A DNA stretch of 64,000 bases from Brevundimonas sp. (lineage in GTDB: Bacteria; Pseudomonadota; Alphaproteobacteria; Caulobacterales; Caulobacteraceae), in the NCBI RefSeq assembly GCF_013912005.1, contig NZ_JACESB010000002.1, positions 124,001 through 188,000 of the forward strand, written 5' to 3'. Under the pieces are notes generated by a model, which saw nothing but the letters and a program-made list of their open reading frames with translations, made no database searches and had not been told where the DNA came from. Position 1 is the first letter of the stretch. The number at the start of each line of letters is the position of its first letter. Position numbers and translations under genes: made by a program. Positions 1 to 64,000 of the stretch are shown piece by piece.

Positions 1-502
1 CTGCGTCTATGACGAGGCGTCCCGGGGGCTGATCCTGCGGTTCAAGCATGGGGATCATCAGCCCTACGCGCCGCTCTTCGCCCGCTGGATCAGCCGGGCG
101 GCCGCCCCGCTCCTGGCCGAGACCGACGCGATCGTCCCGGTTCCGCTCCACCCCTTGCGGCTGCTGTCCCGGCGCTTCAACCAGTCGGCCGAGATCGCCC
201 GCCCGCTGGCCCGGCTGGCGCGCCGCGACTACCTGCCCGACGCCCTCGTGCGCCTCAGCCACACCGCCAGCCAGGGCGGCAAGTCGGCGCGCGGGCGCCG
301 GCTGAACGTGAGGAAGGCCTTCGCCGTGACCGAAGCCGGGGCCCGGCGGGTGCGCGGGCGCCGCATCCTTCTCGTCGACGACGTGTTGACCACCGGCGCC
401 ACCGCCGAGGGCTGCGCCCGCGCGCTGCTCGACGCCGGCGCCCGCTGCGTCCACCTGGCCGTCATCGCCCGGGTGCGGACGACGCGGGAACCGCCTACAT
501 AG
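1..502 (+). CDS. ComF family phosphoribosyltransferase-like protein (5' partial)
   Basis: The reading frame is open from base 2, so the start and probably the N-terminal zinc finger of this family lie before the window. The visible 166 residues hold the type I phosphoribosyltransferase fold. The PRPP-binding motif is clear: hydrophobic RRILLVDDVLTTGAT with two adjacent aspartates, about 45 residues from the stop. An upstream stretch PVPLHPLRLLSRRFNQS is the conserved ComF signature. ComF proteins are linked to DNA uptake in competent bacteria, but in alphaproteobacteria the role is untested, so no substrate is claimed. A Shine-Dalgarno for grxC follows 15-20 bases after the stop, suggesting co-transcription with grxC and the nitrilase gene. 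Confidence 0.9.
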   Translation, partial: CVYDEASRGLILRFKHGDHQPYAPLFARWISRAAAPLLAETDAIVPVPLHPLRLLSRRFNQSAEIARPLARLARRDYLPDALVRLSHTASQGGKSARGRRLNVRKAFAVTEAGARRVRGRRILLVDDVLTTGATAEGCARALLDAGARCVHLAVIARVRTTREPPT

Positions 503-528
503 CGGCTACAGCAATCAGGAGATCTCCC

Positions 529-786
529 TTGGCCGACGTCGTCATCTACACCAAGCCCGGCTGCCCCTACTGCACCGCCGCCAAGGCGCTGCTCGAACGC
601 AAGGGCGCGGACTTCACCGAGATCGTGGCCTCCAACGATCCGGAGAAGAAGCAGGAGATGATCCAGCGCTCGAACGGCCGCATGACCTTCCCGCAGATCT
701 TCATCGACGACCGTCACATCGGCGGCTGCGACGACCTGCAGGCGCTCGACCGGAAGGGCGGACTGGATCCGCTGCTCGCCGCCTGA
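529..786 (+). CDS. grxC: Glutaredoxin 3 (GrxC)
   Basis: 85 residues, the normal length for a monomeric class I glutaredoxin. The dithiol active site C12-P-Y-C15 follows the first beta strand. The TFPQIFI cis-proline strand and the GGCDDL glutathione-binding loop are both present. It reduces protein disulfides and glutathione mixed disulfides in the cytosol. The start is TTG at 529, chosen because AGGAG lies 6-7 bases upstream and the protein then begins directly at beta strand 1 (MADVVIYTKPG). The stop overlaps the next gene as TGATGA, pointing to translational coupling with the hydrolase. Confidence 0.95.
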   Translation: MADVVIYTKPGCPYCTAAKALLERKGADFTEIVASNDPEKKQEMIQRSNGRMTFPQIFIDDRHIGGCDDLQALDRKGGLDPLLAA

Positions 787-1622
787 TGACGGCGGTTCCG
801 GTCGCCCTCGTGCAGACGCGCACGCCGGCCTCGCCGGCGGCGGCCCTGGCCCACGTCGCCCCCCTCGTCCGCGAGGCGGCGGCGGGCGGGGCGAAACTGG
901 TCCTGACCCCGGAGGCGACCAACTTCGTGATCCGCGACCGCGCGGCCCGCGAGGCCGTCCTGACCACGGTCGAGGACGACGAGGTGGTCCGCGGCCTCCG
1001 GGCGTTGGCCGCGGAGCTCGGCGTCTGGCTGCTCATCGGATCGGCCATCGTCCGCTCCGGCGTGGAGGGCGACGATCGCGCGGCCAACCGCTCGATCCTG
1101 ATCGACGACCGGGGCGGGATCGCTGCGACCTACGACAAGCTGCACGTCTACGACGTCGACCTCCCGACGGGCGAAAGCTGGCGCGAGAGCGCCGCGATCC
1201 GGCCGGGCGAGGCGGCGGCGCTGGCCGAAACCCCGTGGGGCGGGCTGGGGCTGACCGTCTGCTATGACCTGCGCTTCCCCCGGCTCTTCCGCGCCCTGGC
1301 GAAAGCCGGCGCATCGATGATCGCCGTCCCCTCCGCCTTCACCGTCCCGACCGGGGAGGCGCACTGGGAGACCCTGCTGCGCGCCCGGGCCATCGAGACC
1401 GGCTGCTGGATCCTCGCCCCCGCCCAGGGCGGGGCGCACGAGGACGGCCGGCGGACCTGGGGCCGGTCGACGGTGGTCGGGCCGTGGGGCGAGGTGGTGG
1501 CCAAGCTTGACCACGACGCGCCCGGCGTGCTGTTCGCCACGCTCGACCTCGATGCCGTGGCCCGCGCCCGCCAGGCCGTGCCGCAGCTGACCCACGACCG
1601 CGACTTCGCCCCGCCCCGATGA
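786..1622 (+). CDS. Carbon-nitrogen hydrolase, nitrilase superfamily (Nit1/omega-amidase-like)
   Basis: 278 residues of a complete nitrilase fold. The catalytic triad is visible: Glu43 (TPEATNF), Lys118 (YDKLHVYD) and Cys159 (LTVCYDLRFPRLF). The YDKLHVYDVDLP and RFP motifs match the branch containing Nit1/NIT2, which hydrolyses deaminated glutathione or alpha-keto acid omega-amides. Following grxC directly, a role in glutathione metabolite repair is reasonable, but this is inference from family and neighbour. The start overlaps the grxC stop by one base, and its own stop overlaps the DUF1178 start as ATGA. Confidence 0.88.
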   Translation: MTAVPVALVQTRTPASPAAALAHVAPLVREAAAGGAKLVLTPEATNFVIRDRAAREAVLTTVEDDEVVRGLRALAAELGVWLLIGSAIVRSGVEGDDRAANRSILIDDRGGIAATYDKLHVYDVDLPTGESWRESAAIRPGEAAALAETPWGGLGLTVCYDLRFPRLFRALAKAGASMIAVPSAFTVPTGEAHWETLLRARAIETGCWILAPAQGGAHEDGRRTWGRSTVVGPWGEVVAKLDHDAPGVLFATLDLDAVARARQAVPQLTHDRDFAPPR

Positions 1623-2050
1623 TCCGCTACGCCCTTCATTGCGACCAGGAACACGCCTTCGAGGCCTGGTTCGGCTCCTCGTCCGACTATGACGAGCAGG
1701 CCGCGCGCGGGCTCGTCCAGTGCCCGATCTGCGGCTCGTCGGGGGTGAGCAAGCAGATCATGGCGCCGGCGGTGACCGGCACGAAGACGTCTGCAGCGCC
1801 CGAACTGGCGGCGAAGATGCAGACCATGATGATGCAGGCGGCGCGCGAGGTGCGCAGCCACGTCGAGCAGAATTTCGAATACGTCGGCGACGCCTTCGCG
1901 CGCGAGGCCCGCGACATCCACGAGGGCCGTTCCGAGCGACGCGAGATCTACGGCGAGGCGACGCCGGCCGAGGTGAAGAAGCTGCGCGACGACGGGGTGC
2001 CCTGCGCGCCTCTCCCGCCCGTTCCGCCGGCCCCGGACAAGCTGAACTGA
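1619..2050 (+). CDS. DUF1178 family protein
   Basis: 143 residues. The N-terminus MIRYALHCDQEHAFEAWF and the pair C35-P-I-C38, with H7 and C8 upstream, look like a small zinc-binding site typical of DUF1178. The central part is rich in Met and Gln and probably helical. The C-terminal stretch ends in a proline-rich tail. Function is unknown. The grxC, nitrilase, DUF1178 order with ATGA overlaps indicates one operon, so a link to thiol or glutathione chemistry is possible but unproven. Confidence 0.85.
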   Translation: MIRYALHCDQEHAFEAWFGSSSDYDEQAARGLVQCPICGSSGVSKQIMAPAVTGTKTSAAPELAAKMQTMMMQAAREVRSHVEQNFEYVGDAFAREARDIHEGRSERREIYGEATPAEVKKLRDDGVPCAPLPPVPPAPDKLN

Positions 2051-2053
2051 GCT

Positions 2054-2869
2054 GTGGGCGAGGGGGAGCGCTACCAGGAATTCGATCCGCCGCCGGGCCT
2101 GCGGCCCTTCGTGCGGAGGATCTGGACCTACGCCGCGCCGGCGCCTGCGCCGACGGTGCAGCGGATCGCCCCCGACGGCTGTCCCGAACTCGTCGTCGAC
2201 ATCGGCGCGCCCTACGAGGAACAGGGCGAGGACGGCCGCTTCCGACTGCAGCCGCGGGCCCTGTTCGCCGGGCAGATGACCCGCCCCCTCGGACTCCGCG
2301 CGACGGGCCCGGTGGAGCTGGTCGCCGTCCGGTTCGAGCCCGACGGGGCGCGAAACTGGTTGGGTCGGCCGCTGGTCGAGGCGACCGATCGTCGTCTGGA
2401 CATGGTCCCGCGGCTGGCCGACCTCAGCCTGCCGGCCGGGGATCCCCTCGCCCAGGTCGAGATCATGGCGCGCCGGCTCGAGGCCGAACGAGCCGCGTCG
2501 GGTTGGAGCCTCGATCCCGAGGTCCGGGCCGAGATCGAGTCGGCGGGGCGGGACGAACCGTCGCCAGCACGCAGCCCTCGAGAGCACCGCGCCCTGCAGC
2601 GCCGCTTCCGTGACCGGGTGGGCGTGCCGCCGCGCATGCTGCGCTCCGTGCTGCGCTTCCGTCGGGTGTTCGATCACGCCGCCGGGCCGGACGCCGCCGG
2701 CTGGCTTGAGGCCGGCCTGGAGGCGGGCTACTTCGACCAGCCCCAGCTGGCGCGCGACTTCCGTCGCTTTCTCGGCTGCACCGCCACCGGATGGGCCCGC
2801 GAGCAGGTCGGGCTGGGGCGCCGGATCGCGTCGCAATCCTACAAGACCGGCCCGCTTTCGCCCCCCTAG
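2054..2869 (+). CDS. AraC-type helix-turn-helix transcriptional regulator
   Basis: 271 residues starting at GTG, three bases after the DUF1178 stop. Residues 1-130 resemble the DUF6597 sensor half: FDPPPGLRPFVRRIW, then PDGCPELVVDIG. The C-terminal third (about 175-260) has the double helix-turn-helix of AraC proteins, including the second-helix pattern AGYFDQPQLARDFRRFLG followed by PxxW-like TATGWARE. It should bind DNA in the cytosol; ligand and targets are unknown. The close spacing makes it the last gene of the upstream operon or a regulator of it. Confidence 0.85.
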   Translation: MGEGERYQEFDPPPGLRPFVRRIWTYAAPAPAPTVQRIAPDGCPELVVDIGAPYEEQGEDGRFRLQPRALFAGQMTRPLGLRATGPVELVAVRFEPDGARNWLGRPLVEATDRRLDMVPRLADLSLPAGDPLAQVEIMARRLEAERAASGWSLDPEVRAEIESAGRDEPSPARSPREHRALQRRFRDRVGVPPRMLRSVLRFRRVFDHAAGPDAAGWLEAGLEAGYFDQPQLARDFRRFLGCTATGWAREQVGLGRRIASQSYKTGPLSPP

Positions 2870-2899
2870 GCTGTCCCCGTCTCACACGAGGGAACCGCC

Positions 2900-3355
2900 A
2901 TGTCCGTCGCCGCGCTCGCCGCCCTGCTGATCCAGGCCGCCCCCGCGGCCGGGCCCGATTTGTCCTGGATGGCTGGCTACTGGCTGGACTGCTCCGGCGG
3001 CCGCGAAGCCTCCGAGACCTGGAGCGATCCCCGAGCGGGCCTCAGCGTCGGCCATGCGGTGACGTCCTCGGCGGAGGGGACCTGGTTCGAGGTTTCCCAC
3101 ATCCGGCCGACGCCGGAAGGTCTCGCCTATGTCGCCCAGCCCGGCGGCGCGCCGCCGACCACCTTCGTGCTGATCGAGAGCGGCCCCGCCCGGGCGGTTT
3201 TCGCCAACCCGGAGAACGACTTTCCCACCCGGGTGATCTATGAACGCGAGGGGAATGTCCTTTCCGCCCGCATCGAGGGCGAGGTCGGCGGGCAGGCGCG
3301 GAGCATCACGTGGAGCTTTCAGGCGCAGCCGCTGAACACCCGCTGCCCCGCCTGA
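2900..3355 (+). CDS. DUF6265 family protein, probably exported
   Basis: 151 residues beginning after a good Shine-Dalgarno (GAGGGAACC). The short N-terminus (AALAALLIQAAPAAG) is alanine and leucine rich and may be a signal peptide. The body has LSWMAGYWLDCSGG, then WSDPRAG, and FANPENDFPTRVIYER. These are hallmarks of DUF6265, a lipocalin-like beta-barrel family of unknown function. A C-terminal cysteine (NTRCPA) could pair with the cysteine near residue 31. It overlaps the next gene by 46 bases. Confidence 0.8.
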   Translation: MSVAALAALLIQAAPAAGPDLSWMAGYWLDCSGGREASETWSDPRAGLSVGHAVTSSAEGTWFEVSHIRPTPEGLAYVAQPGGAPPTTFVLIESGPARAVFANPENDFPTRVIYEREGNVLSARIEGEVGGQARSITWSFQAQPLNTRCPA

Positions 3356-3843
3356 ACTGGCGGCCGATGACGGCCGCCGATCTCGACGCCGTCGCCGCCC
3401 TGGCGCTGGTGGCCTTCCCGGACCACTTCGAGGGGCGGGCCTGCTTCGACAACCGGCTGCGGCTCCACCCGTCCGGCTGCTTCGTGCTCGCGGACGAAGC
3501 CGGCGCGGTGCGCGGCTATCTCGTCGCCTATCCGTGGCGGGCGGGCGAGGCGCCGGCGCTGAACACCGTGATCGAGGCGCTGCCGGCCGACGCCGATCTG
3601 GTCTACCTGCACGATCTCGCCCTGCACCCGCGGGTGCGCGGACAGGGCTGGTCGCGCCCGGCCGTCGAACGGCTGGCCGCCGACGCCCGCGCCGCCGGTT
3701 GGCCGGCCCTGGCCCTGGTGGCGGTCAACGACGCGGCGCCGTTCTGGGCGCGGCACGGCTTCGCGGTCGAGGAGTCGCCGGCCCTGGCCCGCAAGCTGGC
3801 CGGCTACGGCCCCGGAGCCCGCTACATGGTGCGGCCGCTCTAG
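3310..3843 (+). CDS. GNAT family N-acetyltransferase
   Basis: 177 residues. The GNAT core is recognisable: WRPMTAADLDAVAALA (beta 1, alpha 1), a central YLHDLALHPRVRGQGW acetyl-CoA loop (a variant of Q/RxxGxG/A) and LVAVNDAAPFWARHGF near the end. The acceptor substrate cannot be told. The GTG at 3310 is used because the ATG at 3367 would cut beta strand 1 in half, although it overlaps the previous gene. The stop TAG shares the tetramer CTAG with the stop of the convergent gene. Confidence 0.85.
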   Translation: MELSGAAAEHPLPRLNWRPMTAADLDAVAALALVAFPDHFEGRACFDNRLRLHPSGCFVLADEAGAVRGYLVAYPWRAGEAPALNTVIEALPADADLVYLHDLALHPRVRGQGWSRPAVERLAADARAAGWPALALVAVNDAAPFWARHGFAVEESPALARKLAGYGPGARYMVRPL

Positions 3844-4064
3844 TCGCGGCTGCGGGTCCAGCCCTTTTCGGCCATGCAGGTGACGAAGGCGGTCGTGCCC
3901 TCGTCGTGACCCGCGCGGGCGCGGCAGTCGTCGCGGGCGCCGTCGAAGGGCTGGGCGCCCTGGCCGCTCCAGCCGTAATCGCCGTCGGCGTCGATGACGG
4001 TGACGCAGGCGGCCGAGGCGAGGGCGGCGGCCGAGACGGCGGCGAGGATCATGAGGCGCTTCAT
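3840..4064 (-). CDS. Small exported protein, possible lipoprotein
   Basis: 74 residues from the ATG at 4064, which has GGAG about 8 bases upstream. A longer in-frame ORF reaches 4103, but the signal peptide begins at MKRLMILAAVSAAALASAAC. The cysteine sits at a weak lipobox (SAAC) or just after an ordinary signal peptidase site. The mature part has two more cysteines (DDCRAR, VTCMAEKGW), likely a disulfide, and resembles small periplasmic proteins of unknown role. It is convergent with the GNAT gene and shares CTAG. Confidence 0.7.
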   Translation of the reverse strand: MKRLMILAAVSAAALASAACVTVIDADGDYGWSGQGAQPFDGARDDCRARAGHDEGTTAFVTCMAEKGWTRSRD

Positions 4065-4163
4065 GGGAACAGCTCCGTGAAAGGTGGAGCTTTCCGTTCG
4101 CATACGGTCCGCCGCCGGTCCCGTTACAAGACGGCAAGCTGGGTGAATTCGCCGTAAGCCGGC

Positions 4164-4967
4164 TCAGTCGCGCAGGCCGACCATCATATAGTTGATGTCC
4201 GCGTCGGCGCTCTCGCTCCAACGGTCGCCCAGCGGGTCGTAGGCTAGGCCATAGGGGCCCATGACCGTCAGCGGCTCCGGCGCCAGCATGGCGCGGACTT
4301 CGTCGGGCTTGAGGAACTGGCGCCAGTCGTGGGTGCCCGCGGGCACCCAGCGCAGCACGTACTCGGCCGCCACCTTGCCCAGGGCCAGCGACTTCAGGGT
4401 CCGGTTCAGGGTGGCGACCACCAGCATGCCGCCGGGCTTCACCAGCCGGGCGCAGGTGCGCACGAAGGCCGCCGGATCGGCGACATGCTCGATCACCTCG
4501 AGGGTGAGGACCACGTCGAACGGGCCGGCGCCCTCCGCCTCCAGCTGCTCGACCGTGGCCGCGCGATAGGCGATGTCCAGCCCCGTCTGCGCCGCATGGG
4601 CGCGGGCCGTGCCGATGTTCTCGCGCGAGGCGTCGATGGCCGTGACCCCGAACCCCATCCGGCGCATCGGCTCGGCCATCAGGCCGCCGCCGCAGCCGAC
4701 GTCGAGCAGGGTGAGGCCGGCGAACGGCGTCCGCGCCCGCACGTCCCGGTCGAAGCGCTCGGCCGCCCGGTCGCGCACGAAGGCCAGGCGGGCGGGGTTG
4801 AACCGGTGCAGCGGCGCGAACGGCCCCCGGGCGTCCCACCATTCGGCGGCCTGCGCCGAGAAGCGCGCGACGTCCGCCGGGTCGATCGAGGGGCCCGCCG
4901 CCTCGCCGTTGAATTCGCCCGCGCTTTGGGGTTCCCGGCCGTCCGCCGGGTCGTTAGAAGCGACCAT
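4164..4967 (-). CDS. ubiG: Bifunctional ubiquinone O-methyltransferase UbiG
   Basis: 267 residues. The SAM-binding motif I is [15 protein letters not shown]. The UbiG signatures [19 protein letters not shown] at the N-terminus and [10 protein letters not shown] plus ATLNRTLKS in the core are all present. UbiG methylates the 2-polyprenyl-6-hydroxyphenol and demethylubiquinol intermediates of ubiquinone synthesis at the inner membrane face. The ATG at 4967 is chosen because longer in-frame N-termini run into the divergent lysC gene. It is divergent from lysC with only 55 bases between the starts, so the two share a control region. Confidence 0.93.
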
Positions 4968-5022
4968 GGGCCGAGGGATGAACCCCTGCGGCCCTCCACG
5001 CAAGACGGAGCGGTTCGCCACG

Positions 5023-6297
5023 ATGACGCGGCCAGACACCACGCGGCTGGTGATGAAGTTCGGCGGCACCTCGATGGGGGATCTCGAACGGATCCGCCGG
5101 GCGGCGCGCATCGTCGCCGCCGAGGTGCAGGCCGGGCGCAAGGTCGCCGTCGTCGTCTCCGCCATGGCCGGAAAGACCAACGAACTGGTGGCCTGGACCG
5201 ACGGGGCGGGCCGCCCGGCGCAGGGCGTGGAGCTGTCGGACGACGAATATGACGTGGTCGTCGCCTCCGGCGAACAGGTGACCTCGGGCCTGCTGGCCCT
5301 GACCCTGCGCAACCTCGGCCTCAACGCCCGCAGCTGGATGGGCTGGCAGATCCCGATCCTGACCGACGACGCCCATGGCCGGGCGCGCATCGAGGACGTG
5401 CCGGGCGAGGTCATCGGCGCCGCCATCGACGGCGGCGAGGTGGCGGTGGTGCCCGGCTTCCAGGGCGTCACCCGCGGCGGGCGCATCACCACCCTGGGGC
5501 GCGGTGGATCCGACACCTCGGCCGTGGCGGTGGCGGCGGCGCTGGGCTGCGAATGCGATATCTACACCGACGTGGACGGCGTCTACACCACCGATCCGAG
5601 GATCGAGCAGCGCGCCCGTCGCCTTGAAAAGGTCTCCTACGAGGAGATGCTGGAAATGGCCTCGCTGGGCGCCAAGGTGCTGCAGACGCGCTCCGTCGAG
5701 CTGGCCATGGCGAAGCGGGTGCCCGTGCGGGTGCTGTCCAGCTTCATCGAACCGGACGCCGACGGCGTCCTGCCGGAGAAGTCCGGCACCCTGATCTGCG
5801 ACGAGGAGGAGATCGTGGAAAAGCGCATCGTGTCCGGCGTGACCATGAGCCGCGACGAGGCCCGCATCACCCTGCTCGGCCTGGCCGACCGCACCGACGC
5901 TCCCGCCGACGTGTTCACGCGGCTGGCGGAGGCCAACGTCAACGTTGACATGATCGTGCAGTCGCAGTCCCGCACCGAGGGGGCGGTCAACCTGACCTTC
6001 ACCACCGGCCGGCGCGACGCCGCCCGCGCCGCGGAGCTGATGCGGGCCGCCCAGGCCGAGATCGGCTTCGGCGAGATCCGCGTCGACGAGGACGTCGCCA
6101 AGGTCTCGGTCATCGGCGTCGGCATGCGCAGCCACGCCGGGGTGGCCCAGACCATGTTCCGGGCGCTCGCCGACAAGGGCATCAAGTTCCAGGCGATCTC
6201 CACCTCGGAGATCAAGATCAGCGTGCTGATCGACGCCGCCTACGCCGAACTGGCCGTGCGCGCCCTGCATGCCGCCTACGGACTGGAAACGGTCTAG
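5023..6297 (+). CDS. lysC: Aspartate kinase LysC
   Basis: 424 residues, the length of monofunctional aspartokinases. The kinase domain starts with KFGGTS at 12-17, followed by [13 protein letters not shown] and the [17 protein letters not shown] loop. Two ACT domains fill the last 150 residues, including [12 protein letters not shown] and [12 protein letters not shown]. It phosphorylates aspartate, the first step to lysine, threonine, methionine and diaminopimelate, and is normally feedback-inhibited through the ACT domains. The ATG at 5023 has ACGGAG 12 bases upstream and gives the expected N-terminus; upstream in-frame codons overlap ubiG. Confidence 0.96.
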
Positions 6298-6346
6298 CGT
6301 ACAAGCTTTGCCGCGCCCATCTGGAGCGCGCAGTCGAGGAGAGGCC

Positions 6347-8614
6347 ATGCCGGCGGGCGGATTGACGACGAGAGGTCCGAGAAACCTCCTTCGCCAGATC
6401 CGTGAGGCTATGGCGGGGGCGGCGCCGGCCCAGGAGCGGCTGGACACCGTCGTCCGCATCGTCGCCCAGTCGATGGTGGCCGAGGTCTGCTCCATCTACC
6501 TGCGGCGGGCGTCGGGCGAGCTGGAGCTGTTCGCCACCCAGGGCCTGAAGCCGGAGGCGGTGCACAAGACGCGTCTGCGGCCGGGCGAGGGCCTGGTCGG
6601 GGAGGTGGCCCGCACCGCCGAGCCGATCAGCCTGTCCGACGCCCCGTCGCACCCCAGCTTCGCCTACCGCCCGGAGACGGGCGAGGACCCGTACCACGCC
6701 TTCCTCGGCGCCCCGCTGCTGCGCGGCGGCCGGGCGATCGGGGTGCTGGTCGTCCAGAACCGTTCGGAGCGGCGCTACGACGAGGACGAGGTCGAGGACA
6801 TCCAGACCATCGCCATGGTGCTGGCCGAGACCGTGGCGTCGGGCGAGCTGGTCGGGCTCGAGGAGCTGCGCGACATCGAGGTCGCGCCGCACCGGCCGGA
6901 GCGTCTCAAGGGGCAGCGGTTCGCCGAGGGCCTCGCCTTCGGGCACGTCGTCCTGCACGAGGCGCCGGTCCCGCCGGAGAATCTCCTGGCCGAGGATCCC
7001 CAGGCCGAGGAGGTCCGGCTCAGGGAGGCGCTGGTCGCGCTCAAGGCCAACATCGACCAGATGCTCGAGGGCGGGCAGGGCGGCCTGGCCGGTCCCTCCT
7101 TCGAGGTGCTCGAAACCTACCGGATGTTCGCGGACGACCGCGGCTGGAACCGCTCCCTGGTGGAGGCGGTGCGCACCGGCCTGACCGCCGAGGCGGCGGT
7201 CGACCGGGTCCGCAACGAGCACCGCGCCCGCTTCGCCAAGGCCCGGGATCCCTACATCAAGGAGCGCCTGCACGACTTCGAGGACCTGGCCAACCGGCTC
7301 CTGCGGGTGCTGGCCGGCGACCGGCCCGGCGAGCGGGCGCTGCCTGACGACGCCATCCTGGTGGCGCGCAACCTCGGTCCGGCCGACCTGCTCGAATACC
7401 CGCGCGACAAGCTCCGCGGCCTGCTGCTGGAGGAAGGCTCCGCCGCCAGCCACGCCGCCATCGTCGCCCGGGCGCTGCAGATCCCCTGCGTCGGCCGCCT
7501 GATGGGCCTGCGCGACCGGCTGTCCGAGGGCGACCTGGTCATCGCCGACGGCGAGACCGGCGAGGCCTATCTGCGCCCGCGTCCGGACATGCTGGCGGCC
7601 GCGCAGTCGCGCATCCAGGTGCGCAGCCAGCGGCAGGCCGAGTTCGCCGCCCTGCGCGACACCCCGGCGGTCACCCTCGACGGCCAGCGCATCACCCTGC
7701 TGACCAACGCCGGCCTCGCCGTCGATCTCGAGAACCTCGACGCCGTCGGGGCCGAAGGCATCGGCCTGTTCCGCACCGAATTCCAGTTCATGGTCTCGGA
7801 CGAGCTGCCCCGCCTCGACAGCCAGACCGCGCTCTACCGCCGGGTGCTGGACACCGCCGGCGCGCGGCCGGTGACCTTCCGCACCCTCGACATCGGCGGC
7901 GACAAGGTCCTGCCCTACTTGGAGACGGAACGGGAGGAGAATCCCGCCCTCGGCCGGCGCGCCATCCGCCTCGGCCTCGACCGGCCCGGCCTGCTGCGCC
8001 TGCAGCTGCGCGCCCTGCTGACCGCCGCCGCCGGCCGCGAGCTGCGGGTGATGTTCCCGATGATCGCCACCGTCGACGAATTCCGCCACGCGCGCGAGCT
8101 GGTCGACATCGAATGCGCCTGGGCGCGCCGCCGCGGCCGCGCCCTGCCGGACCTGTTGCGCGTGGGGGCGATGATCGAGTGCCCGTCGCTGCTGTGGCAC
8201 CTCGACGCCCTGCTGCCGCTGACCGATTTCGTCTCGGTCGGCACCAACGACCTCTTCCAGTACATGTTCGCCGCCGACCGGACCAATCCGCTGGTCGCCG
8301 ATCGCTATGACCCCCTGTCGCCGCCGGCGCTGCGGGCCCTGGCCGAGATCCAGCGGCGCTGCGCCGACACCGGCACGCCGGTGTCGGTCTGCGGCGAGCT
8401 GGCCGGCCGGCCGCTGGAGGCCTTCGCCCTGCTCACCCTCGGCTTCACCCGCCTGTCCGCGCCGGCGGGCGGGGTCGGTCCGGTGAAGCGGATGATCCTC
8501 TCCGCCGACCTCGCCGCCGCCCGCCGCGGCATGGCCAACCTGCTCGGCTCCTCGGCCGGCTCGATCCGCGGCGAGCTCGAAAGTCTGGCCCGGAAATTGA
8601 ACGTCGCGATCTGA
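6347..8614 (+). CDS. ptsP: Phosphoenolpyruvate-protein phosphotransferase PtsP (EI-Ntr)
   Basis: 755 residues. Residues 20-165 are a GAF domain (VAEVCSIYL, LRPGEGLVGEVA, GVLVVQNRS). Then come the EI N-terminal domain with the phosphorylated histidine His369 (EEGSAASHAAIVAR) and a PEP-binding barrel ending with Cys682 (SVCGELAGRP). This is the nitrogen PTS enzyme I, which passes phosphate from PEP to NPr and EIIA-Ntr. In Caulobacter the pathway influences (p)ppGpp levels through glutamine sensing by the GAF domain. The ATG at 6347 follows GAGGAGAGG. Confidence 0.94.
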   Translation: MPAGGLTTRGPRNLLRQIREAMAGAAPAQERLDTVVRIVAQSMVAEVCSIYLRRASGELELFATQGLKPEAVHKTRLRPGEGLVGEVARTAEPISLSDAPSHPSFAYRPETGEDPYHAFLGAPLLRGGRAIGVLVVQNRSERRYDEDEVEDIQTIAMVLAETVASGELVGLEELRDIEVAPHRPERLKGQRFAEGLAFGHVVLHEAPVPPENLLAEDPQAEEVRLREALVALKANIDQMLEGGQGGLAGPSFEVLETYRMFADDRGWNRSLVEAVRTGLTAEAAVDRVRNEHRARFAKARDPYIKERLHDFEDLANRLLRVLAGDRPGERALPDDAILVARNLGPADLLEYPRDKLRGLLLEEGSAASHAAIVARALQIPCVGRLMGLRDRLSEGDLVIADGETGEAYLRPRPDMLAAAQSRIQVRSQRQAEFAALRDTPAVTLDGQRITLLTNAGLAVDLENLDAVGAEGIGLFRTEFQFMVSDELPRLDSQTALYRRVLDTAGARPVTFRTLDIGGDKVLPYLETEREENPALGRRAIRLGLDRPGLLRLQLRALLTAAAGRELRVMFPMIATVDEFRHARELVDIECAWARRRGRALPDLLRVGAMIECPSLLWHLDALLPLTDFVSVGTNDLFQYMFAADRTNPLVADRYDPLSPPALRALAEIQRRCADTGTPVSVCGELAGRPLEAFALLTLGFTRLSAPAGGVGPVKRMILSADLAAARRGMANLLGSSAGSIRGELESLARKLNVAI

Positions 8615-8677
8615 ACCGCATCTCCCCGGGCGTCGGGGGGATGTTTAATAAATCGTTGATCGGTCGACGGGAATGAG

Positions 8678-8686
8678 TTATCCACA
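8678..8686 (+). promoter_or_regulatory. Perfect DnaA-box sequence next to an AT-rich stretch
   Basis: TTATCCACA matches the DnaA-box consensus exactly. It lies 127 bases upstream of the RodZ-like gene, just after an AT-rich run (TTTAATAAATCGTTGAT at about 8644-8660) that stands out in this GC-rich DNA. Only one box is visible, so an origin is not proposed. Regulation of the downstream gene by DnaA, or chance, are the options. Confidence 0.35.
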
Positions 8687-8804
8687 AGGCGAACCCGGAC
8701 CAGCCGCGGGGGCGGCGCCGGACTGTCATCCCGATATGGTACAGGGCCCGGGTTCGAGTACGGCGGGCGGGCGTTCCGCGCCGTCGAGCGTTGGGTGGGC
8801 TTTC

Positions 8805-9920
8805 ATGGCGCTGGAAACGGGCAGGAGCCCGGACGGGCACGAGGCGCAGACGGACTGGCGGGACGTCATGCCGCCCATCACCGACGCCCCGACCCTGGGC
8901 GACGGTCTCCGGGACGCCCGGGAACGCTCCGGACGCACCCTCGCCGAACTGTCCAGCGTCACCCGGGTGCCGGCCCGCTATCTCACGGCGCTCGAGCAGA
9001 ACGACTATTCGGTCCTGCCCAACCGCGTCTTCTCGATCGGCTACGTCCGCGCCTACGCCGCCGCGCTCGGCCTCGACGAACAGCTGGCGGTCGAGCGGTT
9101 CAAGGGCGAGACCCCCGATCCCTCCGTGCCGCTGCAGCCGCCGGTCGGCGTGGCCTTCGAGGAAGTCCGCCGCTATTCGCCGCGCGTCATCGCCGCCGGC
9201 CTGGCCCTGGTCATCGCCGTCGTCGGCTGGAACGTGTTCCAGCGCGTCAGCCTGATGCGGGCGCCGCAGCCGTCCGACATCGCCGAGGTGCCGGAGAGCT
9301 GGCGCGTGGGCGAGGTGCCCGGCCAGGGCGAGCTGATGCGGCTGAGCGCCCCGCACCCGGCGCCGCCGGACCAGACCGTCCCGGCCCTCTACGTCACGCC
9401 CGGGCTGGAGGCCCAGCTGACCGGGATCGATCCTGCCTCGCCCGAGGCCCTGGCCGCGGCGGCGGACGCCGCGCCGCCGGTGCAGAAGGCGTTCAATCCG
9501 CGCGGCGCCATCTACGGCGCCTCGGCCAGCGCCTCCCAGGTGGTCATCCAGGCCCGCAAGGCCGCCAGTCTCGTGGTGCGCATGGCCGACGGCCGCGTCC
9601 TGTTCGCCCGGCAGCTGGCGGCCGGCGACGCCTGGCGGGCCCCGGTCGGGGTTTCCGCCACGGTCGACGTGTCCGACCCCTCGGCCTTCGACGTCTATCT
9701 GAACGGCGAGCACGGCGGCCCGCTGGAGGCCAGTCTGACGCCCCTGGCCCAGCTGAACACCCGCGCCCACCACCTGGCTCGCCAGGCCGCCGCCGAGGTG
9801 GCCGCCCGGGCCGAGGCGGCGCGCGCCGCGGCGACGCGGGCGAGCGAACAGGTCCGCGACCAGGCGCAACTGCAGACCGCCCCGGTTCCGTCTTTGGGGG
9901 GCGCCACCGCCGGCGGCTGA
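8805..9920 (+). CDS. RodZ-like protein: N-terminal HTH, one membrane span, C-terminal DUF4115
   Basis: 371 residues from the ATG at 8805; ATG 8868 is an alternative. The N-terminus is a cytoplasmic HTH_25 domain (LGDGLRDARERSGRTLAELS, then VPARYLTALEQNDYSVLPN). One transmembrane helix covers about residues 127-146. The C-terminal DUF4115 beta domain has VVIQARKAASLVVRMADGRVLF. This is the layout of RodZ, the MreB-binding cell-shape protein, so a role in cell morphology is likely. The tail is Ala/Arg rich and coiled-coil-like. It lies upstream of ispG, with 57 bases between. Confidence 0.8.
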   Translation: MALETGRSPDGHEAQTDWRDVMPPITDAPTLGDGLRDARERSGRTLAELSSVTRVPARYLTALEQNDYSVLPNRVFSIGYVRAYAAALGLDEQLAVERFKGETPDPSVPLQPPVGVAFEEVRRYSPRVIAAGLALVIAVVGWNVFQRVSLMRAPQPSDIAEVPESWRVGEVPGQGELMRLSAPHPAPPDQTVPALYVTPGLEAQLTGIDPASPEALAAAADAAPPVQKAFNPRGAIYGASASASQVVIQARKAASLVVRMADGRVLFARQLAAGDAWRAPVGVSATVDVSDPSAFDVYLNGEHGGPLEASLTPLAQLNTRAHHLARQAAAEVAARAEAARAAATRASEQVRDQAQLQTAPVPSLGGATAGG

Positions 9921-9977
9921 GTCTGCGACCGCCGGGTCGTGGCCATGCCGCAATCGTGCGCCTATGTTCGCCCCCGC

Positions 9978-11123
9978 ATGAGCCTCGATCACACCCACGT
10001 CCGTCCCTGGCGCCACATCGGGCGCCGCACGTCGCGCCAGATCATGGTCGGAAGCGTCCCCGTGGGCGGCGACGCGCCGATCACCGTGCAGTCGATGACC
10101 AACACGCCGACGGCCGACGCTGCGGCGACCCTCGAGCAGATCCGCCGGCTCGAGGAGGCGGGGGCCGACATCGTCCGCGTCTCCTGCCCCGACGAGGACT
10201 CCACCGCCGCCTTCCGGACCATCGCCCGCGAGGCCCGCGTCCCGCTGGTGGCCGACATCCACTTCCACTACCGCCGCGGCGTCGAGGCGGCGCAGGCTGG
10301 GGCCGCCTGCCTGCGCATCAACCCCGGCAACATCGGCTCGCCCGACCGGGTCCGCGAGGTCGTGCAGGCGGCCAAGGACCACGGCTGCTCGATGCGCATC
10401 GGCGTCAACGCCGGGTCCCTGGAGCGCGAGCTGCTGGAGAAGTACGGCGAGCCCTGCCCCGAGGCCATGGTCGAGAGCGCGCTCAACCACGCCCGCATCC
10501 TGCAGGACCACGACTTCCACGAGTTCAAGATCTCGGTGAAGGCCTCCGACCCCTTCCTCACCGTCGCCGCCTACCAGCAGCTGGCCGAGGTCATCGACTG
10601 CCCGCTGCACCTGGGGGTGACCGAGGCGGGACCGCTGCGCACCGGCACCATCAAGTCGTCGATCGGCCTGGGCATGCTGCTCTGGAGCGGCATCGGCGAC
10701 ACCATCCGCGTCAGCCTCGCCGCCGATCCGGTCGAGGAGATCAAGGTCGGCTTCGACATCCTCAAGTCGCTGGGCCTGCGCCACCGCGGCGTCAACATCA
10801 TCGCCTGCCCGTCCTGCGCCCGGCAGGGCTTCGACGTCATCGGGACGGTCGGCATTCTCGAGGAGCGGCTGGCCCACGTTACCACCCCGATGTCGCTGTC
10901 GATCATCGGCTGCGTGGTCAACGGCCCCGGCGAGGCCCTCTACACCGACGTCGGCTTCACCGGAGGCGGGGCGGGTTCCGGCATGATGTACCTGAACGGC
11001 AAGATCGCCGGCAAACAGGCCAACGCCGGCATGATCGACGAGATCGTCGCCCGGGTGGAGGAGAAGGCGGCCGAGCTGGAAGCGGCCCGCGCGGCGTCGC
11101 TGGCCCCGGCGGCCGCGGAATAG
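9978..11123 (+). CDS. ispG: 4-hydroxy-3-methylbut-2-enyl diphosphate synthase IspG
   Basis: 381 residues, normal for the two-domain bacterial form. The TIM barrel opens with [17 protein letters not shown]. The C-terminal [4Fe-4S] domain has Cys277 and Cys280 ([11 protein letters not shown]) and Cys312 ([10 protein letters not shown]). It converts methylerythritol cyclodiphosphate to HMBPP in the non-mevalonate isoprenoid pathway, using reduced flavodoxin or ferredoxin. The ATG at 9978 gives [17 protein letters not shown], typical of alphaproteobacterial homologues. The longer ATG at 9945 has a poor ribosome site. Confidence 0.96.
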
Positions 11124-11138
11124 GCTCCCGGAGAAGAC

Positions 11139-11738
11139 ATGAAGCTCTACATCACCATCCCGTCTCCCTACGCCCGGAAATGCCGGATCGTCGCCCGCGA
11201 GAAGGGGCTGGCGGCGCGGGTGGAGGAGGTCGTGGTCGATCTCTACGGCACGGCGCCCGAGCTGGCCGCCTGCAATCCGCTGGACCAGGTGCCGGCCCTG
11301 ATCGCCGCCGACGGCCTGCCGATCACCGACAGTCCGCTGATCTGCGAGTACCTCGACGAGCAGGGGACAGGGCCGCGCCTGCTGCCGGCGTCCGGGCCGG
11401 AGCGGCTGGCGGTGCGGCGTCTCGAGACCCTGGCCGACGGGGCCATGGAGATGGGCGTCAAATGGGTGCTCGAGAAGCGCCGCCCCGAGCACGAGCGGTC
11501 GCCGGCGTGGATCGAACGCTGGCGCGACCGGCTGGGCCGCTCGTTCGACGCGCTGGAGGCCGCCGACCTGTCGGCCGACCGGCTCGATCTGGGCGTGATC
11601 GCCACGGGCTGCGTCCTGACCTGGACCGACTTCCGCCACCCGGAATACGACTGGCGGACCGGCCGGCCCCGGCTGACCGCCCTGCAGGCGGCGCTTGAGG
11701 CGCGGCCCGGCTTCGCGGCCACCCGCCCGGACGCCTGA
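11139..11738 (+). CDS. Glutathione S-transferase family protein
   Basis: 199 residues with a thioredoxin-like N-domain (MKLYITIPSPYARKCRIVAREKGL) and an all-helical C-domain. SPYARK supplies the likely catalytic Ser or Tyr and a partial CxxC-like position. NPLDQVPAL has the cis-proline, and ITDSPLICEYLD is the glutathione gamma-glutamyl-binding motif. The substrate is unknown. GGAG sits about 8 bases before the ATG, 15 bases after ispG. Its stop is 3 bases from the convergent TauE gene. Confidence 0.88.
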   Translation: MKLYITIPSPYARKCRIVAREKGLAARVEEVVVDLYGTAPELAACNPLDQVPALIAADGLPITDSPLICEYLDEQGTGPRLLPASGPERLAVRRLETLADGAMEMGVKWVLEKRRPEHERSPAWIERWRDRLGRSFDALEAADLSADRLDLGVIATGCVLTWTDFRHPEYDWRTGRPRLTALQAALEARPGFAATRPDA

Positions 11739-11741
11739 GCC

Positions 11742-12518
11742 TCAGATCACCCCGGCCAGTTGCAGCGCCTGGAAGAGGGCGAGGCCGACCAGCAGGACGC
11801 CCACCGCCAGGGCCAGAACGCGCCGGGGCACGCGCTTGACGATCCAGCCGGCGAACGGCGCCGCGACCAGGCCGCCGACCACCAGTCCCGCGATCGCCGC
11901 GGCGTGGTTCTGCAGCGCCCCGGCCTCGCGCCAGTGGCCGGTGGCCAGCGCCCAGACGAAGGCGGAGCTGATGGCCACGGTGACGAAGAACTCCGCGGTG
12001 TTGGCGGTGCCGATGGCCCGCCGGGGCTCCTGACCTGCGCCGACCAGGGTGGACGAGACGCTCGGCCCCCAGCCGCCGCCGCCGACGGCGTCGAGGAAGC
12101 CGCCGACCAGACCCAGCGGGGCGACCCATCGCCGCCGCAGGCGGCGCAGCGGCAGCTCCCGCCGGCTCCGCCACAGGATGTAGACCCCCATCAGCGCCAG
12201 ATAGGCGATCACCCAGGGCTTGATCGTCTCGCCGGGAACGCCGGTGAGCACGAAGGCGCCGAGGCCGCCGCCGACCACGCCCGCCGCCGCCAGCGGCAGG
12301 CACAGCCGCCAGTCGACATTGCGGTGCGCGACATGGCTGCCCGCCGACGCCGCGGTGGTGAAGACCTCGGCTCCGTGGACGCTCGCCGAGGCCATGGCCG
12401 GCGGCACCCCGAAGGCCAGCAGCACCGAGGAGGAGATCACGCCGTAGGCCATGCCCAGGGCGCCGTCGACGGCCTGCGCCACCACCCCGACCAGCAGGAA
12501 GAGCAGAAAGGTGTCCAT
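11742..12518 (-). CDS. TauE/SafE family sulfite/anion exporter
   Basis: 258 residues with about eight hydrophobic segments and the two-repeat layout of the family. Signatures are QAVDGALGMAYGVISSSVLLA in repeat 1 and VGGFLDAVGGGGWGPSV in repeat 2. Homologues export sulfite, sulfoacetate or other small organic anions across the inner membrane; the actual substrate cannot be told. The ATG at 12518 is chosen because the preceding 30 in-frame residues are Arg/Gly rich and not membrane-like. It is divergent from prfA, with 146 bases shared between the starts. Confidence 0.87.
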   Translation of the reverse strand: MDTFLLFLLVGVVAQAVDGALGMAYGVISSSVLLAFGVPPAMASASVHGAEVFTTAASAGSHVAHRNVDWRLCLPLAAAGVVGGGLGAFVLTGVPGETIKPWVIAYLALMGVYILWRSRRELPLRRLRRRWVAPLGLVGGFLDAVGGGGWGPSVSSTLVGAGQEPRRAIGTANTAEFFVTVAISSAFVWALATGHWREAGALQNHAAAIAGLVVGGLVAAPFAGWIVKRVPRRVLALAVGVLLVGLALFQALQLAGVI

Positions 12519-12664
12519 GGCGCCCAGCCGCGTGCGCGGTCCGGCGCCGCCCGCCATCGATGACGCGGCGAGGGGCGGACCGCAAGAGCCTCCCGCCCGC
12601 CGCCGCATCGACAGGAATGCGCCCGACGGGGTAAGGACGCCCTCCCGTCAGAGAGGCTCACGCG

Positions 12665-13732
12665 TTGCGACTTCCCCAGGCCCGGCTCGATCAGGTGCTC
12701 GACCGCTTCCACGAGGTGGAGGCGCGCATGGGCGCGGCGACCGACGGCGCCGAGATCGTGCGCCTGTCGAAGGAGCACGCCGAGCTGAAGCCCGTGGCCG
12801 ACGCGGTGCAGGGCCTCGCCCGCGCCCGCGCCGAGATGGCCGATCTCGAGGCGATGGCCGACGATCCGGAAATGGCCGAGATGGCCGCCGACGAGCTGCA
12901 GGCGCTGAAGGACCGGCTGCCGGAGCTGGAGCGTCAGGTCGCCCTGCTGCTGGCCCCGCGCGACGCCGACGAGAACGCCTCGGCCGTGCTCGAGGTGCGC
13001 GCCGGCACCGGCGGCGACGAGGCGGCCCTGTTCGCCGGCGACCTGTTCCGCATGTACTCGCGCTACGCCCAGTCGCGCGGCTGGCGGGTCGAGATCGACA
13101 GCGTCTCCGAGGGCGAGGCCGGCGGCTACAAGGAGATCGTCGCCACCATCACCGGCGAGGGCGTCTTCGGCCGCCTGAAGTTCGAGAGCGGCGTGCACCG
13201 GGTGCAGCGCGTGCCGGTCACCGAGGCCGGCGGCCGCATCCACACCTCGGCCGCCACCGTGGCGGTCCTGCCCGAGGTGGAGGATGTCGAGATCGAGATC
13301 CGCGACCAGGACATCCGCATCGACACCTACCGGAGCTCCGGCGCCGGCGGCCAGCACGTCAACAAGACGGATTCCGCGGTCCGCATCACCCACCTGCCGA
13401 CCGGGATCGTGGTGACCTCGTCGGAGAAGTCGCAGCACGTGAACCGCGACAAGGCGATGAAGAACCTGCGCGTCCGGCTCTACGACATGCAGCGGCAGGA
13501 GAAGGACAAGGCCCGCTCCGACGCCCGCAAGTCGCAGGTCGGCTCCGGCGACCGCTCCGAGCGCATCCGCACCTACAACTTCCCGCAAGGGCGGGTCACC
13601 GATCACCGCATCGGCCTGACCCTGCACAGCCTGCCGCAGATCCTCGAGGGCGACCTCGACCCGGTGCTGGACGCCCTGATCGCCGAGGACCAGGCCGCGC
13701 GCCTCGCCGACCTCGAGGCGGAATTCGCCTGA
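12665..13732 (+). CDS. prfA: Peptide chain release factor 1
   Basis: 355 residues. The GGQ motif that triggers peptidyl-tRNA hydrolysis is at 228-230, inside [20 protein letters not shown]. The N-terminal coiled domain and domain 2 ([20 protein letters not shown]) are complete. It recognises UAA and UAG. The start is TTG at 12665, preceded by AGAGAGG. prmC, which methylates the GGQ glutamine, is not next door as usual but lies 1.3 kb further on, separated by a gene on the other strand. Confidence 0.96.
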
Positions 13733-13735
13733 CGG

Positions 13736-14959
13736 TCAGCCCGGCGGCCGGATCCGGCGCTTCAGCAGCCGGTCGGAGAGCGCCTCGGCGTGTTTCAGGG
13801 TGAAGGCCAGGGCCGCCGGATTGCCGCGCCGCGGCCCGATGCTGTCGGCCATCACCGCGCCCCGCTCCCCGATCGGCCTGGGCGCGCCGGTGGTGGTGTC
13901 GAGCGCCGTCTGGTGTTCGGTCTCGGCGTTCAGCTCGGCGCCCATCAGGATGATCTGCACGCTCAGCCAGGTCCACAGCAGGAAGCCCATCATCGCCGCC
14001 AGGGGGCCGTAGGAGGCGGTGCGGACGAAGGTCTGCAGGTACCAGCTGAAGCCCAGCGACAGGGCCAGGCTGAGCAGGGCGGCGAAGATCGCGCCGGGGG
14101 TCAGCCAGCGCCAGCGCGCCCGCGCCCGGCAGGGCCCGAAGGCGTAAACCACGGTCAGGGCCGCCACATAGACCAGCAGCAGCACCGGCCAGCGGAACGG
14201 CGCCAGATAGGCCCACTCCTCGGCGAGGCCGAACACGCCCAGCACCACCGGCACCCCGACCACCAGGGCCGCGGCCAGCAGCACGGCGCCGAGTCCGGAC
14301 ACCGTGAAGGCCATGCAGACCAGGTTGTAGCGCACGATGTTGCGCCGCTCGACCTCGTGATAGGCGACGTTGAGCCCGTAGAAGAGCACCTTGATCGCCC
14401 CGTTCGCGGTCCACAGCGACAGGGCCAGGGTCCAGACGAGGGTGAAGGTCAGCTCGCTGGCGGAGTTCTCCGCCAGCCGCTGCATCTCGCCGCCGATGAA
14501 TTCGGCCACCGGCCCGGGGAGCACGGAGTACAGGAATTGCAGCCGGCTCCATGCGTCGTACGGATCGGCGAACAGGCCGTAGATGGTGACGAAGGCCGCG
14601 AGGGTCGGGAACAGCGACAGGACCACGAAGAAGGTCACGCCGCCGGCGACGAAGCCGACCCGGTCGCCGAAGTAGGAGCCCGCCACCCGCCAGGCGATGT
14701 CGACCCAGCCGCGGTGCGGAATGCGCTCCGGCCGGTCCGCCAGACGGCCGCGGCCCGGCTCCTTCGCCTCGAAGTCCTCGGGCACAGGCGCGGCGGGCCG
14801 GGTCGGCTCCGGCCGCGCCGGCCGCAGCTCCAGCCCGTACTTGTGGCCGCGGGTGTACAGCAGGTGCGCCGCTCCGGCGCCGGCCGCCAGACCCCCGGCC
14901 ACCGCGCCGACCACGCCCCACAGGCCCGGGCCGGCCCTTCGTCCCGACTGTCGCTTCAT
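13736..14959 (-). CDS. YihY/BrkB-family inner membrane protein
   Basis: 407 residues. A short N-terminal hydrophobic segment (VVGAVAGGLAAGAGAAHLLY) precedes a cytoplasmic linker. Then come six transmembrane helices of the YihY/virulence-factor BrkB family, with VGFVAGGVTFFVVLSLFPTLAAF and ELNAETEHQT as signatures. The name RNase BN once given to this family is wrong; its function is unknown. The ATG at 14959 starts just before MKRQSGRR. It sits antisense between prfA and prmC, its stop 3 bases from the prfA stop. Confidence 0.88.
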   Translation of the reverse strand: MKRQSGRRAGPGLWGVVGAVAGGLAAGAGAAHLLYTRGHKYGLELRPARPEPTRPAAPVPEDFEAKEPGRGRLADRPERIPHRGWVDIAWRVAGSYFGDRVGFVAGGVTFFVVLSLFPTLAAFVTIYGLFADPYDAWSRLQFLYSVLPGPVAEFIGGEMQRLAENSASELTFTLVWTLALSLWTANGAIKVLFYGLNVAYHEVERRNIVRYNLVCMAFTVSGLGAVLLAAALVVGVPVVLGVFGLAEEWAYLAPFRWPVLLLVYVAALTVVYAFGPCRARARWRWLTPGAIFAALLSLALSLGFSWYLQTFVRTASYGPLAAMMGFLLWTWLSVQIILMGAELNAETEHQTALDTTTGAPRPIGERGAVMADSIGPRRGNPAALAFTLKHAEALSDRLLKRRIRPPG

Positions 14960-15043
14960 CGCCGCGACAACGGCTGCGCTCGCGGCCCGTTCCGTCCTGC
15001 CGCCCGGCTTGAAATCCGCGCCCGCGCGCGCCAAGCGTCGGGG

Positions 15044-15937
15044 ATGACCGACGCCGCTCCCGCCCCGACCCTGCTGTCCGCCTGGAAGGCCGCCCAGTCG
15101 CGGCTCAAGGCCGGCCGCATCGACAGCCCCTCGATCGACGCCCGCCTGCTGCTCGAGGTCGCCGCCGGCTGCACCCGCACCGATATCCTCACCGACCCCT
15201 ACCGCGCGGTGACCCCGGAGCAGCAGGCCACCCTCGACGGCTATGTGGAGCGCCGCCTGCGCCGCGAGCCGGTGTCGCGCATCCTCGGCCGCAAGGGCTT
15301 CTGGAAGATCATGCTGAACGTCACCCCGGACGTGCTCAGCCCCCGCCCCGACACGGAGGCCATCCTCGACGTCGTCATGCTGGCCTTCGCCCCGCACGAG
15401 GCCTTCACCATGATCGATCTCGGCACCGGCTCCGGGGCCATCCTGCTGGCCACCCTGGCCGAGCGGGCCGGCGCCCGCGGCGTGGGCACGGACGTGTCGA
15501 GCGAGGCGCTGGCGGTGGCGCGGGAGAACGCCGCCAACCTCGATCTCGACGGCCGGTGCGACTTCATCCGCACCGAGTGGGCGACCGGCTTCGGCGACCA
15601 CAGCTTCGACCTGGTGGTGTCCAATCCGCCCTACATCCCCACCGCCGACATCGCCGGTCTCGACCCGGAGGTGCGCGACCACGACCCGCACCTCGCCCTC
15701 GACGGCGGTCCCGACGGCCTGCAGGCCTATCGCGAGCTGGCCCCGGAAATCCGCCGCATCCTCCGGCCCGGCGGCGTCTTCGCGGTCGAGATCGGCTGGG
15801 ACCAGGGTCCGCAGGTGAAGGCGCTGTTCGAACAGGCCGGGTTCGCCGACGTGATCGTGGTCAAGGACCTCTCGGACCGGGACCGGGTGGTCACCAACGG
15901 CCCCGACCCGCGGACGAACCCCATACCCAAGATGTAG
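15044..15937 (+). CDS. prmC: Release-factor glutamine N5-methyltransferase PrmC
   Basis: 297 residues. The SAM motif is MIDLGTGSGAILLATLAE. The substrate-glutamine motif N194-P-P-Y197 sits in VVSNPPYIPTADIAGLDPEV. The N-terminal helical domain ends in EPVSRILGRKGFWKI, which docks release factors. It methylates the GGQ glutamine of RF1 and RF2. The ATG at 15044 has GGGG just upstream. It is divergent from the YihY gene, with 84 bases between the starts. Confidence 0.95.
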   Translation: MTDAAPAPTLLSAWKAAQSRLKAGRIDSPSIDARLLLEVAAGCTRTDILTDPYRAVTPEQQATLDGYVERRLRREPVSRILGRKGFWKIMLNVTPDVLSPRPDTEAILDVVMLAFAPHEAFTMIDLGTGSGAILLATLAERAGARGVGTDVSSEALAVARENAANLDLDGRCDFIRTEWATGFGDHSFDLVVSNPPYIPTADIAGLDPEVRDHDPHLALDGGPDGLQAYRELAPEIRRILRPGGVFAVEIGWDQGPQVKALFEQAGFADVIVVKDLSDRDRVVTNGPDPRTNPIPKM

Positions 15938-16272
15938 CAGGCGCCGCCGCGGCGGGCTCGGCCGCCGCGCGGCCGTCGTCGCGGCGAGGGCGGCGACCGC
16001 GCGAAAGCCTCTTGGAAACGCCGCAATCCCGCGCTAAGTCTGCATGGTCTCCCACCCAAACCGCACGCCCGAACCGCTGAAGGTTCTGCCGCGCGCGCGT
16101 CCAGGGCAGTGACGGTCGGGCCGGTCGCCCGGCGGACCACAGGGCGACGACCCGAATTCCGATCACATCGTCAGCGGGGATGGGCCCCGACCGAAGCGGA
16201 AGACGAAGACGGACGGTCCCGGGCGCCCCGCGCTCCGGTCCGCCCTTACCCACCGAGGCACGGTAGCGTCCG
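15938..16272. other. Intergenic region of 335 bases with a possible promoter for DUF4167
   Basis: No convincing gene is seen on either strand. CTTGGA at 16011-16016 and CTAAGT at 16034-16039, spaced 17 bases apart, resemble a sigma-70 type promoter reading toward the DUF4167 gene. The leader would be about 230 bases and GC-rich, with no intrinsic terminator or known riboswitch seen. Confidence 0.35.
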
Positions 16273-17181
16273 ATGAGAGATTTCAAGGGCATGAAGCGTC
16301 AGCGCGGACGCAACAGGAAGCCGGGCGGCGGCAACGCCAACGCCACCAATCCGAACCGTTCGTGGGACTCGCAGGGCCCCGAGAACATCAAGGTCCGCGG
16401 CAACGCCCAGACGGTCTATGAGCGCTACATGCAGCTGGCGCGCGACGCCGCCGCCTCGGGCGACCGGGTGCTGGCGGAGAACTACACCCAGCACGCCGAG
16501 CACTATTTCCGCGTCCTGCGGGCCCTGCAGCCGCAGCGCCCGGTGAGCGAGATCGCCCAGCGCGAGCTGGCCGGCCAGGGCTTCGACATCGATTTCGAGG
16601 ACGAGTCCGGGGCCCAGGCCGCGGCCATCCTCGCCGCGCAGCAGGCCGAGGCCGACCGCGCCGCCGAACAGGAGCGTCGCCAGCGCGAGCAGGACGAGCG
16701 CCGCAACGACCCGCGTCAGGACAGCGAACGCCGGGACGGCCGCGATCGCGACAGCCGGGATCGCGACGACCGCGAGCCGCGGGCCGAGGCCGAGGGCGAG
16801 ACCCGCGAGGGCGGCCGCCGCGAGAGCCGCCGCGAGCGCTGGGAGCGCCGCCGCGAGGAGCGCAATCGCCGGTTCGAGGCCGAACGCGGCGAAGGCGGCG
16901 AGTCCGACGCGGCGTCGGGCGAGTCCCGCGAGGAGACGGCCCCGGCTCCCGTCGAGGTCGAGGTCGAGGCCGAGGCGCGTCCGTCCCGCGAGCGCGGCGC
17001 CCGCCGTCCTCGCCGGGAGGAGTCCGCCGAGGAGGCTCCGGCCGCCCTGCCGGGCTTCCTGACCCGTCCGACCCTGACCGCCGCGCCCGCCGAAGGCGAC
17101 GCCGGCGAGGCCGAGGCCGCCCCGGCCCCGCGCCGCCGCGCGCCGCGCCGCAAGGCCGAGGCTCCCGTCGAAGAGGGCTGA
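16273..17181 (+). CDS. DUF4167 domain-containing protein
   Basis: 302 residues. The conserved part is residues 1-105: a basic start (MRDFKGMKRQRGRNRK), an asparagine-rich linker, and the signature VRGNAQTVYERYMQLARDAAASG followed by AENYTQHAEHYFRVL. The rest is low-complexity Arg/Glu/Asp runs and Ala/Pro, predicted disordered and highly charged. Function is unknown; the basic start and disordered tail suggest RNA or ribosome association, which is inference. In many alphaproteobacteria it lies between prmC and clpB; here clpB is 6.7 kb away. Confidence 0.9.
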   Translation: MRDFKGMKRQRGRNRKPGGGNANATNPNRSWDSQGPENIKVRGNAQTVYERYMQLARDAAASGDRVLAENYTQHAEHYFRVLRALQPQRPVSEIAQRELAGQGFDIDFEDESGAQAAAILAAQQAEADRAAEQERRQREQDERRNDPRQDSERRDGRDRDSRDRDDREPRAEAEGETREGGRRESRRERWERRREERNRRFEAERGEGGESDAASGESREETAPAPVEVEVEAEARPSRERGARRPRREESAEEAPAALPGFLTRPTLTAAPAEGDAGEAEAAPAPRRRAPRRKAEAPVEEG

Positions 17182-17296
17182 TCGCCCGCCGCGGGATCGG
17201 CCGCGCGAGGGGTCCTCGTGCGCGAACCGGGTTGACGCGGGCAGCGCCGACCGGTCCAACGGGCGAGCACGCCTCAGCCTCTGACCGGGAGCGCCC

Positions 17297-17950
17297 ATGC
17301 CTCGTCTGCTCCGGCCGACCGTCCTCGCCGCCGCCCTCGCCCTGGCGGTGACCGCCTGCGCCTCCACCCCCCCGCCGCCGCCTCCGCCCGGAGGACCCGG
17401 CGCCGGCCCCGTCCTGCGCGACTGGCGCGGGATCGTCACCGCCTTCGACCGGGATCGCCACGAGCGGATCGACGCCGCCTGGAGCCTGGCCCTCGAGCAG
17501 GCCCGTCGGCAGCGCGGCTCCGGCGATCTGGGAAGCCTCGGAGAGCTGATTGATCCCGACGCCGCCCGTCCCGGCGTTACGCCGCCCGTCGGCGACTATC
17601 GCTGCCGCACGGTGAAGCTGGGCTCCCAGGGCGGCGAGGGGGGGCTCGGCTATGTCGTCTACGGCTGGTTCGGCTGCCGCATCGAGCAGACCCCGAACGG
17701 GCTGAAGTTCGTCAAGCTGACCGGCAGCCAACGCCCCGCGGGGCTGCTGTTCCCCGAGGACGACCGGCGCATGATCCTGCTCGGGTCGATGTCGCTCGCT
17801 TCGGAACCGGCGGCCAACTCCTACGGGGCCCGGCCCGACCGCGACCTGGTCGCCGTACTGGAGCGCATCGGCGAACGCCGCTGGCGGCTGGTCATCCCGT
17901 GGCCGCAGAACGAGTCGAACCTCGATCTCATCGAGCTGGTCCCCGCCTGA
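17297..17950 (+). CDS. DUF4893 lipoprotein, copy 1
   Basis: 217 residues with a lipoprotein signal peptide (lipobox VTAC at about 17-20), a proline-rich spacer, then a DUF4893 domain. Shared landmarks with the next gene are DWRGIVT, RIDAAWSLA, VGDYRCRTVKLGS, WFGCRIE, LTGSQRPAGLLFPE, LERIGERRWRLVIPWP and a final ELV. Two cysteines (YRCR, FGCR) probably form a disulfide. It should sit in the periplasm, anchored to a membrane. Function is unknown. GGGAG lies upstream of the ATG. Confidence 0.82.
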   Translation: MPRLLRPTVLAAALALAVTACASTPPPPPPPGGPGAGPVLRDWRGIVTAFDRDRHERIDAAWSLALEQARRQRGSGDLGSLGELIDPDAARPGVTPPVGDYRCRTVKLGSQGGEGGLGYVVYGWFGCRIEQTPNGLKFVKLTGSQRPAGLLFPEDDRRMILLGSMSLASEPAANSYGARPDRDLVAVLERIGERRWRLVIPWPQNESNLDLIELVPA

Positions 17951-18001
17951 ACCGGCTCCTTCGCCGGCCGTTCCTGCTGCTCAGCCAGCCGGAGCCTGCC
18001 C

Positions 18002-18721
18002 ATGCGGACCGCGACGTCGCTCGCCGCCTTCCTTCTCCTCGTCGCGTGTGACGAACCCGCTCCTCCGCCGGCTTCCGGCTCCGCGACTTCGCCCCGGACA
18101 GCGCCGTCGCCCGCGGACCCGCCGGCGGGGGGCGGCGCCGCCCCGCCCGCCTCCGACGCCGCAGCGGAACCGAAGGCCGGCCCGGCGAACTGGCGCGAAG
18201 TGGTTTCGGCCGCCGACGCCTCGCGGCTCGGCCGCCTGGACCAGGCCTGGCGGCTGGCCCGGGCCGAGGCCGAGGACAAGGGGTTCGCCGGCGAGGTCGA
18301 GGCGCTCGGACCGCTGGTGGATCCGAACGCCGGCCTGGCCGGCCGGCTGCAGCCGGCGCCGGGCGACTACCGTTGCCGCACCCTCAAGCTCGGCTCGAAC
18401 CGGCCCGAGGGCCCCGGTTTCGTCCGCTCTCCGTGGTTCCGCTGCACCGTCGAACTGACGCCGGGCGGCGATCTGGTCCTGGCCAGGACCAGCGGTTCGC
18501 AGCGCACGCGCGGCCTCCTCTATCCGGACACGGAGCGTCGCCTCGTCTTCGTCGGGGCGGAGGCCGGGGGTCACGACGAGGGCGGGCGGCCCGCCTACGG
18601 CGAGACGCCGGACCGCGACCAGGTCGGGGTCTTCGAGCGGGTCGGACCCGGGCGCTGGCGTCTGGCCATCCCGTGGCCGCGGGTGGAGTCGAAGCTCGAA
18701 CTGCTGGAGCTGGTCCGCTGA
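18002..18721 (+). CDS. DUF4893 lipoprotein, copy 2
   Basis: 239 residues, a tandem paralogue of the preceding gene, starting 51 bases after it. The lipobox is LVAC and the spacer is longer and richer in Pro, Ala and Ser. The domain repeats the same blocks: NWREVVSAADASRLGRLDQAW, GDYRCRTLKLGS, WFRCTVE, TSGSQRTRGLLYPD, VGPGRWRLAIPWP. The two are clearly diverged over the domain, so the duplication is not recent. They are probably transcribed together. Confidence 0.82.
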   Translation: MRTATSLAAFLLLVACDEPAPPPASGSATSPRTAPSPADPPAGGGAAPPASDAAAEPKAGPANWREVVSAADASRLGRLDQAWRLARAEAEDKGFAGEVEALGPLVDPNAGLAGRLQPAPGDYRCRTLKLGSNRPEGPGFVRSPWFRCTVELTPGGDLVLARTSGSQRTRGLLYPDTERRLVFVGAEAGGHDEGGRPAYGETPDRDQVGVFERVGPGRWRLAIPWPRVESKLELLELVR

Positions 18722-18799
18722 ACCGCCGGCCTTGACCCGGGGGCGCGGCTTGAAGAGGCTGGATGCGCGGAGACGGTCCGCAGGCAAGGGACAGGGCAC

Positions 18800-19201
18800 A
18801 TGCGCGGCGCAGGGGTCACCATCGGTTCGATCATCGTTCTGGCGGTGGTGGGGGCGCTGATCCTCATCGGCCTGCCGACCTACAACGTCTATTCGAAGCA
18901 GATGGCCGGCAAGGCCGCCTATGAGCAGGCGGTGCAGGACCGCCGCATCCGGGTGCTGGAGGCCCAGGCCGCGCTGGATTCGGCCCGCCTCACCGCCCAG
19001 GCCGAGATCGAGCGGGCGCGCGGCACCAACGAGGCCAACCGCATCATGGCCCAGAGCCTCGGCGGCCCCGAGAACTACCTGCGCTGGTCCTACATCCACA
19101 TGCTCGAGGAGACCGCCGGCAAGCAGGGTCGCGAGGTCATCTACATCCCCACCGAGGCCGGCATGCCGATCCTCGAGGCCGGGCGGCGCGGCGGGCAGTG
19201 A
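18800..19201 (+). CDS. Miniature band-7/SPFH-like membrane protein
   Basis: 133 residues: one N-terminal transmembrane helix (IGSIIVLAVVGALILIGLPTYNVY), then a helical Ala/Glu/Arg-rich stretch (QAALDSARLTAQAEIERARGTNEANRIMAQSLGGPENYLRW). This resembles the C-terminal coiled coil of HflK/prohibitin-type proteins, followed by VIYIPTEAGMPI, another band-7 end motif. The central SPFH domain is missing, so it is a natural short form rather than a full stomatin. It could oligomerise at the inner membrane. The role is unknown. Its stop abuts the next, convergent, gene. Confidence 0.72.
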   Translation: MRGAGVTIGSIIVLAVVGALILIGLPTYNVYSKQMAGKAAYEQAVQDRRIRVLEAQAALDSARLTAQAEIERARGTNEANRIMAQSLGGPENYLRWSYIHMLEETAGKQGREVIYIPTEAGMPILEAGRRGGQ

Positions 19202-19483
19202 TCAGTCGGCGAGCTCTACACGGCTCACCCACCACGTAAGCGGCAGGCCAAGCGTCAGCATCAGGACGAACAGGCCGACCTGCCCGCCCCAGGCATCGGG
19301 GAACCGGTGTCGAAGCAGCCAGAAGATCGCGACCAGCCCGAAACCGAGACCGAAGGCGTTGGATTTCGGCACGACGAGCCGCTCGCCGCATCCCTTGCAG
19401 GCGAACGGGCTACCCAGCCGCCACTGGGTCCGGACCACGGGAACGAGGCGACGACAGCGGGGGCAGGCGGGAGCGCGTAGCAC
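19202..19483 (-). CDS. Small zinc-ribbon membrane protein
   Basis: 93 residues. The N-terminus has two Cys pairs (CPRC at 7-10 and CKGC at about 29-32), a typical zinc ribbon. Two transmembrane helices follow (FGLVAIFWLLRH region and VGLFVLMLTLGLPLTWWV). Proteins of this layout are common in alphaproteobacteria and unstudied. The stop codon directly abuts the stop of the convergent band-7-like gene (TGA followed by TCA). The beta-lactamase-like gene ends 8 bases upstream of its start, so the two are probably co-transcribed. Confidence 0.7.
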   Translation of the reverse strand: MLRAPACPRCRRLVPVVRTQWRLGSPFACKGCGERLVVPKSNAFGLGFGLVAIFWLLRHRFPDAWGGQVGLFVLMLTLGLPLTWWVSRVELAD

Positions 19484-19490
19484 CGGCTGC

Positions 19491-21107
19491 TCACGCCTTC
19501 CGCAGCCGCAGGTCGTGGAAGTCGTACGAAAAGTCCGCGTCCGGACTGACAGCCTTCATGGTCGCGGTCGCCGGCCGGCCGTTCTCCAGCGCGAAGGTGA
19601 CGAGCACGTCCTCCTCCCGCCGGTCCGGGAAGCGCGTGCGCATCGTCTCGCCGTCGTAGGTTTCCAGCGGGCCCTGCAGGCTGGGCGTGCGGCTGAAGGC
19701 CAGCCACAGGCCCTCGCTCCGGCGCTCGATGAGGATGTCGCCGTACCACGGGTCGCGCCACGTTCCGGCATAGGCATCCAGCGGCAGCGACGGCGCCGCC
19801 CCGGCCGCCTGCTTCGCGTCGATCTCCGCCGCCGCCGCGATTGACTTCGCATTGTTCTCCGCCTCCAGCCGCTGGCCGTCGGCGATCCAGTCGAAGTCCG
19901 CCTTGCCCATCACGATGTCGGCGATGCCGCTGCGCAGGGCGCGCGTCAGCATGCCCTCCTCGCCGTTGGTGAAGAAGCTGAAGCCGGCGTTGCGGCCCGG
20001 CAGCAGCACCGTGCCCGAGATGAATCCCGGCGCCCCGCCGCCGTGGGTGATGAAGCGCTCGCCGCGATAGTCCATCACCTGCCAGCCGGTGGCGTAGGTG
20101 GCCGCGATCGACCGGCCCGGCATGTCCGGCGTCGGCCCGCCCGAGCTGGAGACGATGATGTTCGGCCGCCACATCTCGTTGGCCCGGGCCTCGGACCACA
20201 GCCGCGTTCCATCGGGGAGCACTCCCTTGTTCAGCTGCACCGCGATCCACTTCGCCCAGTCCACCGGATTGGTGACGAAGCCGCCGGCGGCCCCGGCCGC
20301 GCTCCAGTCCCAGACCTCCTGGATCGACTCCGCCAGCACCTGCATCTCGCCTTGGTAGCGCAGCGGCGGCCCCAGCCGCCCGTGCGGCAGGGCCGAGCTG
20401 GCCGGATCCGCCGCCGTCATCAGCGGCAGGGTTTCGGTCATGCCGAGAGGGGTCAGGATCCGGGTCTGGACGAAGTCCTCCCACGGCATCCCCGAGGCCG
20501 CGGCCACCACCTCGCCGGCCACCACGAACATCAGGTTGCAGTAGTGGTACGAGGTGCGGAACTGGTCCTCGATCGGCACGTGCTCGACCGCCGCCATGAT
20601 CTCCGCCCGCGTCCGGTCGCTGTTCGGCCAGAACAGCAGGTCGCCGGCCCCCAGGCCGAAGCCGATGCGGTGGCTGACCAGGTCGCGCACCGTGACCATG
20701 TCGTTCAGCTCGGGCTTCGACAGGCGGAAGCCGGGCAGCCAGGTCCGCACCGGCGCGTCCCACTTCACCTTGCCCTCGTCGATCAGCATGGCGAGGGCCG
20801 CGCAGGTCACCGCCTTGGTGTTCGAGGCGATGGCGAAGCGGGTGTGCTCGTCCACCGGGCGGGGGTCGCCCAGCTTGCGCACCCCGTAGCCGCGGGTCAG
20901 CAGCGGCTGTCCGTCCTTCACCAGCGCCACCGACACCGCCGGCTGGTCCGGCCAGGCCGCCATCGCCCGGCGCACGAAGGCGTCGACCTCGGCCGCGAGG
21001 GCGGCGTCGTCGGCCGGTCGGCGCGCATGCGCGACCGCGGGCAGGGCGACGCCGGCCACGGCGGCGGTGGAGGCCAGCGCCGCGCGGCGCGTGAGGCGGA
21101 TGGACAT
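19491..21107 (-). CDS. Class C beta-lactamase-like serine hydrolase, exported
   Basis: 538 residues. The N-terminus carries twin arginines (RLTRRAALASTAAVAGVALP), suggesting Tat export to the periplasm. Catalytic motifs are S95-N-T-K98, Y189-C-N191 and a THGG triad near residue 355. The C-terminal 120 residues form a beta domain like DUF3471. Family members include beta-lactamases, D-aminopeptidases and esterases, so real beta-lactam hydrolysis is not implied. FGLGAGDLLFWP is an acyl-enzyme-side insertion typical of esterase-like members. Confidence 0.88.
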   Translation of the reverse strand: MSIRLTRRAALASTAAVAGVALPAVAHARRPADDAALAAEVDAFVRRAMAAWPDQPAVSVALVKDGQPLLTRGYGVRKLGDPRPVDEHTRFAIASNTKAVTCAALAMLIDEGKVKWDAPVRTWLPGFRLSKPELNDMVTVRDLVSHRIGFGLGAGDLLFWPNSDRTRAEIMAAVEHVPIEDQFRTSYHYCNLMFVVAGEVVAAASGMPWEDFVQTRILTPLGMTETLPLMTAADPASSALPHGRLGPPLRYQGEMQVLAESIQEVWDWSAAGAAGGFVTNPVDWAKWIAVQLNKGVLPDGTRLWSEARANEMWRPNIIVSSSGGPTPDMPGRSIAATYATGWQVMDYRGERFITHGGGAPGFISGTVLLPGRNAGFSFFTNGEEGMLTRALRSGIADIVMGKADFDWIADGQRLEAENNAKSIAAAAEIDAKQAAGAAPSLPLDAYAGTWRDPWYGDILIERRSEGLWLAFSRTPSLQGPLETYDGETMRTRFPDRREEDVLVTFALENGRPATATMKAVSPDADFSYDFHDLRLRKA

Positions 21108-21500
21108 GGAGAGGCTCCCGACAGACTTCGCCGCGACGCTAGCCCGCCGCCGCGGGCCGCGCCAAGCCGAAAGAGCCGGCTCCGCACGGCCGCCGCCCCG
21201 CCCGCGGGAGCCGGTTTCAGCGATTGCTCATCCGCCGCTCATGCGTCTCGCGCCGGCCTCCGCCTTCCTCCTCCGCACGGCCGCACGGACGGCCGGACCG
21301 GAGGACATCGAATGCGCGCCACATCGCCCGGACATCCTGTCGCGGATCCATGCTGCGGGGACGGAGGCCGCTCGCCGGCACATGAAGAAGAAGTAATCGT
21401 CCATGACAGAGAAGTAACTGTCGGCGCCTGCGGGCCGCTGTTACCGCCCTTATGGGGGCCGCGCTCTGTCGGGCGGCGTATCGTTGAAGGTTTGACGCCC
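21108..21500. other. Intergenic region of 393 bases with two direct repeats upstream of the TonB-dependent receptor
   Basis: The hydrolase and the receptor genes are divergent and share this region. No gene is supported. AGAAGTAA occurs at 21389-21396 and again at 21410-21417, with matching GTC downstream of each, giving a 21-base period (two helical turns) about 85-110 bases before the receptor start. That is a plausible site for a response regulator of the OmpR type. No riboswitch was recognised. Confidence 0.4.
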
Positions 21501-23786
21501 GTGTTTTCCTACCGGACCCTCCTCCTCGCCGGCGCCGCGCTCGTGGGGCTGGCGCAGCCCGCCCTGGCCCAGACCGCTGCGCCCCCGTCGCCGGCGCCGG
21601 CCCCGGCGCAGGATCGGGCGGCGCCGCAGCCGGCGTCCGCTGATGCGCAGGACGAGGCCCCCGTCGCCGCCGAAACCGCGCCGGCCGAGGAGCCCGCCCG
21701 TCTCGACGAGGTCCAGGTCACCGGCCGCGCCAGCGATGTGCGCACCTCGATCGACTCGGTCAGCTACAGCCTTGCGGACGACCTGCAGGCCCAGACCGGC
21801 AGCCTCGCCGAAGCCCTGCGCAATGTGCCGTCGGTGGAGGTCGACCCGGACGGCAACGTCAGCCTGCGCGGCGACGCCAACGTCACCATCCTCGTCGACG
21901 GCCGCCCGTCCACCCAGTTCAACGGCCCCAGCCGGGGCCAGATGGTCCAGCAGATTCCGGCCAGCCAGTACGCGCGCATCGAGGTGATGACCAACCCCTC
22001 GGCGGCCTACAGCCCGGAAGGCTCGGGCGGCGTCATCAACCTGATCACCAAACCCACCACGGTGCGGCCGGGCGACACGACCACCGGCTCGCTGCGCGTC
22101 AACATCGGCGACAACGGCCGCTACAACCTCGGCGGCGGCGTCGTCCATGTGATCGGCGGCAAGACCACCCTGTCGGCCGACATCGGCATGCGCCACGACG
22201 CCTTCCTGCAGGAGGTGGAGCGCCTTCGCACCCGCCTCGACTCCGCCTCGGGCCGCTTCCTTGAGGCGCGGCAGTCGCAGGACATCGAGGGCGATTCCGA
22301 CAACGTCTTCGTCCGCCTCGCCGCCGAGCACAACCTCGACGACCGGACCCAGCTCACCGGCGAGGTCCGCCACGTCGAGGTCGAGAACCTCGCCGACGCC
22401 CAGGACCTGTACGAGGCCGACGCCGCCGGAGGCGGTCTCGCCTCGGCCTACACCCGCACCTCCGCCGGCGGCTTCTCCGGCCAGTTCTCCGGCGGCTCCG
22501 CCCGGGTGCTGCGCCGCTTCGACGACGCCGGCCACGAGTGGTCCAACGAGGTGCGTTACGACCGCAACCGCTTCAGCTTCGGCTTCGACACCGTGGTCGA
22601 CCAGCGGATCCCGCCGTCGCCCCTGTCGTACGAGGAGGTCGAGAACCGCAACCGCCAGAACCAGCTGGGGCTCACCAGCGCCTATGTCCGCCCCCTCTCC
22701 GACGGCGGCCGGCTGCGCCTCGGCTACGAGCTGCAGGCGCTGGATCTGGAGCTCGACAACTCCGTCGCCCGGGGACCCGCGCCGGGCGCCCTGACGCCCG
22801 ACCCGATCGTCTCCAACGAATTCCACGTCGACCAGGCGGTGCACGCCCTCTACGCCACCTGGGAGAAGCCCTTCAGCGAGGCCCTGTCGGCCCAGTTCGG
22901 CCTGCGCCTCGAGCAGGCGAACATCGACCTCGACCAGGTGACCACCGGCGTCCGGGCCTCGAACGACTACTTCCGCGCCTATCCGACCCTGCACCTGTCG
23001 TACACGATCGCCGAGGGCGAGAGCCTGCGGGCCAGCTACAGCCGCCGCATCCAGCGTCCGGGTCCGCAGGACCTGAACCCCTTCCTGACCTACCAGGACA
23101 ACCTGAACTACCGCTCGGGCAATCCCGACCTGCTGCCGCAGGAGACCGACTCCTTCGAGGCCATGTGGCAGAAGCGGGTGCAGCAGACCTTCTACCAGGC
23201 CACGCTCTACTACCGCGACACGCAGGACGCCTTCACTCCGGTCACGACCGATCTGGGCAACGGGGTCTTCCTGAGCCGGCCGGAGAACCTCGGCTCCAGC
23301 CGCTCCACCGGCGTCGAACTGGTCGCCAACGGCGCCCTGCACCCGACCCTGCGCTACAACGCCAGCGTCAACCTGTTCCGGCAGGAGATCGACGCCGCCG
23401 GCCTGCCCGGCGCCGTCGACCGCGAGGGCGAGAGCGTCTCCGGCCGTCTGACCCTGAACTGGCAGCCCAGCCAGGCCGACTTCCTGCAGATCTCCGGCAT
23501 CTGGAGCGGCGACCAGCTGCTGGCCCAGGGGGTTCGCGAGACGGCGCAGCTGGTCAACCTCGGCTACCGGCGGAAGCTCAACAAGGACCTGTCCCTCCAG
23601 GTCACCGTCCGCGACGTCTTCGACGAGTTCGGCGCGACCATCTTCCTCGACACCCCGGGTTTCACCGACCGCACCAGCCAGACCTTCGGCGGGCGGGCTG
23701 CCTACATCGGCCTGACGTGGAGCTTCGGGTCCGGCCAGCGGCGGCCGGAGCAGTTCGACTTCTCGGCCCCGACCACCGGCGGCTGA
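21501..23786 (+). CDS. TonB-dependent receptor, outer membrane beta-barrel family
   Basis: 761 residues from GTG 21501, which has GAAGG ten bases upstream; TTG 21492 is too close to that site. The signal peptide ends at QPALA/Q. An Ala/Pro/Gln-rich stretch leads to a TonB-box-like segment (LDEVQVTG). The plug domain follows (ALRNVPSVEVDPDGNVSLRG, TNPSAAYSPEGSGGVINLI), then a 22-strand-type barrel of the OMP_b-brl_3 group. The C-terminus runs about 18 residues past the last barrel strand (LTWSFGSG), which is unusual. The substrate is unknown. Confidence 0.88.
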   Translation: MFSYRTLLLAGAALVGLAQPALAQTAAPPSPAPAPAQDRAAPQPASADAQDEAPVAAETAPAEEPARLDEVQVTGRASDVRTSIDSVSYSLADDLQAQTGSLAEALRNVPSVEVDPDGNVSLRGDANVTILVDGRPSTQFNGPSRGQMVQQIPASQYARIEVMTNPSAAYSPEGSGGVINLITKPTTVRPGDTTTGSLRVNIGDNGRYNLGGGVVHVIGGKTTLSADIGMRHDAFLQEVERLRTRLDSASGRFLEARQSQDIEGDSDNVFVRLAAEHNLDDRTQLTGEVRHVEVENLADAQDLYEADAAGGGLASAYTRTSAGGFSGQFSGGSARVLRRFDDAGHEWSNEVRYDRNRFSFGFDTVVDQRIPPSPLSYEEVENRNRQNQLGLTSAYVRPLSDGGRLRLGYELQALDLELDNSVARGPAPGALTPDPIVSNEFHVDQAVHALYATWEKPFSEALSAQFGLRLEQANIDLDQVTTGVRASNDYFRAYPTLHLSYTIAEGESLRASYSRRIQRPGPQDLNPFLTYQDNLNYRSGNPDLLPQETDSFEAMWQKRVQQTFYQATLYYRDTQDAFTPVTTDLGNGVFLSRPENLGSSRSTGVELVANGALHPTLRYNASVNLFRQEIDAAGLPGAVDREGESVSGRLTLNWQPSQADFLQISGIWSGDQLLAQGVRETAQLVNLGYRRKLNKDLSLQVTVRDVFDEFGATIFLDTPGFTDRTSQTFGGRAAYIGLTWSFGSGQRRPEQFDFSAPTTGG

Positions 23787-23831
23787 TCCGGCGCCGGGGG
23801 CGGGGAAGGCGCACGACGCCGCTCGCCCGCC

Positions 23832-23860
23832 CTTGCGTGTCCTCACGGCCACACCCAGAT
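23832..23860 (+). promoter_or_regulatory. Candidate heat-shock (sigma-32) promoter of clpB
   Basis: CTTGCG at 23832-23837 and CCCAGAT at 23854-23860 are spaced 16 bases apart. Alphaproteobacterial sigma-32 promoters have CTTG and CCCATAT elements at similar spacing, so this matches at all but one core base of the -10. It lies 63 bases before the clpB start. Prediction only. Confidence 0.5.
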
Positions 23861-23922
23861 TTGCGTCATCTCAAGGCGTCGCCGCTCGCGGGGCGCCATG
23901 ACGCCAATCCGCCTGACAGGGG

Positions 23923-26517
<2,595 letters not shown>

Positions 26518-26530
26518 CGCCTTGCTTGTC

Positions 26531-26559
26531 ATCCCGGGCCGCGAAAGCGGACCCGGGAT
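26531..26559 (+). repeat. Strong hairpin with GAAA loop downstream of clpB
   Basis: ATCCCGGG-CCGC-GAAA-GCGG-A-CCCGGGAT folds into a 12-pair stem with one bulged A and a GNRA tetraloop. It begins 14 bases after the clpB stop. There is no U-run on either strand, so it is not a standard intrinsic terminator. It may be a 3'-end stabiliser or one copy of a dispersed palindromic repeat; no second copy was found in this window. Confidence 0.5.
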
Positions 26560-26738
26560 CGGGCGGGGGCGGCTTCCCGAGATCCGCCGCCCCATCGCCC
26601 CCTCCCGCTATCCCTTGCCGGCGAGGCTGCCGAAGGGCGAGGAGCGCGCCCGGCCGCGCCTCCCTGCACGCGGCCGCAGCGTCCCGTCCGGGGCGGACGG
26701 CCTTGCCCCCGCCGCCCCTCCGGCCCACGCTCCCCGGC

Positions 26739-27339
26739 ATGTGCGCCTCCTACGAAGCGAAATACTCCGTCACCAAGTTGGTCGAGGCCTTCGACCGGCA
26801 CGGGGCGCCGCTGCGCTTTCCGCACGGCCTGCCCAACCTCGAGCCGGTGGACGAGGTGCGGCCGACCGACCTGTCGCGGGCGGTGCGCGCCGCCGGGCCG
26901 GATGCGGCCGAGCTGGCCCCTGCGCTTCGGCTTTCCGCCGCCGGCGCCCAAGCGGCCGCCGGTGATCAACTTCCGTTCGGAGGGGCGGCGCTTCTCCAAC
27001 GGGCCGGCCGGCGGCCGCTGCCTCGTGCCGGTCTCGGGCTTTTACGAGTTCACCGGGACGAAGTATCCGAAGACCCGCTGGGTGCTGCGCGGCGTCGACC
27101 AGCCGTTTGTGGCCCTGGCGGCGATCTGGCGGGCGGGGGCGGACGGGGCGCCGGACGCCTTCTCCCTGCTGACCGCCGGGCCGGGGCCGGACGTGGCCCC
27201 CTACCACGACCGCGGCGTCATCCCCCTGCCGCCGGCGGCCTGGGCCGACTGGCTGTTCGACCGGCGGCCGGCCGGGGAGCTGCTGGCCCCGCCGCCGGCC
27301 GGGACCCTGGTCGCCGAGCCGGCGCCGCGCGGCGGCTAG
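26739..27339 (+). pseudogene. SOS-response-associated peptidase (SRAP/YedK) with a frameshift
   Basis: Two reading frames together give a full SRAP/HMCES protein. Frame A starts MCASYEAKYSVTKLVEAF, with the catalytic Cys2, and runs to about 26919 (AAELA). Frame B, one base on, continues LRFGFPPPAPKRPPVINFRSEG, then FYEFTGTKYPKT and YHDRGVIPL, holding the conserved Asn, Glu and His. Removing one C from the CCCC run at 26917-26920 restores a single ORF of about 199 residues. SRAP proteins crosslink to abasic sites in single-stranded DNA. A real pseudogene or a homopolymer sequencing error both fit. Confidence 0.82.
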
Positions 27340-27818
27340 CGCTTCATCACCGCCGTCAGGGTGCCGTCGCTCTCGAGGATCACCACCTCGACCTCGCCGA
27401 TCTCGCGGCCGCCCGAGTTGCGCACCGCGCTCATCACCTCGTCCTCCGTGACCCGCTCGCGGCGCATGGCGCCCTCGACGAAGGCCCCGGAGCGGGCCAG
27501 CACCGTCGGCTCCGAGCGCACCGCCCGCCGCCAGCCGCGCCAGCGCACCGAGGTCCAGGTGACCACGAACTGCAGCAGGATCAGCAGGCCCAGGGCGGCC
27601 AGCCCCTCGGCCAGCGCCACCTTCTCATCCAGCAGGATGGTCGAGAGGGTCGAGCCCAGCGCCACCGTCACCACCAGGTCGAAGGCGTTCAGCTTGGACA
27701 GGGTGCGCTTGCCCGACAGGCGCAGGAAGATGACCAGGCCGGCATAGGCCAGCACGCCGATCATCCCCGTGCGGGCGATGTCGGACCAGTTCTGGAACAA
27801 CATGTTGGTCAGGTTCAC
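27336..27818 (-). CDS. DUF421 domain-containing membrane protein (YetF-like)
   Basis: 160 residues. Three transmembrane helices at the N-terminus (MIGVLAYAGLVIFLRLSG; FDLVVTVALGSTLSTILL; LAALGLLILLQFVVTW) carry the signature RLSGKRTLSKLNAFDLVVTVALGS. They precede a cytoplasmic YetF-type domain with RSEPTVLARSGAFVEGAMRRERVTEDE. Function is unknown. Its TAG stop shares CTAG with the stop of the SRAP gene. Confidence 0.88.
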   Translation of the reverse strand: MNLTNMLFQNWSDIARTGMIGVLAYAGLVIFLRLSGKRTLSKLNAFDLVVTVALGSTLSTILLDEKVALAEGLAALGLLILLQFVVTWTSVRWRGWRRAVRSEPTVLARSGAFVEGAMRRERVTEDEVMSAVRNSGGREIGEVEVVILESDGTLTAVMKR

Positions 27819-27895
27819 GGCGCGTCTCCGGGCTGCCGCACCGGAGGGCCGGCGCGCGCTGCCGGATCAACGGCCGGCGACCGTCGCCGTTCACG

Positions 27896-27924
27896 AAAAA
27901 GGCCCCGGCGTCGCCGCCGGGGCC
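27896..27924 (-). terminator. Rho-independent terminator of pnp
   Basis: On the minus strand a perfect 10-pair stem (GGCCCCGGCG/CGCCGGGGCC with a 4-base loop, 27901-27924) is followed by five T (27900-27896). It lies 23 bases after the pnp stop, before the start of the DUF421 gene on the same strand. Confidence 0.9.
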
Positions 27925-27946
27925 TCTTCAGTCAGTCAGCGGACGA

Positions 27947-30178
<2,232 letters not shown>

Positions 30179-30354
30179 TTTTCTTCTTTCTCGTCCCGAG
30201 GCCGGATTGCCGTCGGGGGCGGGCGTTCAGGGGGTCAGTCCTTCGGTCCCTGTGGACCCGGGCGGCCGGATGCCGGACCGGGCGGGTGGATGAGGACCGG
30301 TGCGGCCCTCTGCGTATGCGCCGGGATGAGCCCGCGGCGCCGGGCGGATAGCAG

Positions 30355-30376
30355 AAGGGCCCGCAAGCGGGCCCTT
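30355..30376 (-). terminator. Hairpin between rpsO and pnp
   Basis: AAGGGCCCGC-TT-GCGGGCCCTT forms a perfect 10-pair stem on the minus strand, 14 bases after the rpsO stop. The downstream tract is only TTCTGCT, so termination should be partial, as in E. coli, where some rpsO transcripts read through into pnp. It may also act as a cleavage or stabilising element. Confidence 0.7.
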
Positions 30377-30389
30377 CCAGAACCTGGCT

Positions 30390-30659
30390 TTAGCGGCGCA
30401 GGCCCAGCTTGGCGACGATCGCCTGGTAACGGGCGACGTCGGTCTTGTTCAGGTGGTCCAGAAGGCGCCGACGCTGCGAGACCAGCTTGAGCAGGCCGCG
30501 ACGCGAGTGGTTGTCCTTCTTGTGGGTCTTGAAGTGCTCGGTGAGGTTGGCGATGCGTTCCGAGAGGATCGCGACCTGGACCTCGGCCGAGCCGGTGTCG
30601 CCTTCGCCACGGGCGTTGTCGGCGATGATTTCGCTCTTGCGAGCGGCGGTGATCGACAT
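30390..30659 (-). CDS. rpsO: 30S ribosomal protein S15
   Basis: 89 residues, the universal length. The order is helical, with the conserved core [45 protein letters not shown] split across helices 2 and 3. It binds 16S rRNA and helps form the central domain of the small subunit. Its place between truB and pnp matches the classic order seen from E. coli to alphaproteobacteria. There is a 12-base gap to the truB stop. Confidence 0.98.
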
Positions 30660-30671
30660 CGTGTTGCTCCG

Positions 30672-31604
30672 TTACTGGAGATTGAAAACGCGGTCGGGTT
30701 CGAGCCGGCCGGCCCGCATCGAGCAGAGGGCGACGAGGGTTCCGTCCTGGACGGCTGAAACGGTTCTGGATCCCTCCCGAAGGCGGGCCCTGAGCGTTTC
30801 GACCTGTCGGGGAAGCAGAACGATCGGCCGTCCCTGCCGAAGCTGGAAGGCGTCCTGGTCCGTCACGGCCAGCTCCGGGATGTCGTCCAGGGCGGTCGCG
30901 ACGGGAAGCAAGCCTTCCGGGGCGGCGCCCCTATGCACCATTTCCGCCAGTAAATCCAGCGTGACCGCGTTATCGGTCGAGAACGGCCCCACCCGCTCGC
31001 GCCGCAGGGCCGAGACATGCCCCTCGGCGCCCAGCGCCGCGGCGAGGTCGCGGGCCAGCGAACGCACATAGACGCCCTTGCCGGTGCGCAGGGTGATCTC
31101 GACGTGGTCGGGGTCCGGCGCCGCGGTCACCGCCGCCTCGTGAACGGTCACCCGCCGCGCCTTCAGCTCCACCTCGACCCCGTCCCGGGCGAGGTCGTAG
31201 GCCCGCTGGCCGTCGACCTTGATCGCCGAGAAGGCCGGCGGAACCTGGTCGATCTCGCCGACGAAGGCGGGCAGGGCGGCCTTCAACTGCTCGACCGTCG
31301 GCCGCACGTCGGAGCGGGCGACGATCTCGCCCTCCCGATCCACGCTGTCGGTCGAGATCCCCCAGTGGATGGTGAAGCGGTAGACCTTCTCCGCGTCCAT
31401 CATGAAGGGCACGGTCTTGGTCGCCTCGCCCAGCGCGATCGGCAGGATGCCGGAGGCCAGGGGGTCCAGGGTGCCGGCGTGCCCCGCCTTCCGGGCGTCG
31501 AACAGCCGCCGCACCCGCGTCACCGCCTCGGTCGAGCCCATCTCCAGCGGCTTGTCGAGGCAGACCCAGCCGTTGACGATCGCGCCGCGCTTGCGCCGGC
31601 CCAT
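30672..31604 (-). CDS. truB: tRNA pseudouridine-55 synthase TruB
   Basis: 310 residues. The catalytic motif is [12 protein letters not shown] with Asp47. [20 protein letters not shown] and the tRNA-binding PUA-like tail (RQGRPIVLL) are present. It makes pseudouridine in the T-loop of all tRNAs. The start ATG overlaps the rbfA stop by one base (ATGA-type), so translation is coupled. Confidence 0.96.
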
Positions 31605-32056
31605 CAGTCCCCGGCCTCGTCGTCGCCGTTCTCGATGTCGGCCCGCACCCGCGGGTCGCTGAACAGCCGGTCCATGCGGCCGGCGGCGTCGAAGCTCTCG
31701 TCGTGCCGGAACTTCAGGTCCGGGGTGAACTTCATGTCGATGTGCCGGCCCAGCGCGCCGCGCAGGAAGCGGGCGTGGGCGTTCAGCGCCTTGACGATCT
31801 CGTCCACGTGGCCGGCGGTCGGCGCCGCCTCGACGCCGGCCCCCAGCGGCTCGACGAAGCAGGTGGCGTGTTTCAGGTCGGGGCTCATCCGCACCTCGGT
31901 GACGGTCACCGACACGCCCTCCAGCGCGGGATCGTGGATCTCCTCCTCGCGCAACACCTCCACCAGGGCGTGGCGGATCAGTTCGCCGGCGCGCAACTGG
32001 CGCTGCGACGGTCCCTGCGGTCCGGATGCGTTGCGGGTGTGTTGCTTGCGGCCCAT
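31604..32056 (-). CDS. rbfA: Ribosome-binding factor A
   Basis: 150 residues. It is a KH-like fold with the family blocks [39 protein letters not shown] and [24 protein letters not shown]. RbfA binds the immature 30S subunit at the 5' end of 16S rRNA and is needed for cold adaptation. It overlaps truB. An acidic tail (NGDDEAGD) is normal for alphaproteobacteria. It heads the rbfA, truB, rpsO, pnp part of the block. Confidence 0.95.
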
Positions 32057-32168
32057 GACGGCCTCCTCTGGCGACGCCCGCCGGGGATCGGACCCGGCTC
32101 GAGGCGAAGGCCGCGGGGCGGGGAGGGACGGGCCCTCCGGCCGCGGCCTGGGATGAAGAGGGCGCGGT

Positions 32169-32876
32169 CTAGTCCCGCGGGGCGGGAGTGTCCAGTTCCG
32201 CCCGGCCCACGGCGGCCATCAGCTCGGACGATACGATCGAGCGGAACGGGCGCACCGGCAGGCCGGCGGCGTTCAGCACGCCCGCGGTCCAGTGGTTGCA
32301 CAGGTGGGCCACGGAGAAGGTCTCGCGGCTGGCGAAGAAGCGGGCGTCGTCGCCAGGGCGGGCGGCCGCGATCCGCGGCGCGCCGCCCGAAAGGTCGAGC
32401 GAGTCCTCGACGGCCTGGGCGAGCCGCCGGAACCCGGCGGGCGTGAGACGGAAGGAGCGGCGGCCGTCCCCGGCGAACAGTCGGCGAGGGTCGCGCTGGG
32501 CCGGGTCGAGCATCACCACCGAGGCGTTGCCCGGCCGGAAGAAGGCCCGCGCCCCGTCCGGCAGGCGGTGATGGATCGGGCTCTGGTCCACGTAGAATTT
32601 CGCGTCGCCCCAGCCGATCAGGATCCAGTCCCCGGGCGGCAGGGACCGCACCGCCTCGGCCAGCGGCCCGCCCCGCGCCTCCAAGGCCGCGCGCGGCAGG
32701 GCCAGGTCGGTGTGGAAGCCGTTGTCCAGCAGATGCGCCTCCACGGCGGGGGCGCCCGGCGCCGCGCGCCAGAGCGCCGCATCGCCCGGCGCCACCCAGG
32801 TCCACAGGGCGGCCAGCGCGCCCAGCGCCCCCGCGACGAGCACGGCGCGCGCCCCGGTTCCCCGTCTTCCGCTCAT
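32169..32876 (-). CDS. DUF2459/TIGR02117 family protein
   Basis: 235 residues from the ATG at 32876, which overlaps the upstream stop as ATGA. A single N-terminal hydrophobic segment (VLVAGALGALAALWTWVAPG) is a membrane anchor or signal. The TIGR02117 blocks follow: HLLDNGFHTDLALPRAAL, WILIGWGDAKFYVDQSP and LCNHWTAGVLNAAGLPV, with conserved Asn, His and Cys. These suggest a hydrolase-like periplasmic protein, but function is unknown. Translational coupling to the next gene upstream is likely. Confidence 0.85.
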   Translation of the reverse strand: MSGRRGTGARAVLVAGALGALAALWTWVAPGDAALWRAAPGAPAVEAHLLDNGFHTDLALPRAALEARGGPLAEAVRSLPPGDWILIGWGDAKFYVDQSPIHHRLPDGARAFFRPGNASVVMLDPAQRDPRRLFAGDGRRSFRLTPAGFRRLAQAVEDSLDLSGGAPRIAAARPGDDARFFASRETFSVAHLCNHWTAGVLNAAGLPVRPFRSIVSSELMAAVGRAELDTPAPRD

Positions 32877-33538
32877 CGACGTTCGAAGCTCCACACGCCG
32901 CAGGGCTGTCCCGGCGGGCCGTCCGCCCCGGCGGCGAACAGCATCAGATCCAGCCGGTCACGACGGTGCAGCAGGGCGACCGCGGCGGGCCGGGCGCCGG
33001 CGCACAGGGGCGAGGCGGGAACCGCGGCGGCCCCGGGCGGGGGCGTGATGGTGCGGAGCTCGATCTGGGCGTCGGTCGGGGCGTTCCACTGGCCGGCGAA
33101 GGTGCGGCCGGGCGCGAAGGCCTCGCCTGCGGCGGCGATCCGCAACGGCCGGGTGTGCAGCGTCTCGCCGGACTCGAAGCGGATGCGGGCGGCGAGGAAG
33201 GCCGCCCCGCCGGCGGTCGTGCGCGTCGCCTCGTCGACCGGGCGGAACTCGCCCGCCAGCGGCAGGTCTGCGGCCGCCGGGGCCAGCGGCTCCACCCCGG
33301 ACGACGCCGGCCGGCGCTGGCCGTCCGCGCCGTCCGCGCGCGCGATCGGGAGGCGGTCGAAGGCCCGGCCGACCGCCGGCCCCGCCCGGTCGCGCAAGGC
33401 CTCCCAGGCGGCCACCGCATGCCTCTGCTCGATGGCCAGCAGGAACAGCACCAGGCAGACAAAGCCCAGGGCGCCGGCGAGGCCCTTGAGGCCCCGGTCG
33501 CGCGACGGTGGGGTCCGGCGGGAGACGGCGGTGGTCAT
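32873..33538 (-). CDS. Hypothetical single-pass membrane protein
   Basis: 221 residues from the ATG at 33538; TTG 33547 is an alternative. A short basic start is followed by one transmembrane helix (LKGLAGALGFVCLVLFLLAIEQ) and an exported beta-rich domain containing AGEFRPVDEATRTTAGGAAFLAARIRFESGETL. Three late cysteines are present (LCAGAR, QPCGVW among them). No family was recognised. It overlaps the DUF2459 gene and lies 40 bases from the exported protein gene upstream, so the three look like one envelope operon. Confidence 0.7.
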   Translation of the reverse strand: MTTAVSRRTPPSRDRGLKGLAGALGFVCLVLFLLAIEQRHAVAAWEALRDRAGPAVGRAFDRLPIARADGADGQRRPASSGVEPLAPAAADLPLAGEFRPVDEATRTTAGGAAFLAARIRFESGETLHTRPLRIAAAGEAFAPGRTFAGQWNAPTDAQIELRTITPPPGAAAVPASPLCAGARPAAVALLHRRDRLDLMLFAAGADGPPGQPCGVWSFERR

Positions 33539-33577
33539 GGACGACAACCTAGCCGGGCGTTTCGGGGGCGCGAAGCC

Positions 33578-34087
33578 CTATCCCCCCACAGGGGCGTCGT
33601 CGCCCGGAGCAGCGGCCGGGGGCGTGGCCCACTCGCCGCGCCAGTCGTACGACAGGGTCACGCAATGGCGGTAGGTTCCGTCGGGCCAGCGGCCGACGGC
33701 GTGCAGGGTCAGCGGGCGCGCCAGCCGGACCCGGCCGGAGACCAGCCAGGCCGCGTCAGCACCCGGGCAGAGGGCCCGCGACAGGCCGCGGCCGTCGCCT
33801 TCCGGGGAGATGGTGTAGACGGTCGCCTCGGCCGCGCCCTCGGGCAGCGCCCGCCGCACGGCGTCGGGCCCGCCCCGCCGCACCTCGGCCGAGCCGCGCT
33901 GGGAGGTCGAGATGATCCGCCGCACGCTGATCGCGCCGAACAGGCCGCGGTTCGCCTCCAGCGTCACGCCGCGGGTCAGGGCCTGGGTGACCCGGTTCGA
34001 GGCGTCGTAGGCGAGGTACCGGATCTCCGCCGCCGCCGGTCCGGCGACGAGGGAGAGGGCCAAGGCGGCGGTCAGGATGCGGCGCAT
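33578..34087 (-). CDS. Hypothetical exported protein
   Basis: 169 residues with a clean signal peptide (MRRILTAALALSLVAGPAAA, cleavage before EIRY). The mature part starts IRYLAYDASNRVTQALTRGVTLEANRGLFG and later has GTYRHCVTLSYDWRGEW. Two cysteines (LCPGAD, RHCVTL) could pair. No family was recognised. It lies between infB and the single-pass membrane gene, reading the same way. A hairpin at 34115-34140 may end infB transcription first. Confidence 0.72.
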   Translation of the reverse strand: MRRILTAALALSLVAGPAAAEIRYLAYDASNRVTQALTRGVTLEANRGLFGAISVRRIISTSQRGSAEVRRGGPDAVRRALPEGAAEATVYTISPEGDGRGLSRALCPGADAAWLVSGRVRLARPLTLHAVGRWPDGTYRHCVTLSYDWRGEWATPPAAAPGDDAPVGG

Positions 34088-34114
34088 GCGTCTTGATCCC
34101 CGATGCGGATGGCG

Positions 34115-34140
34115 AAACGGCGGCGCTGTCGCGCCGCCGT
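34115..34140 (-). terminator. Probable terminator of the nusA-infB operon
   Basis: On the minus strand, ACGGCGGCGC and GCGCCGCCGT form a perfect 10-pair stem with a 4-base loop (34117-34140), followed by TTT. It lies 20 bases after the infB stop. The short T tract makes it moderate rather than strong. Confidence 0.55.
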
Positions 34141-34160
34141 CCCGGCAGGTCGGCGAACGC

Positions 34161-37148
<2,988 letters not shown>

Positions 37149-37236
37149 CCGGTCGCTTTACTTTGACGGCAGGCGGTCCGCCGTCTCGTCACATGGGTCT
37201 TCAAACACAAAAAGCCGTGCGGCGCTCCGCCCCCGC

Positions 37237-37905
37237 TCAGGGAGCAGAACCCCGCCCGTCTCGAAATCCATCCGGGGCTCCAGCCGCATCCGCGCTCCAT
37301 CCGGGCGGCGTCAACGGTCGAAATCCCGCCAGTCGTTCGACCTCGAAGGTCCAGCGATCGGCCCGCCCGCCCTCAAGCAGGACGGCGTGTATCGCATTTT
37401 CCAGCCCCAGGGCCAAACCCAATTCGTCCGCGCCGAAGGCGCCGCAGACTTTCGGGGGCGTCGGCTGATGTTTCGCCAGGGCCATGAGCTTGCCCCGGCC
37501 GTCGGCGGACCCGTCCGCCGCCTCGACCAGCCAGGCCGCGCGTCCGGAGCGGATCGCGGCCGCCGCCTTTTCGAAACCGGAGATAAGCACGCCTTCGCGC
37601 CGGGCAAGACCCAGCTGCTCCAGACAACGCCGGACCAGCAGGGCCTCGACCCGCGCGGCGAGGTCGCCGGCCGGCTTCAGCGGCGCCTTCGCGGCCCGCG
37701 CGAACAGGTTCTTCTTCACCGCCGCCTCGACCGAGGCGCGGTCGGCGGCGACCCACAGGCCGCGGCCCGGCAGCTTGCGCGCCAGGTCGGGGGCGACCGA
37801 GCCGTCCGGAGCGGCCACGAAGCGGATCAGGCGGGATTCATCCATGACCTGGTGCGTCACCAGGTCCCGGCGCTCCCGCTCAGTCGTCGCGTCGCGAACT
37901 CCCAT
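37237..37905 (-). CDS. YlxR/DUF448-type RNA-binding protein with L7Ae-like domain
   Basis: 222 residues. The N-terminal YlxR domain has SRLIRFVAAPDGSVAPDLARKLPGRGLWVAADR. The C-terminal half has an L7Ae-like fold (LARREGVLISGFEKAAAAIRSGRAAWLVEAADGS). The usual Cys of the RRCIVTGE motif is replaced (RRDLVTHQ), as in other Caulobacterales, so metal or thiol chemistry is not expected. In the nusA operon it is probably tied to transcription or RNase P, but the role is not settled. It sits between nusA (18-base gap) and infB (88-base gap). Confidence 0.88.
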   Translation of the reverse strand: MGVRDATTERERRDLVTHQVMDESRLIRFVAAPDGSVAPDLARKLPGRGLWVAADRASVEAAVKKNLFARAAKAPLKPAGDLAARVEALLVRRCLEQLGLARREGVLISGFEKAAAAIRSGRAAWLVEAADGSADGRGKLMALAKHQPTPPKVCGAFGADELGLALGLENAIHAVLLEGGRADRWTFEVERLAGFRPLTPPGWSADAAGAPDGFRDGRGSAP

Positions 37906-37923
37906 GGACGGCCCGGTCTCCCA

Positions 37924-39693
37924 TCACGCGTCGCGGGACGGTTCGAGGTCCGCGTCGGCGGCCCCGGCGTCTTCGTCGGCGTCTTCGGCCGGCGAGGCGT
38001 CGTCCGCTTCGCCGGCGGGCGCGGCGCCGAACACGGTGTCGGCGTCGTACTCGCCCTCGGCGAATTCCTCTTCCTCGTATTCCGGCTCGGGCTCCGGCTG
38101 CGGCAGCTCCGAGGCGTCGATCCAGCCGGCGGCCACGCGCGCCTGCAGGATCAGCATCTCGGCCTCTTCCTGGGCCAGGTTGAAGGCTTCCAGCACGCCC
38201 GGGACCTTGACCCGTTCGCCGCCCTTCACCTCATAGCCGCCGCGGATCTCGTCGGTGGCCAGGTCGGCGAGGTCCTCGACGGTCTTCACGCCGCCCTGGC
38301 CCAGCGCCACGGCCATCGGCAGGGTCACGCCCGGCACCTCGAGCACGGCGTCCTCGACGCCCAGCTCCTTGCGCTTCGCGTCCTGCTCGGCGGCCTGCCT
38401 CTCGAGGAAGTCGCGGGCCCGCGCCTGCAGCTCCTCGGCGGTCTCCTCGTCGAAGCCCTCGATGTCCGAGATCTCGTACGGTTCGACCCAGGCCAGGTCC
38501 TCGACGGTGGCGAAGCCCTCGGTGACGAGCAGCTGGGCGATCACCTCGTCGACGTCCAGCGCCTCCTGGAACAGGGCGGTGCGCTCGGCGAATTCCTTCT
38601 GGCGGCGCTCGGAATCCTGGGACTCGGTGATGATGTCGATCTGCCAGCCGGTCAGCTGCGAGGCGAGGCGGACGTTCTGGCCGCGGCGGCCGATGGCCAG
38701 CGACAGCTGCTCGTCCGGCACCACCACCTCGACGCGGTCGGCCTCCTCGTCGAGCACCACCTTGGACACCTCGGCCGGAGCCAGGGCGTTGACGATGAAG
38801 GTCGGCTCGTCGGGGTTCCACTGGATGATGTCGATCTTCTCGCCCTGCAGCTCGGCGACCACCGCCTGCACGCGCGAGCCGCGCATGCCGACGCAGGCGC
38901 CGACCGGATCGATCGAGCTGTCGTTCGACAGCACCGCCATCTTGGCGCGCGAGCCCGGATCGCGGGCGGCGGCGCGGATCTCGATGACGCCGTCGTAGAC
39001 CTCGGGCACCTCCTGGGCGAACAGCTTGGCCATGAAGCCCGGGTGGGCCCGGCTCAGCATGACCTGCGGACCCTTCGCCTCGGGGCGCACGTCGTAGATG
39101 TAGGTGCGGATCCGGTCGCCGATGTTGAACACCTCGCGCGGGATCGAGTCGTTGCGGCGCATGATGCCTTCGCCGCGGCCCAGGTCGACGATGGTGTTGC
39201 CGTATTCGACGCGCTTGACCGTGCCGTTGACGATCTCGCCGACGCGGTCCTTGAACTCCTCGTACTGGTTGGCGCGCTCGGCCTCGCGGACCTTTCCGGT
39301 CACGACCTGGCGGGCCATCTGGGTCTGCACCCGGCCGAACTCGAATGGCGGCAGCTCCTCGACGTACTCCTTGCCGACCACGGCCTCCGGATCGCGCTTC
39401 AGCGCGTCGCGCAGGCGCACCATGGCGGAGTCGTTGAACTCCTCCAGCTCGTCCTCGGGCTGCCAGTCGTCGTCGACGATGGTCACGTGCCGGGTCAGGG
39501 CCAGCTCGCCGGTCTTCGGGTCGATCTTGGCGCGGATGTCGTGGTGGGCGCCGTAGCGGGCCTTGGCGCCCTTCTGGATCGCCTCCTCGATCGCCTCGAC
39601 GACGATCTCCTTGTCGATGTTCTTCTCGCGCGCGACCGCATCGGCGATCTGCAGCAGTTCGAGACGGTTCGCGGCGACACCGGTGACGGCCAT
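37924..39693 (-). CDS. nusA: Transcription elongation/termination factor NusA
   Basis: 589 residues. Order: RNA polymerase-binding NTD (1-140; [21 protein letters not shown]), S1 ([19 protein letters not shown]), KH1 and KH2 ([41 protein letters not shown]), then two helix-hairpin-helix acidic repeats ([19 protein letters not shown] region) and a long Asp/Glu tail. It controls pausing, termination and antitermination. The rimP stop is 3 bases upstream, so translation is tightly linked. Confidence 0.97.
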
Positions 39694-39696
39694 GCC

Positions 39697-40242
39697 TCAG
39701 TCCTCAGTTTCAGTCGGGTTGTTGTCGTTGCGGGCGGCGCGCTTCTCGGCGCCGGCCTTCAGGAGTTCGTCGGTCAGCACCAGCTTGGCGTCGACCAGCC
39801 AGGCGAAGGGGATCAGGGCCGTGTCCTCCTCGCCTTCCAGATCGATGGCGACATTGTCGCCGTCGATCCCGGCCAGCACGCCCTTGAAGCGCTTGCGGCC
39901 CTCGATCATCCGGTCGGTCTCCAGCCGGGCCTCGTAGCCTTCGAACAGGTCGAAGTCCGACAGCCGGGTCAGCGGCCGGTCGATGCCGGGGGAGGAGACC
40001 TCCAGCAGGTATTCGCCGGAGATCGGGTCGGCGGCGTCCAGCACCTCCGACACCGCGCGGCTGAGGCGGGCGCATTCCTCGACGGCGATGTCGTGGTCCG
40101 CGGCGCGCTCGGCCATGATCTGCAGCCGCCGGCGCTGGGTGCCGCCCATCAGCCGCACGCGCACGATCTCCAGCCCGAGGCTTTCGGCCACGGGCTCGAT
40201 GAGCTCCAGCAGGGCGCGGTCTTCGGCGGTCTTGGCCTTCAC
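39697..40242 (-). CDS. rimP: Ribosome maturation factor RimP
   Basis: 181 residues starting at GTG 40242. The N-terminal domain has [21 protein letters not shown] and the conserved [15 protein letters not shown] strand. The C-terminal SH3-like domain is [21 protein letters not shown]. It assists 30S assembly. This is the first gene of the rimP, nusA, ylxR, infB operon. A hairpin and T-run end only 11 bases upstream of the start codon, which is an unusual position and suggests attenuation (see the leader feature). Confidence 0.95.
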
Positions 40243-40252
40243 GCGGGCGATC

Positions 40253-40287
40253 CAAACAAAAAGCGGCGGGCCGTCCGGGCCGCCGCT
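40253..40287 (-). terminator. Intrinsic terminator/attenuator directly upstream of rimP
   Basis: On the minus strand AGCGGCGG pairs with CCGCCGCT (40287-40262), extended by two more pairs around a bulge, then TTTTTGTTTGGA. It comes after the likely rimP promoter and before the rimP start. It could end chemotaxis-gene transcription and at the same time act as an attenuator of the nusA operon. Confidence 0.7.
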
Positions 40288-40290
40288 TCA

Positions 40291-40319
40291 AACGGCGCCG
40301 TTAGGACGCCGGTCTAACG
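40291..40319 (-). promoter_or_regulatory. Overlapping inverted repeats in the rimP leader
   Basis: CGTTAG at 40299-40304 and CTAACG at 40314-40319 form a 6-pair stem. A perfect 12-base palindrome AACGGCGCCGTT lies at 40291-40302 and shares four bases with it. The two structures cannot form together, the kind of arrangement used for switching between leader folds. Structure is read from sequence; function is inferred. Confidence 0.4.
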
Positions 40320-40330
40320 ATGTGGGGCGG

Positions 40331-40359
40331 CATATAGGCCAAGGCGGGGAGCTTGTCAG
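40331..40359 (-). promoter_or_regulatory. Probable sigma-70 promoter of the rimP-nusA-infB operon
   Basis: On the minus strand CTGACA (40359-40354) and TATATG (40336-40331) are 17 bases apart, close to the TTGACA/TATAAT consensus. The start would be near 40324, giving a leader of about 80 bases that contains two inverted repeats and a terminator hairpin before rimP. Confidence 0.55.
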
Positions 40360-40380
40360 CCCCCCGCGCCGTCGCCTTGT

Positions 40381-42306
40381 TCAGAACGCCTCCCAGCCAT
40401 CCTCGGCGGCCGCCGGCTTCGGCGCGGCGCCGCCGTGGCCGAGGGACTTCAGCTGGACCACGGTCCGCGCGGTGCGCTCGCTGCGGGCCGGGGCCGCGGG
40501 GGCCGCGCGAACCGCCGCGGCCTCCTCGCCGATGCGGAAGCGCGACACCGAGGCCGCGAGGCTCTCGGCCTCCTCCGCCAGCGAGTGGCTGGCGGCGGTC
40601 GATTCCTCGACCATGGCGGCGTTCTGCTGGGTCACCTGGTCCATCTGGTTGACGGCGGTGTTGACCTGCTGGAGGCCGGTGGCCTGTTCCTGGGCCGAGG
40701 CGGCGATCTCCGACACCAGGCCGTCGATCTCGGCGACCCGGTCGACGATCCGCTGCAGCGCCTCGCCGGTCTGGCCGACCAGGCTGACGCCCGAGCCGAC
40801 CTGGGCGGTCGAGGCGGAGATCAGGGTCTTGATCTCGCGCGCCGCCTCGGCCGAGCGCTGGGCCAGGGCCCGCACCTCCGAGGCCACCACCGCGAAGCCG
40901 CGGCCGGCGTCGCCCGCCCGGGCCGCCTCGACCCCGGCGTTCAGGGCCAGCAGGTTGGTCTGGAAGGCGATCTCGTCGATCACGCCGATGATCTGGCTGA
41001 TCTGCTGCGCCGACTGCTCGATGGCGCTCATGGCGGCGACGGCGTCGCGGACGACCACCCCCGAGGTCTCCGCGTCGCCGCGGGCGGCCTGCACCACGTC
41101 CGAGGCCTGGCGGGCCCCGGCGGCGGTGCGGTTCACCGTGGCGGTGATCTGGTCCAGCGCCGCCGCCGTCTCCTCGAGGCTGGCGGCCTGCTGCTCGGTG
41201 CGGCGCGACAGGTCGTCGGCCGCGTGGCTGATCTCGCCCGAACCCGAGCGGATGGCGGCGACGTTGGTCACCACCACCGACACCGCCTGCTGCAGCTGGC
41301 CGATGGCGGAGTTGAAGTCGGCCTTCAGCTGCTCCGCCTTCGGCGCCACCGCCACCGTCATCCGGTAGGTCAGGTCGCCCCCGGCCATGGCCGCCAGACC
41401 CTCGGCCAGCGCGGTGATGGCCACCCGGTCTTCCTCGGCCGCCCGGGCCTTCTCGGCCTCCGCGGCGGCGCGCTCGCGCTCGGCCGCCGCGCGCTGCGCC
41501 CCGGTCTCCCGCTCGAGCCGCTCCTTCGCGATGGCCGCCTCGCGGAACACCTCCAGCGCCGCCGCCATGCCGCCGATCTCGTCGCGCCGCTCGGCGCCGG
41601 GGATGGGCGAGTCGCGGTCGCCGGCGGCGAGACCGCGCATCCGGTCCGCCAGCGCCTTGACCGGCCGCGACACCGAACGCCCCAGCGCCCAGCCCGCGGC
41701 CCCCATGGCGGCGGCGACCAGCAGGGCCAGACCGCCGAGGCCGAGGGCGGCCTTGCCCACCGCCGCCGCGATCTGGTCGGTGTAGACGCCCGACCCCACG
41801 ATCCAGCCCCAGGGCGTGAAACCCTTGACGTAGGAGATCTTCGGCGCCGGCTCCTCCTGTCCGGGCCTGGCCCAGCGGTAGGCGACGAAGCCCTCGCCGT
41901 CGCGCTTCACCACCTCGGCCATCTCGACGAACATCCTGACGCCGTCGGCGTCGGTGTTGCCGCTGATGTCCTGGCCCTCGAGGCGGGTGTTGAACGGGTG
42001 CATGATCATGCGGGGGTGCATGTCGTTGACCCAGAAATAGTCGTCCTGGCCGTAGCGGAGGCCGCGCAGGGTCGCCATGGCCTGCGCCTGGGCCTGCGGC
42101 CGGGTCAGATGTCCGGCCCGCTCCTCGGCGTGATAGTGGGCGATGATCCCGTGCGCGACCTCGACGGTCTTGCGGGTGCGGTCGGCGATCTCGTCGCGCA
42201 TCACAGCGTCCAGCCGCAACAGCGACAGGCCCAGCACGATCAGCAGACCGGCCATCGCCCCCAGGGTCAGCAGGTTGATCCGCCACGCGACCGTCAACGC
42301 CCGCAT
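40381..42306 (-). CDS. Methyl-accepting chemotaxis protein with single Cache sensor
   Basis: 641 residues. The ATG at 42306 is preferred to 42336 because AGGTGA precedes it by five bases. An N-terminal transmembrane helix is followed by a periplasmic sCache_2 domain ([41 protein letters not shown]). A second helix, a HAMP domain ([18 protein letters not shown]) and a signalling coiled coil with the conserved hairpin tip ([23 protein letters not shown]) follow. The last residues GWEAF match the xWxxF tether for CheR/CheB. It should control swimming or, less likely, pili. The ligand is unknown. Confidence 0.92.
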
Positions 42307-42410
42307 CGTGTTCACCTGATTTGCCCAAGCGACCATGAGCCTGCCGGGCGGGCGTGAACAAAGGCCGAAGCCGGAGATGCGTAGAATCCCGTACCCGGCG
42401 CCTGGTCTGC

Positions 42411-42920
42411 TCAGGGCTGGATCAGCGCCAGGCGCCCCAGATAGTCCCGCTTGCCCAGCTCCACCCCGAGGTGGCGCAGGATCGCGTAGGCCATGCTGAC
42501 GTGGAAGTAGAAGTTGGGAATGGCGAAGCTGGTCAGATAGCCGGCGCCCTCGAAATCCAGCTCCACGCCGGGGAAGCGCAACTCGACCCGCCGCGCCTCG
42601 GCGCCCTCGAAGGCGGCCGGATCGACGCCTTCGATGAAGGCGATCGACAGCTCCACCGTCGCCCGCAGTTCGGCCAGCGACGCCTCGGCGTCCTCGGTGC
42701 GCGGCCACGCCTGCCCGGTCAGCCGCGCCACGCAGCTGCGCGCCGAGAAGGCGGCCATGCGGATCTGGTCGGGGAAGGGCCTCATGTCCGGCGCGAGGCG
42801 GGCCTGCATCAGCGCCGCCGCGTCGAGGCCCGAGGCCTCCGCCCTGTCGAGCAGGTGCAGGAGCACGTTCAGGCCGCGCAGGAAGACGGGGGAGGCGGCG
42901 TCGGGGAGGGCGAAGGTCAT
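42411..42920 (-). CDS. DUF1993 family protein
   Basis: 169 residues of a DinB-like four-helix bundle. The DUF1993 landmarks are [18 protein letters not shown] near the start, [24 protein letters not shown] and [20 protein letters not shown] near the end. Scattered His and Asp residues could bind metal, as in DinB-type enzymes, but no activity is known. It lies 20 bases after trmB, with which it is likely co-transcribed. GGGAG precedes the ATG. Confidence 0.87.
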
Positions 42921-42940
42921 GATGGGGAGCTCCCGGGGGG

Positions 42941-43657
42941 TCAGGCGTCCGGCGCCGGGTCGGCGGCGCGGACGAATTCGAGGAAGATCGGCGGGGTGTC
43001 CCCCAGCTTCTTCTCCTCGTAGCGGGTGACCACATGGTCGGCCGGCGCGGTCCGCCAGTCGTCGGCCTCTTCCGCCTGCCAGACAAGCCCGGGCGTGCGC
43101 TCGAAGCGCTCCAGGGCCCAGTCGGCGTAGTCCTTCCAGTCGGTGACGAAGCGCAGCCGCCCGCCCGGCTTCAGCAGGCGCGCGATCTCGGCCGCCGTCT
43201 CGTCCTGGACCAGCCGGCGCTTGTTGTGCCGCGCCTTGGGCCAGGGATCGGGGAACAGGATCATCACCCGGTCGAGGCTCCCGTCCGGCAGGGCCTTCAT
43301 CACGTCCCGGGCGTCGCCGGCGTGCAGCCGCACGTTCTTCAGCCCGCCCTCGTCGATGTGGCGCAGGGCGGAGCCGACCCCGTTCAGGAACGGCTCGCAG
43401 CCGATCATCAGCGCCCCGGGATGACGCCGCGCCTGCTCGGCCAGATGCTCGCCGCCGCCGAAGCCGATCTCCAGCCAGACCTCCTCGGCGCCGGGCGCCA
43501 GCGCCGACGGGTCGATCGGCCCCGCCGCGGGATCGGGCACGGCGATCGTCGGCAACAGGCTGTCGAACAGCGCCGCCTGCCGCGGCTTCAGGGTGCGCGA
43601 CTTGATGCGGCCGAAGGAACGGAGCGGACCCCAGGTGGGGGGGGAGGAGGAGGACAT
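42941..43657 (-). CDS. trmB: tRNA (guanine-N7)-methyltransferase TrmB
   Basis: 238 residues. The ATG at 43657 follows a run of GGAGGAGGAG-like bases. The longer in-frame start would translate the heptamer repeat, so it is rejected. Motifs are [18 protein letters not shown] (SAM), [20 protein letters not shown] (tRNA-binding, diagnostic) and [14 protein letters not shown]. It methylates G46 of tRNA. An inverted pair of heptamer arrays lies just upstream, between it and metK. Confidence 0.95.
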
Positions 43658-43681
43658 GGCGGCGGCTATAGCCGAAGCGGA

Positions 43682-43807
43682 GGGATTAGGGATGAGGGAT
43701 GAGGGATGAAGCTTGCGGGCGGGAAGGCCCGACAAGCGCGTCGGCCATTCTCCTGTCCCTGCCGCCCGCGCCTGGCGGCTAATCCCTCATCCCTCATCCC
43801 TCATCCC
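43682..43807. repeat. Inverted pair of heptamer arrays with G-quadruplex potential
   Basis: Left arm 43682-43709 reads GGGATTA followed by three GGGATGA. Right arm 43780-43807 reads TAATCCC followed by three TCATCCC, i.e. the same four heptamers on the other strand. The arms would pair over 28 bases with two mismatches, around a 70-base spacer. Each arm also has four G-tracts of three with 4-base loops, a standard G-quadruplex pattern, on opposite strands. It lies in the gap between metK and trmB. Confidence 0.85.
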
Positions 43808-43815
43808 TCGCCCCC

Positions 43816-45012
43816 TCAGACCAGCGCCTTCAGCTTCTCCACCAGATCCGTCCGCTCCCAGCTGAAGCCGCCGTCGGCTTCCGGGGCCCGGCCGAAGTGG
43901 CCGTAGGCGGCGGTGCGGCGGTAGATCGGCCGGTTCAGGCCGAGGTGCTCGCGGATCGCGCGCGGGCTGGCCCCGCCGATCAGCTTCGGCAATTCCCGTT
44001 CCAGCACCGCCTCGTCGACCTTGCCGGTGCGATGCAGGTCGACGTGCACCGACAGCGGCTTCGACACCCCGATGGCGTAGCTGATCTGGATGGTGCAGCG
44101 GTCGGCCAGTCCGGCGGCGACCACGTTCTTGGCCAGGTAGCGGCAGGCGTAGGCGGCCGAGCGGTCGACCTTGGTCGGATCCTTGCCCGAGAAGGCGCCG
44201 CCGCCGTGCGGCGCCGCCCCGCCGTAGGTGTCGACGATGATCTTGCGCCCGGTCAGGCCGGCGTCGCCGTCCGGGCCGCCGATCTCGAACGAGCCCGTCG
44301 GATTGATGTGCCACTCGGTCTCGTTGGTGATGAAGCCTTCCGGCAGCACCTCGCGCACATAGGGCTTCACGATCGCCGCCACCTGGTCCTGGGTCAGGCC
44401 TGCCTTGTGCTGGGTCGAGACGACGATCGAGGTGGCGCGCACCGGCCGGCCGTTCTCGTAGTGCAGCGTCACCTGGCTCTTGGCGTCCGGCTCCAGGCCC
44501 GGCTCCCGCCCGGCGTGGCGCGCCTCGGCCAGCTTGCGCAGGATGTTGTGGCTGTACTGCAGGGTGGCCGGCATCAGTTCCGGCGTCTCGTTCGAGGCGT
44601 AGCCGAACATGATGCCCTGGTCGCCGGCCCCCTCGTCCTTGTCCTCACCCGCGTCGACGCCTTGCGCGATATGGGCCGACTGGGGGTGCAGGTGGTTCTC
44701 GAAGTGCAGCGTCTGCCAGTGGAAGCCGTCCTGCTCGTAGCCGATGTCGCGCACCACGCCGCGCACCGTCGCCTCGATCTCCGCCTCCACGCCCGGAGCC
44801 CAGTTGCCTGCGACGTCCATGATGCCCTGGCCGCGGATCTCGCCCGCCAGCACGACCCGGTTGGTGGTGGTCAGGGTCTCGCACGCCACCCGGGCCTCGG
44901 GGTCCTTCGACAGGAACAGGTCGACGACGGCGTCGGAGATCTGGTCGGCGACCTTGTCCGGGTGGCCTTCGGAGACGCTTTCGGAAGTGAAGAGGAAGGA
45001 CGTACGGGACAA
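43816..45012 (-). CDS. metK: S-adenosylmethionine synthase MetK
   Basis: 398 residues from TTG 45012, which has AGGAG seven bases upstream. The next in-frame start (TTG 45042) would place that site inside the gene. The N-terminus is [19 protein letters not shown], with the catalytic His17. Further signatures are [16 protein letters not shown] and [19 protein letters not shown]. It makes SAM from methionine and ATP. A near-perfect 20-base palindrome overlaps its likely promoter, pointing to repression by a SAM- or SAH-sensing ArsR-type regulator. Confidence 0.95.
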
Positions 45013-45045
45013 GGGAGGCTCCTGGGCGCGCGGTGGCGGCAAGAG

Positions 45046-45071
45046 ATATAAAGATATGTTTATATGTTCAA
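45046..45071 (-). promoter_or_regulatory. metK: metK promoter with 20-bp palindromic operator
   Basis: ATATAAAGATATGTTTATAT at 45046-45065 is a palindrome with only one mismatched pair (18 of 20 bases). It is an AT island in very GC-rich DNA. A -35 like TTGAAC (45071-45066, minus) abuts it and a weak ATATCT lies about 16 bases on, so the palindrome fills the promoter. ArsR-family regulators of methionine metabolism (SahR/SamR) use AT-rich operators of this kind, from memory of that family. The distance to the start is too short for a SAM riboswitch. Confidence 0.6.
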
Positions 45072-45517
45072 GTCGCTTTGCTGCGTCGCCAGCGCGCGCC
45101 TGAGCTGACGGCGGGTTCGCCCGCCAGCCAACGCTCCCCCACGCCGGCCAGCAGGGCGAGGGCGGTCAGGATGCCGAGGCCTATCCGCGCCGAAATGTCC
45201 GCGGAGTGACTCATGGACGGAGCCGCAAAGGCGGCGAAGTGGATCAGCAGGGTGAGCGCCATCACCGCGGTCATGGCGAGCGGCCACCAACGATTTCCCG
45301 TCACGGCCATCCATCCGAAGATCAGGGTTATCGCTCCGTCGAGGGCGGCGTCCCCGAGGTGGACGTTCCACAATCGCCAGGGATGAACAATCAGGGACAG
45401 GCCGAAGACGGTCAGCAGGATCACTGCGCCCCGCCGCTCCGGATGCCCGCCCTTCACCCAGGCCAGCGCCACCGCGATCAGCATGAGCAGGTAGTAGATA
45501 GCCAGAAAAGGGGCGAT
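45068..45517 (-). CDS. Polytopic membrane protein of the LuxR-HTH cassette, copy 1
   Basis: From the only standard start (ATG 45484) the protein has 138 residues but begins in the middle of the first membrane helix. In frame upstream, ATC at 45517 has GGGAGAG six bases before it and aligns with the start of the paralogue, giving 149 residues; a non-standard or mutated start is suspected. About five transmembrane helices. Blocks shared with copy 2 are [20 protein letters not shown] and [21 protein letters not shown]. Function is unknown; it is paired with a membrane-anchored regulator. Confidence 0.65.
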
Positions 45518-45561
45518 CGCGGTCTCTCCCGAATTTGCCCGCGGGGCAGGCGCGATCCTCT

Positions 45562-46227
45562 TCAGCCTTCCGCGCGCGCGTCTCGCGCGGAAGGCGCTGG
45601 CCGGGTGATGCGCCCGATCTCACCTGCCTGTTCCGCGTACGCCACCACCAGGTCCGCCGCAGCCTTGAGCAGCGCCGCGGTCATGAAGACGAGGGCGAGC
45701 AGGATCAGGAGCCGGACGCCGCGCCCTCCTGGCGGCGGCCGATAGCCGAGGCGTCGACCCGTGCGCCCATCTGGGCCATCACCCAGCCGGCGCTCAGCAC
45801 CTGCCGCAGCAACTCGCGAGGCGGAATTTGTGCGGCGTCCTCCGCCAGCCCGCGCATGAGATGCGCCTTCACCGGATCGTTCGCTCCCGAAGGGCCAAAC
45901 CCGTCCAGCGCCGCCTCCAGATCCTCCCACGTCCAGTGCGGAAGATGGTTGTCGCCCATACTCATGCGTGGCCTCCCTGACTTCGGCGGGAGGTGACGCG
46001 GCGGCGGCCGCCTCGCCAATGGGGTCTTTCGTATCCCCTGGTACGTTTCGTTCCAGAAGGGCCAGCGCCGCCTTGCGGCGGTTGACGCCAAGCCGGCGAC
46101 AGGCCTCGTGCACGTGCTTCTTGACGGTCGCCTCGGACAGGCCCAGCCGCGCGGCGATCTCCTTGTCCGTCAGGAAGGCGGTGAGCCTGAGACACTCTTC
46201 CTGGCGCGCGCTCAGACCTGGCGACAT
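45562..46227 (-). CDS. LuxR-type HTH protein with C-terminal membrane anchor, copy 1
   Basis: 221 residues. Residues 5-60 are a GerE/LuxR HTH (TDKEIAARLGLSEATVKKHV is the turn-recognition part), identical over about 54 residues to copy 2. No receiver, PAS or autoinducer domain is present. Near the C-terminus GYRPPP leads into one transmembrane helix (VRLLILLALVFMTAALLKAAADLV). The linker between them is about 100 residues, twice copy 2, and has weak coding signal because another gene is nested there in a different frame. It overlaps the stop of the copy 2 membrane protein by 16 bases. Confidence 0.7.
   Translation of the reverse strand: MSPGLSARQEECLRLTAFLTDKEIAARLGLSEATVKKHVHEACRRLGVNRRKAALALLERNVPGDTKDPIGEAAAAASPPAEVREATHEYGRQPSSALDVGGSGGGAGRVWPFGSERSGEGASHARAGGGRRTNSASRVAAAGAERRLGDGPDGRTGRRLGYRPPPGGRGVRLLILLALVFMTAALLKAAADLVVAYAEQAGEIGRITRPAPSARDARAEG
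45705..45965 (-). CDS. Nested small gene of unknown function inside the HTH copy 1 linker
   Basis: 86 residues in another frame of the same strand. Support: AGGGAGG six bases before the ATG at 45965; G or C at about 80 percent of third codon positions by eye, against roughly 55 percent for the HTH frame over the same bases; and a sensible protein (HWTWEDLEAALDGFG, then PPRELLRQVLSAGWVMAQMG), acidic and helical, without membrane helix. It is absent from copy 2. No family recognised. It may be the true gene here, with the HTH frame merely open, or both may be used. Confidence 0.6.
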   Translation of the reverse strand: MSMGDNHLPHWTWEDLEAALDGFGPSGANDPVKAHLMRGLAEDAAQIPPRELLRQVLSAGWVMAQMGARVDASAIGRRQEGAASGS

Positions 46228-46706
46228 CGGCGACTCCGGAGGATCTGATTGTCAGCCGGCTCATGCCGCACCTTCCATCGGGCGTGGGGGCTGACGGCCG
46301 CCTCGCCCGCCAGGGACCGTTCAAGAACGCCGGCCGCCAGGGTCAGGTACAGCAGCGCGCTCAGACCGATCTGCGCCGAGATCTGCGTACTCATGCTTAT
46401 GCCGCCGACGAGCAGGACATAGGCGTGGAGCATCATGGCGAGCAGCATGGAACCGGCGGCCGCGAAAGGCCACCAGCGCGGGCCCGTCAGGGACAGGCGG
46501 ATGAACATCACGGTCACGACGGCGTCGACTGCGGCCTCGAGGGGCATGAAGCCGTCAATGGCCAGTGGCGGCAGGACGGCTCCCTCCACGATCGCCGACA
46601 ACAGCACCCAGGCCGCAGCAGAACGCTCGGGCGGTCCGCCCTTCGCGCCGCACAAGGCGATCACCGCGAAAAACTCGGCGAGGAGTATTTCCTGATAGAC
46701 GGTCAC
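46212..46706 (-). CDS. Polytopic membrane protein of the LuxR-HTH cassette, copy 2
   Basis: 164 residues from GTG 46706, 30 bases after the HTH copy 2 stop. About five transmembrane helices (ILLAEFFAVIALCGA; WVLLSAIVEGAVLPPLAI; AAVDAVVTVMFIRL; FAAAGSMLLAMMLHAYVLLVG; IGLSALLYLTLAAGVLE), with a cytoplasmic-looking basic tail (RWKVRHEPADNQILRSRRCRQV). A clear paralogue of the 45068-45517 product. No known family recognised. A membrane partner or sequestering protein for the HTH regulator is the simplest inference. Confidence 0.72.
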   Translation of the reverse strand: MTVYQEILLAEFFAVIALCGAKGGPPERSAAAWVLLSAIVEGAVLPPLAIDGFMPLEAAVDAVVTVMFIRLSLTGPRWWPFAAAGSMLLAMMLHAYVLLVGGISMSTQISAQIGLSALLYLTLAAGVLERSLAGEAAVSPHARWKVRHEPADNQILRSRRCRQV

Positions 46707-46736
46707 CGACCCGCCCCCCCACTTTCGGGCATCGGG

Positions 46737-47195
46737 TCACCGCTCCGGTGCAGCGGCGCGGCCGATTTCTCCGGCCTGCCCGGCGTAACCGGCGACGAGA
46801 TCGGCCACGGCCTTCAACAGGACGATCGAGAGCACCAGCGAGAGCAGCAGCATTCCGATGCGGAAGGCCGGGTGCGACGGCGGCGGCCGGTAGCCCATGA
46901 CCGGACGCTTCGGATCCGTCCCCCCGCGACCGGCGGTCTGGTGGTCCGGCTGCGGCATGCCGGGTTCCGCGTCGAAGCGGGCGCCGGGCCGCGCGGCCCG
47001 GCCGTCGAGACTCCCCGCCTCGAGCAGGGCCAGCGCCGCCTTGCGGCGGTTGACCCCCAATCGGCGGCAGGCCTCGTGCACGTGCTTCTTGACGGTCGCT
47101 TCGGACAGACCGAGGCGAGCGGCGATCTCCTTGTCCGTCAGGAAGGCGGTAAGCCTGAGGCACTCTTCCTGGCGCGCGCTGAGCCGCGACGGCAT
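46737..47195 (-). CDS. LuxR-type HTH protein with C-terminal membrane anchor, copy 2
   Basis: 152 residues from the ATG at 47195. The HTH (residues 6-60) is the same as copy 1 and about 90 percent identical in DNA, so the duplication or a conversion event is recent in this part. A short linker with MGYRPPPSHPAF is followed by one transmembrane helix (FRIGMLLLSLVLSIVLLKAVADLV) and the end YAGQAGEIGR, shared with copy 1. The DNA-binding head faces the cytoplasm. First gene of the five-gene array, about 100 bases downstream of tRNA-Thr. Confidence 0.75.
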   Translation of the reverse strand: MPSRLSARQEECLRLTAFLTDKEIAARLGLSEATVKKHVHEACRRLGVNRRKAALALLEAGSLDGRAARPGARFDAEPGMPQPDHQTAGRGGTDPKRPVMGYRPPPSHPAFRIGMLLLSLVLSIVLLKAVADLVAGYAGQAGEIGRAAAPER

Positions 47196-47293
47196 CGACG
47201 ACCTCCCGTTCGGGAGTCTGCCTAGGCTGCGCCGCGCCATGCGTCCAGACGCGCGAGCGGGTCCGACGGGAACGATCATGAATGGAAAGGTGG

Positions 47294-47369
47294 TGGTGCC
47301 GCTTGCGTGACTCGAACACGCGACCCCCTCATTACGAATGAGGTGCTCTACCGGCTGAGCTAAAGCGGC
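47294..47369 (-). tRNA. tRNA-Thr (anticodon CGT)
   Basis: Read on the minus strand, 76 bases fold into a full cloverleaf: acceptor GCCGCTT/AAGCGGC, D arm AGCTCAGCCGGTAGAGC, anticodon stem CCTCA/TGAGG with loop TTCGTAA (anticodon CGT, reading ACG), T arm GCGTG-TTCGAGT-CACGC. CCA is encoded at the 3' end (47296-47294). It lies between hemD and the HTH/membrane cassette, reading the same way. Confidence 0.97.
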
Positions 47370-47408
47370 CTTGGGCGTCGGGACCGGGGCCCGCGCGAGG
47401 CGGGTTCT

Positions 47409-48068
47409 TTATACGTCGCCGCCCGGGTTGCCAAGCGCCTCCAGCATCGCCGCCTCGGCCGGCGCGGCGGCGACGTCGAGGCGGTCGAACCCGCACGGGG
47501 CCAGCGGCGCGGCGGCTCTGGCCGAGATCGCCACCGCCGCCCGCCCGCCCGCGCCCGCCGCGCCGAGCGCGGCGACGATCGCCCGGGCGGCGCGCGGCGA
47601 ATGCACCAGCACGACATCCCAGTCCGTCGGCGCCGGCGCCGCGGTCTCGACCGCCTCGTAGACCGGCAGCCGCCGCACCTCGATCCGCCCCGCCAGACGG
47701 CCGGCCAGGTCGCCGGCGGGCTCCCGCGCCCCGGGGGCGAGAACCGGTCCCGCCGCCCGGTCGGCGAGCAGCCGCTCAAGGTCCCCGATCGCGCCCGACG
47801 CCGAGACGACGTCGTTCCAGCCGGCCGCCCGGGCCGCCGCGGCGGTGACGTCGCCCACCGCGAAGACCGGCTGGTCCCGGCGCGGCGTCAGGCGGGCGAA
47901 GGCCTCGACCCCGTTCGGGCTGGTGAAGGCGAGCGCGCCGATTCCGCGCAGGTCCGGCTCCGGCGCGGCGACCGGCCGTATCTCCAGCACCGGCGCGACC
48001 ACCGGGGCGAAGCCCAGCGCTGCGAGGCGGCCGGCGGTGCGGGCGGCGCCCGGCTCCGCCCGCGTCAC
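47409..48068 (-). CDS. hemD: Uroporphyrinogen-III synthase HemD
   Basis: 219 residues from GTG 48068. Family blocks are TRAEPGAARTAGRLAALGFAPVVAPVLEI, ALAFTSPNGVEAFARL, VFAVGDVTAAAARAAGW and VVLVHSPRAARAI. It closes and inverts hydroxymethylbilane to uroporphyrinogen III in heme synthesis. The GTG start cuts the usual first strand (VWVTRA); a CTG at 48092 that overlaps the hemC stop as CTGA, with GAGGG seven bases upstream, would restore it. Follows hemC in the same operon. Confidence 0.88.
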   Translation of the reverse strand: MTRAEPGAARTAGRLAALGFAPVVAPVLEIRPVAAPEPDLRGIGALAFTSPNGVEAFARLTPRRDQPVFAVGDVTAAAARAAGWNDVVSASGAIGDLERLLADRAAGPVLAPGAREPAGDLAGRLAGRIEVRRLPVYEAVETAAPAPTDWDVVLVHSPRAARAIVAALGAAGAGGRAAVAISARAAAPLAPCGFDRLDVAAAPAEAAMLEALGNPGGDV

Positions 48069-48088
48069 CCAGACCCGCCGGACGGGCC

Positions 48089-49027
48089 TCAGGGATCGAC
48101 CCTCTGGTCTCCGGCGGCGGCGTGCACCTCGGCCCCCAGCCGCAGGCCCAGCGCCCGCGCGGACTCTGCGGTGGGCTGGTCGACCTCCCCGGCCCGCCGC
48201 CAGCGCGCCGAACCGTCCGGGGCCAGCATCTCCACCGTCAGCCGCAGCCGGCCGGCGGCGATCTCCGCATGGGCCCCGATCGCCGTCCGGCACGAGCCCT
48301 CCAGCGCCGTCATCGCGCCGCGCTCCGCCGCCACCGTCAGGGCGGTGTCGACGTGGTTCAGCGCCCCGGCCCAGGCCGCGTCGACGTCGTCCGCCCGCGT
48401 CTGCAGGGCCAGCGCCCCCTGGCCCGGGGCCGGCAGGAAGCGGTCCAGCGCCAGCCGCTCCCGGATCACGCCGTCGAAGCCCAGCCGGTTCAGCCCCGAC
48501 ACGGCGAGCAGGATGGCGTCGAACTCGCCCTCCGCGAGGCGCCGCAGCCGGGTGTCGACATTGCCGCGCAGCATCTCGATCTTCAGGTCGGGCCGCAGCG
48601 CCAGCGCCTGGGCCTGGCGGCGCAGCGAGGCGGTGCCCAGCCGCGCCTCCGGCGGCAGGTCGTCGAAACTCGCCGCCGCCTCGCTGATGAAGGCGTCGCG
48701 GGGGTCCTCGCGCTCCGGCACGGCGGCGATGGCGAGTCCGGGCGGCTGCTCGGCCGGCACGTCCTTCATCGAGTGCACCGCCACATCGACGCGGCCGTCC
48801 AGCAGCGCCTCCTCGATTTCCTTGGTGAACAGGGCCTTGCCGCCGATCTCCAGCAGCCGCCGGTCCTGCACCCGGTCCCCGGTGGTGACGATCTCGACCA
48901 GCGGCACGGCCTCGGCGAGGTCGCCCCCGGCCACCCCCAGCGCGCGGCCGATGGCGCGCTGCATCATGCCCGACTGGGTCAGCGCCAGCTTCGAGCGCCG
49001 GGTGCCGATGCGGACGAGAGGAGCCAT
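48089..49027 (-). CDS. hemC: Hydroxymethylbilane synthase (porphobilinogen deaminase) HemC
   Basis: 312 residues. N-terminus MAPLVRIGTRRSKLALTQS. The catalytic-aspartate region is VDVAVHSMKDVPAEQPPG. The dipyrromethane cofactor attaches to Cys246 (ALEGSCRTAIGA). It links four porphobilinogens into hydroxymethylbilane. The ATG at 49027 is used; longer in-frame starts would overlap the divergent tsaD start. Only 41 bases separate the hemC and tsaD starts, so their promoters overlap or reach into the opposite gene. Confidence 0.96.
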   Translation of the reverse strand: MAPLVRIGTRRSKLALTQSGMMQRAIGRALGVAGGDLAEAVPLVEIVTTGDRVQDRRLLEIGGKALFTKEIEEALLDGRVDVAVHSMKDVPAEQPPGLAIAAVPEREDPRDAFISEAAASFDDLPPEARLGTASLRRQAQALALRPDLKIEMLRGNVDTRLRRLAEGEFDAILLAVSGLNRLGFDGVIRERLALDRFLPAPGQGALALQTRADDVDAAWAGALNHVDTALTVAAERGAMTALEGSCRTAIGAHAEIAAGRLRLTVEMLAPDGSARWRRAGEVDQPTAESARALGLRLGAEVHAAAGDQRVDP

Positions 49028-49068
49028 GAGACGTTGCCTGTGCCGGGCCGGGTCGCTACCTCGACCCG

Positions 49069-50193
49069 ATGACCATGGCGGCGGACTATAGCAGCGGGCC
49101 GGGCCGGGCAACCGGACCCCTGGCGGTGCTGGGTCTCGAGACCAGCTGCGACGAGACCGCGGCCGCGGTCGTGCGCCTGTCCCCCGACGGCCGCGCCGAG
49201 GTGCTCTCCTCGGTGGTGCACAGCCAGATCGACGACCATGCGGCCTACGGCGGGGTGGTGCCGGAGATCGCCGCGCGCAGCCACGTGGAGATGATCGCCG
49301 GGGTCGCTGGCCGCGCGATGGAGGAGGCGGGCCTCGGCTGGGACGGTCTGGACGGCGTCGCCGCCACGGCCGGGCCCGGCCTCGTCGGCGGGGTGATGGT
49401 CGGCCTGGGCTTCGGCAAGGCGGTGGCCCTGGCGCGGGGCCTGCCGCTGGTCGCCGTCAACCACCTCGAGGGGCACGCCGTGTCGGCGCGGCTGGGCGGG
49501 CCGGCGGCCTATCCCTTCCTGCTGCTGCTGGTCTCCGGCGGCCACTGCCAGCTGCTCGAGGTGCGCGGCGTCGGCGACATGAGCCGGCTCGGCACCACCA
49601 TCGACGACGCCGCCGGCGAGGCCTTCGACAAGATCGCCAAGGCGCTGGGCCTCGGCTACCCCGGGGGGCCGGCGCTGGAGCGGCTGGCGGCGGGCGGCGA
49701 CGGCGCGCGCTTCGACCTCCCCCGCGCCCTGCTGGGCCGCAAGGACTGCGACTTCTCCTTCTCCGGCCTCAAGACCGCCGCCTCGCGCCTCGCCGCCGCC
49801 TGCGCCACGGAGCAGGACCGCGCCGACCTCGCGGACGCGGTCCAGACGGCCATCGCCCGACAGCTGGCCGAGCGCTCGGACCGGGCGATGAAGGCCTATG
49901 CCGCGACCCATCCGCACCGGCTGTTCGTGGTCGCCGGCGGGGTCGCCGCCAACCGCACGGTGCGTTCGACCCTGGAGGCGACGGCGGCGCGGAACGGCTT
50001 CGAGTTCATGGCCCCGCCGTTGGCCTACTGCACCGACAATGCGGCCATGATCGCCCTGGCCGGAGCCGAGCGGCTGCAGAAGGGTTGGATATCCGACATC
50101 GACGTCGCCGCCCGGCCGCGCTGGCCTCTGGACGAACGGCGCGCGATCGACGAACCGGTTCACAAGGCGGGCCGCAAGGGCGCCAAGGCTTAG
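49069..50193 (+). CDS. tsaD: tRNA N6-adenosine threonylcarbamoyltransferase TsaD
   Basis: 374 residues. The first strand is [16 protein letters not shown]. The metal site is [18 protein letters not shown] and the [22 protein letters not shown] block are diagnostic. With TsaB, TsaC and TsaE it makes t6A37 in tRNAs reading ANN codons, including the tRNA-Thr encoded nearby (proximity only). ATG 49069 and ATG 49075 are both possible; the first is taken. The stop TAG runs straight into the ribosome site of gpsA (TAGGAG). Confidence 0.96.
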
Positions 50194-50201
50194 GAGCAGG
50201 C

Positions 50202-51200
50202 ATGGAGTTCAGGCGGGCAGGGGTGATCGGCGCCGGCGCCTGGGGCACGGCCCTGGCGCAGGTGGCCGGCTGGGCGGGGCTGGAGGTGCGGCTGCAGGCG
50301 CGCGAGCCCGAGGTGATCGAGAGCATCCGCGCCCGCCGGGTCAACGAGGCCTTCCTGCCGGGCGTCCCGCTGGACGAACGGCTGGAGGTCACCGGCGATC
50401 TCGCCGACCTCGGGGCCTGCGACCTCGTGCTGGCGGCGCCGCCGGCCCAGCACATGCGCGCCACCCTCGCCGCCTTCGCCCCGCATCACCGCGCCGGGGT
50501 TCCGGTCATCCTGTGCTCCAAGGGGGTCGAGCGCGGCTCGCTCAAGCTGATGACCGAGGTGCTGGCCGAGACCCTGCCCGACGCGCCGGCGGCGGTGCTG
50601 TCCGGACCCAGCTTCGCCGCCGAAGTGGCCCGCGGCCTGCCCAGCGCCGTCACCCTGGCCTGCGCCGACAGCGCGCTCGGCCAGGCCCTGATGAACACCC
50701 TGTCCGCCCCGACCTTCCGCCCCTACCTCGCCGACGACCTGATCGGCGCCGAGGTCGGCGGGGCGATCAAGAACGTGCTGGCGATCGCCTGCGGCATGAG
50801 CGAGGGCAAGGGGCTGGGCCGCAGCGCCCATGCCGCCCTGATCACCCGCGGCTTCGCCGAGATGACCCGGCTGGGCGTGGCGCTGGGCGGCCGCGCCGAG
50901 ACCGTGGCCGGCCTGTGCGGCCTCGGCGATCTGGTGCTGACCTGCTCCAGTCCCCAGTCGCGCAACATGAGCCTCGGTCTCGCGCTCGGGCAGGGCCAGA
51001 CCATCGAACAGGCGCTGGCCGGCAAGCGCTCGGTCGCGGAAGGTTACGAGAGCGCGCCGGCCGTGCGCGAGCTGGCGGAGAAGACCGGGGTCGACATGCC
51101 GATCTCGATGGCGGTCGCCGCCCTGCTCGCCGGCGAGACCACGGTGGACGCGGCCATCGAGAGCCTGCTGTCGCGCCCGCTGAAGGTCGAGCGGCATTGA
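50202..51200 (+). CDS. gpsA: NAD(P)-dependent glycerol-3-phosphate dehydrogenase
   Basis: 332 residues. The dinucleotide-binding motif [17 protein letters not shown] is near the start. [16 protein letters not shown] and [21 protein letters not shown] follow, and the catalytic-lysine block is [19 protein letters not shown]. It supplies glycerol-3-phosphate for phospholipids. ATG 50202 has GGAG seven bases upstream. Its TGA overlaps the Rieske gene start as TTGA, so the two are translationally coupled. Confidence 0.95.
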
Positions 51201-51577
51201 CCGAGGCCGCGCCCCCCGGCGAGCGTCGACGCGTCTGGAAGACCCCGCCCGGCGTGACGCTCTGCGCCGAGACCGACCTCGCCGACCCCGGAGCCCGCGC
51301 CTTCGTCCTGCAGATCGGCGACGCCTACTTTCACGGGTTCGTGGTGCGCAAGGACGGGCAGGTCGCCGGCTGGGTGGACCGCTGCCCGCACCAGGGCTTT
51401 CCGCTGGCGATGGAGCTGGACCGCTACCTGACCCCCGACGGATCGTTGATCCTGTGCGGCTGGCACGGGGCGGTGTTCGAGCCGCTGACCGGGGCGTGCG
51501 TCGGCGGGCCCTGCGCCGGCGGCCGGCTGACGCCCTGGCCGGTGGAGGCCGCCGGCGGCCTGATCCGCACCGCCTGA
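51197..51577 (+). CDS. Rieske [2Fe-2S] domain protein
   Basis: 126 residues from TTG 51197, overlapping gpsA. Cluster ligands are C63-P-H65 ([10 protein letters not shown]) and C87-G-W-H90 ([12 protein letters not shown]), the Rieske spacing of CxH and CxxH. There is no membrane anchor or catalytic domain, so it is a stand-alone ferredoxin-type protein, possibly an electron donor. A conserved neighbour of gpsA in some Caulobacterales, from memory; its partner is unknown. The stop is 2 bases from the convergent methyltransferase gene. Confidence 0.85.
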
Positions 51578-51579
51578 AC

Positions 51580-52326
51580 TCAGGCCGGCGCCCGGAACAG
51601 GTAGAGGCCGAAGCCGATGTACGGGCGGCCGAAGCCGAACACCGCCCTGACCCGGTCGGCGCTCATGCGGATTCCGTCCGCCTCGGGCGCCTGCGGGTTC
51701 GCCTCCAGCCAGGTCCGCACCGCGCCGTCGGTGGCGGCGGTGAAGGCGTCGATGGTCTCCTGCGCCGACAGTTCGCTCCAGGCCAGCTCCAGCCCGGCCG
51801 CCGCGGCCGCGGCCTTCCAGCCGGCGTCGTCGGTGAAGATGTTGGTCAGGTCGGTGATCTGGCGCAGCGGCGCGGGCGGCTCGGCCGTCCAGGTGAGATC
51901 GCCCCACAGCAGCCAGCCGCCCGGCGGCAGACGCCGGCGCAGGAAGCCGAAGGCGCTCTCCGGCGTCGGCACGCCCTCGCCGGTGATGTTGGTGGCGCCG
52001 AGGGCGACGATCAGCTGCGGCGGCTCCATGGCCGACAGCACGTCCGCGGCCGCCCCCTCGACGACCTCGACGGTCCCCTGCGCGCCCGCCGCCGTCACGC
52101 TGGCGCGGGCCAGGGCGGCCATGGCGGGATTGTATTCGATGGCCGTGACGGCGAAGCCGAAGCGCTGCGCCAGCCGCACCGCCAGCGCCGCGGTGCCGGC
52201 GCCGACGTCCGCCACCCGGGCTCCGGCCGCGAGGCCGGTCGCCGCCACCGCCGCCTCGATGCGGCCGGGCTCGACCGGGTTGCAGACCGGGAGCCCGCGA
52301 TAGGCGATCTGGTTGTAGCTGAGCAT
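51580..52326 (-). CDS. Class I SAM-dependent methyltransferase
   Basis: 248 residues from ATG 52326, which has GGGAGG five bases upstream; ATG 52347 is less likely. Motif I is VADVGAGTAALAVRLAQRFG, then AIEYNPAMAAL, and VEGAAADVLSAMEPPQLIVALGATN. The end FGRPYIGFGLYLFRAP is characteristic but was not matched to a named enzyme. The substrate is unknown. It is divergent from the membrane/winged-helix pair, with a symmetric sequence element in the shared 145-base region. Confidence 0.8.
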   Translation of the reverse strand: MLSYNQIAYRGLPVCNPVEPGRIEAAVAATGLAAGARVADVGAGTAALAVRLAQRFGFAVTAIEYNPAMAALARASVTAAGAQGTVEVVEGAAADVLSAMEPPQLIVALGATNITGEGVPTPESAFGFLRRRLPPGGWLLWGDLTWTAEPPAPLRQITDLTNIFTDDAGWKAAAAAAGLELAWSELSAQETIDAFTAATDGAVRTWLEANPQAPEADGIRMSADRVRAVFGFGRPYIGFGLYLFRAPA

Positions 52327-52395
52327 GCGCGCCTCCCCCCCTTCCATGCTCGCCCTGCTCCGGCAGGAGAAGACCTGGAGCGCATGCGGCGAAGC

Positions 52396-52424
52396 ACTTT
52401 ACAACACAAAGAGCTTGTGAAAGT
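52396..52424 (+). promoter_or_regulatory. Candidate operator/promoter of the membrane/winged-helix pair
   Basis: ACTTTACAACACAAAG followed by AGCTTGTGAAAGT has outer arms ACTTT/AAAGT and an inner CACAA/TTGTG inverted repeat, all in an AT-rich patch 48-76 bases before the membrane protein start. TTTACA with a weak AAGTAT 17 bases on may be the promoter. It is a plausible autoregulatory site for the winged-helix protein. Confidence 0.4.
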
Positions 52425-52471
52425 ATTGGCTATCGCGACGGCCTCCGCCGTCCCCTGAAAGGACCTGCGCC

Positions 52472-53098
52472 ATGAACGCCAACACCGAAGACCCCGCCGC
52501 CGACATCGCCTGGATGCGCCGCCTCGCCGAGGAGGGCGCGCAGGCTCCGATGCAGGGCGCCTCGATCCTGTTCGGCGCGGGCCTCATCTGGGGACTCGCC
52601 AGCCTCGGCCACTGGGCGATCACAAGCCGCACCCTCCCGATCGGGTCCGAGGCCATCAACTACGTCTGGCTGGGCGGCGCCGCCGTCTTCGCGGTCCTGC
52701 TGATCGCCGTCCTCACCCGGCTCAAGCGGGAAGGCGGGGTGCAGACCGCCGCCAACCGCGCCGTCGGCACGGCCTGGTCGGCGGTCGGCTGGGGCGTCTT
52801 CGCGCTCGGCGTGTCCATGGCGGCGCTCGGCTGGCGACTGGGCGAGGTTGCGGTCACCGTCGGCTTCGCCCTCATCCCCTCCATGATCATGGTCGCCTAC
52901 GGCAGCGGCTGGGCGGTCAGCGCGACCATGCTGCGCAGCCGCGGCATGTGGTGGCTCGCCATCGCGTCCTTCGCCGCCGCGCCTGCCCTCGCGGCCCTGA
53001 CCGGGATGGCCGAACAGTATCTCGCCTATGCAGCCGCCCTGTTCCTGCTCATGGCCCTGCCCGGCTTCCGGCTGATGCAGGCCGCGAAGCGGGGCTGA
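52472..53098 (+). CDS. Polytopic membrane protein paired with a winged-helix regulator
   Basis: 208 residues with six probable transmembrane helices: GASILFGAGLIWGLASLGHWAI, YVWLGGAAVFAVLLIAVL, VGWGVFALGVSMAALGW, VAVTVGFALIPSMIMVAYG, WWLAIASFAAAPALAALTG and YLAYAAALFLLMALPGF. A charged N-terminal tail (NTEDPAADIAWMRRLAEEGAQ) faces the cytoplasm. No enzyme motif. The winged-helix gene starts two bases after its stop, so a functional pair is likely. GAAAGGA is the ribosome site. Confidence 0.75.
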   Translation: MNANTEDPAADIAWMRRLAEEGAQAPMQGASILFGAGLIWGLASLGHWAITSRTLPIGSEAINYVWLGGAAVFAVLLIAVLTRLKREGGVQTAANRAVGTAWSAVGWGVFALGVSMAALGWRLGEVAVTVGFALIPSMIMVAYGSGWAVSATMLRSRGMWWLAIASFAAAPALAALTGMAEQYLAYAAALFLLMALPGFRLMQAAKRG

Positions 53099-53100
53099 CC

Positions 53101-53403
53101 ATGGCCGATGATTTCGACATCAGCCGCCTCGACGAGGTCATCCATGGCCGGGTCCGGCTGGGCATCATGGCCTTCCTCTCGGGGGTGGAGAGCGCTGACT
53201 TCAACACTCTCAAGGCCCGACTGCAGACCACCGACGGCAACCTCTCGGTCCATCTGCGCAAGCTCGAGGACGCCGGCTTCGTGGCGGTGAACAAGCGGTT
53301 CGAGGGCCGCAAGCCGCTCACCGAGGCCAGCATGACCCCGGCCGGACGCAAAGCCTTTCTCGCCTATCTCGACGCCCTTCAGGGTCTGGTGGGCCGGCCG
53401 TGA
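53101..53403 (+). CDS. Small winged-helix transcriptional regulator
   Basis: 100 residues, all one winged helix-turn-helix of the HTH_34/MarR-ArsR-like type: LDEVIHGRVRLGIMAFLSG, then ADFNTLKARLQTTDGNLSVHLRKLEDAGFVAVNKRFEGRKPLTEASMTPAGRKAFLAYL. There is no ligand-binding domain. It should bind DNA as a dimer. The tight link with the upstream membrane protein suggests it represses that operon, with the inverted repeat at 52396-52424 as a possible site. Confidence 0.87.
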   Translation: MADDFDISRLDEVIHGRVRLGIMAFLSGVESADFNTLKARLQTTDGNLSVHLRKLEDAGFVAVNKRFEGRKPLTEASMTPAGRKAFLAYLDALQGLVGRP

Positions 53404-53447
53404 AGCGGGCGGATGACGGGCGGGCGGCGACGGTCTAGACCGCCGTC

Positions 53448-54227
53448 ATGACCGACCGCATCCACCGCTTCGAAGCGCTCGACAACTTTCGCGACTACGG
53501 CGACTACGGGACCGCAGCCGGCCGCCGCATCGCGCGCGGCCGGCTGTTCCGTTCCGCCCACCAGGCGCGGGTCAGCGACGCGGATCTCGAGCGGCTCGGC
53601 GGCCTCGGCATCTCGGCGATCGTCGACCTGCGCCGCCCGGGCGAGCGCCGCGAACAACCCTCCCGGCGGCCGCCGGGCTGGGCCGGCGCGGTCATCGAGA
53701 GCGCTCACGACGACGGCGGCGAGGCGCCGCACATCACCTTCCTGAAGACCTCGGACCTGACCGTCGACTCCGCCCGCGCCTTCATGGCCGGTGTCTATCG
53801 TCAGCTCCCGTTCGAGCCGCCGCACCTCGACCTGTTCGCCCGCTATTTCCGCGCCCTCGCCGATGCGGACGGGGCCGTGCTCATCCACTGCGCCGCGGGC
53901 AAGGACCGCACCGGCCTGCTCGCGGCCCTGACCCACCACCTGCTCGGGGTGCACCGCGACGACATGGTCGCCGACTACCTGCTGACCAACGCCGCCGTCG
54001 ACCTCGCCGCCCGGGCGCCGGCGATCGCCCGCCAGCTCGAGGCCTACACCGGCCGCCCCGCCAGCCACGAGGCGGTGGTGGCCTTCCTCGGGGTCGAGGC
54101 GGCCTGGCTGGAGGCGGCGCTGGACGCGATCGCCGAACGCCACGGCTCCGTCGACGCCTATCTGACGCAGGCCCTGGGCGTCGACGCGGCCCTGCGCGAC
54201 CGCATCGCCGGGCGGCTCTCGGCGTGA
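53448..54227 (+). CDS. Tyrosine-protein phosphatase (PF13350 type)
   Basis: 259 residues. The P-loop is HCAAGKDRTG with Cys148 and Arg154 (CX5R), and the extra lysine and aspartate are typical of the LipA/MptpB-like group that can also act on phosphoinositides. The N-terminal NFRDYGDYGTAAGRRIARGRLFRSA block is diagnostic. Target unknown; such enzymes may dephosphorylate proteins or lipids. Its stop overlaps the pabB GTG as GTGA. Confidence 0.9.
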   Translation: MTDRIHRFEALDNFRDYGDYGTAAGRRIARGRLFRSAHQARVSDADLERLGGLGISAIVDLRRPGERREQPSRRPPGWAGAVIESAHDDGGEAPHITFLKTSDLTVDSARAFMAGVYRQLPFEPPHLDLFARYFRALADADGAVLIHCAAGKDRTGLLAALTHHLLGVHRDDMVADYLLTNAAVDLAARAPAIARQLEAYTGRPASHEAVVAFLGVEAAWLEAALDAIAERHGSVDAYLTQALGVDAALRDRIAGRLSA

Positions 54228-55510
54228 GCCTGGCGGTCGTCGAGCGTCGCCCGCTGCCGTGGCGGGATCCGCTCGCCGTCGCCTGCGGGCTCAGGGAGCG
54301 GGATGGCGCGGCGGCCCTGCTGTCCGACGGCGGCCCCCTCGGCCGCCGCTCCTTCGTCGCCGCCGAGCCCGACCGGGTGCACGTCGGCGAGGCGGCGGCC
54401 GGGCTGGACCTGCTGGCCGATCCCGACTGGTCCCGCCAGACGATCGGCCTGTTCGCCTACGACGCCGGCGCCCGCCCCGCCACCGGTCCGCGGGAGCCGG
54501 TCTGGCCCGACCTGATGCTGGCCCGCTATCCGGCCGTCCTGGTGTTCGACCACGCCGGCGAAGCCCTGACCGCCGTCGGACGGGGCGCGAGCCGGGCCGC
54601 CGCCGCCGCCGCCGCCGACCGGGCGGAAGCCTGGCTGGCGGGCGCGATCGCGCCGCCGCAGACGCCCCCGCCGGCCGACGCCTTTCCGCCGGAGGCCGCG
54701 CCCGCCGCCTATGAGGCCGCGGTCGCCGACGTGGTGGCCCGCATCGCCGCCGGCGAGCTGTTCCAGGCCAATATCGCCCGGGCCTGGTCCGGCGAGCTGC
54801 GCCGCGGGGCCGACCCCTTTGACGTGCTGGCGCGCCTCGCCGGTCGCGCCGCCGCCTATGGCGCCTGGTGGCGGGTGGGCGATCGCGCCCTCGTCTCGAA
54901 CTCGCCGGAACTGTTCCTGACCTTCGACCCCGCCGACCGCCGGATCGCCACCCGGCCGATCAAGGGCACCCGCCCGCGCGACCCCGATCCGGCGCGCGAC
55001 GCCGCCCTCGCCGCCGAACTCGCCGCCAGCGCCAAGGACCGGGCCGAGAACCTGATGATCGTCGACCTGATGCGCAACGATCTCGCCCGGGCGGCGGCGC
55101 CCGGCAGCGTCCGGGTCGACCGCCTGTTCGAGGTCGAGACCCTGCCCACCGTGCACCACCTCGTCTCCACCGTCGCAGCGACGGCGCGACCGGAGGTCGG
55201 CGCGGCGGACCTGCTGCGCGCCACCTTCCCGCCCGGCTCAATCACCGGCGCGCCGAAGCATCAGGCGATGAAGGTCATCGCCGGCCACGAGCCGCCGCGC
55301 GGGCCGTGGTGCGGGGCGTTGTTCCACCTCGACGAGGGCCGGCTGACCGCCTCGGTGCTGATCCGCACCGCCGCCTTCGAACGACAGGGCGAGAGCTGGC
55401 GCTGGCGCACCCTGGCGGGAGCCGGGATCGTCGCCGACAGTGACCCGAAGGCCGAACTGGCCGAGACCGACGCCAAGATCCGCGCCCTGCGCGAGGCCCT
55501 CGCCGGCTAG
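54224..55510 (+). CDS. pabB: Aminodeoxychorismate synthase component I PabB
   Basis: 428 residues from GTG 54224. The chorismate-binding domain has AGELFQANIARAWSG, RPIKGTRPRD with the PIKGT lysine typical of aminodeoxychorismate synthases, AKDRAENLMIVDLMRNDL, and FPPGSITGAPKHQAM. The product feeds 4-aminobenzoate and folate synthesis. pabA and pabC are not in the window; no C-terminal lyase is fused. The TAG shares CTAG with the stop of the convergent TadE gene. Confidence 0.93.
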   Translation: MSLAVVERRPLPWRDPLAVACGLRERDGAAALLSDGGPLGRRSFVAAEPDRVHVGEAAAGLDLLADPDWSRQTIGLFAYDAGARPATGPREPVWPDLMLARYPAVLVFDHAGEALTAVGRGASRAAAAAAADRAEAWLAGAIAPPQTPPPADAFPPEAAPAAYEAAVADVVARIAAGELFQANIARAWSGELRRGADPFDVLARLAGRAAAYGAWWRVGDRALVSNSPELFLTFDPADRRIATRPIKGTRPRDPDPARDAALAAELAASAKDRAENLMIVDLMRNDLARAAAPGSVRVDRLFEVETLPTVHHLVSTVAATARPEVGAADLLRATFPPGSITGAPKHQAMKVIAGHEPPRGPWCGALFHLDEGRLTASVLIRTAAFERQGESWRWRTLAGAGIVADSDPKAELAETDAKIRALREALAG

Positions 55511-56040
55511 CAGTCGGCGCAGGTCGTCCTGTCCGACGTCCGCGGCCGCAGGTAGTAGCTGTGCGAGAACTGCGTCACCCCGGGCATCAGGTAGTCCGCC
55601 GGGGAGTCGTAGTCGTAGGTCGCCTCGGACATGATGACGCTCTCGCCGTCGGTGATCAGGTCCGCGGGCAGGGTGACCGTAGATCCGACCTCTCGCGGAT
55701 CCATTCCCTCGCCCCGGCTCCAGTCGACCTCGGCCACGCCGTTGTTCCGCGTGATGCTGCTGACCCGCTGCTTGAGGGCGGCGGTCGGGAAGGGCTGCAG
55801 CGTCAGCGTTCCGATCTTGAAGATGTCGTCGACCGTGTCGGCGGTGACCGCCTCCTCCTGCGCCACCAGATCGGCGACCATGGCCGAGGCGTGGCCCATC
55901 CGCTTCTGGGCCATGTAGCCCTGGCAGAACTCGGCGAGGCCCATGTAGAAGAAGATCAGGATCGGCGCGATCATCGCGAACTCCACGGCGGAAACGCCGC
56001 GGGTGTCTCGCGCAAGCCGACTGAACAGCCGCCCCGTCAT
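55507..56040 (-). CDS. TadE-like pilus assembly protein
   Basis: 177 residues from ATG 56040, overlapping the upstream stop as ATGA. The N-terminus RDTRGVSAVEFAMIAPILIFFYMGLAEFCQ is the TadE pseudopilin-like motif, with Glu five residues after the expected processing glycine. The rest is periplasmic, with a cysteine pair near the end (TTCADC). It is probably a minor pilin of the Tad/Flp apparatus encoded nearby. Confidence 0.88.
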   Translation of the reverse strand: MTGRLFSRLARDTRGVSAVEFAMIAPILIFFYMGLAEFCQGYMAQKRMGHASAMVADLVAQEEAVTADTVDDIFKIGTLTLQPFPTAALKQRVSSITRNNGVAEVDWSRGEGMDPREVGSTVTLPADLITDGESVIMSEATYDYDSPADYLMPGVTQFSHSYYLRPRTSDRTTCADC

Positions 56041-56579
56041 GCCGGTTCGTTCCTGAACGCCGTGGTCGACATCAGCCGGGTGGTGCCGTCGTTCAGCCGG
56101 GACAGGCTCTGCGACAGGAAGGGCGTCAGCAGCGGCTGCCGGTACCAGATCCGCACCAGGATCAGGTCCCCCGGGTTCCCGTTGGCGTAGGTCAGCTTCG
56201 ACTCGTCGAACACGCCGCCGGCCATCGGATCCGGCGGATCGACGTCGAACTGCGGGATGACGCGCACGTCGACGCTGGCGCGACTGGCGCAGTCGCCGGA
56301 GAAGATGCTCATCCGGCTGCAGAGCGCCGTCTTGAACTGTTCCGGGGTCATGTTCTGGGCGCTGGCCTGTCCGGTGCGGATCAGACGGCCGGTTTCGATC
56401 GTGGCGTTCTCGAGAATGGAGTCGGTGACGAACACCAGCGCCAGCTCCATGATGGCGAAGATCATGAAGACGAAGGGCAGGGCCACCATGCCGAATTCCA
56501 CGGCGGTCGCGCCGTCGTCCGCCCGCGGCAGCCGCCGCAGCCTGTCGATCAGCCGGTTCGTCCGCGCCTGCCCCCGCAT
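56037..56579 (-). CDS. TadE/TadG-family minor pilin
   Basis: 180 residues. Basic N-terminus, then DDGATAVEFGMVALPFVFMIFAIMELALVF, a TadE-type processed hydrophobic segment. The periplasmic domain has two cysteines (ALCSRM, GDCASR), then LILVRIWYRQPLLTPFLSQSL. Its end overlaps the next TadE gene by four bases, so the two are made together. It also serves the Flp pilus. Confidence 0.88.
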   Translation of the reverse strand: MRGQARTNRLIDRLRRLPRADDGATAVEFGMVALPFVFMIFAIMELALVFVTDSILENATIETGRLIRTGQASAQNMTPEQFKTALCSRMSIFSGDCASRASVDVRVIPQFDVDPPDPMAGGVFDESKLTYANGNPGDLILVRIWYRQPLLTPFLSQSLSRLNDGTTRLMSTTAFRNEPA

Positions 56580-56588
56580 CTGCCGATC

Positions 56589-56996
56589 CTAGGGCGTCGG
56601 GGTGTCGGGGCCGCTCGCGCCCCGGACCGAGGGCGAGCACGAGGCGGCGCAGGCCATTTCCGTGGCCTGGGCGCCCCGCCACAGCCGCACGCGGCCGGCG
56701 CCGTCGCCGGCGGTGACGACGATCTCGCTCTGGAACACGGTCCGGCCGATCGGGTCGACGGCGACGACCTCCGTCACGCCGTATCCCTTGCCGGTGATGT
56801 ACAGCGTATTGGCGTCGACGACGGTGACGTCGGCGATCTGGGGGTTCCCGACGATCACCGACCCGGCCGGACCGCGCAGCTGGACACGCTGCGCCTGGTC
56901 GATCCCGACGCTCAGCCGCGATTGCGCCGAGGCGGCGCCCGCGAGGAGGAGGGACGCCGTGGCGGCGGCGAGGATGAAGCGAAGAGGCGAGTTCAT
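56589..56996 (-). CDS. Stand-alone pilus assembly N-terminal (secretin N0-like) domain protein
   Basis: 135 residues from ATG 56996 with a signal peptide (LAAATASLLLAGAASA). The mature part is a single domain like the first domain of CpaC: SVGIDQAQRVQLRGPAGSVIVGNPQIADVTVV, ITGKGYGVTEVVAVDPIGRTVF. No secretin channel follows. A cysteine pair (ACAASC) is near the end. It may cap or guide the CpaC channel. First gene of a three-gene minus-strand unit with the two TadE genes. Confidence 0.85.
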   Translation of the reverse strand: MNSPLRFILAAATASLLLAGAASAQSRLSVGIDQAQRVQLRGPAGSVIVGNPQIADVTVVDANTLYITGKGYGVTEVVAVDPIGRTVFQSEIVVTAGDGAGRVRLWRGAQATEMACAASCSPSVRGASGPDTPTP

Positions 56997-57181
56997 GGCG
57001 GGTCTTCCATGCCGATCCGGGCGCGCGAATTGCGGGCGCGTACGTTGAGCCGGACCCTGCGCCGCAAATCTCAAGAAAGTCTGAAATCAGCGGCCGTGAC
57101 CTGCGTCTCCCGGCCCTTCAGACTCCGGAACTGGGCCCCGACAGAGTAAATCCGAAGGTAACCACGACTGACGACCCGGTC

Positions 57182-57186
57182 TTAAC
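57182..57186 (+). promoter_or_regulatory. pilA: TTAAC half-site upstream of pilA (possible CtrA target)
   Basis: TTAAC, rare in this GC-rich DNA, lies about 100 bases before the pilA start; GGTAACC lies 20 bases further upstream. CtrA of Caulobacter binds TTAA-N7-TTAAC and half-sites, and activates pilA there. Further TTAAC copies occur before cpaA and cpaB. No full two-half consensus was found, so confidence is low. Confidence 0.3.
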
Positions 57187-57286
57187 TGCTTCGGGTCATT
57201 GTGAGCTCGTGTTCGGGGGTGAAGCGGGCGACCGGCGCTCCCACACGAGTTGGGTGCTCGCTTCACGTAACAACGAGGATATCGCA

Positions 57287-57475
57287 ATGACCAAGTTCAT
57301 CTCGCAGTTCATCGCCGACGAGTCCGGCGCCACCGCCATCGAGTATGGCCTCATCGCCGCGCTGATCGCCGTCGTGATCATCTCGGCCGTGACCGCCCTC
57401 GGCACCACGATCCGCGACAAGTTCGACGCGGTGAAGAACGGCATGTCGGGCACCGCTCCGGCCGCCGCGTCCTAA
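57287..57475 (+). CDS. pilA: Flp-type major pilin
   Basis: 62 residues from ATG 57287 with GAGGA upstream. The leader MTKFISQFIADESG is cut after Gly14; Glu19 is five residues on (ATAIEYGLIAALIAVV), as type IVb prepilins need. After the hydrophobic helix there is a short polar end (RDKFDAVKNGMSGT). It forms the Tad pilus shaft. A terminator follows directly, so it is made in excess over the assembly genes downstream. Confidence 0.95.
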   Translation: MTKFISQFIADESGATAIEYGLIAALIAVVIISAVTALGTTIRDKFDAVKNGMSGTAPAAAS

Positions 57476-57495
57476 GTTCTCCGCAAGCGTGGAAG

Positions 57496-57527
57496 GGGGC
57501 CGGAGCGGCGACGCTCCGGCCCCTTTT
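57496..57527 (+). terminator. Rho-independent terminator of pilA
   Basis: GGGGCCGGAGC and GCTCCGGCCCC form a perfect 11-pair stem with a 6-base loop, followed by TTTT, 21 bases after the pilA stop. It separates the abundant pilin message from cpaA-F. Confidence 0.9.
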
Positions 57528-57570
57528 GCTTGCGCAACCGGAATTTAACGGCCGCATGCGAGGGGGGGGC

Positions 57571-58083
57571 ATGGATCTCCTGACCCTCGCCCTTCTCGGC
57601 GTCATGCCCGCCCTCGCGATCGTCGGGGGGTTGCATGACCTGACGACCATGAAGATCCCCAACTGGATCTCCGGCCTGCTCGTCCTGCTGTTCTTCCCCG
57701 CGGCCCTGGCGGCGGGTCTGCCGCTGGAGCAGATCGGGCTCCACCTCGGCGTCGGGGTTCTGGCCCTGCTGATCGGCGCCGGCATGTTCGCCCTGCGCTG
57801 GATCGGCGGCGGCGACGCCAAGCTGATGGCCGCCGCCTGCCTGTGGCTCGGCGTCTCCGGGTCGGGCATGTTCCTGCTCTGGACCGGGCTGGCCGGCGGG
57901 CTGTTCTGCCTGATCCTCATCTTCTCCCGGGCCCACCTCCGCCCCTACGCCCTGCAGGCGCCCGCCTGGGTCGGTCAGCTGATGGAGCCCAAGGGCGACA
58001 TCCCCTATGGCGTGGCCATCGCCGCCGGCGCCCTGCTGGCGTGGCCGGAGTCGCCGCTGATGCTGCGCTTCGTCGGCGGCTGA
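57571..58083 (+). CDS. cpaA: Prepilin peptidase CpaA
   Basis: 170 residues from ATG 57571, which follows an AGGGGGGG site. It has about five membrane helices. The catalytic aspartates are in GGLHDLTTMKIPN and GGGDAKLMAA, the two motifs of type IV prepilin peptidases. The methyltransferase half of PilD is missing, as in all CpaA/TadV enzymes. It processes the pilin and TadE proteins at the inner membrane. TTAAC lies 22 bases upstream. Confidence 0.93.
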   Translation: MDLLTLALLGVMPALAIVGGLHDLTTMKIPNWISGLLVLLFFPAALAAGLPLEQIGLHLGVGVLALLIGAGMFALRWIGGGDAKLMAAACLWLGVSGSGMFLLWTGLAGGLFCLILIFSRAHLRPYALQAPAWVGQLMEPKGDIPYGVAIAAGALLAWPESPLMLRFVGG

Positions 58084-58111
58084 CCCCGGCGGGGCGCGGT
58101 TTAGGCCGGCG

Positions 58112-58140
58112 TTAACTCCCGGACGGGCATGGTCGTTAAC
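58112..58140 (+). promoter_or_regulatory. cpaB: Two GTTAAC sites upstream of cpaB
   Basis: TTAAC occurs at 58112-58116 and 58136-58140, both preceded by G, 24 bases apart and 53-81 bases before the cpaB start. This is about two helical turns. They resemble half-sites of CtrA, which controls the pilus genes in Caulobacter. The spacing is not the standard seven bases. Confidence 0.35.
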
Positions 58141-58192
58141 GGTAGGGGGCCGCGGGACCATCGGTCCGCCCCGGCCCTGCCGGAGACCGCCG

Positions 58193-59101
58193 ATGAAGCC
58201 CGCCCGGATAATCGTCATCTGCATCGCCGCCGTCGCCGCCATCGGGCTGGCGCTGGTCGTGCGCGCCATGGGCTCGTCCTCGGGGCAACCCGTCGCCGTC
58301 GCCACCGCCGCGCCGGCCGAGACGCGGCCGATGGCCAAGGTGCTGGTGGCCGCCCGCGACCTGCAGCCGGGCCAGCGCCTGACCGAGGGCGACATGGCCT
58401 GGAAGGACTGGCCCGTCGACGAGGTCAATCCGGCCTTCATCACCGACGGCTCGACCCCCATCGAGGCGGCGGACGCCCAACCGGCCGAGGACAAGCCCGC
58501 AGGCGCCGTGGCCGCCGTCACCCGCGCCGCCTCCGACCTCGCCAGCGGCGGCGCCAAGGCGGACTACGTCGGCTCGGTGGTGCGCGACCCCATCCTCGCC
58601 GGCGAGCCCATCGTGGCGCGCAAGATCGTCCGCGCCGGCGACAGCGGCTACATGGCCGCCTATCTCGAGCCGGGCATGCGCGCCATGGCCATCCGGGTCA
58701 CCGTCGAGACGGCCGCGGGCGGCTTCATCCTGCCGGGCGACCGGGTCGACGTCGTGCTGACCCGCGAGACGACCCTGTCCAACATGGGCGCCCAGGAAGG
58801 CGACCGCTCCAAGTTCACCTCCGCCACCGTGATGCGGAACATCAAGGTGCTGGCCATCGACCAGTCGACCCGCGCCGGCGACGACGCCCAGGCGGTGGTC
58901 GGCGCGACGGCCACCCTGGAGGTCAGCCCGTCCGACGCCGAGGCCCTGGCGCTCGCCAAGTCCGAGGGCGAGCTCAGCCTCGTGCTCCGCTCGTACGCCG
59001 ACACCGGCGGCCCCTCCGGCGCGGTGACCTCCGGTCGGCGCGAAGTCTCCGCCGTGCGCGTCTACCGCGGCGGCGCCCCTGAAGTGGTGGTGGTCCAATG
59101 A
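58193..59101 (+). CDS. cpaB: Flp pilus assembly protein CpaB
   Basis: 302 residues. An N-terminal membrane anchor (IIVICIAAVAAIGLALVV) is followed by a SAF domain (KVLVAARDLQPGQRLTEGDMAWKDWP) and the RcpC/CpaB domain (GMRAMAIRVTVETAAGGFILPGDRVDVVLTR). It sits in the periplasm and works with the secretin CpaC. First gene of the cpaBCDEF string, each next gene overlapping or nearly so. The stop overlaps cpaC as ATGA. Confidence 0.94.
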   Translation: MKPARIIVICIAAVAAIGLALVVRAMGSSSGQPVAVATAAPAETRPMAKVLVAARDLQPGQRLTEGDMAWKDWPVDEVNPAFITDGSTPIEAADAQPAEDKPAGAVAAVTRAASDLASGGAKADYVGSVVRDPILAGEPIVARKIVRAGDSGYMAAYLEPGMRAMAIRVTVETAAGGFILPGDRVDVVLTRETTLSNMGAQEGDRSKFTSATVMRNIKVLAIDQSTRAGDDAQAVVGATATLEVSPSDAEALALAKSEGELSLVLRSYADTGGPSGAVTSGRREVSAVRVYRGGAPEVVVVQ

Positions 59102-60519
59102 AGCGCCTGATCGTCGCGGCCCTCGCCGGCCTCGCCGTCGTCGCGGCAGGCCCGGCCTCCGAAGTCCGGGCCCAGACGCGGGCCGCGGTCTCGATGGGAT
59201 CGCAGTCGCAGCTGATCAACCTGCCGCGCGGCTCGTCGATGGCGATCGACCTGCCGGCGGACGCGCGGGACGTGATCGTTCCCAACCCGGCCGTGGCCGA
59301 GGCCATGCTGCACTCGCCCCGCCGCATCACGGTCATCGGCCTCGCCCCCGGCGAGACCGACGCGGTCGTGCTCGACAACGCAGGGCGCGCCATCCTGTCG
59401 CTGCGCATCCGCGTCGACGCCGGCGTGTCGGCGCTGCAGGACACGCTGGACCGGGTGATCCCGGACTCCCGCGTCCGCGCCGAGGCGGTCAACGACAGCG
59501 TCATCCTCACCGGGGTGGTCTCCAGCCCGGGCGAGGCGGATCGCGCCAGCCAGGTGGCCCGCGCCTTCGTCACGGCGCCGGAGAAGGTCATCAACATGAT
59601 GACCGTCGAGGGCTCCGACCAGGTGATGGTGAAGGCCCGCATCGTCGAGGTGCAGCGGACCGCCATCAAGCAGCTGGGCCTCGACGTCGACGCCGTGCTC
59701 AGCAGCGTTGGCGACGGCCTGAGCTTCGCGCAGGGGGCGACCTTCGGCGTCTCCGGCAGCCAGCTCGGCGGCGGTATCCTGAACTTCATCGACCGGTCGG
59801 GGGACGGTAACGTCCTCGACACCAACCTGCGGGCCTTCGAGCGCGCCGGGCTGGTGCGCATCCTCGCCGAGCCCAATCTGACCTCCGTCAACGGCGAGAA
59901 CGCCGAGTTCCTGGCGGGCGGCGAGTTTCCGGTGCCGGTCGGACGCAGCGTCGACGCCTCGACGGGGCAGACCACCATCGGCGTCGAGTTCAAGCCGTTC
60001 GGCGTCCGGCTGGCCTTCCGGCCGATCGTGCTGTCGCAGGGCCGCATCTCGCTGCAGCTGGCCACCGAGGTGTCCGAGCTGACCACCGCCGGCGCCTTCA
60101 CCCTCGGCGGCACCGCCGAGGACGCCCTGGTCATTCCGGCCCTAAACGTCCGTCGCGCCTCGAACACCGTCGAGCTCCCGTCGGGCGGCTCGCTGATGAT
60201 CGCCGGCCTGCTGCGCGAGGACACCCGCCAGAACATCGACCAGCTGCCGGGGATCGGAGACCTGCCGGTGCTCGGCGCCCTGTTCCGCTCGCGCGACTAT
60301 CTGTCGGGCGAGACCGAGCTGGTGATCATCGTCGAGGCCTACATCGTCTCCCCGACGTCGCCGGGCCGCCTCCAGACCCCGGCCGACGGGCTGCAGATCG
60401 CCAATGACGCCCAGACCCTGCTGTTCGGCCAGCTGAACCAGCACTACGCCCCGCGCGGCCCCGCTCCGACGGCGCCGGGCAGCGGCTGGAACGGCCCTGT
60501 CGGCTATGTGATCGAATGA
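59098..60519 (+). CDS. cpaC: Flp pilus secretin CpaC
   Basis: 473 residues with a signal peptide (LIVAALAGLAVVAAGPAS). Pilus N-domain (NLPRGSSMAIDLPADARDVIVPNPAVAEAM), a BON-like domain and the secretin barrel (VMVKARIVEVQRTAIKQLG; ILAEPNLTSVNGENAEFLAGGEFPVPV; SGGSLMIAGLLREDTRQNIDQLPGIGDLPVLGALF) are in order. It forms the outer-membrane pore for the pilus. Its N-domain is related to the small protein at 56589-56996. The stop overlaps cpaD. Confidence 0.95.
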   Translation: MKRLIVAALAGLAVVAAGPASEVRAQTRAAVSMGSQSQLINLPRGSSMAIDLPADARDVIVPNPAVAEAMLHSPRRITVIGLAPGETDAVVLDNAGRAILSLRIRVDAGVSALQDTLDRVIPDSRVRAEAVNDSVILTGVVSSPGEADRASQVARAFVTAPEKVINMMTVEGSDQVMVKARIVEVQRTAIKQLGLDVDAVLSSVGDGLSFAQGATFGVSGSQLGGGILNFIDRSGDGNVLDTNLRAFERAGLVRILAEPNLTSVNGENAEFLAGGEFPVPVGRSVDASTGQTTIGVEFKPFGVRLAFRPIVLSQGRISLQLATEVSELTTAGAFTLGGTAEDALVIPALNVRRASNTVELPSGGSLMIAGLLREDTRQNIDQLPGIGDLPVLGALFRSRDYLSGETELVIIVEAYIVSPTSPGRLQTPADGLQIANDAQTLLFGQLNQHYAPRGPAPTAPGSGWNGPVGYVIE

Positions 60520-61190
60520 GGCCGCTCCCGATGCGCTCCCTCCTGCCCGCCTTCGCTCTCGCCGCGCTTGTCGGCGGCTGCGCCGCCGGCGCCGCGGACG
60601 CTCCGCCGCCGCTGACCCCGCTGTCGCGGTACGTCCTGCAGGTCGAGCCGGGACTGGACCGCATCGCCCTCGCGGTGCACGAGGACGGCCTGTCGGCCAA
60701 CCAGCAAGCGGCCCTGCTCGATCTCGCCGGCCGCTACCGCGCCACCGGCGCGGGCCCGATCCAGGTGCAGGGGCCCGCCGGCGAGGATCCCGCGGCGGCG
60801 CGGCAGGCCTGGGCGGTTCGCGCCGCCCTCGAAGCCGCCGGCGTGCCCGGCGACCGGATCCGGGTGATGGCCTACGACGCGCCTGATGCGCGGGCGCCGG
60901 TGCTGGCCGGGTTCGAAACCGTCAACGCCGTGATCCCGAACTGCGCCGCCGAGCCGCGCAGCATGGGGCCGCGCTGGTCCAACCAGTCGTCTCCGGGGCT
61001 CGGCTGCGCGGTGACCGCGAACATGGCCGCCCAGATCGCCGATCCGCGCGACATCCTGGGGGCCCGGCCGATGAGCCCGGCCGACTCCGGGCGGGCCGCG
61101 GTCGTGTTCCAGAACTATCGCGCCGGCGAGGCCGCTTCCACGCCGCAGGAAGAGCTGGTCCGGGGTCAGATCTCCCGGGCTGTGGAATAG
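60516..61190 (+). CDS. cpaD: CpaD family pilus lipoprotein
   Basis: 224 residues. The lipobox is VGGC after a short signal peptide; the second ATG (codon 6) is also possible. The periplasmic domain has LSANQQAALLDLAGRYRATGAG and ends with the conserved NWSNQSSPGLGCAVTANMAAQIADPRD-like block (here RWSNQSSPGLGCAV). It helps place or stabilise the CpaC channel. It overlaps cpaC as ATGA and is 7 bases from cpaE. Confidence 0.93.
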   Translation: MRPLPMRSLLPAFALAALVGGCAAGAADAPPPLTPLSRYVLQVEPGLDRIALAVHEDGLSANQQAALLDLAGRYRATGAGPIQVQGPAGEDPAAARQAWAVRAALEAAGVPGDRIRVMAYDAPDARAPVLAGFETVNAVIPNCAAEPRSMGPRWSNQSSPGLGCAVTANMAAQIADPRDILGARPMSPADSGRAAVVFQNYRAGEAASTPQEELVRGQISRAVE

Positions 61191-61197
61191 GGTCGCC

Positions 61198-62685
61198 ATG
61201 AGTAACGCCTTCGCACCGCGCCCCTTCGAGGACTACGAGGACGAGTTCGACCTCGAGATGGACTACGCCGCCCCGGCGGCGGAGAGCCTCGAGGGGTCGG
61301 GCGCCGAGGAGCGCCCGCCGCTGCGCTTCACCGCGCCGGCCGCCGCTGCCCCGGTCGCGGCGGAGCCGGCGCAGGTTCCCGCGACCTCGGACTTCAATCC
61401 GGTGGGCGAGCTCGTCGCCGGCGCCGCGGCCGCCTTCTCGGCGCCGGTGGTCGGCGGACACGCCGCCGAGGTGTCGGTGCCGCGCATCGCCATCCACGTC
61501 TTCGCCGAGCGCCAGGACACCCTCGCCGCCGCCGAGCGGGCCGGGCAGGACCGCCGCCTGTCCCGGGCCACGACCCAGATCCGGGTCGGCGGCGTCGCCG
61601 CGGCCATCGAGACCTACCAGCACGAGCCGACCCCGCCCCTGATCGTCGTCGAGTGCCTGAAGGATCCCCAGACCCTGCTCTGGGAAGTCGACCAGCTGGC
61701 CGAGGTCTGCGACGCCGGCACCAAGGTGGTCATCATCGGGGCCACCAACGACATCCTGCTGTTCCGCGAGCTGATGCGGCGCGGCGTCAGCGAATACCTC
61801 GTCGCCCCGATCCAGCCGCTGCAGCTGATCTCGGCCATCGGCGGGCTGTTCGCCGACCCGGCCCAGCCCTTCGTCGGCCGGTCGATCGCCTTCGTCGGCG
61901 CCCGCGGCGGCGCCGGGGCCAGCGCGGTGGCGCACAACACCGCCTACGCCATGTCCGAGCGCATCGGGGCCAACACCGTCATCGTCGACTACGACCTGCC
62001 GTTCGGCACCGCCGGTCTGGACTTCAACCAGGACCCGCTGAACGGCGTGGCCGACGCGTTGAGCCAGCCCGACCGCCTCGATCCGGTCCTGCTGGACCGG
62101 ATGATGGTCCGCTGCACCGACAAGCTCAGCCTGTTCGCCGCCCCGGCGACGCTGGACACCGACTGGGACGTCTCGCCCGAGGCCTTCGAGGAGGTGACCA
62201 CCCGGATTCGCTCGACCGCCCCCTTCGTGGTGCTGGACCTGCCGCACCTGTGGTCGGGCTGGATGCGGCGGACGCTGATCTCGGCGGACGAGGTGGTGGT
62301 CGTCGCCACCCCCGACCTCGCCTCGCTGCGCAACGCCAAGAACATGATCGACCTGATCCGGCAGGGGCGTCCCAACGACGCGCCGCCGCGGCTGGTGCTC
62401 AACCAGGTGGGCGTGCCGGGCCGGCCGGAGATTCCGGCCAAGGAGTTCGGCGCCGCCCTCGGCGTCCACCCCAGCCTGATCATCCCGTTCGACGCCAAGG
62501 TGTTCGGCGCCGCGGCCAACAACGGCCAGATGATCCTCGACGCCGGCGCGAAGTCCAAGGCGGCCGAGGCCTTCCAGACCCTCGCCCAGATCGTCTCCTG
62601 CCGCGAGCTGCCGCAGCTGGCCGGGCCGAAGGGCAAGGCGGCCGGCAAGTCGTTGCTCGGCGGCCTGTTCAAGAAGAAGACCTGA
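61198..62685 (+). CDS. cpaE: Pilus polarity ATPase CpaE
   Basis: 495 residues. An acidic, Ala-rich N-terminus (about 1-90) is followed by a receiver-like domain without the usual phosphorylation site, then a MinD/ParA-like ATPase. Its deviant Walker A is VGARGGAGASAVAHN, followed by TVIVDYDLPFGTAGLDFNQD. CpaE marks the pole for pilus assembly in Caulobacter. The end has GKAAGKSLLGGLFKKK, basic and possibly membrane-binding. CpaF starts five bases after the stop. Confidence 0.93.
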   Translation: MSNAFAPRPFEDYEDEFDLEMDYAAPAAESLEGSGAEERPPLRFTAPAAAAPVAAEPAQVPATSDFNPVGELVAGAAAAFSAPVVGGHAAEVSVPRIAIHVFAERQDTLAAAERAGQDRRLSRATTQIRVGGVAAAIETYQHEPTPPLIVVECLKDPQTLLWEVDQLAEVCDAGTKVVIIGATNDILLFRELMRRGVSEYLVAPIQPLQLISAIGGLFADPAQPFVGRSIAFVGARGGAGASAVAHNTAYAMSERIGANTVIVDYDLPFGTAGLDFNQDPLNGVADALSQPDRLDPVLLDRMMVRCTDKLSLFAAPATLDTDWDVSPEAFEEVTTRIRSTAPFVVLDLPHLWSGWMRRTLISADEVVVVATPDLASLRNAKNMIDLIRQGRPNDAPPRLVLNQVGVPGRPEIPAKEFGAALGVHPSLIIPFDAKVFGAAANNGQMILDAGAKSKAAEAFQTLAQIVSCRELPQLAGPKGKAAGKSLLGGLFKKKT

Positions 62686-62689
62686 GCCG

Positions 62690-64000
<1,311 letters not shown>

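Follow-up and report, generated by a model that had tools for sequence, protein, structure and literature searches.

A LuxR-type regulator gene in Brevundimonas and its relatives whose linker DNA appears to encode a second protein in another frame

ToxR, a transcription regulator anchored in the membrane, combines an OmpR-type winged helix with a periplasmic domain. The cassette described here was found in a 64,000-nt stretch of Brevundimonas sp. DNA (the window) and contains an HTH regulator with one transmembrane (TM) helix (HTH-TM) and a five-helix membrane protein (MP). It resembles the ToxR-type regulators in that a DNA-binding domain in the cytoplasm is joined to one TM helix, but the domain is a GerE HTH, the tail is short (20-58 aa after the stop of a nested gene, M, the TM included) and there is a five-helix partner; the winged helix with periplasmic domain that we take to define the type was not found. 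In the LytTR Regulatory Systems of S. mutans (HdrRM, BrsRM), a transcription regulator is encoded beside a membrane protein that inhibits it (PMC6193735), and the regulator gene of the cassette likewise adjoins a membrane-protein gene. However, its DNA-binding domain is GerE/LuxR and not LytTR (no LytTR match), the regulator is itself membrane-anchored, inhibition by MP is putative, and there are additional components, the nested M and a third family of about 110 aa that we call G3. No published account of this unnamed regulatory cassette of HTH-TM, M, G3 and MP was found in a literature search, a weakly supported negative as the search terms did not include Brevundimonas and most subscription papers lay outside the search.

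Out-of-frame nested genes are considered rare in bacteria and are discarded by many annotation tools (PMC12350097). The same source names comS, a nested same-strand out-of-frame gene in srfA. M, too, lies whole and out of frame inside a longer gene, but its overlap has been kept in at least three genera, with M identity to the copy of the window down to 17%, and it sits in the linker of a regulator. In C. crescentus, the 804-nt CDS of CCNA_00832 holds a 360-nt CDS in its second frame and peptides from both were reported (PMC4117421), an internal out-of-frame CDS in a related bacterium. At four Caulobacter-like loci (L149, L150, L152 and L154), the HTH-TM ORF is exactly 804 nt with its stop, and the M candidates (starting with ATG at two, GTG at one and TTG at one) are 363 nt with the stop, hence 360 without. 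Gene order, however, points to a LysR-type gene for CCNA_00832 and not to the cassette family. CCNA_00830 is a beta-galactosidase and CCNA_00835 is FljN (PMC9007349, PMC4551563). In two genomes (L189/L193 and L190/L192), the genes between the equivalents of these two were judged by eye to be alpha-glucosidase-like, LysR, WrbA-like and flagellin (the last unambiguous in L192; two flagellins in total are listed for L193), with the HTH cluster about 8 kb away on the other side. The identity of CCNA_00832 with the HTH-TM/M pair was rejected on these grounds, and the LysR gene of the relatives contained no 804/360 ORF pair.

In the window, HTH-TM and MP genes each occur twice and alternate on the minus strand (45068-47195) between tRNA-Thr, the only Rfam match at the locus, and metK, which was assigned from its own ORF and from relatives (Table 1). 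This is the tandem order given in an earlier note on this DNA. Also as that note had stated, the two HTH parts have identical residues, from LSARQEE to ALALLE (their DNA is 89% identical over 183 nt), are of the GerE/LuxR type (PF00196 at 37.0 and 36.2 bits against a cut-off of 23.5) and showed none of the receiver, PAS and autoinducer domains in Pfam or NCBIfam. The match was confined to the HTH stretch; Sigma70_r4 and Sigma70_r4_2 also passed their cut-offs there, more weakly than GerE, and the NCBIfam matches shown for these proteins were below cut-off. The GerE domain places the proteins among the LuxR/GerE-type HTH regulators, and the lack of autoinducer and receiver domains separates them from the LuxR-type quorum and the NarL-type response regulators. 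Searches with the PADLOC anti-phage defence models gave no match (best E 0.022, for the HTH protein only).

Table 1. Positions in the window of the cassette genes and neighboring features.
Feature	Position	Strand	Description
Copy A MP	45068..45517	-	First ATG 45484; start probably ATC 45517
Copy A HTH-TM (downstream copy)	45562..46227	-	HTH, long linker, one TM helix; 221 aa; linker DNA also appears to encode M
M	45705..45965	-	86-aa ORF entirely inside copy A HTH-TM, frame +1, ATG 45965
Shine-Dalgarno-like AGGGAGG ahead of M start	45972..45978	-	From sequence
Copy B MP	46212..46706	-	Five predicted TM helices
Copy B HTH-TM (upstream copy)	46737..47195	-	GerE/LuxR HTH joined by a short linker to one TM helix; 152 aa, ATG at 47195
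Promoter- or operator-like element TCTGGACG-N-CCTAG	47221..47249	-	About 52 nt before copy B
tRNA-Thr (CGT) bordering the cassette	47294..47369	-	Rfam

The five-helix membrane protein proposed earlier was borne out by the AlphaFold2 model of the copy B MP, which has five membrane-length helices and a short C-terminal one (pLDDT 84.6). The same note held that both the membrane proteins and the linkers had diverged. The two MPs are indeed only about 36-39% identical; the linkers do not fit the description, that of copy A being mostly the second gene M and that of copy B being short, with no nested ORF in it. Relatives with one HTH gene in the examined stretch (e.g., L038) share this HTH core, so the HTH identity alone is no mark of a recent duplication. 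The MP of copy A probably starts upstream of its first ATG, at an ATC codon. In several MPs of metK-side loci (window, 45517 minus; L009, L011, L014, L017), ATC or ATT takes the place of the ATG of orthologs, in every case with a GGAGA-like site directly upstream, and these codons are possibly a conserved rare start codon.

Of 24 clusters that have no G3, 21 carry the TGGAC part of the element ahead of copy B at a distance of 46-57 nt from where the HTH match starts, and in many of them a CCTAG-like stretch comes next. In these clusters, TGGAC is kept at a fixed place and the CCTAG part varies. The constant position is the telling feature, as TGGAC is present somewhere in 166 of 535 control windows 265 nt long. 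Direct repeats ahead of the operon -35 serve autoregulation in LytTR Regulatory Systems; what was noted ahead of the cassette is this conserved TGGAC-containing element. It may act as a promoter or as a site for the regulator itself, and as copy A does not have it, the four genes of the window probably form one operon.

Within copy A, G+C by codon position favored the HTH frame at both ends of the gene and was higher in the other two frames in the middle. In the loci of relatives, an ORF reading LPxWTWxxLExAL was found within an HTH ORF that stays open to the TM segment. A profile of this ORF (M), built from 28 sequences, was searched in 398 genomes of the order, with the best 12 or 13 candidates per genome scored, as in the G3 search. 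Matches at E<=0.001 were obtained in 53 genomes from 3 of the 59 genera, all in the family of the window (Caulobacteraceae). A search with a single M sequence at E 0.01 gave weak matches in 8 of the 59 genera, of which the profile search confirmed three; the three named genomes matching the M of the window were all Brevundimonas. The remaining 43 profile matches were also fetched as loci and annotated. De-duplication left 84 distinct M places with a profile E of 1e-3 or better, and 82 after removal of L026, where M is at the edge of the locus, and L161, where M has no recognizable HTH.

M lies in the +1 frame, one base after the HTH frame, at 80 of these 82 loci with an upstream HTH gene, and in the overlap each M codon ends on the base with which an HTH codon begins. 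M is spanned by the HTH ORF at 79 of the 82, where the whole M ORF is within another gene in another frame and forms a fully nested overlapping gene. The exceptions are L151 and L163, each from a draft genome and with a frame change between HTH and M, and L159, where the M frame continues beyond the HTH stop. All 79 spanning loci have a tail past the M stop with a 19-residue stretch of peak mean Kyte-Doolittle hydropathy of at least 1.95. Under a rule that favored the start with the best Shine-Dalgarno match, and on which both counts depend, M starts with ATG in 61, GTG in 16 and TTG in 2 of the 79 loci, and in 70 the start codon has ahead of it a Shine-Dalgarno-like site matching 4 or more of 6 bases.

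A tblastn search of plasmids with one M gave no match, yet a weak M was recognized by eye and by profile (E=0.03) in an Asticcacaulis plasmid fetched with MP (L131), nested in the same frame. The record of this plasmid lists M as a hypothetical protein (2221-2457; 237 nt, 78 residues) and has no entry for the HTH-TM gene around it (1752-2582), an example of how annotation can keep the inner gene and lose the regulator around it. At L080 (same place as L168), the M ORF reaches 175 aa, with what look by eye like two M-like repeats, and is still inside the HTH ORF.

As a test of chance, synonymous codons were shuffled with the M protein kept and stops were counted in the HTH frame. The test set was 55 representatives with less than 80% M identity, drawn from the 79 spanning loci (L151, L159 and L163 are thus left out). 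Stops of the HTH frame inside M numbered 0 against 72.1 expected (72.7 on repeat), with a log10 product of P values of -39.9, which overstates independence as the loci are related. In the reverse shuffle of the same 55, M-frame stops were 0 against 17.5 expected (log10 -10.9). The same shuffle of control genes gave 45 stops in MP against 59.3 expected (58 genes, 33 of them stop-free against 23.1 expected) and 69 in G3 against 79.2 expected (43 genes). The controls fall a little below expectation, so the shuffle null overestimates stops to some extent, though by too little to account for zero. Without any selection for spanning, the HTH-side frame had no stop within the matched M core at 83 of 83 non-edge M places, a count that includes L151, L159, L161 and L163 and leaves out the edge locus L026.

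These numbers bear on the reading in which the HTH and the TM helix are separate small proteins on either side of a non-overlapping M, and the open HTH frame is a chance product of high G+C. Stops are indeed made rarer in the HTH frame by the 85.5% G+C at M third positions, third-position G+C in mid-copy A favors the M frame over the HTH frame, and 21 of the 79 loci have an in-frame ATG, GTG or TTG within 60 nt before the TM segment (ATG in 10). Starts of this kind are few, however, and a separate TM start is thus unlikely in general. The 55 stretches have 217 stops in their third frame and none in the HTH frame. Where M is absent, the HTH and the TM helix share one ORF (23 of 24 clusters), which is independent evidence that the HTH frame truly reaches the TM segment. 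We consider the chance reading very improbable. Conservation of the M stretch for a DNA or RNA function, and not as a protein, for which no support was found, is harder still to credit: differences are concentrated at the third positions of M codons (rates of 0.154, 0.157 and 0.308 at positions 1, 2 and 3, used in place of dN/dS, from 196 pairs covering 62 of the 79 loci), which argues that M is conserved as a protein, and P9 and W13 are invariant across the 28 aligned sequences at identities to the window's M down to 17%. Alternatively, M could be the end of an HTH-M fusion made by programmed +1 frameshifting, with no start of its own. The frame relation is as constant as this requires, but any nested gene would show such constancy, and the Shine-Dalgarno-like sites point to a separate start, even if the starts were picked by that very match. 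Frameshifting seems to us improbable, if not quite to the degree of the chance reading.

The stop depletion together with the codon-position pattern is what a nested gene with both frames under selection would give, and both frames seem to code for protein. Among 76 pairs of equal length, differing residues make up 22.5% in M and 37.7% in the HTH frame. The pattern suggests that M is the conserved protein and that the HTH frame, as a tether, is under little constraint beyond having to remain open. A reason why the overlap is tolerated would then be visible, as the host frame need only be a tether, and this nested gene is backed by 55 diverged sequences and a control.

The predicted structure of M is three helices at moderate confidence (pLDDT 71, four-sequence alignment). 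No PDB fold matched the model at E<=0.001. The M profile matched designed repeat proteins among PDB sequences (best E 9e-8), a match judged spurious, and no stretch passed alone. MP matched no solved structure, either by sequence up to E 1 or by fold at E<=0.001, the best PDB match of G3 was at E 0.031, and a phage search with one G3 gave no match. The earlier note did not recognize a described family here, and in agreement with it, M, G3 and MP matched none in Pfam, NCBIfam, PHROG and PADLOC above threshold or at a convincing E-value (for MP, the PHROG queries were the proteins of two relatives and not that of the window).

The note had also asked whether the membrane protein and the HTH gene co-occur as neighbors. 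In the loci examined they do: L009-L037 (29 loci, part of the 55 MP matches listed) contain 32 MP places, and at 28 of these an HTH gene precedes MP. The other four are L015, at a contig edge, and L033, L036 and L037, with weak MP matches, which have G3 and no HTH. A second cluster in the genome of the window (L186, contig C38) has G3-G3-MP-MP in a row with no recognized HTH gene. The proposed two-protein membrane system was thus right in its linkage of HTH and MP, but the plain two-protein make-up does not hold in view of the nested M and the many clusters with G3. Since the loci were fetched with the cassette genes themselves, the 107 distinct HTH-to-MP clusters in them are not a random sample; 83 have M and 24 have no M by profile. 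The latter include copy B and the weak-M Asticcacaulis case. The median length from the HTH to the stop is 234 aa in the clusters with M versus 152 aa in those without. G3 lies between HTH and MP in 65 of the 83 and in 18 of the 24, and is absent from the tRNA-metK locus type, to which the locus of the window belongs. Across the class, 6 of 385 genomes had G3: four in the family of the window, among them its own genome, and two in a single other family. On a Sphingobium plasmid, HTH-TM, G3 and MP are present with no M.

M is dispensable in some lineages, as seen from copy B and the 23 other clusters with no profile-detected M (L131 having a weak one). In a midpoint-rooted tree, M is spread over most lineages of the family. 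The M-less tips are a supported clade of 16, copy B, L020, L021, a Caulobacter rhizosphaerae plasmid (L130), L137 and L138 from another family, and the plasmids of Sphingobium and, by profile, Asticcacaulis. Copy B is paired with the M-containing relative L072, and L082, L083 and L172, all with M, are placed beside outside clusters. The tree fits a gain of M near the base of the family followed by several losses, with many deep nodes weakly supported and the direction resting on the rooting.

Taken together, we lean towards a model where a membrane-tethered LuxR-type regulator works with the five-helix partner MP, and the linker DNA of the regulator, in copy A as in most of the relatives examined, is read twice and also makes M. 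The sequence statistics favor the double reading, as both frames appear maintained, M conserved as a protein and the HTH frame open to the TM segment, and they link HTH and MP. The HTH frame of the linker would give a little-constrained flexible tether and one TM helix, and the +1 frame, usually from its own Shine-Dalgarno-like site, would give M, a small soluble helical protein. MP might sense or relay a membrane signal and control whether the tethered HTH acts on DNA, with M, and G3 where present, as cytosolic partners of the HTH/MP complex. Being made from the same stretch of DNA as the linker, M would be tied to the regulator gene. Of the tandem copies, copy A would be the complete unit and copy B one that lost M through shortening of the linker. 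More tentatively, M may have been overprinted within the tether early in Caulobacteraceae, its product binding and controlling its host protein or the G3/MP complex. If this is true, a regulator gene carries its own modulator in a second frame, kept across several genera.

Activation of the regulator by proteolytic release, with MP taking part in that step, could replace sequestration or conformational control. The single TM anchor and the short tail are compatible with it, but MP has no match among protease families, nor any among solved structures in searches by sequence and by fold, and we regard release as unlikely. Somewhat less likely again is that MP has no bearing on the regulator and merely shares its operon. 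The three G3-MP places with no HTH and the second cluster of the genome of the window would favor such a loose association, and the HTH gene upstream of most MPs argues against it.

On the metK side of the cassette, a near-palindrome, ATATAAAGATATGTTTATATG, lies between MP and metK at 45046-45066 of the window. An 11-letter palindrome (letters not shown) was found upstream of 37 of 53 metK starts among the examined loci, a redundant set, and resembles a SAM/SAH-responsive operator.
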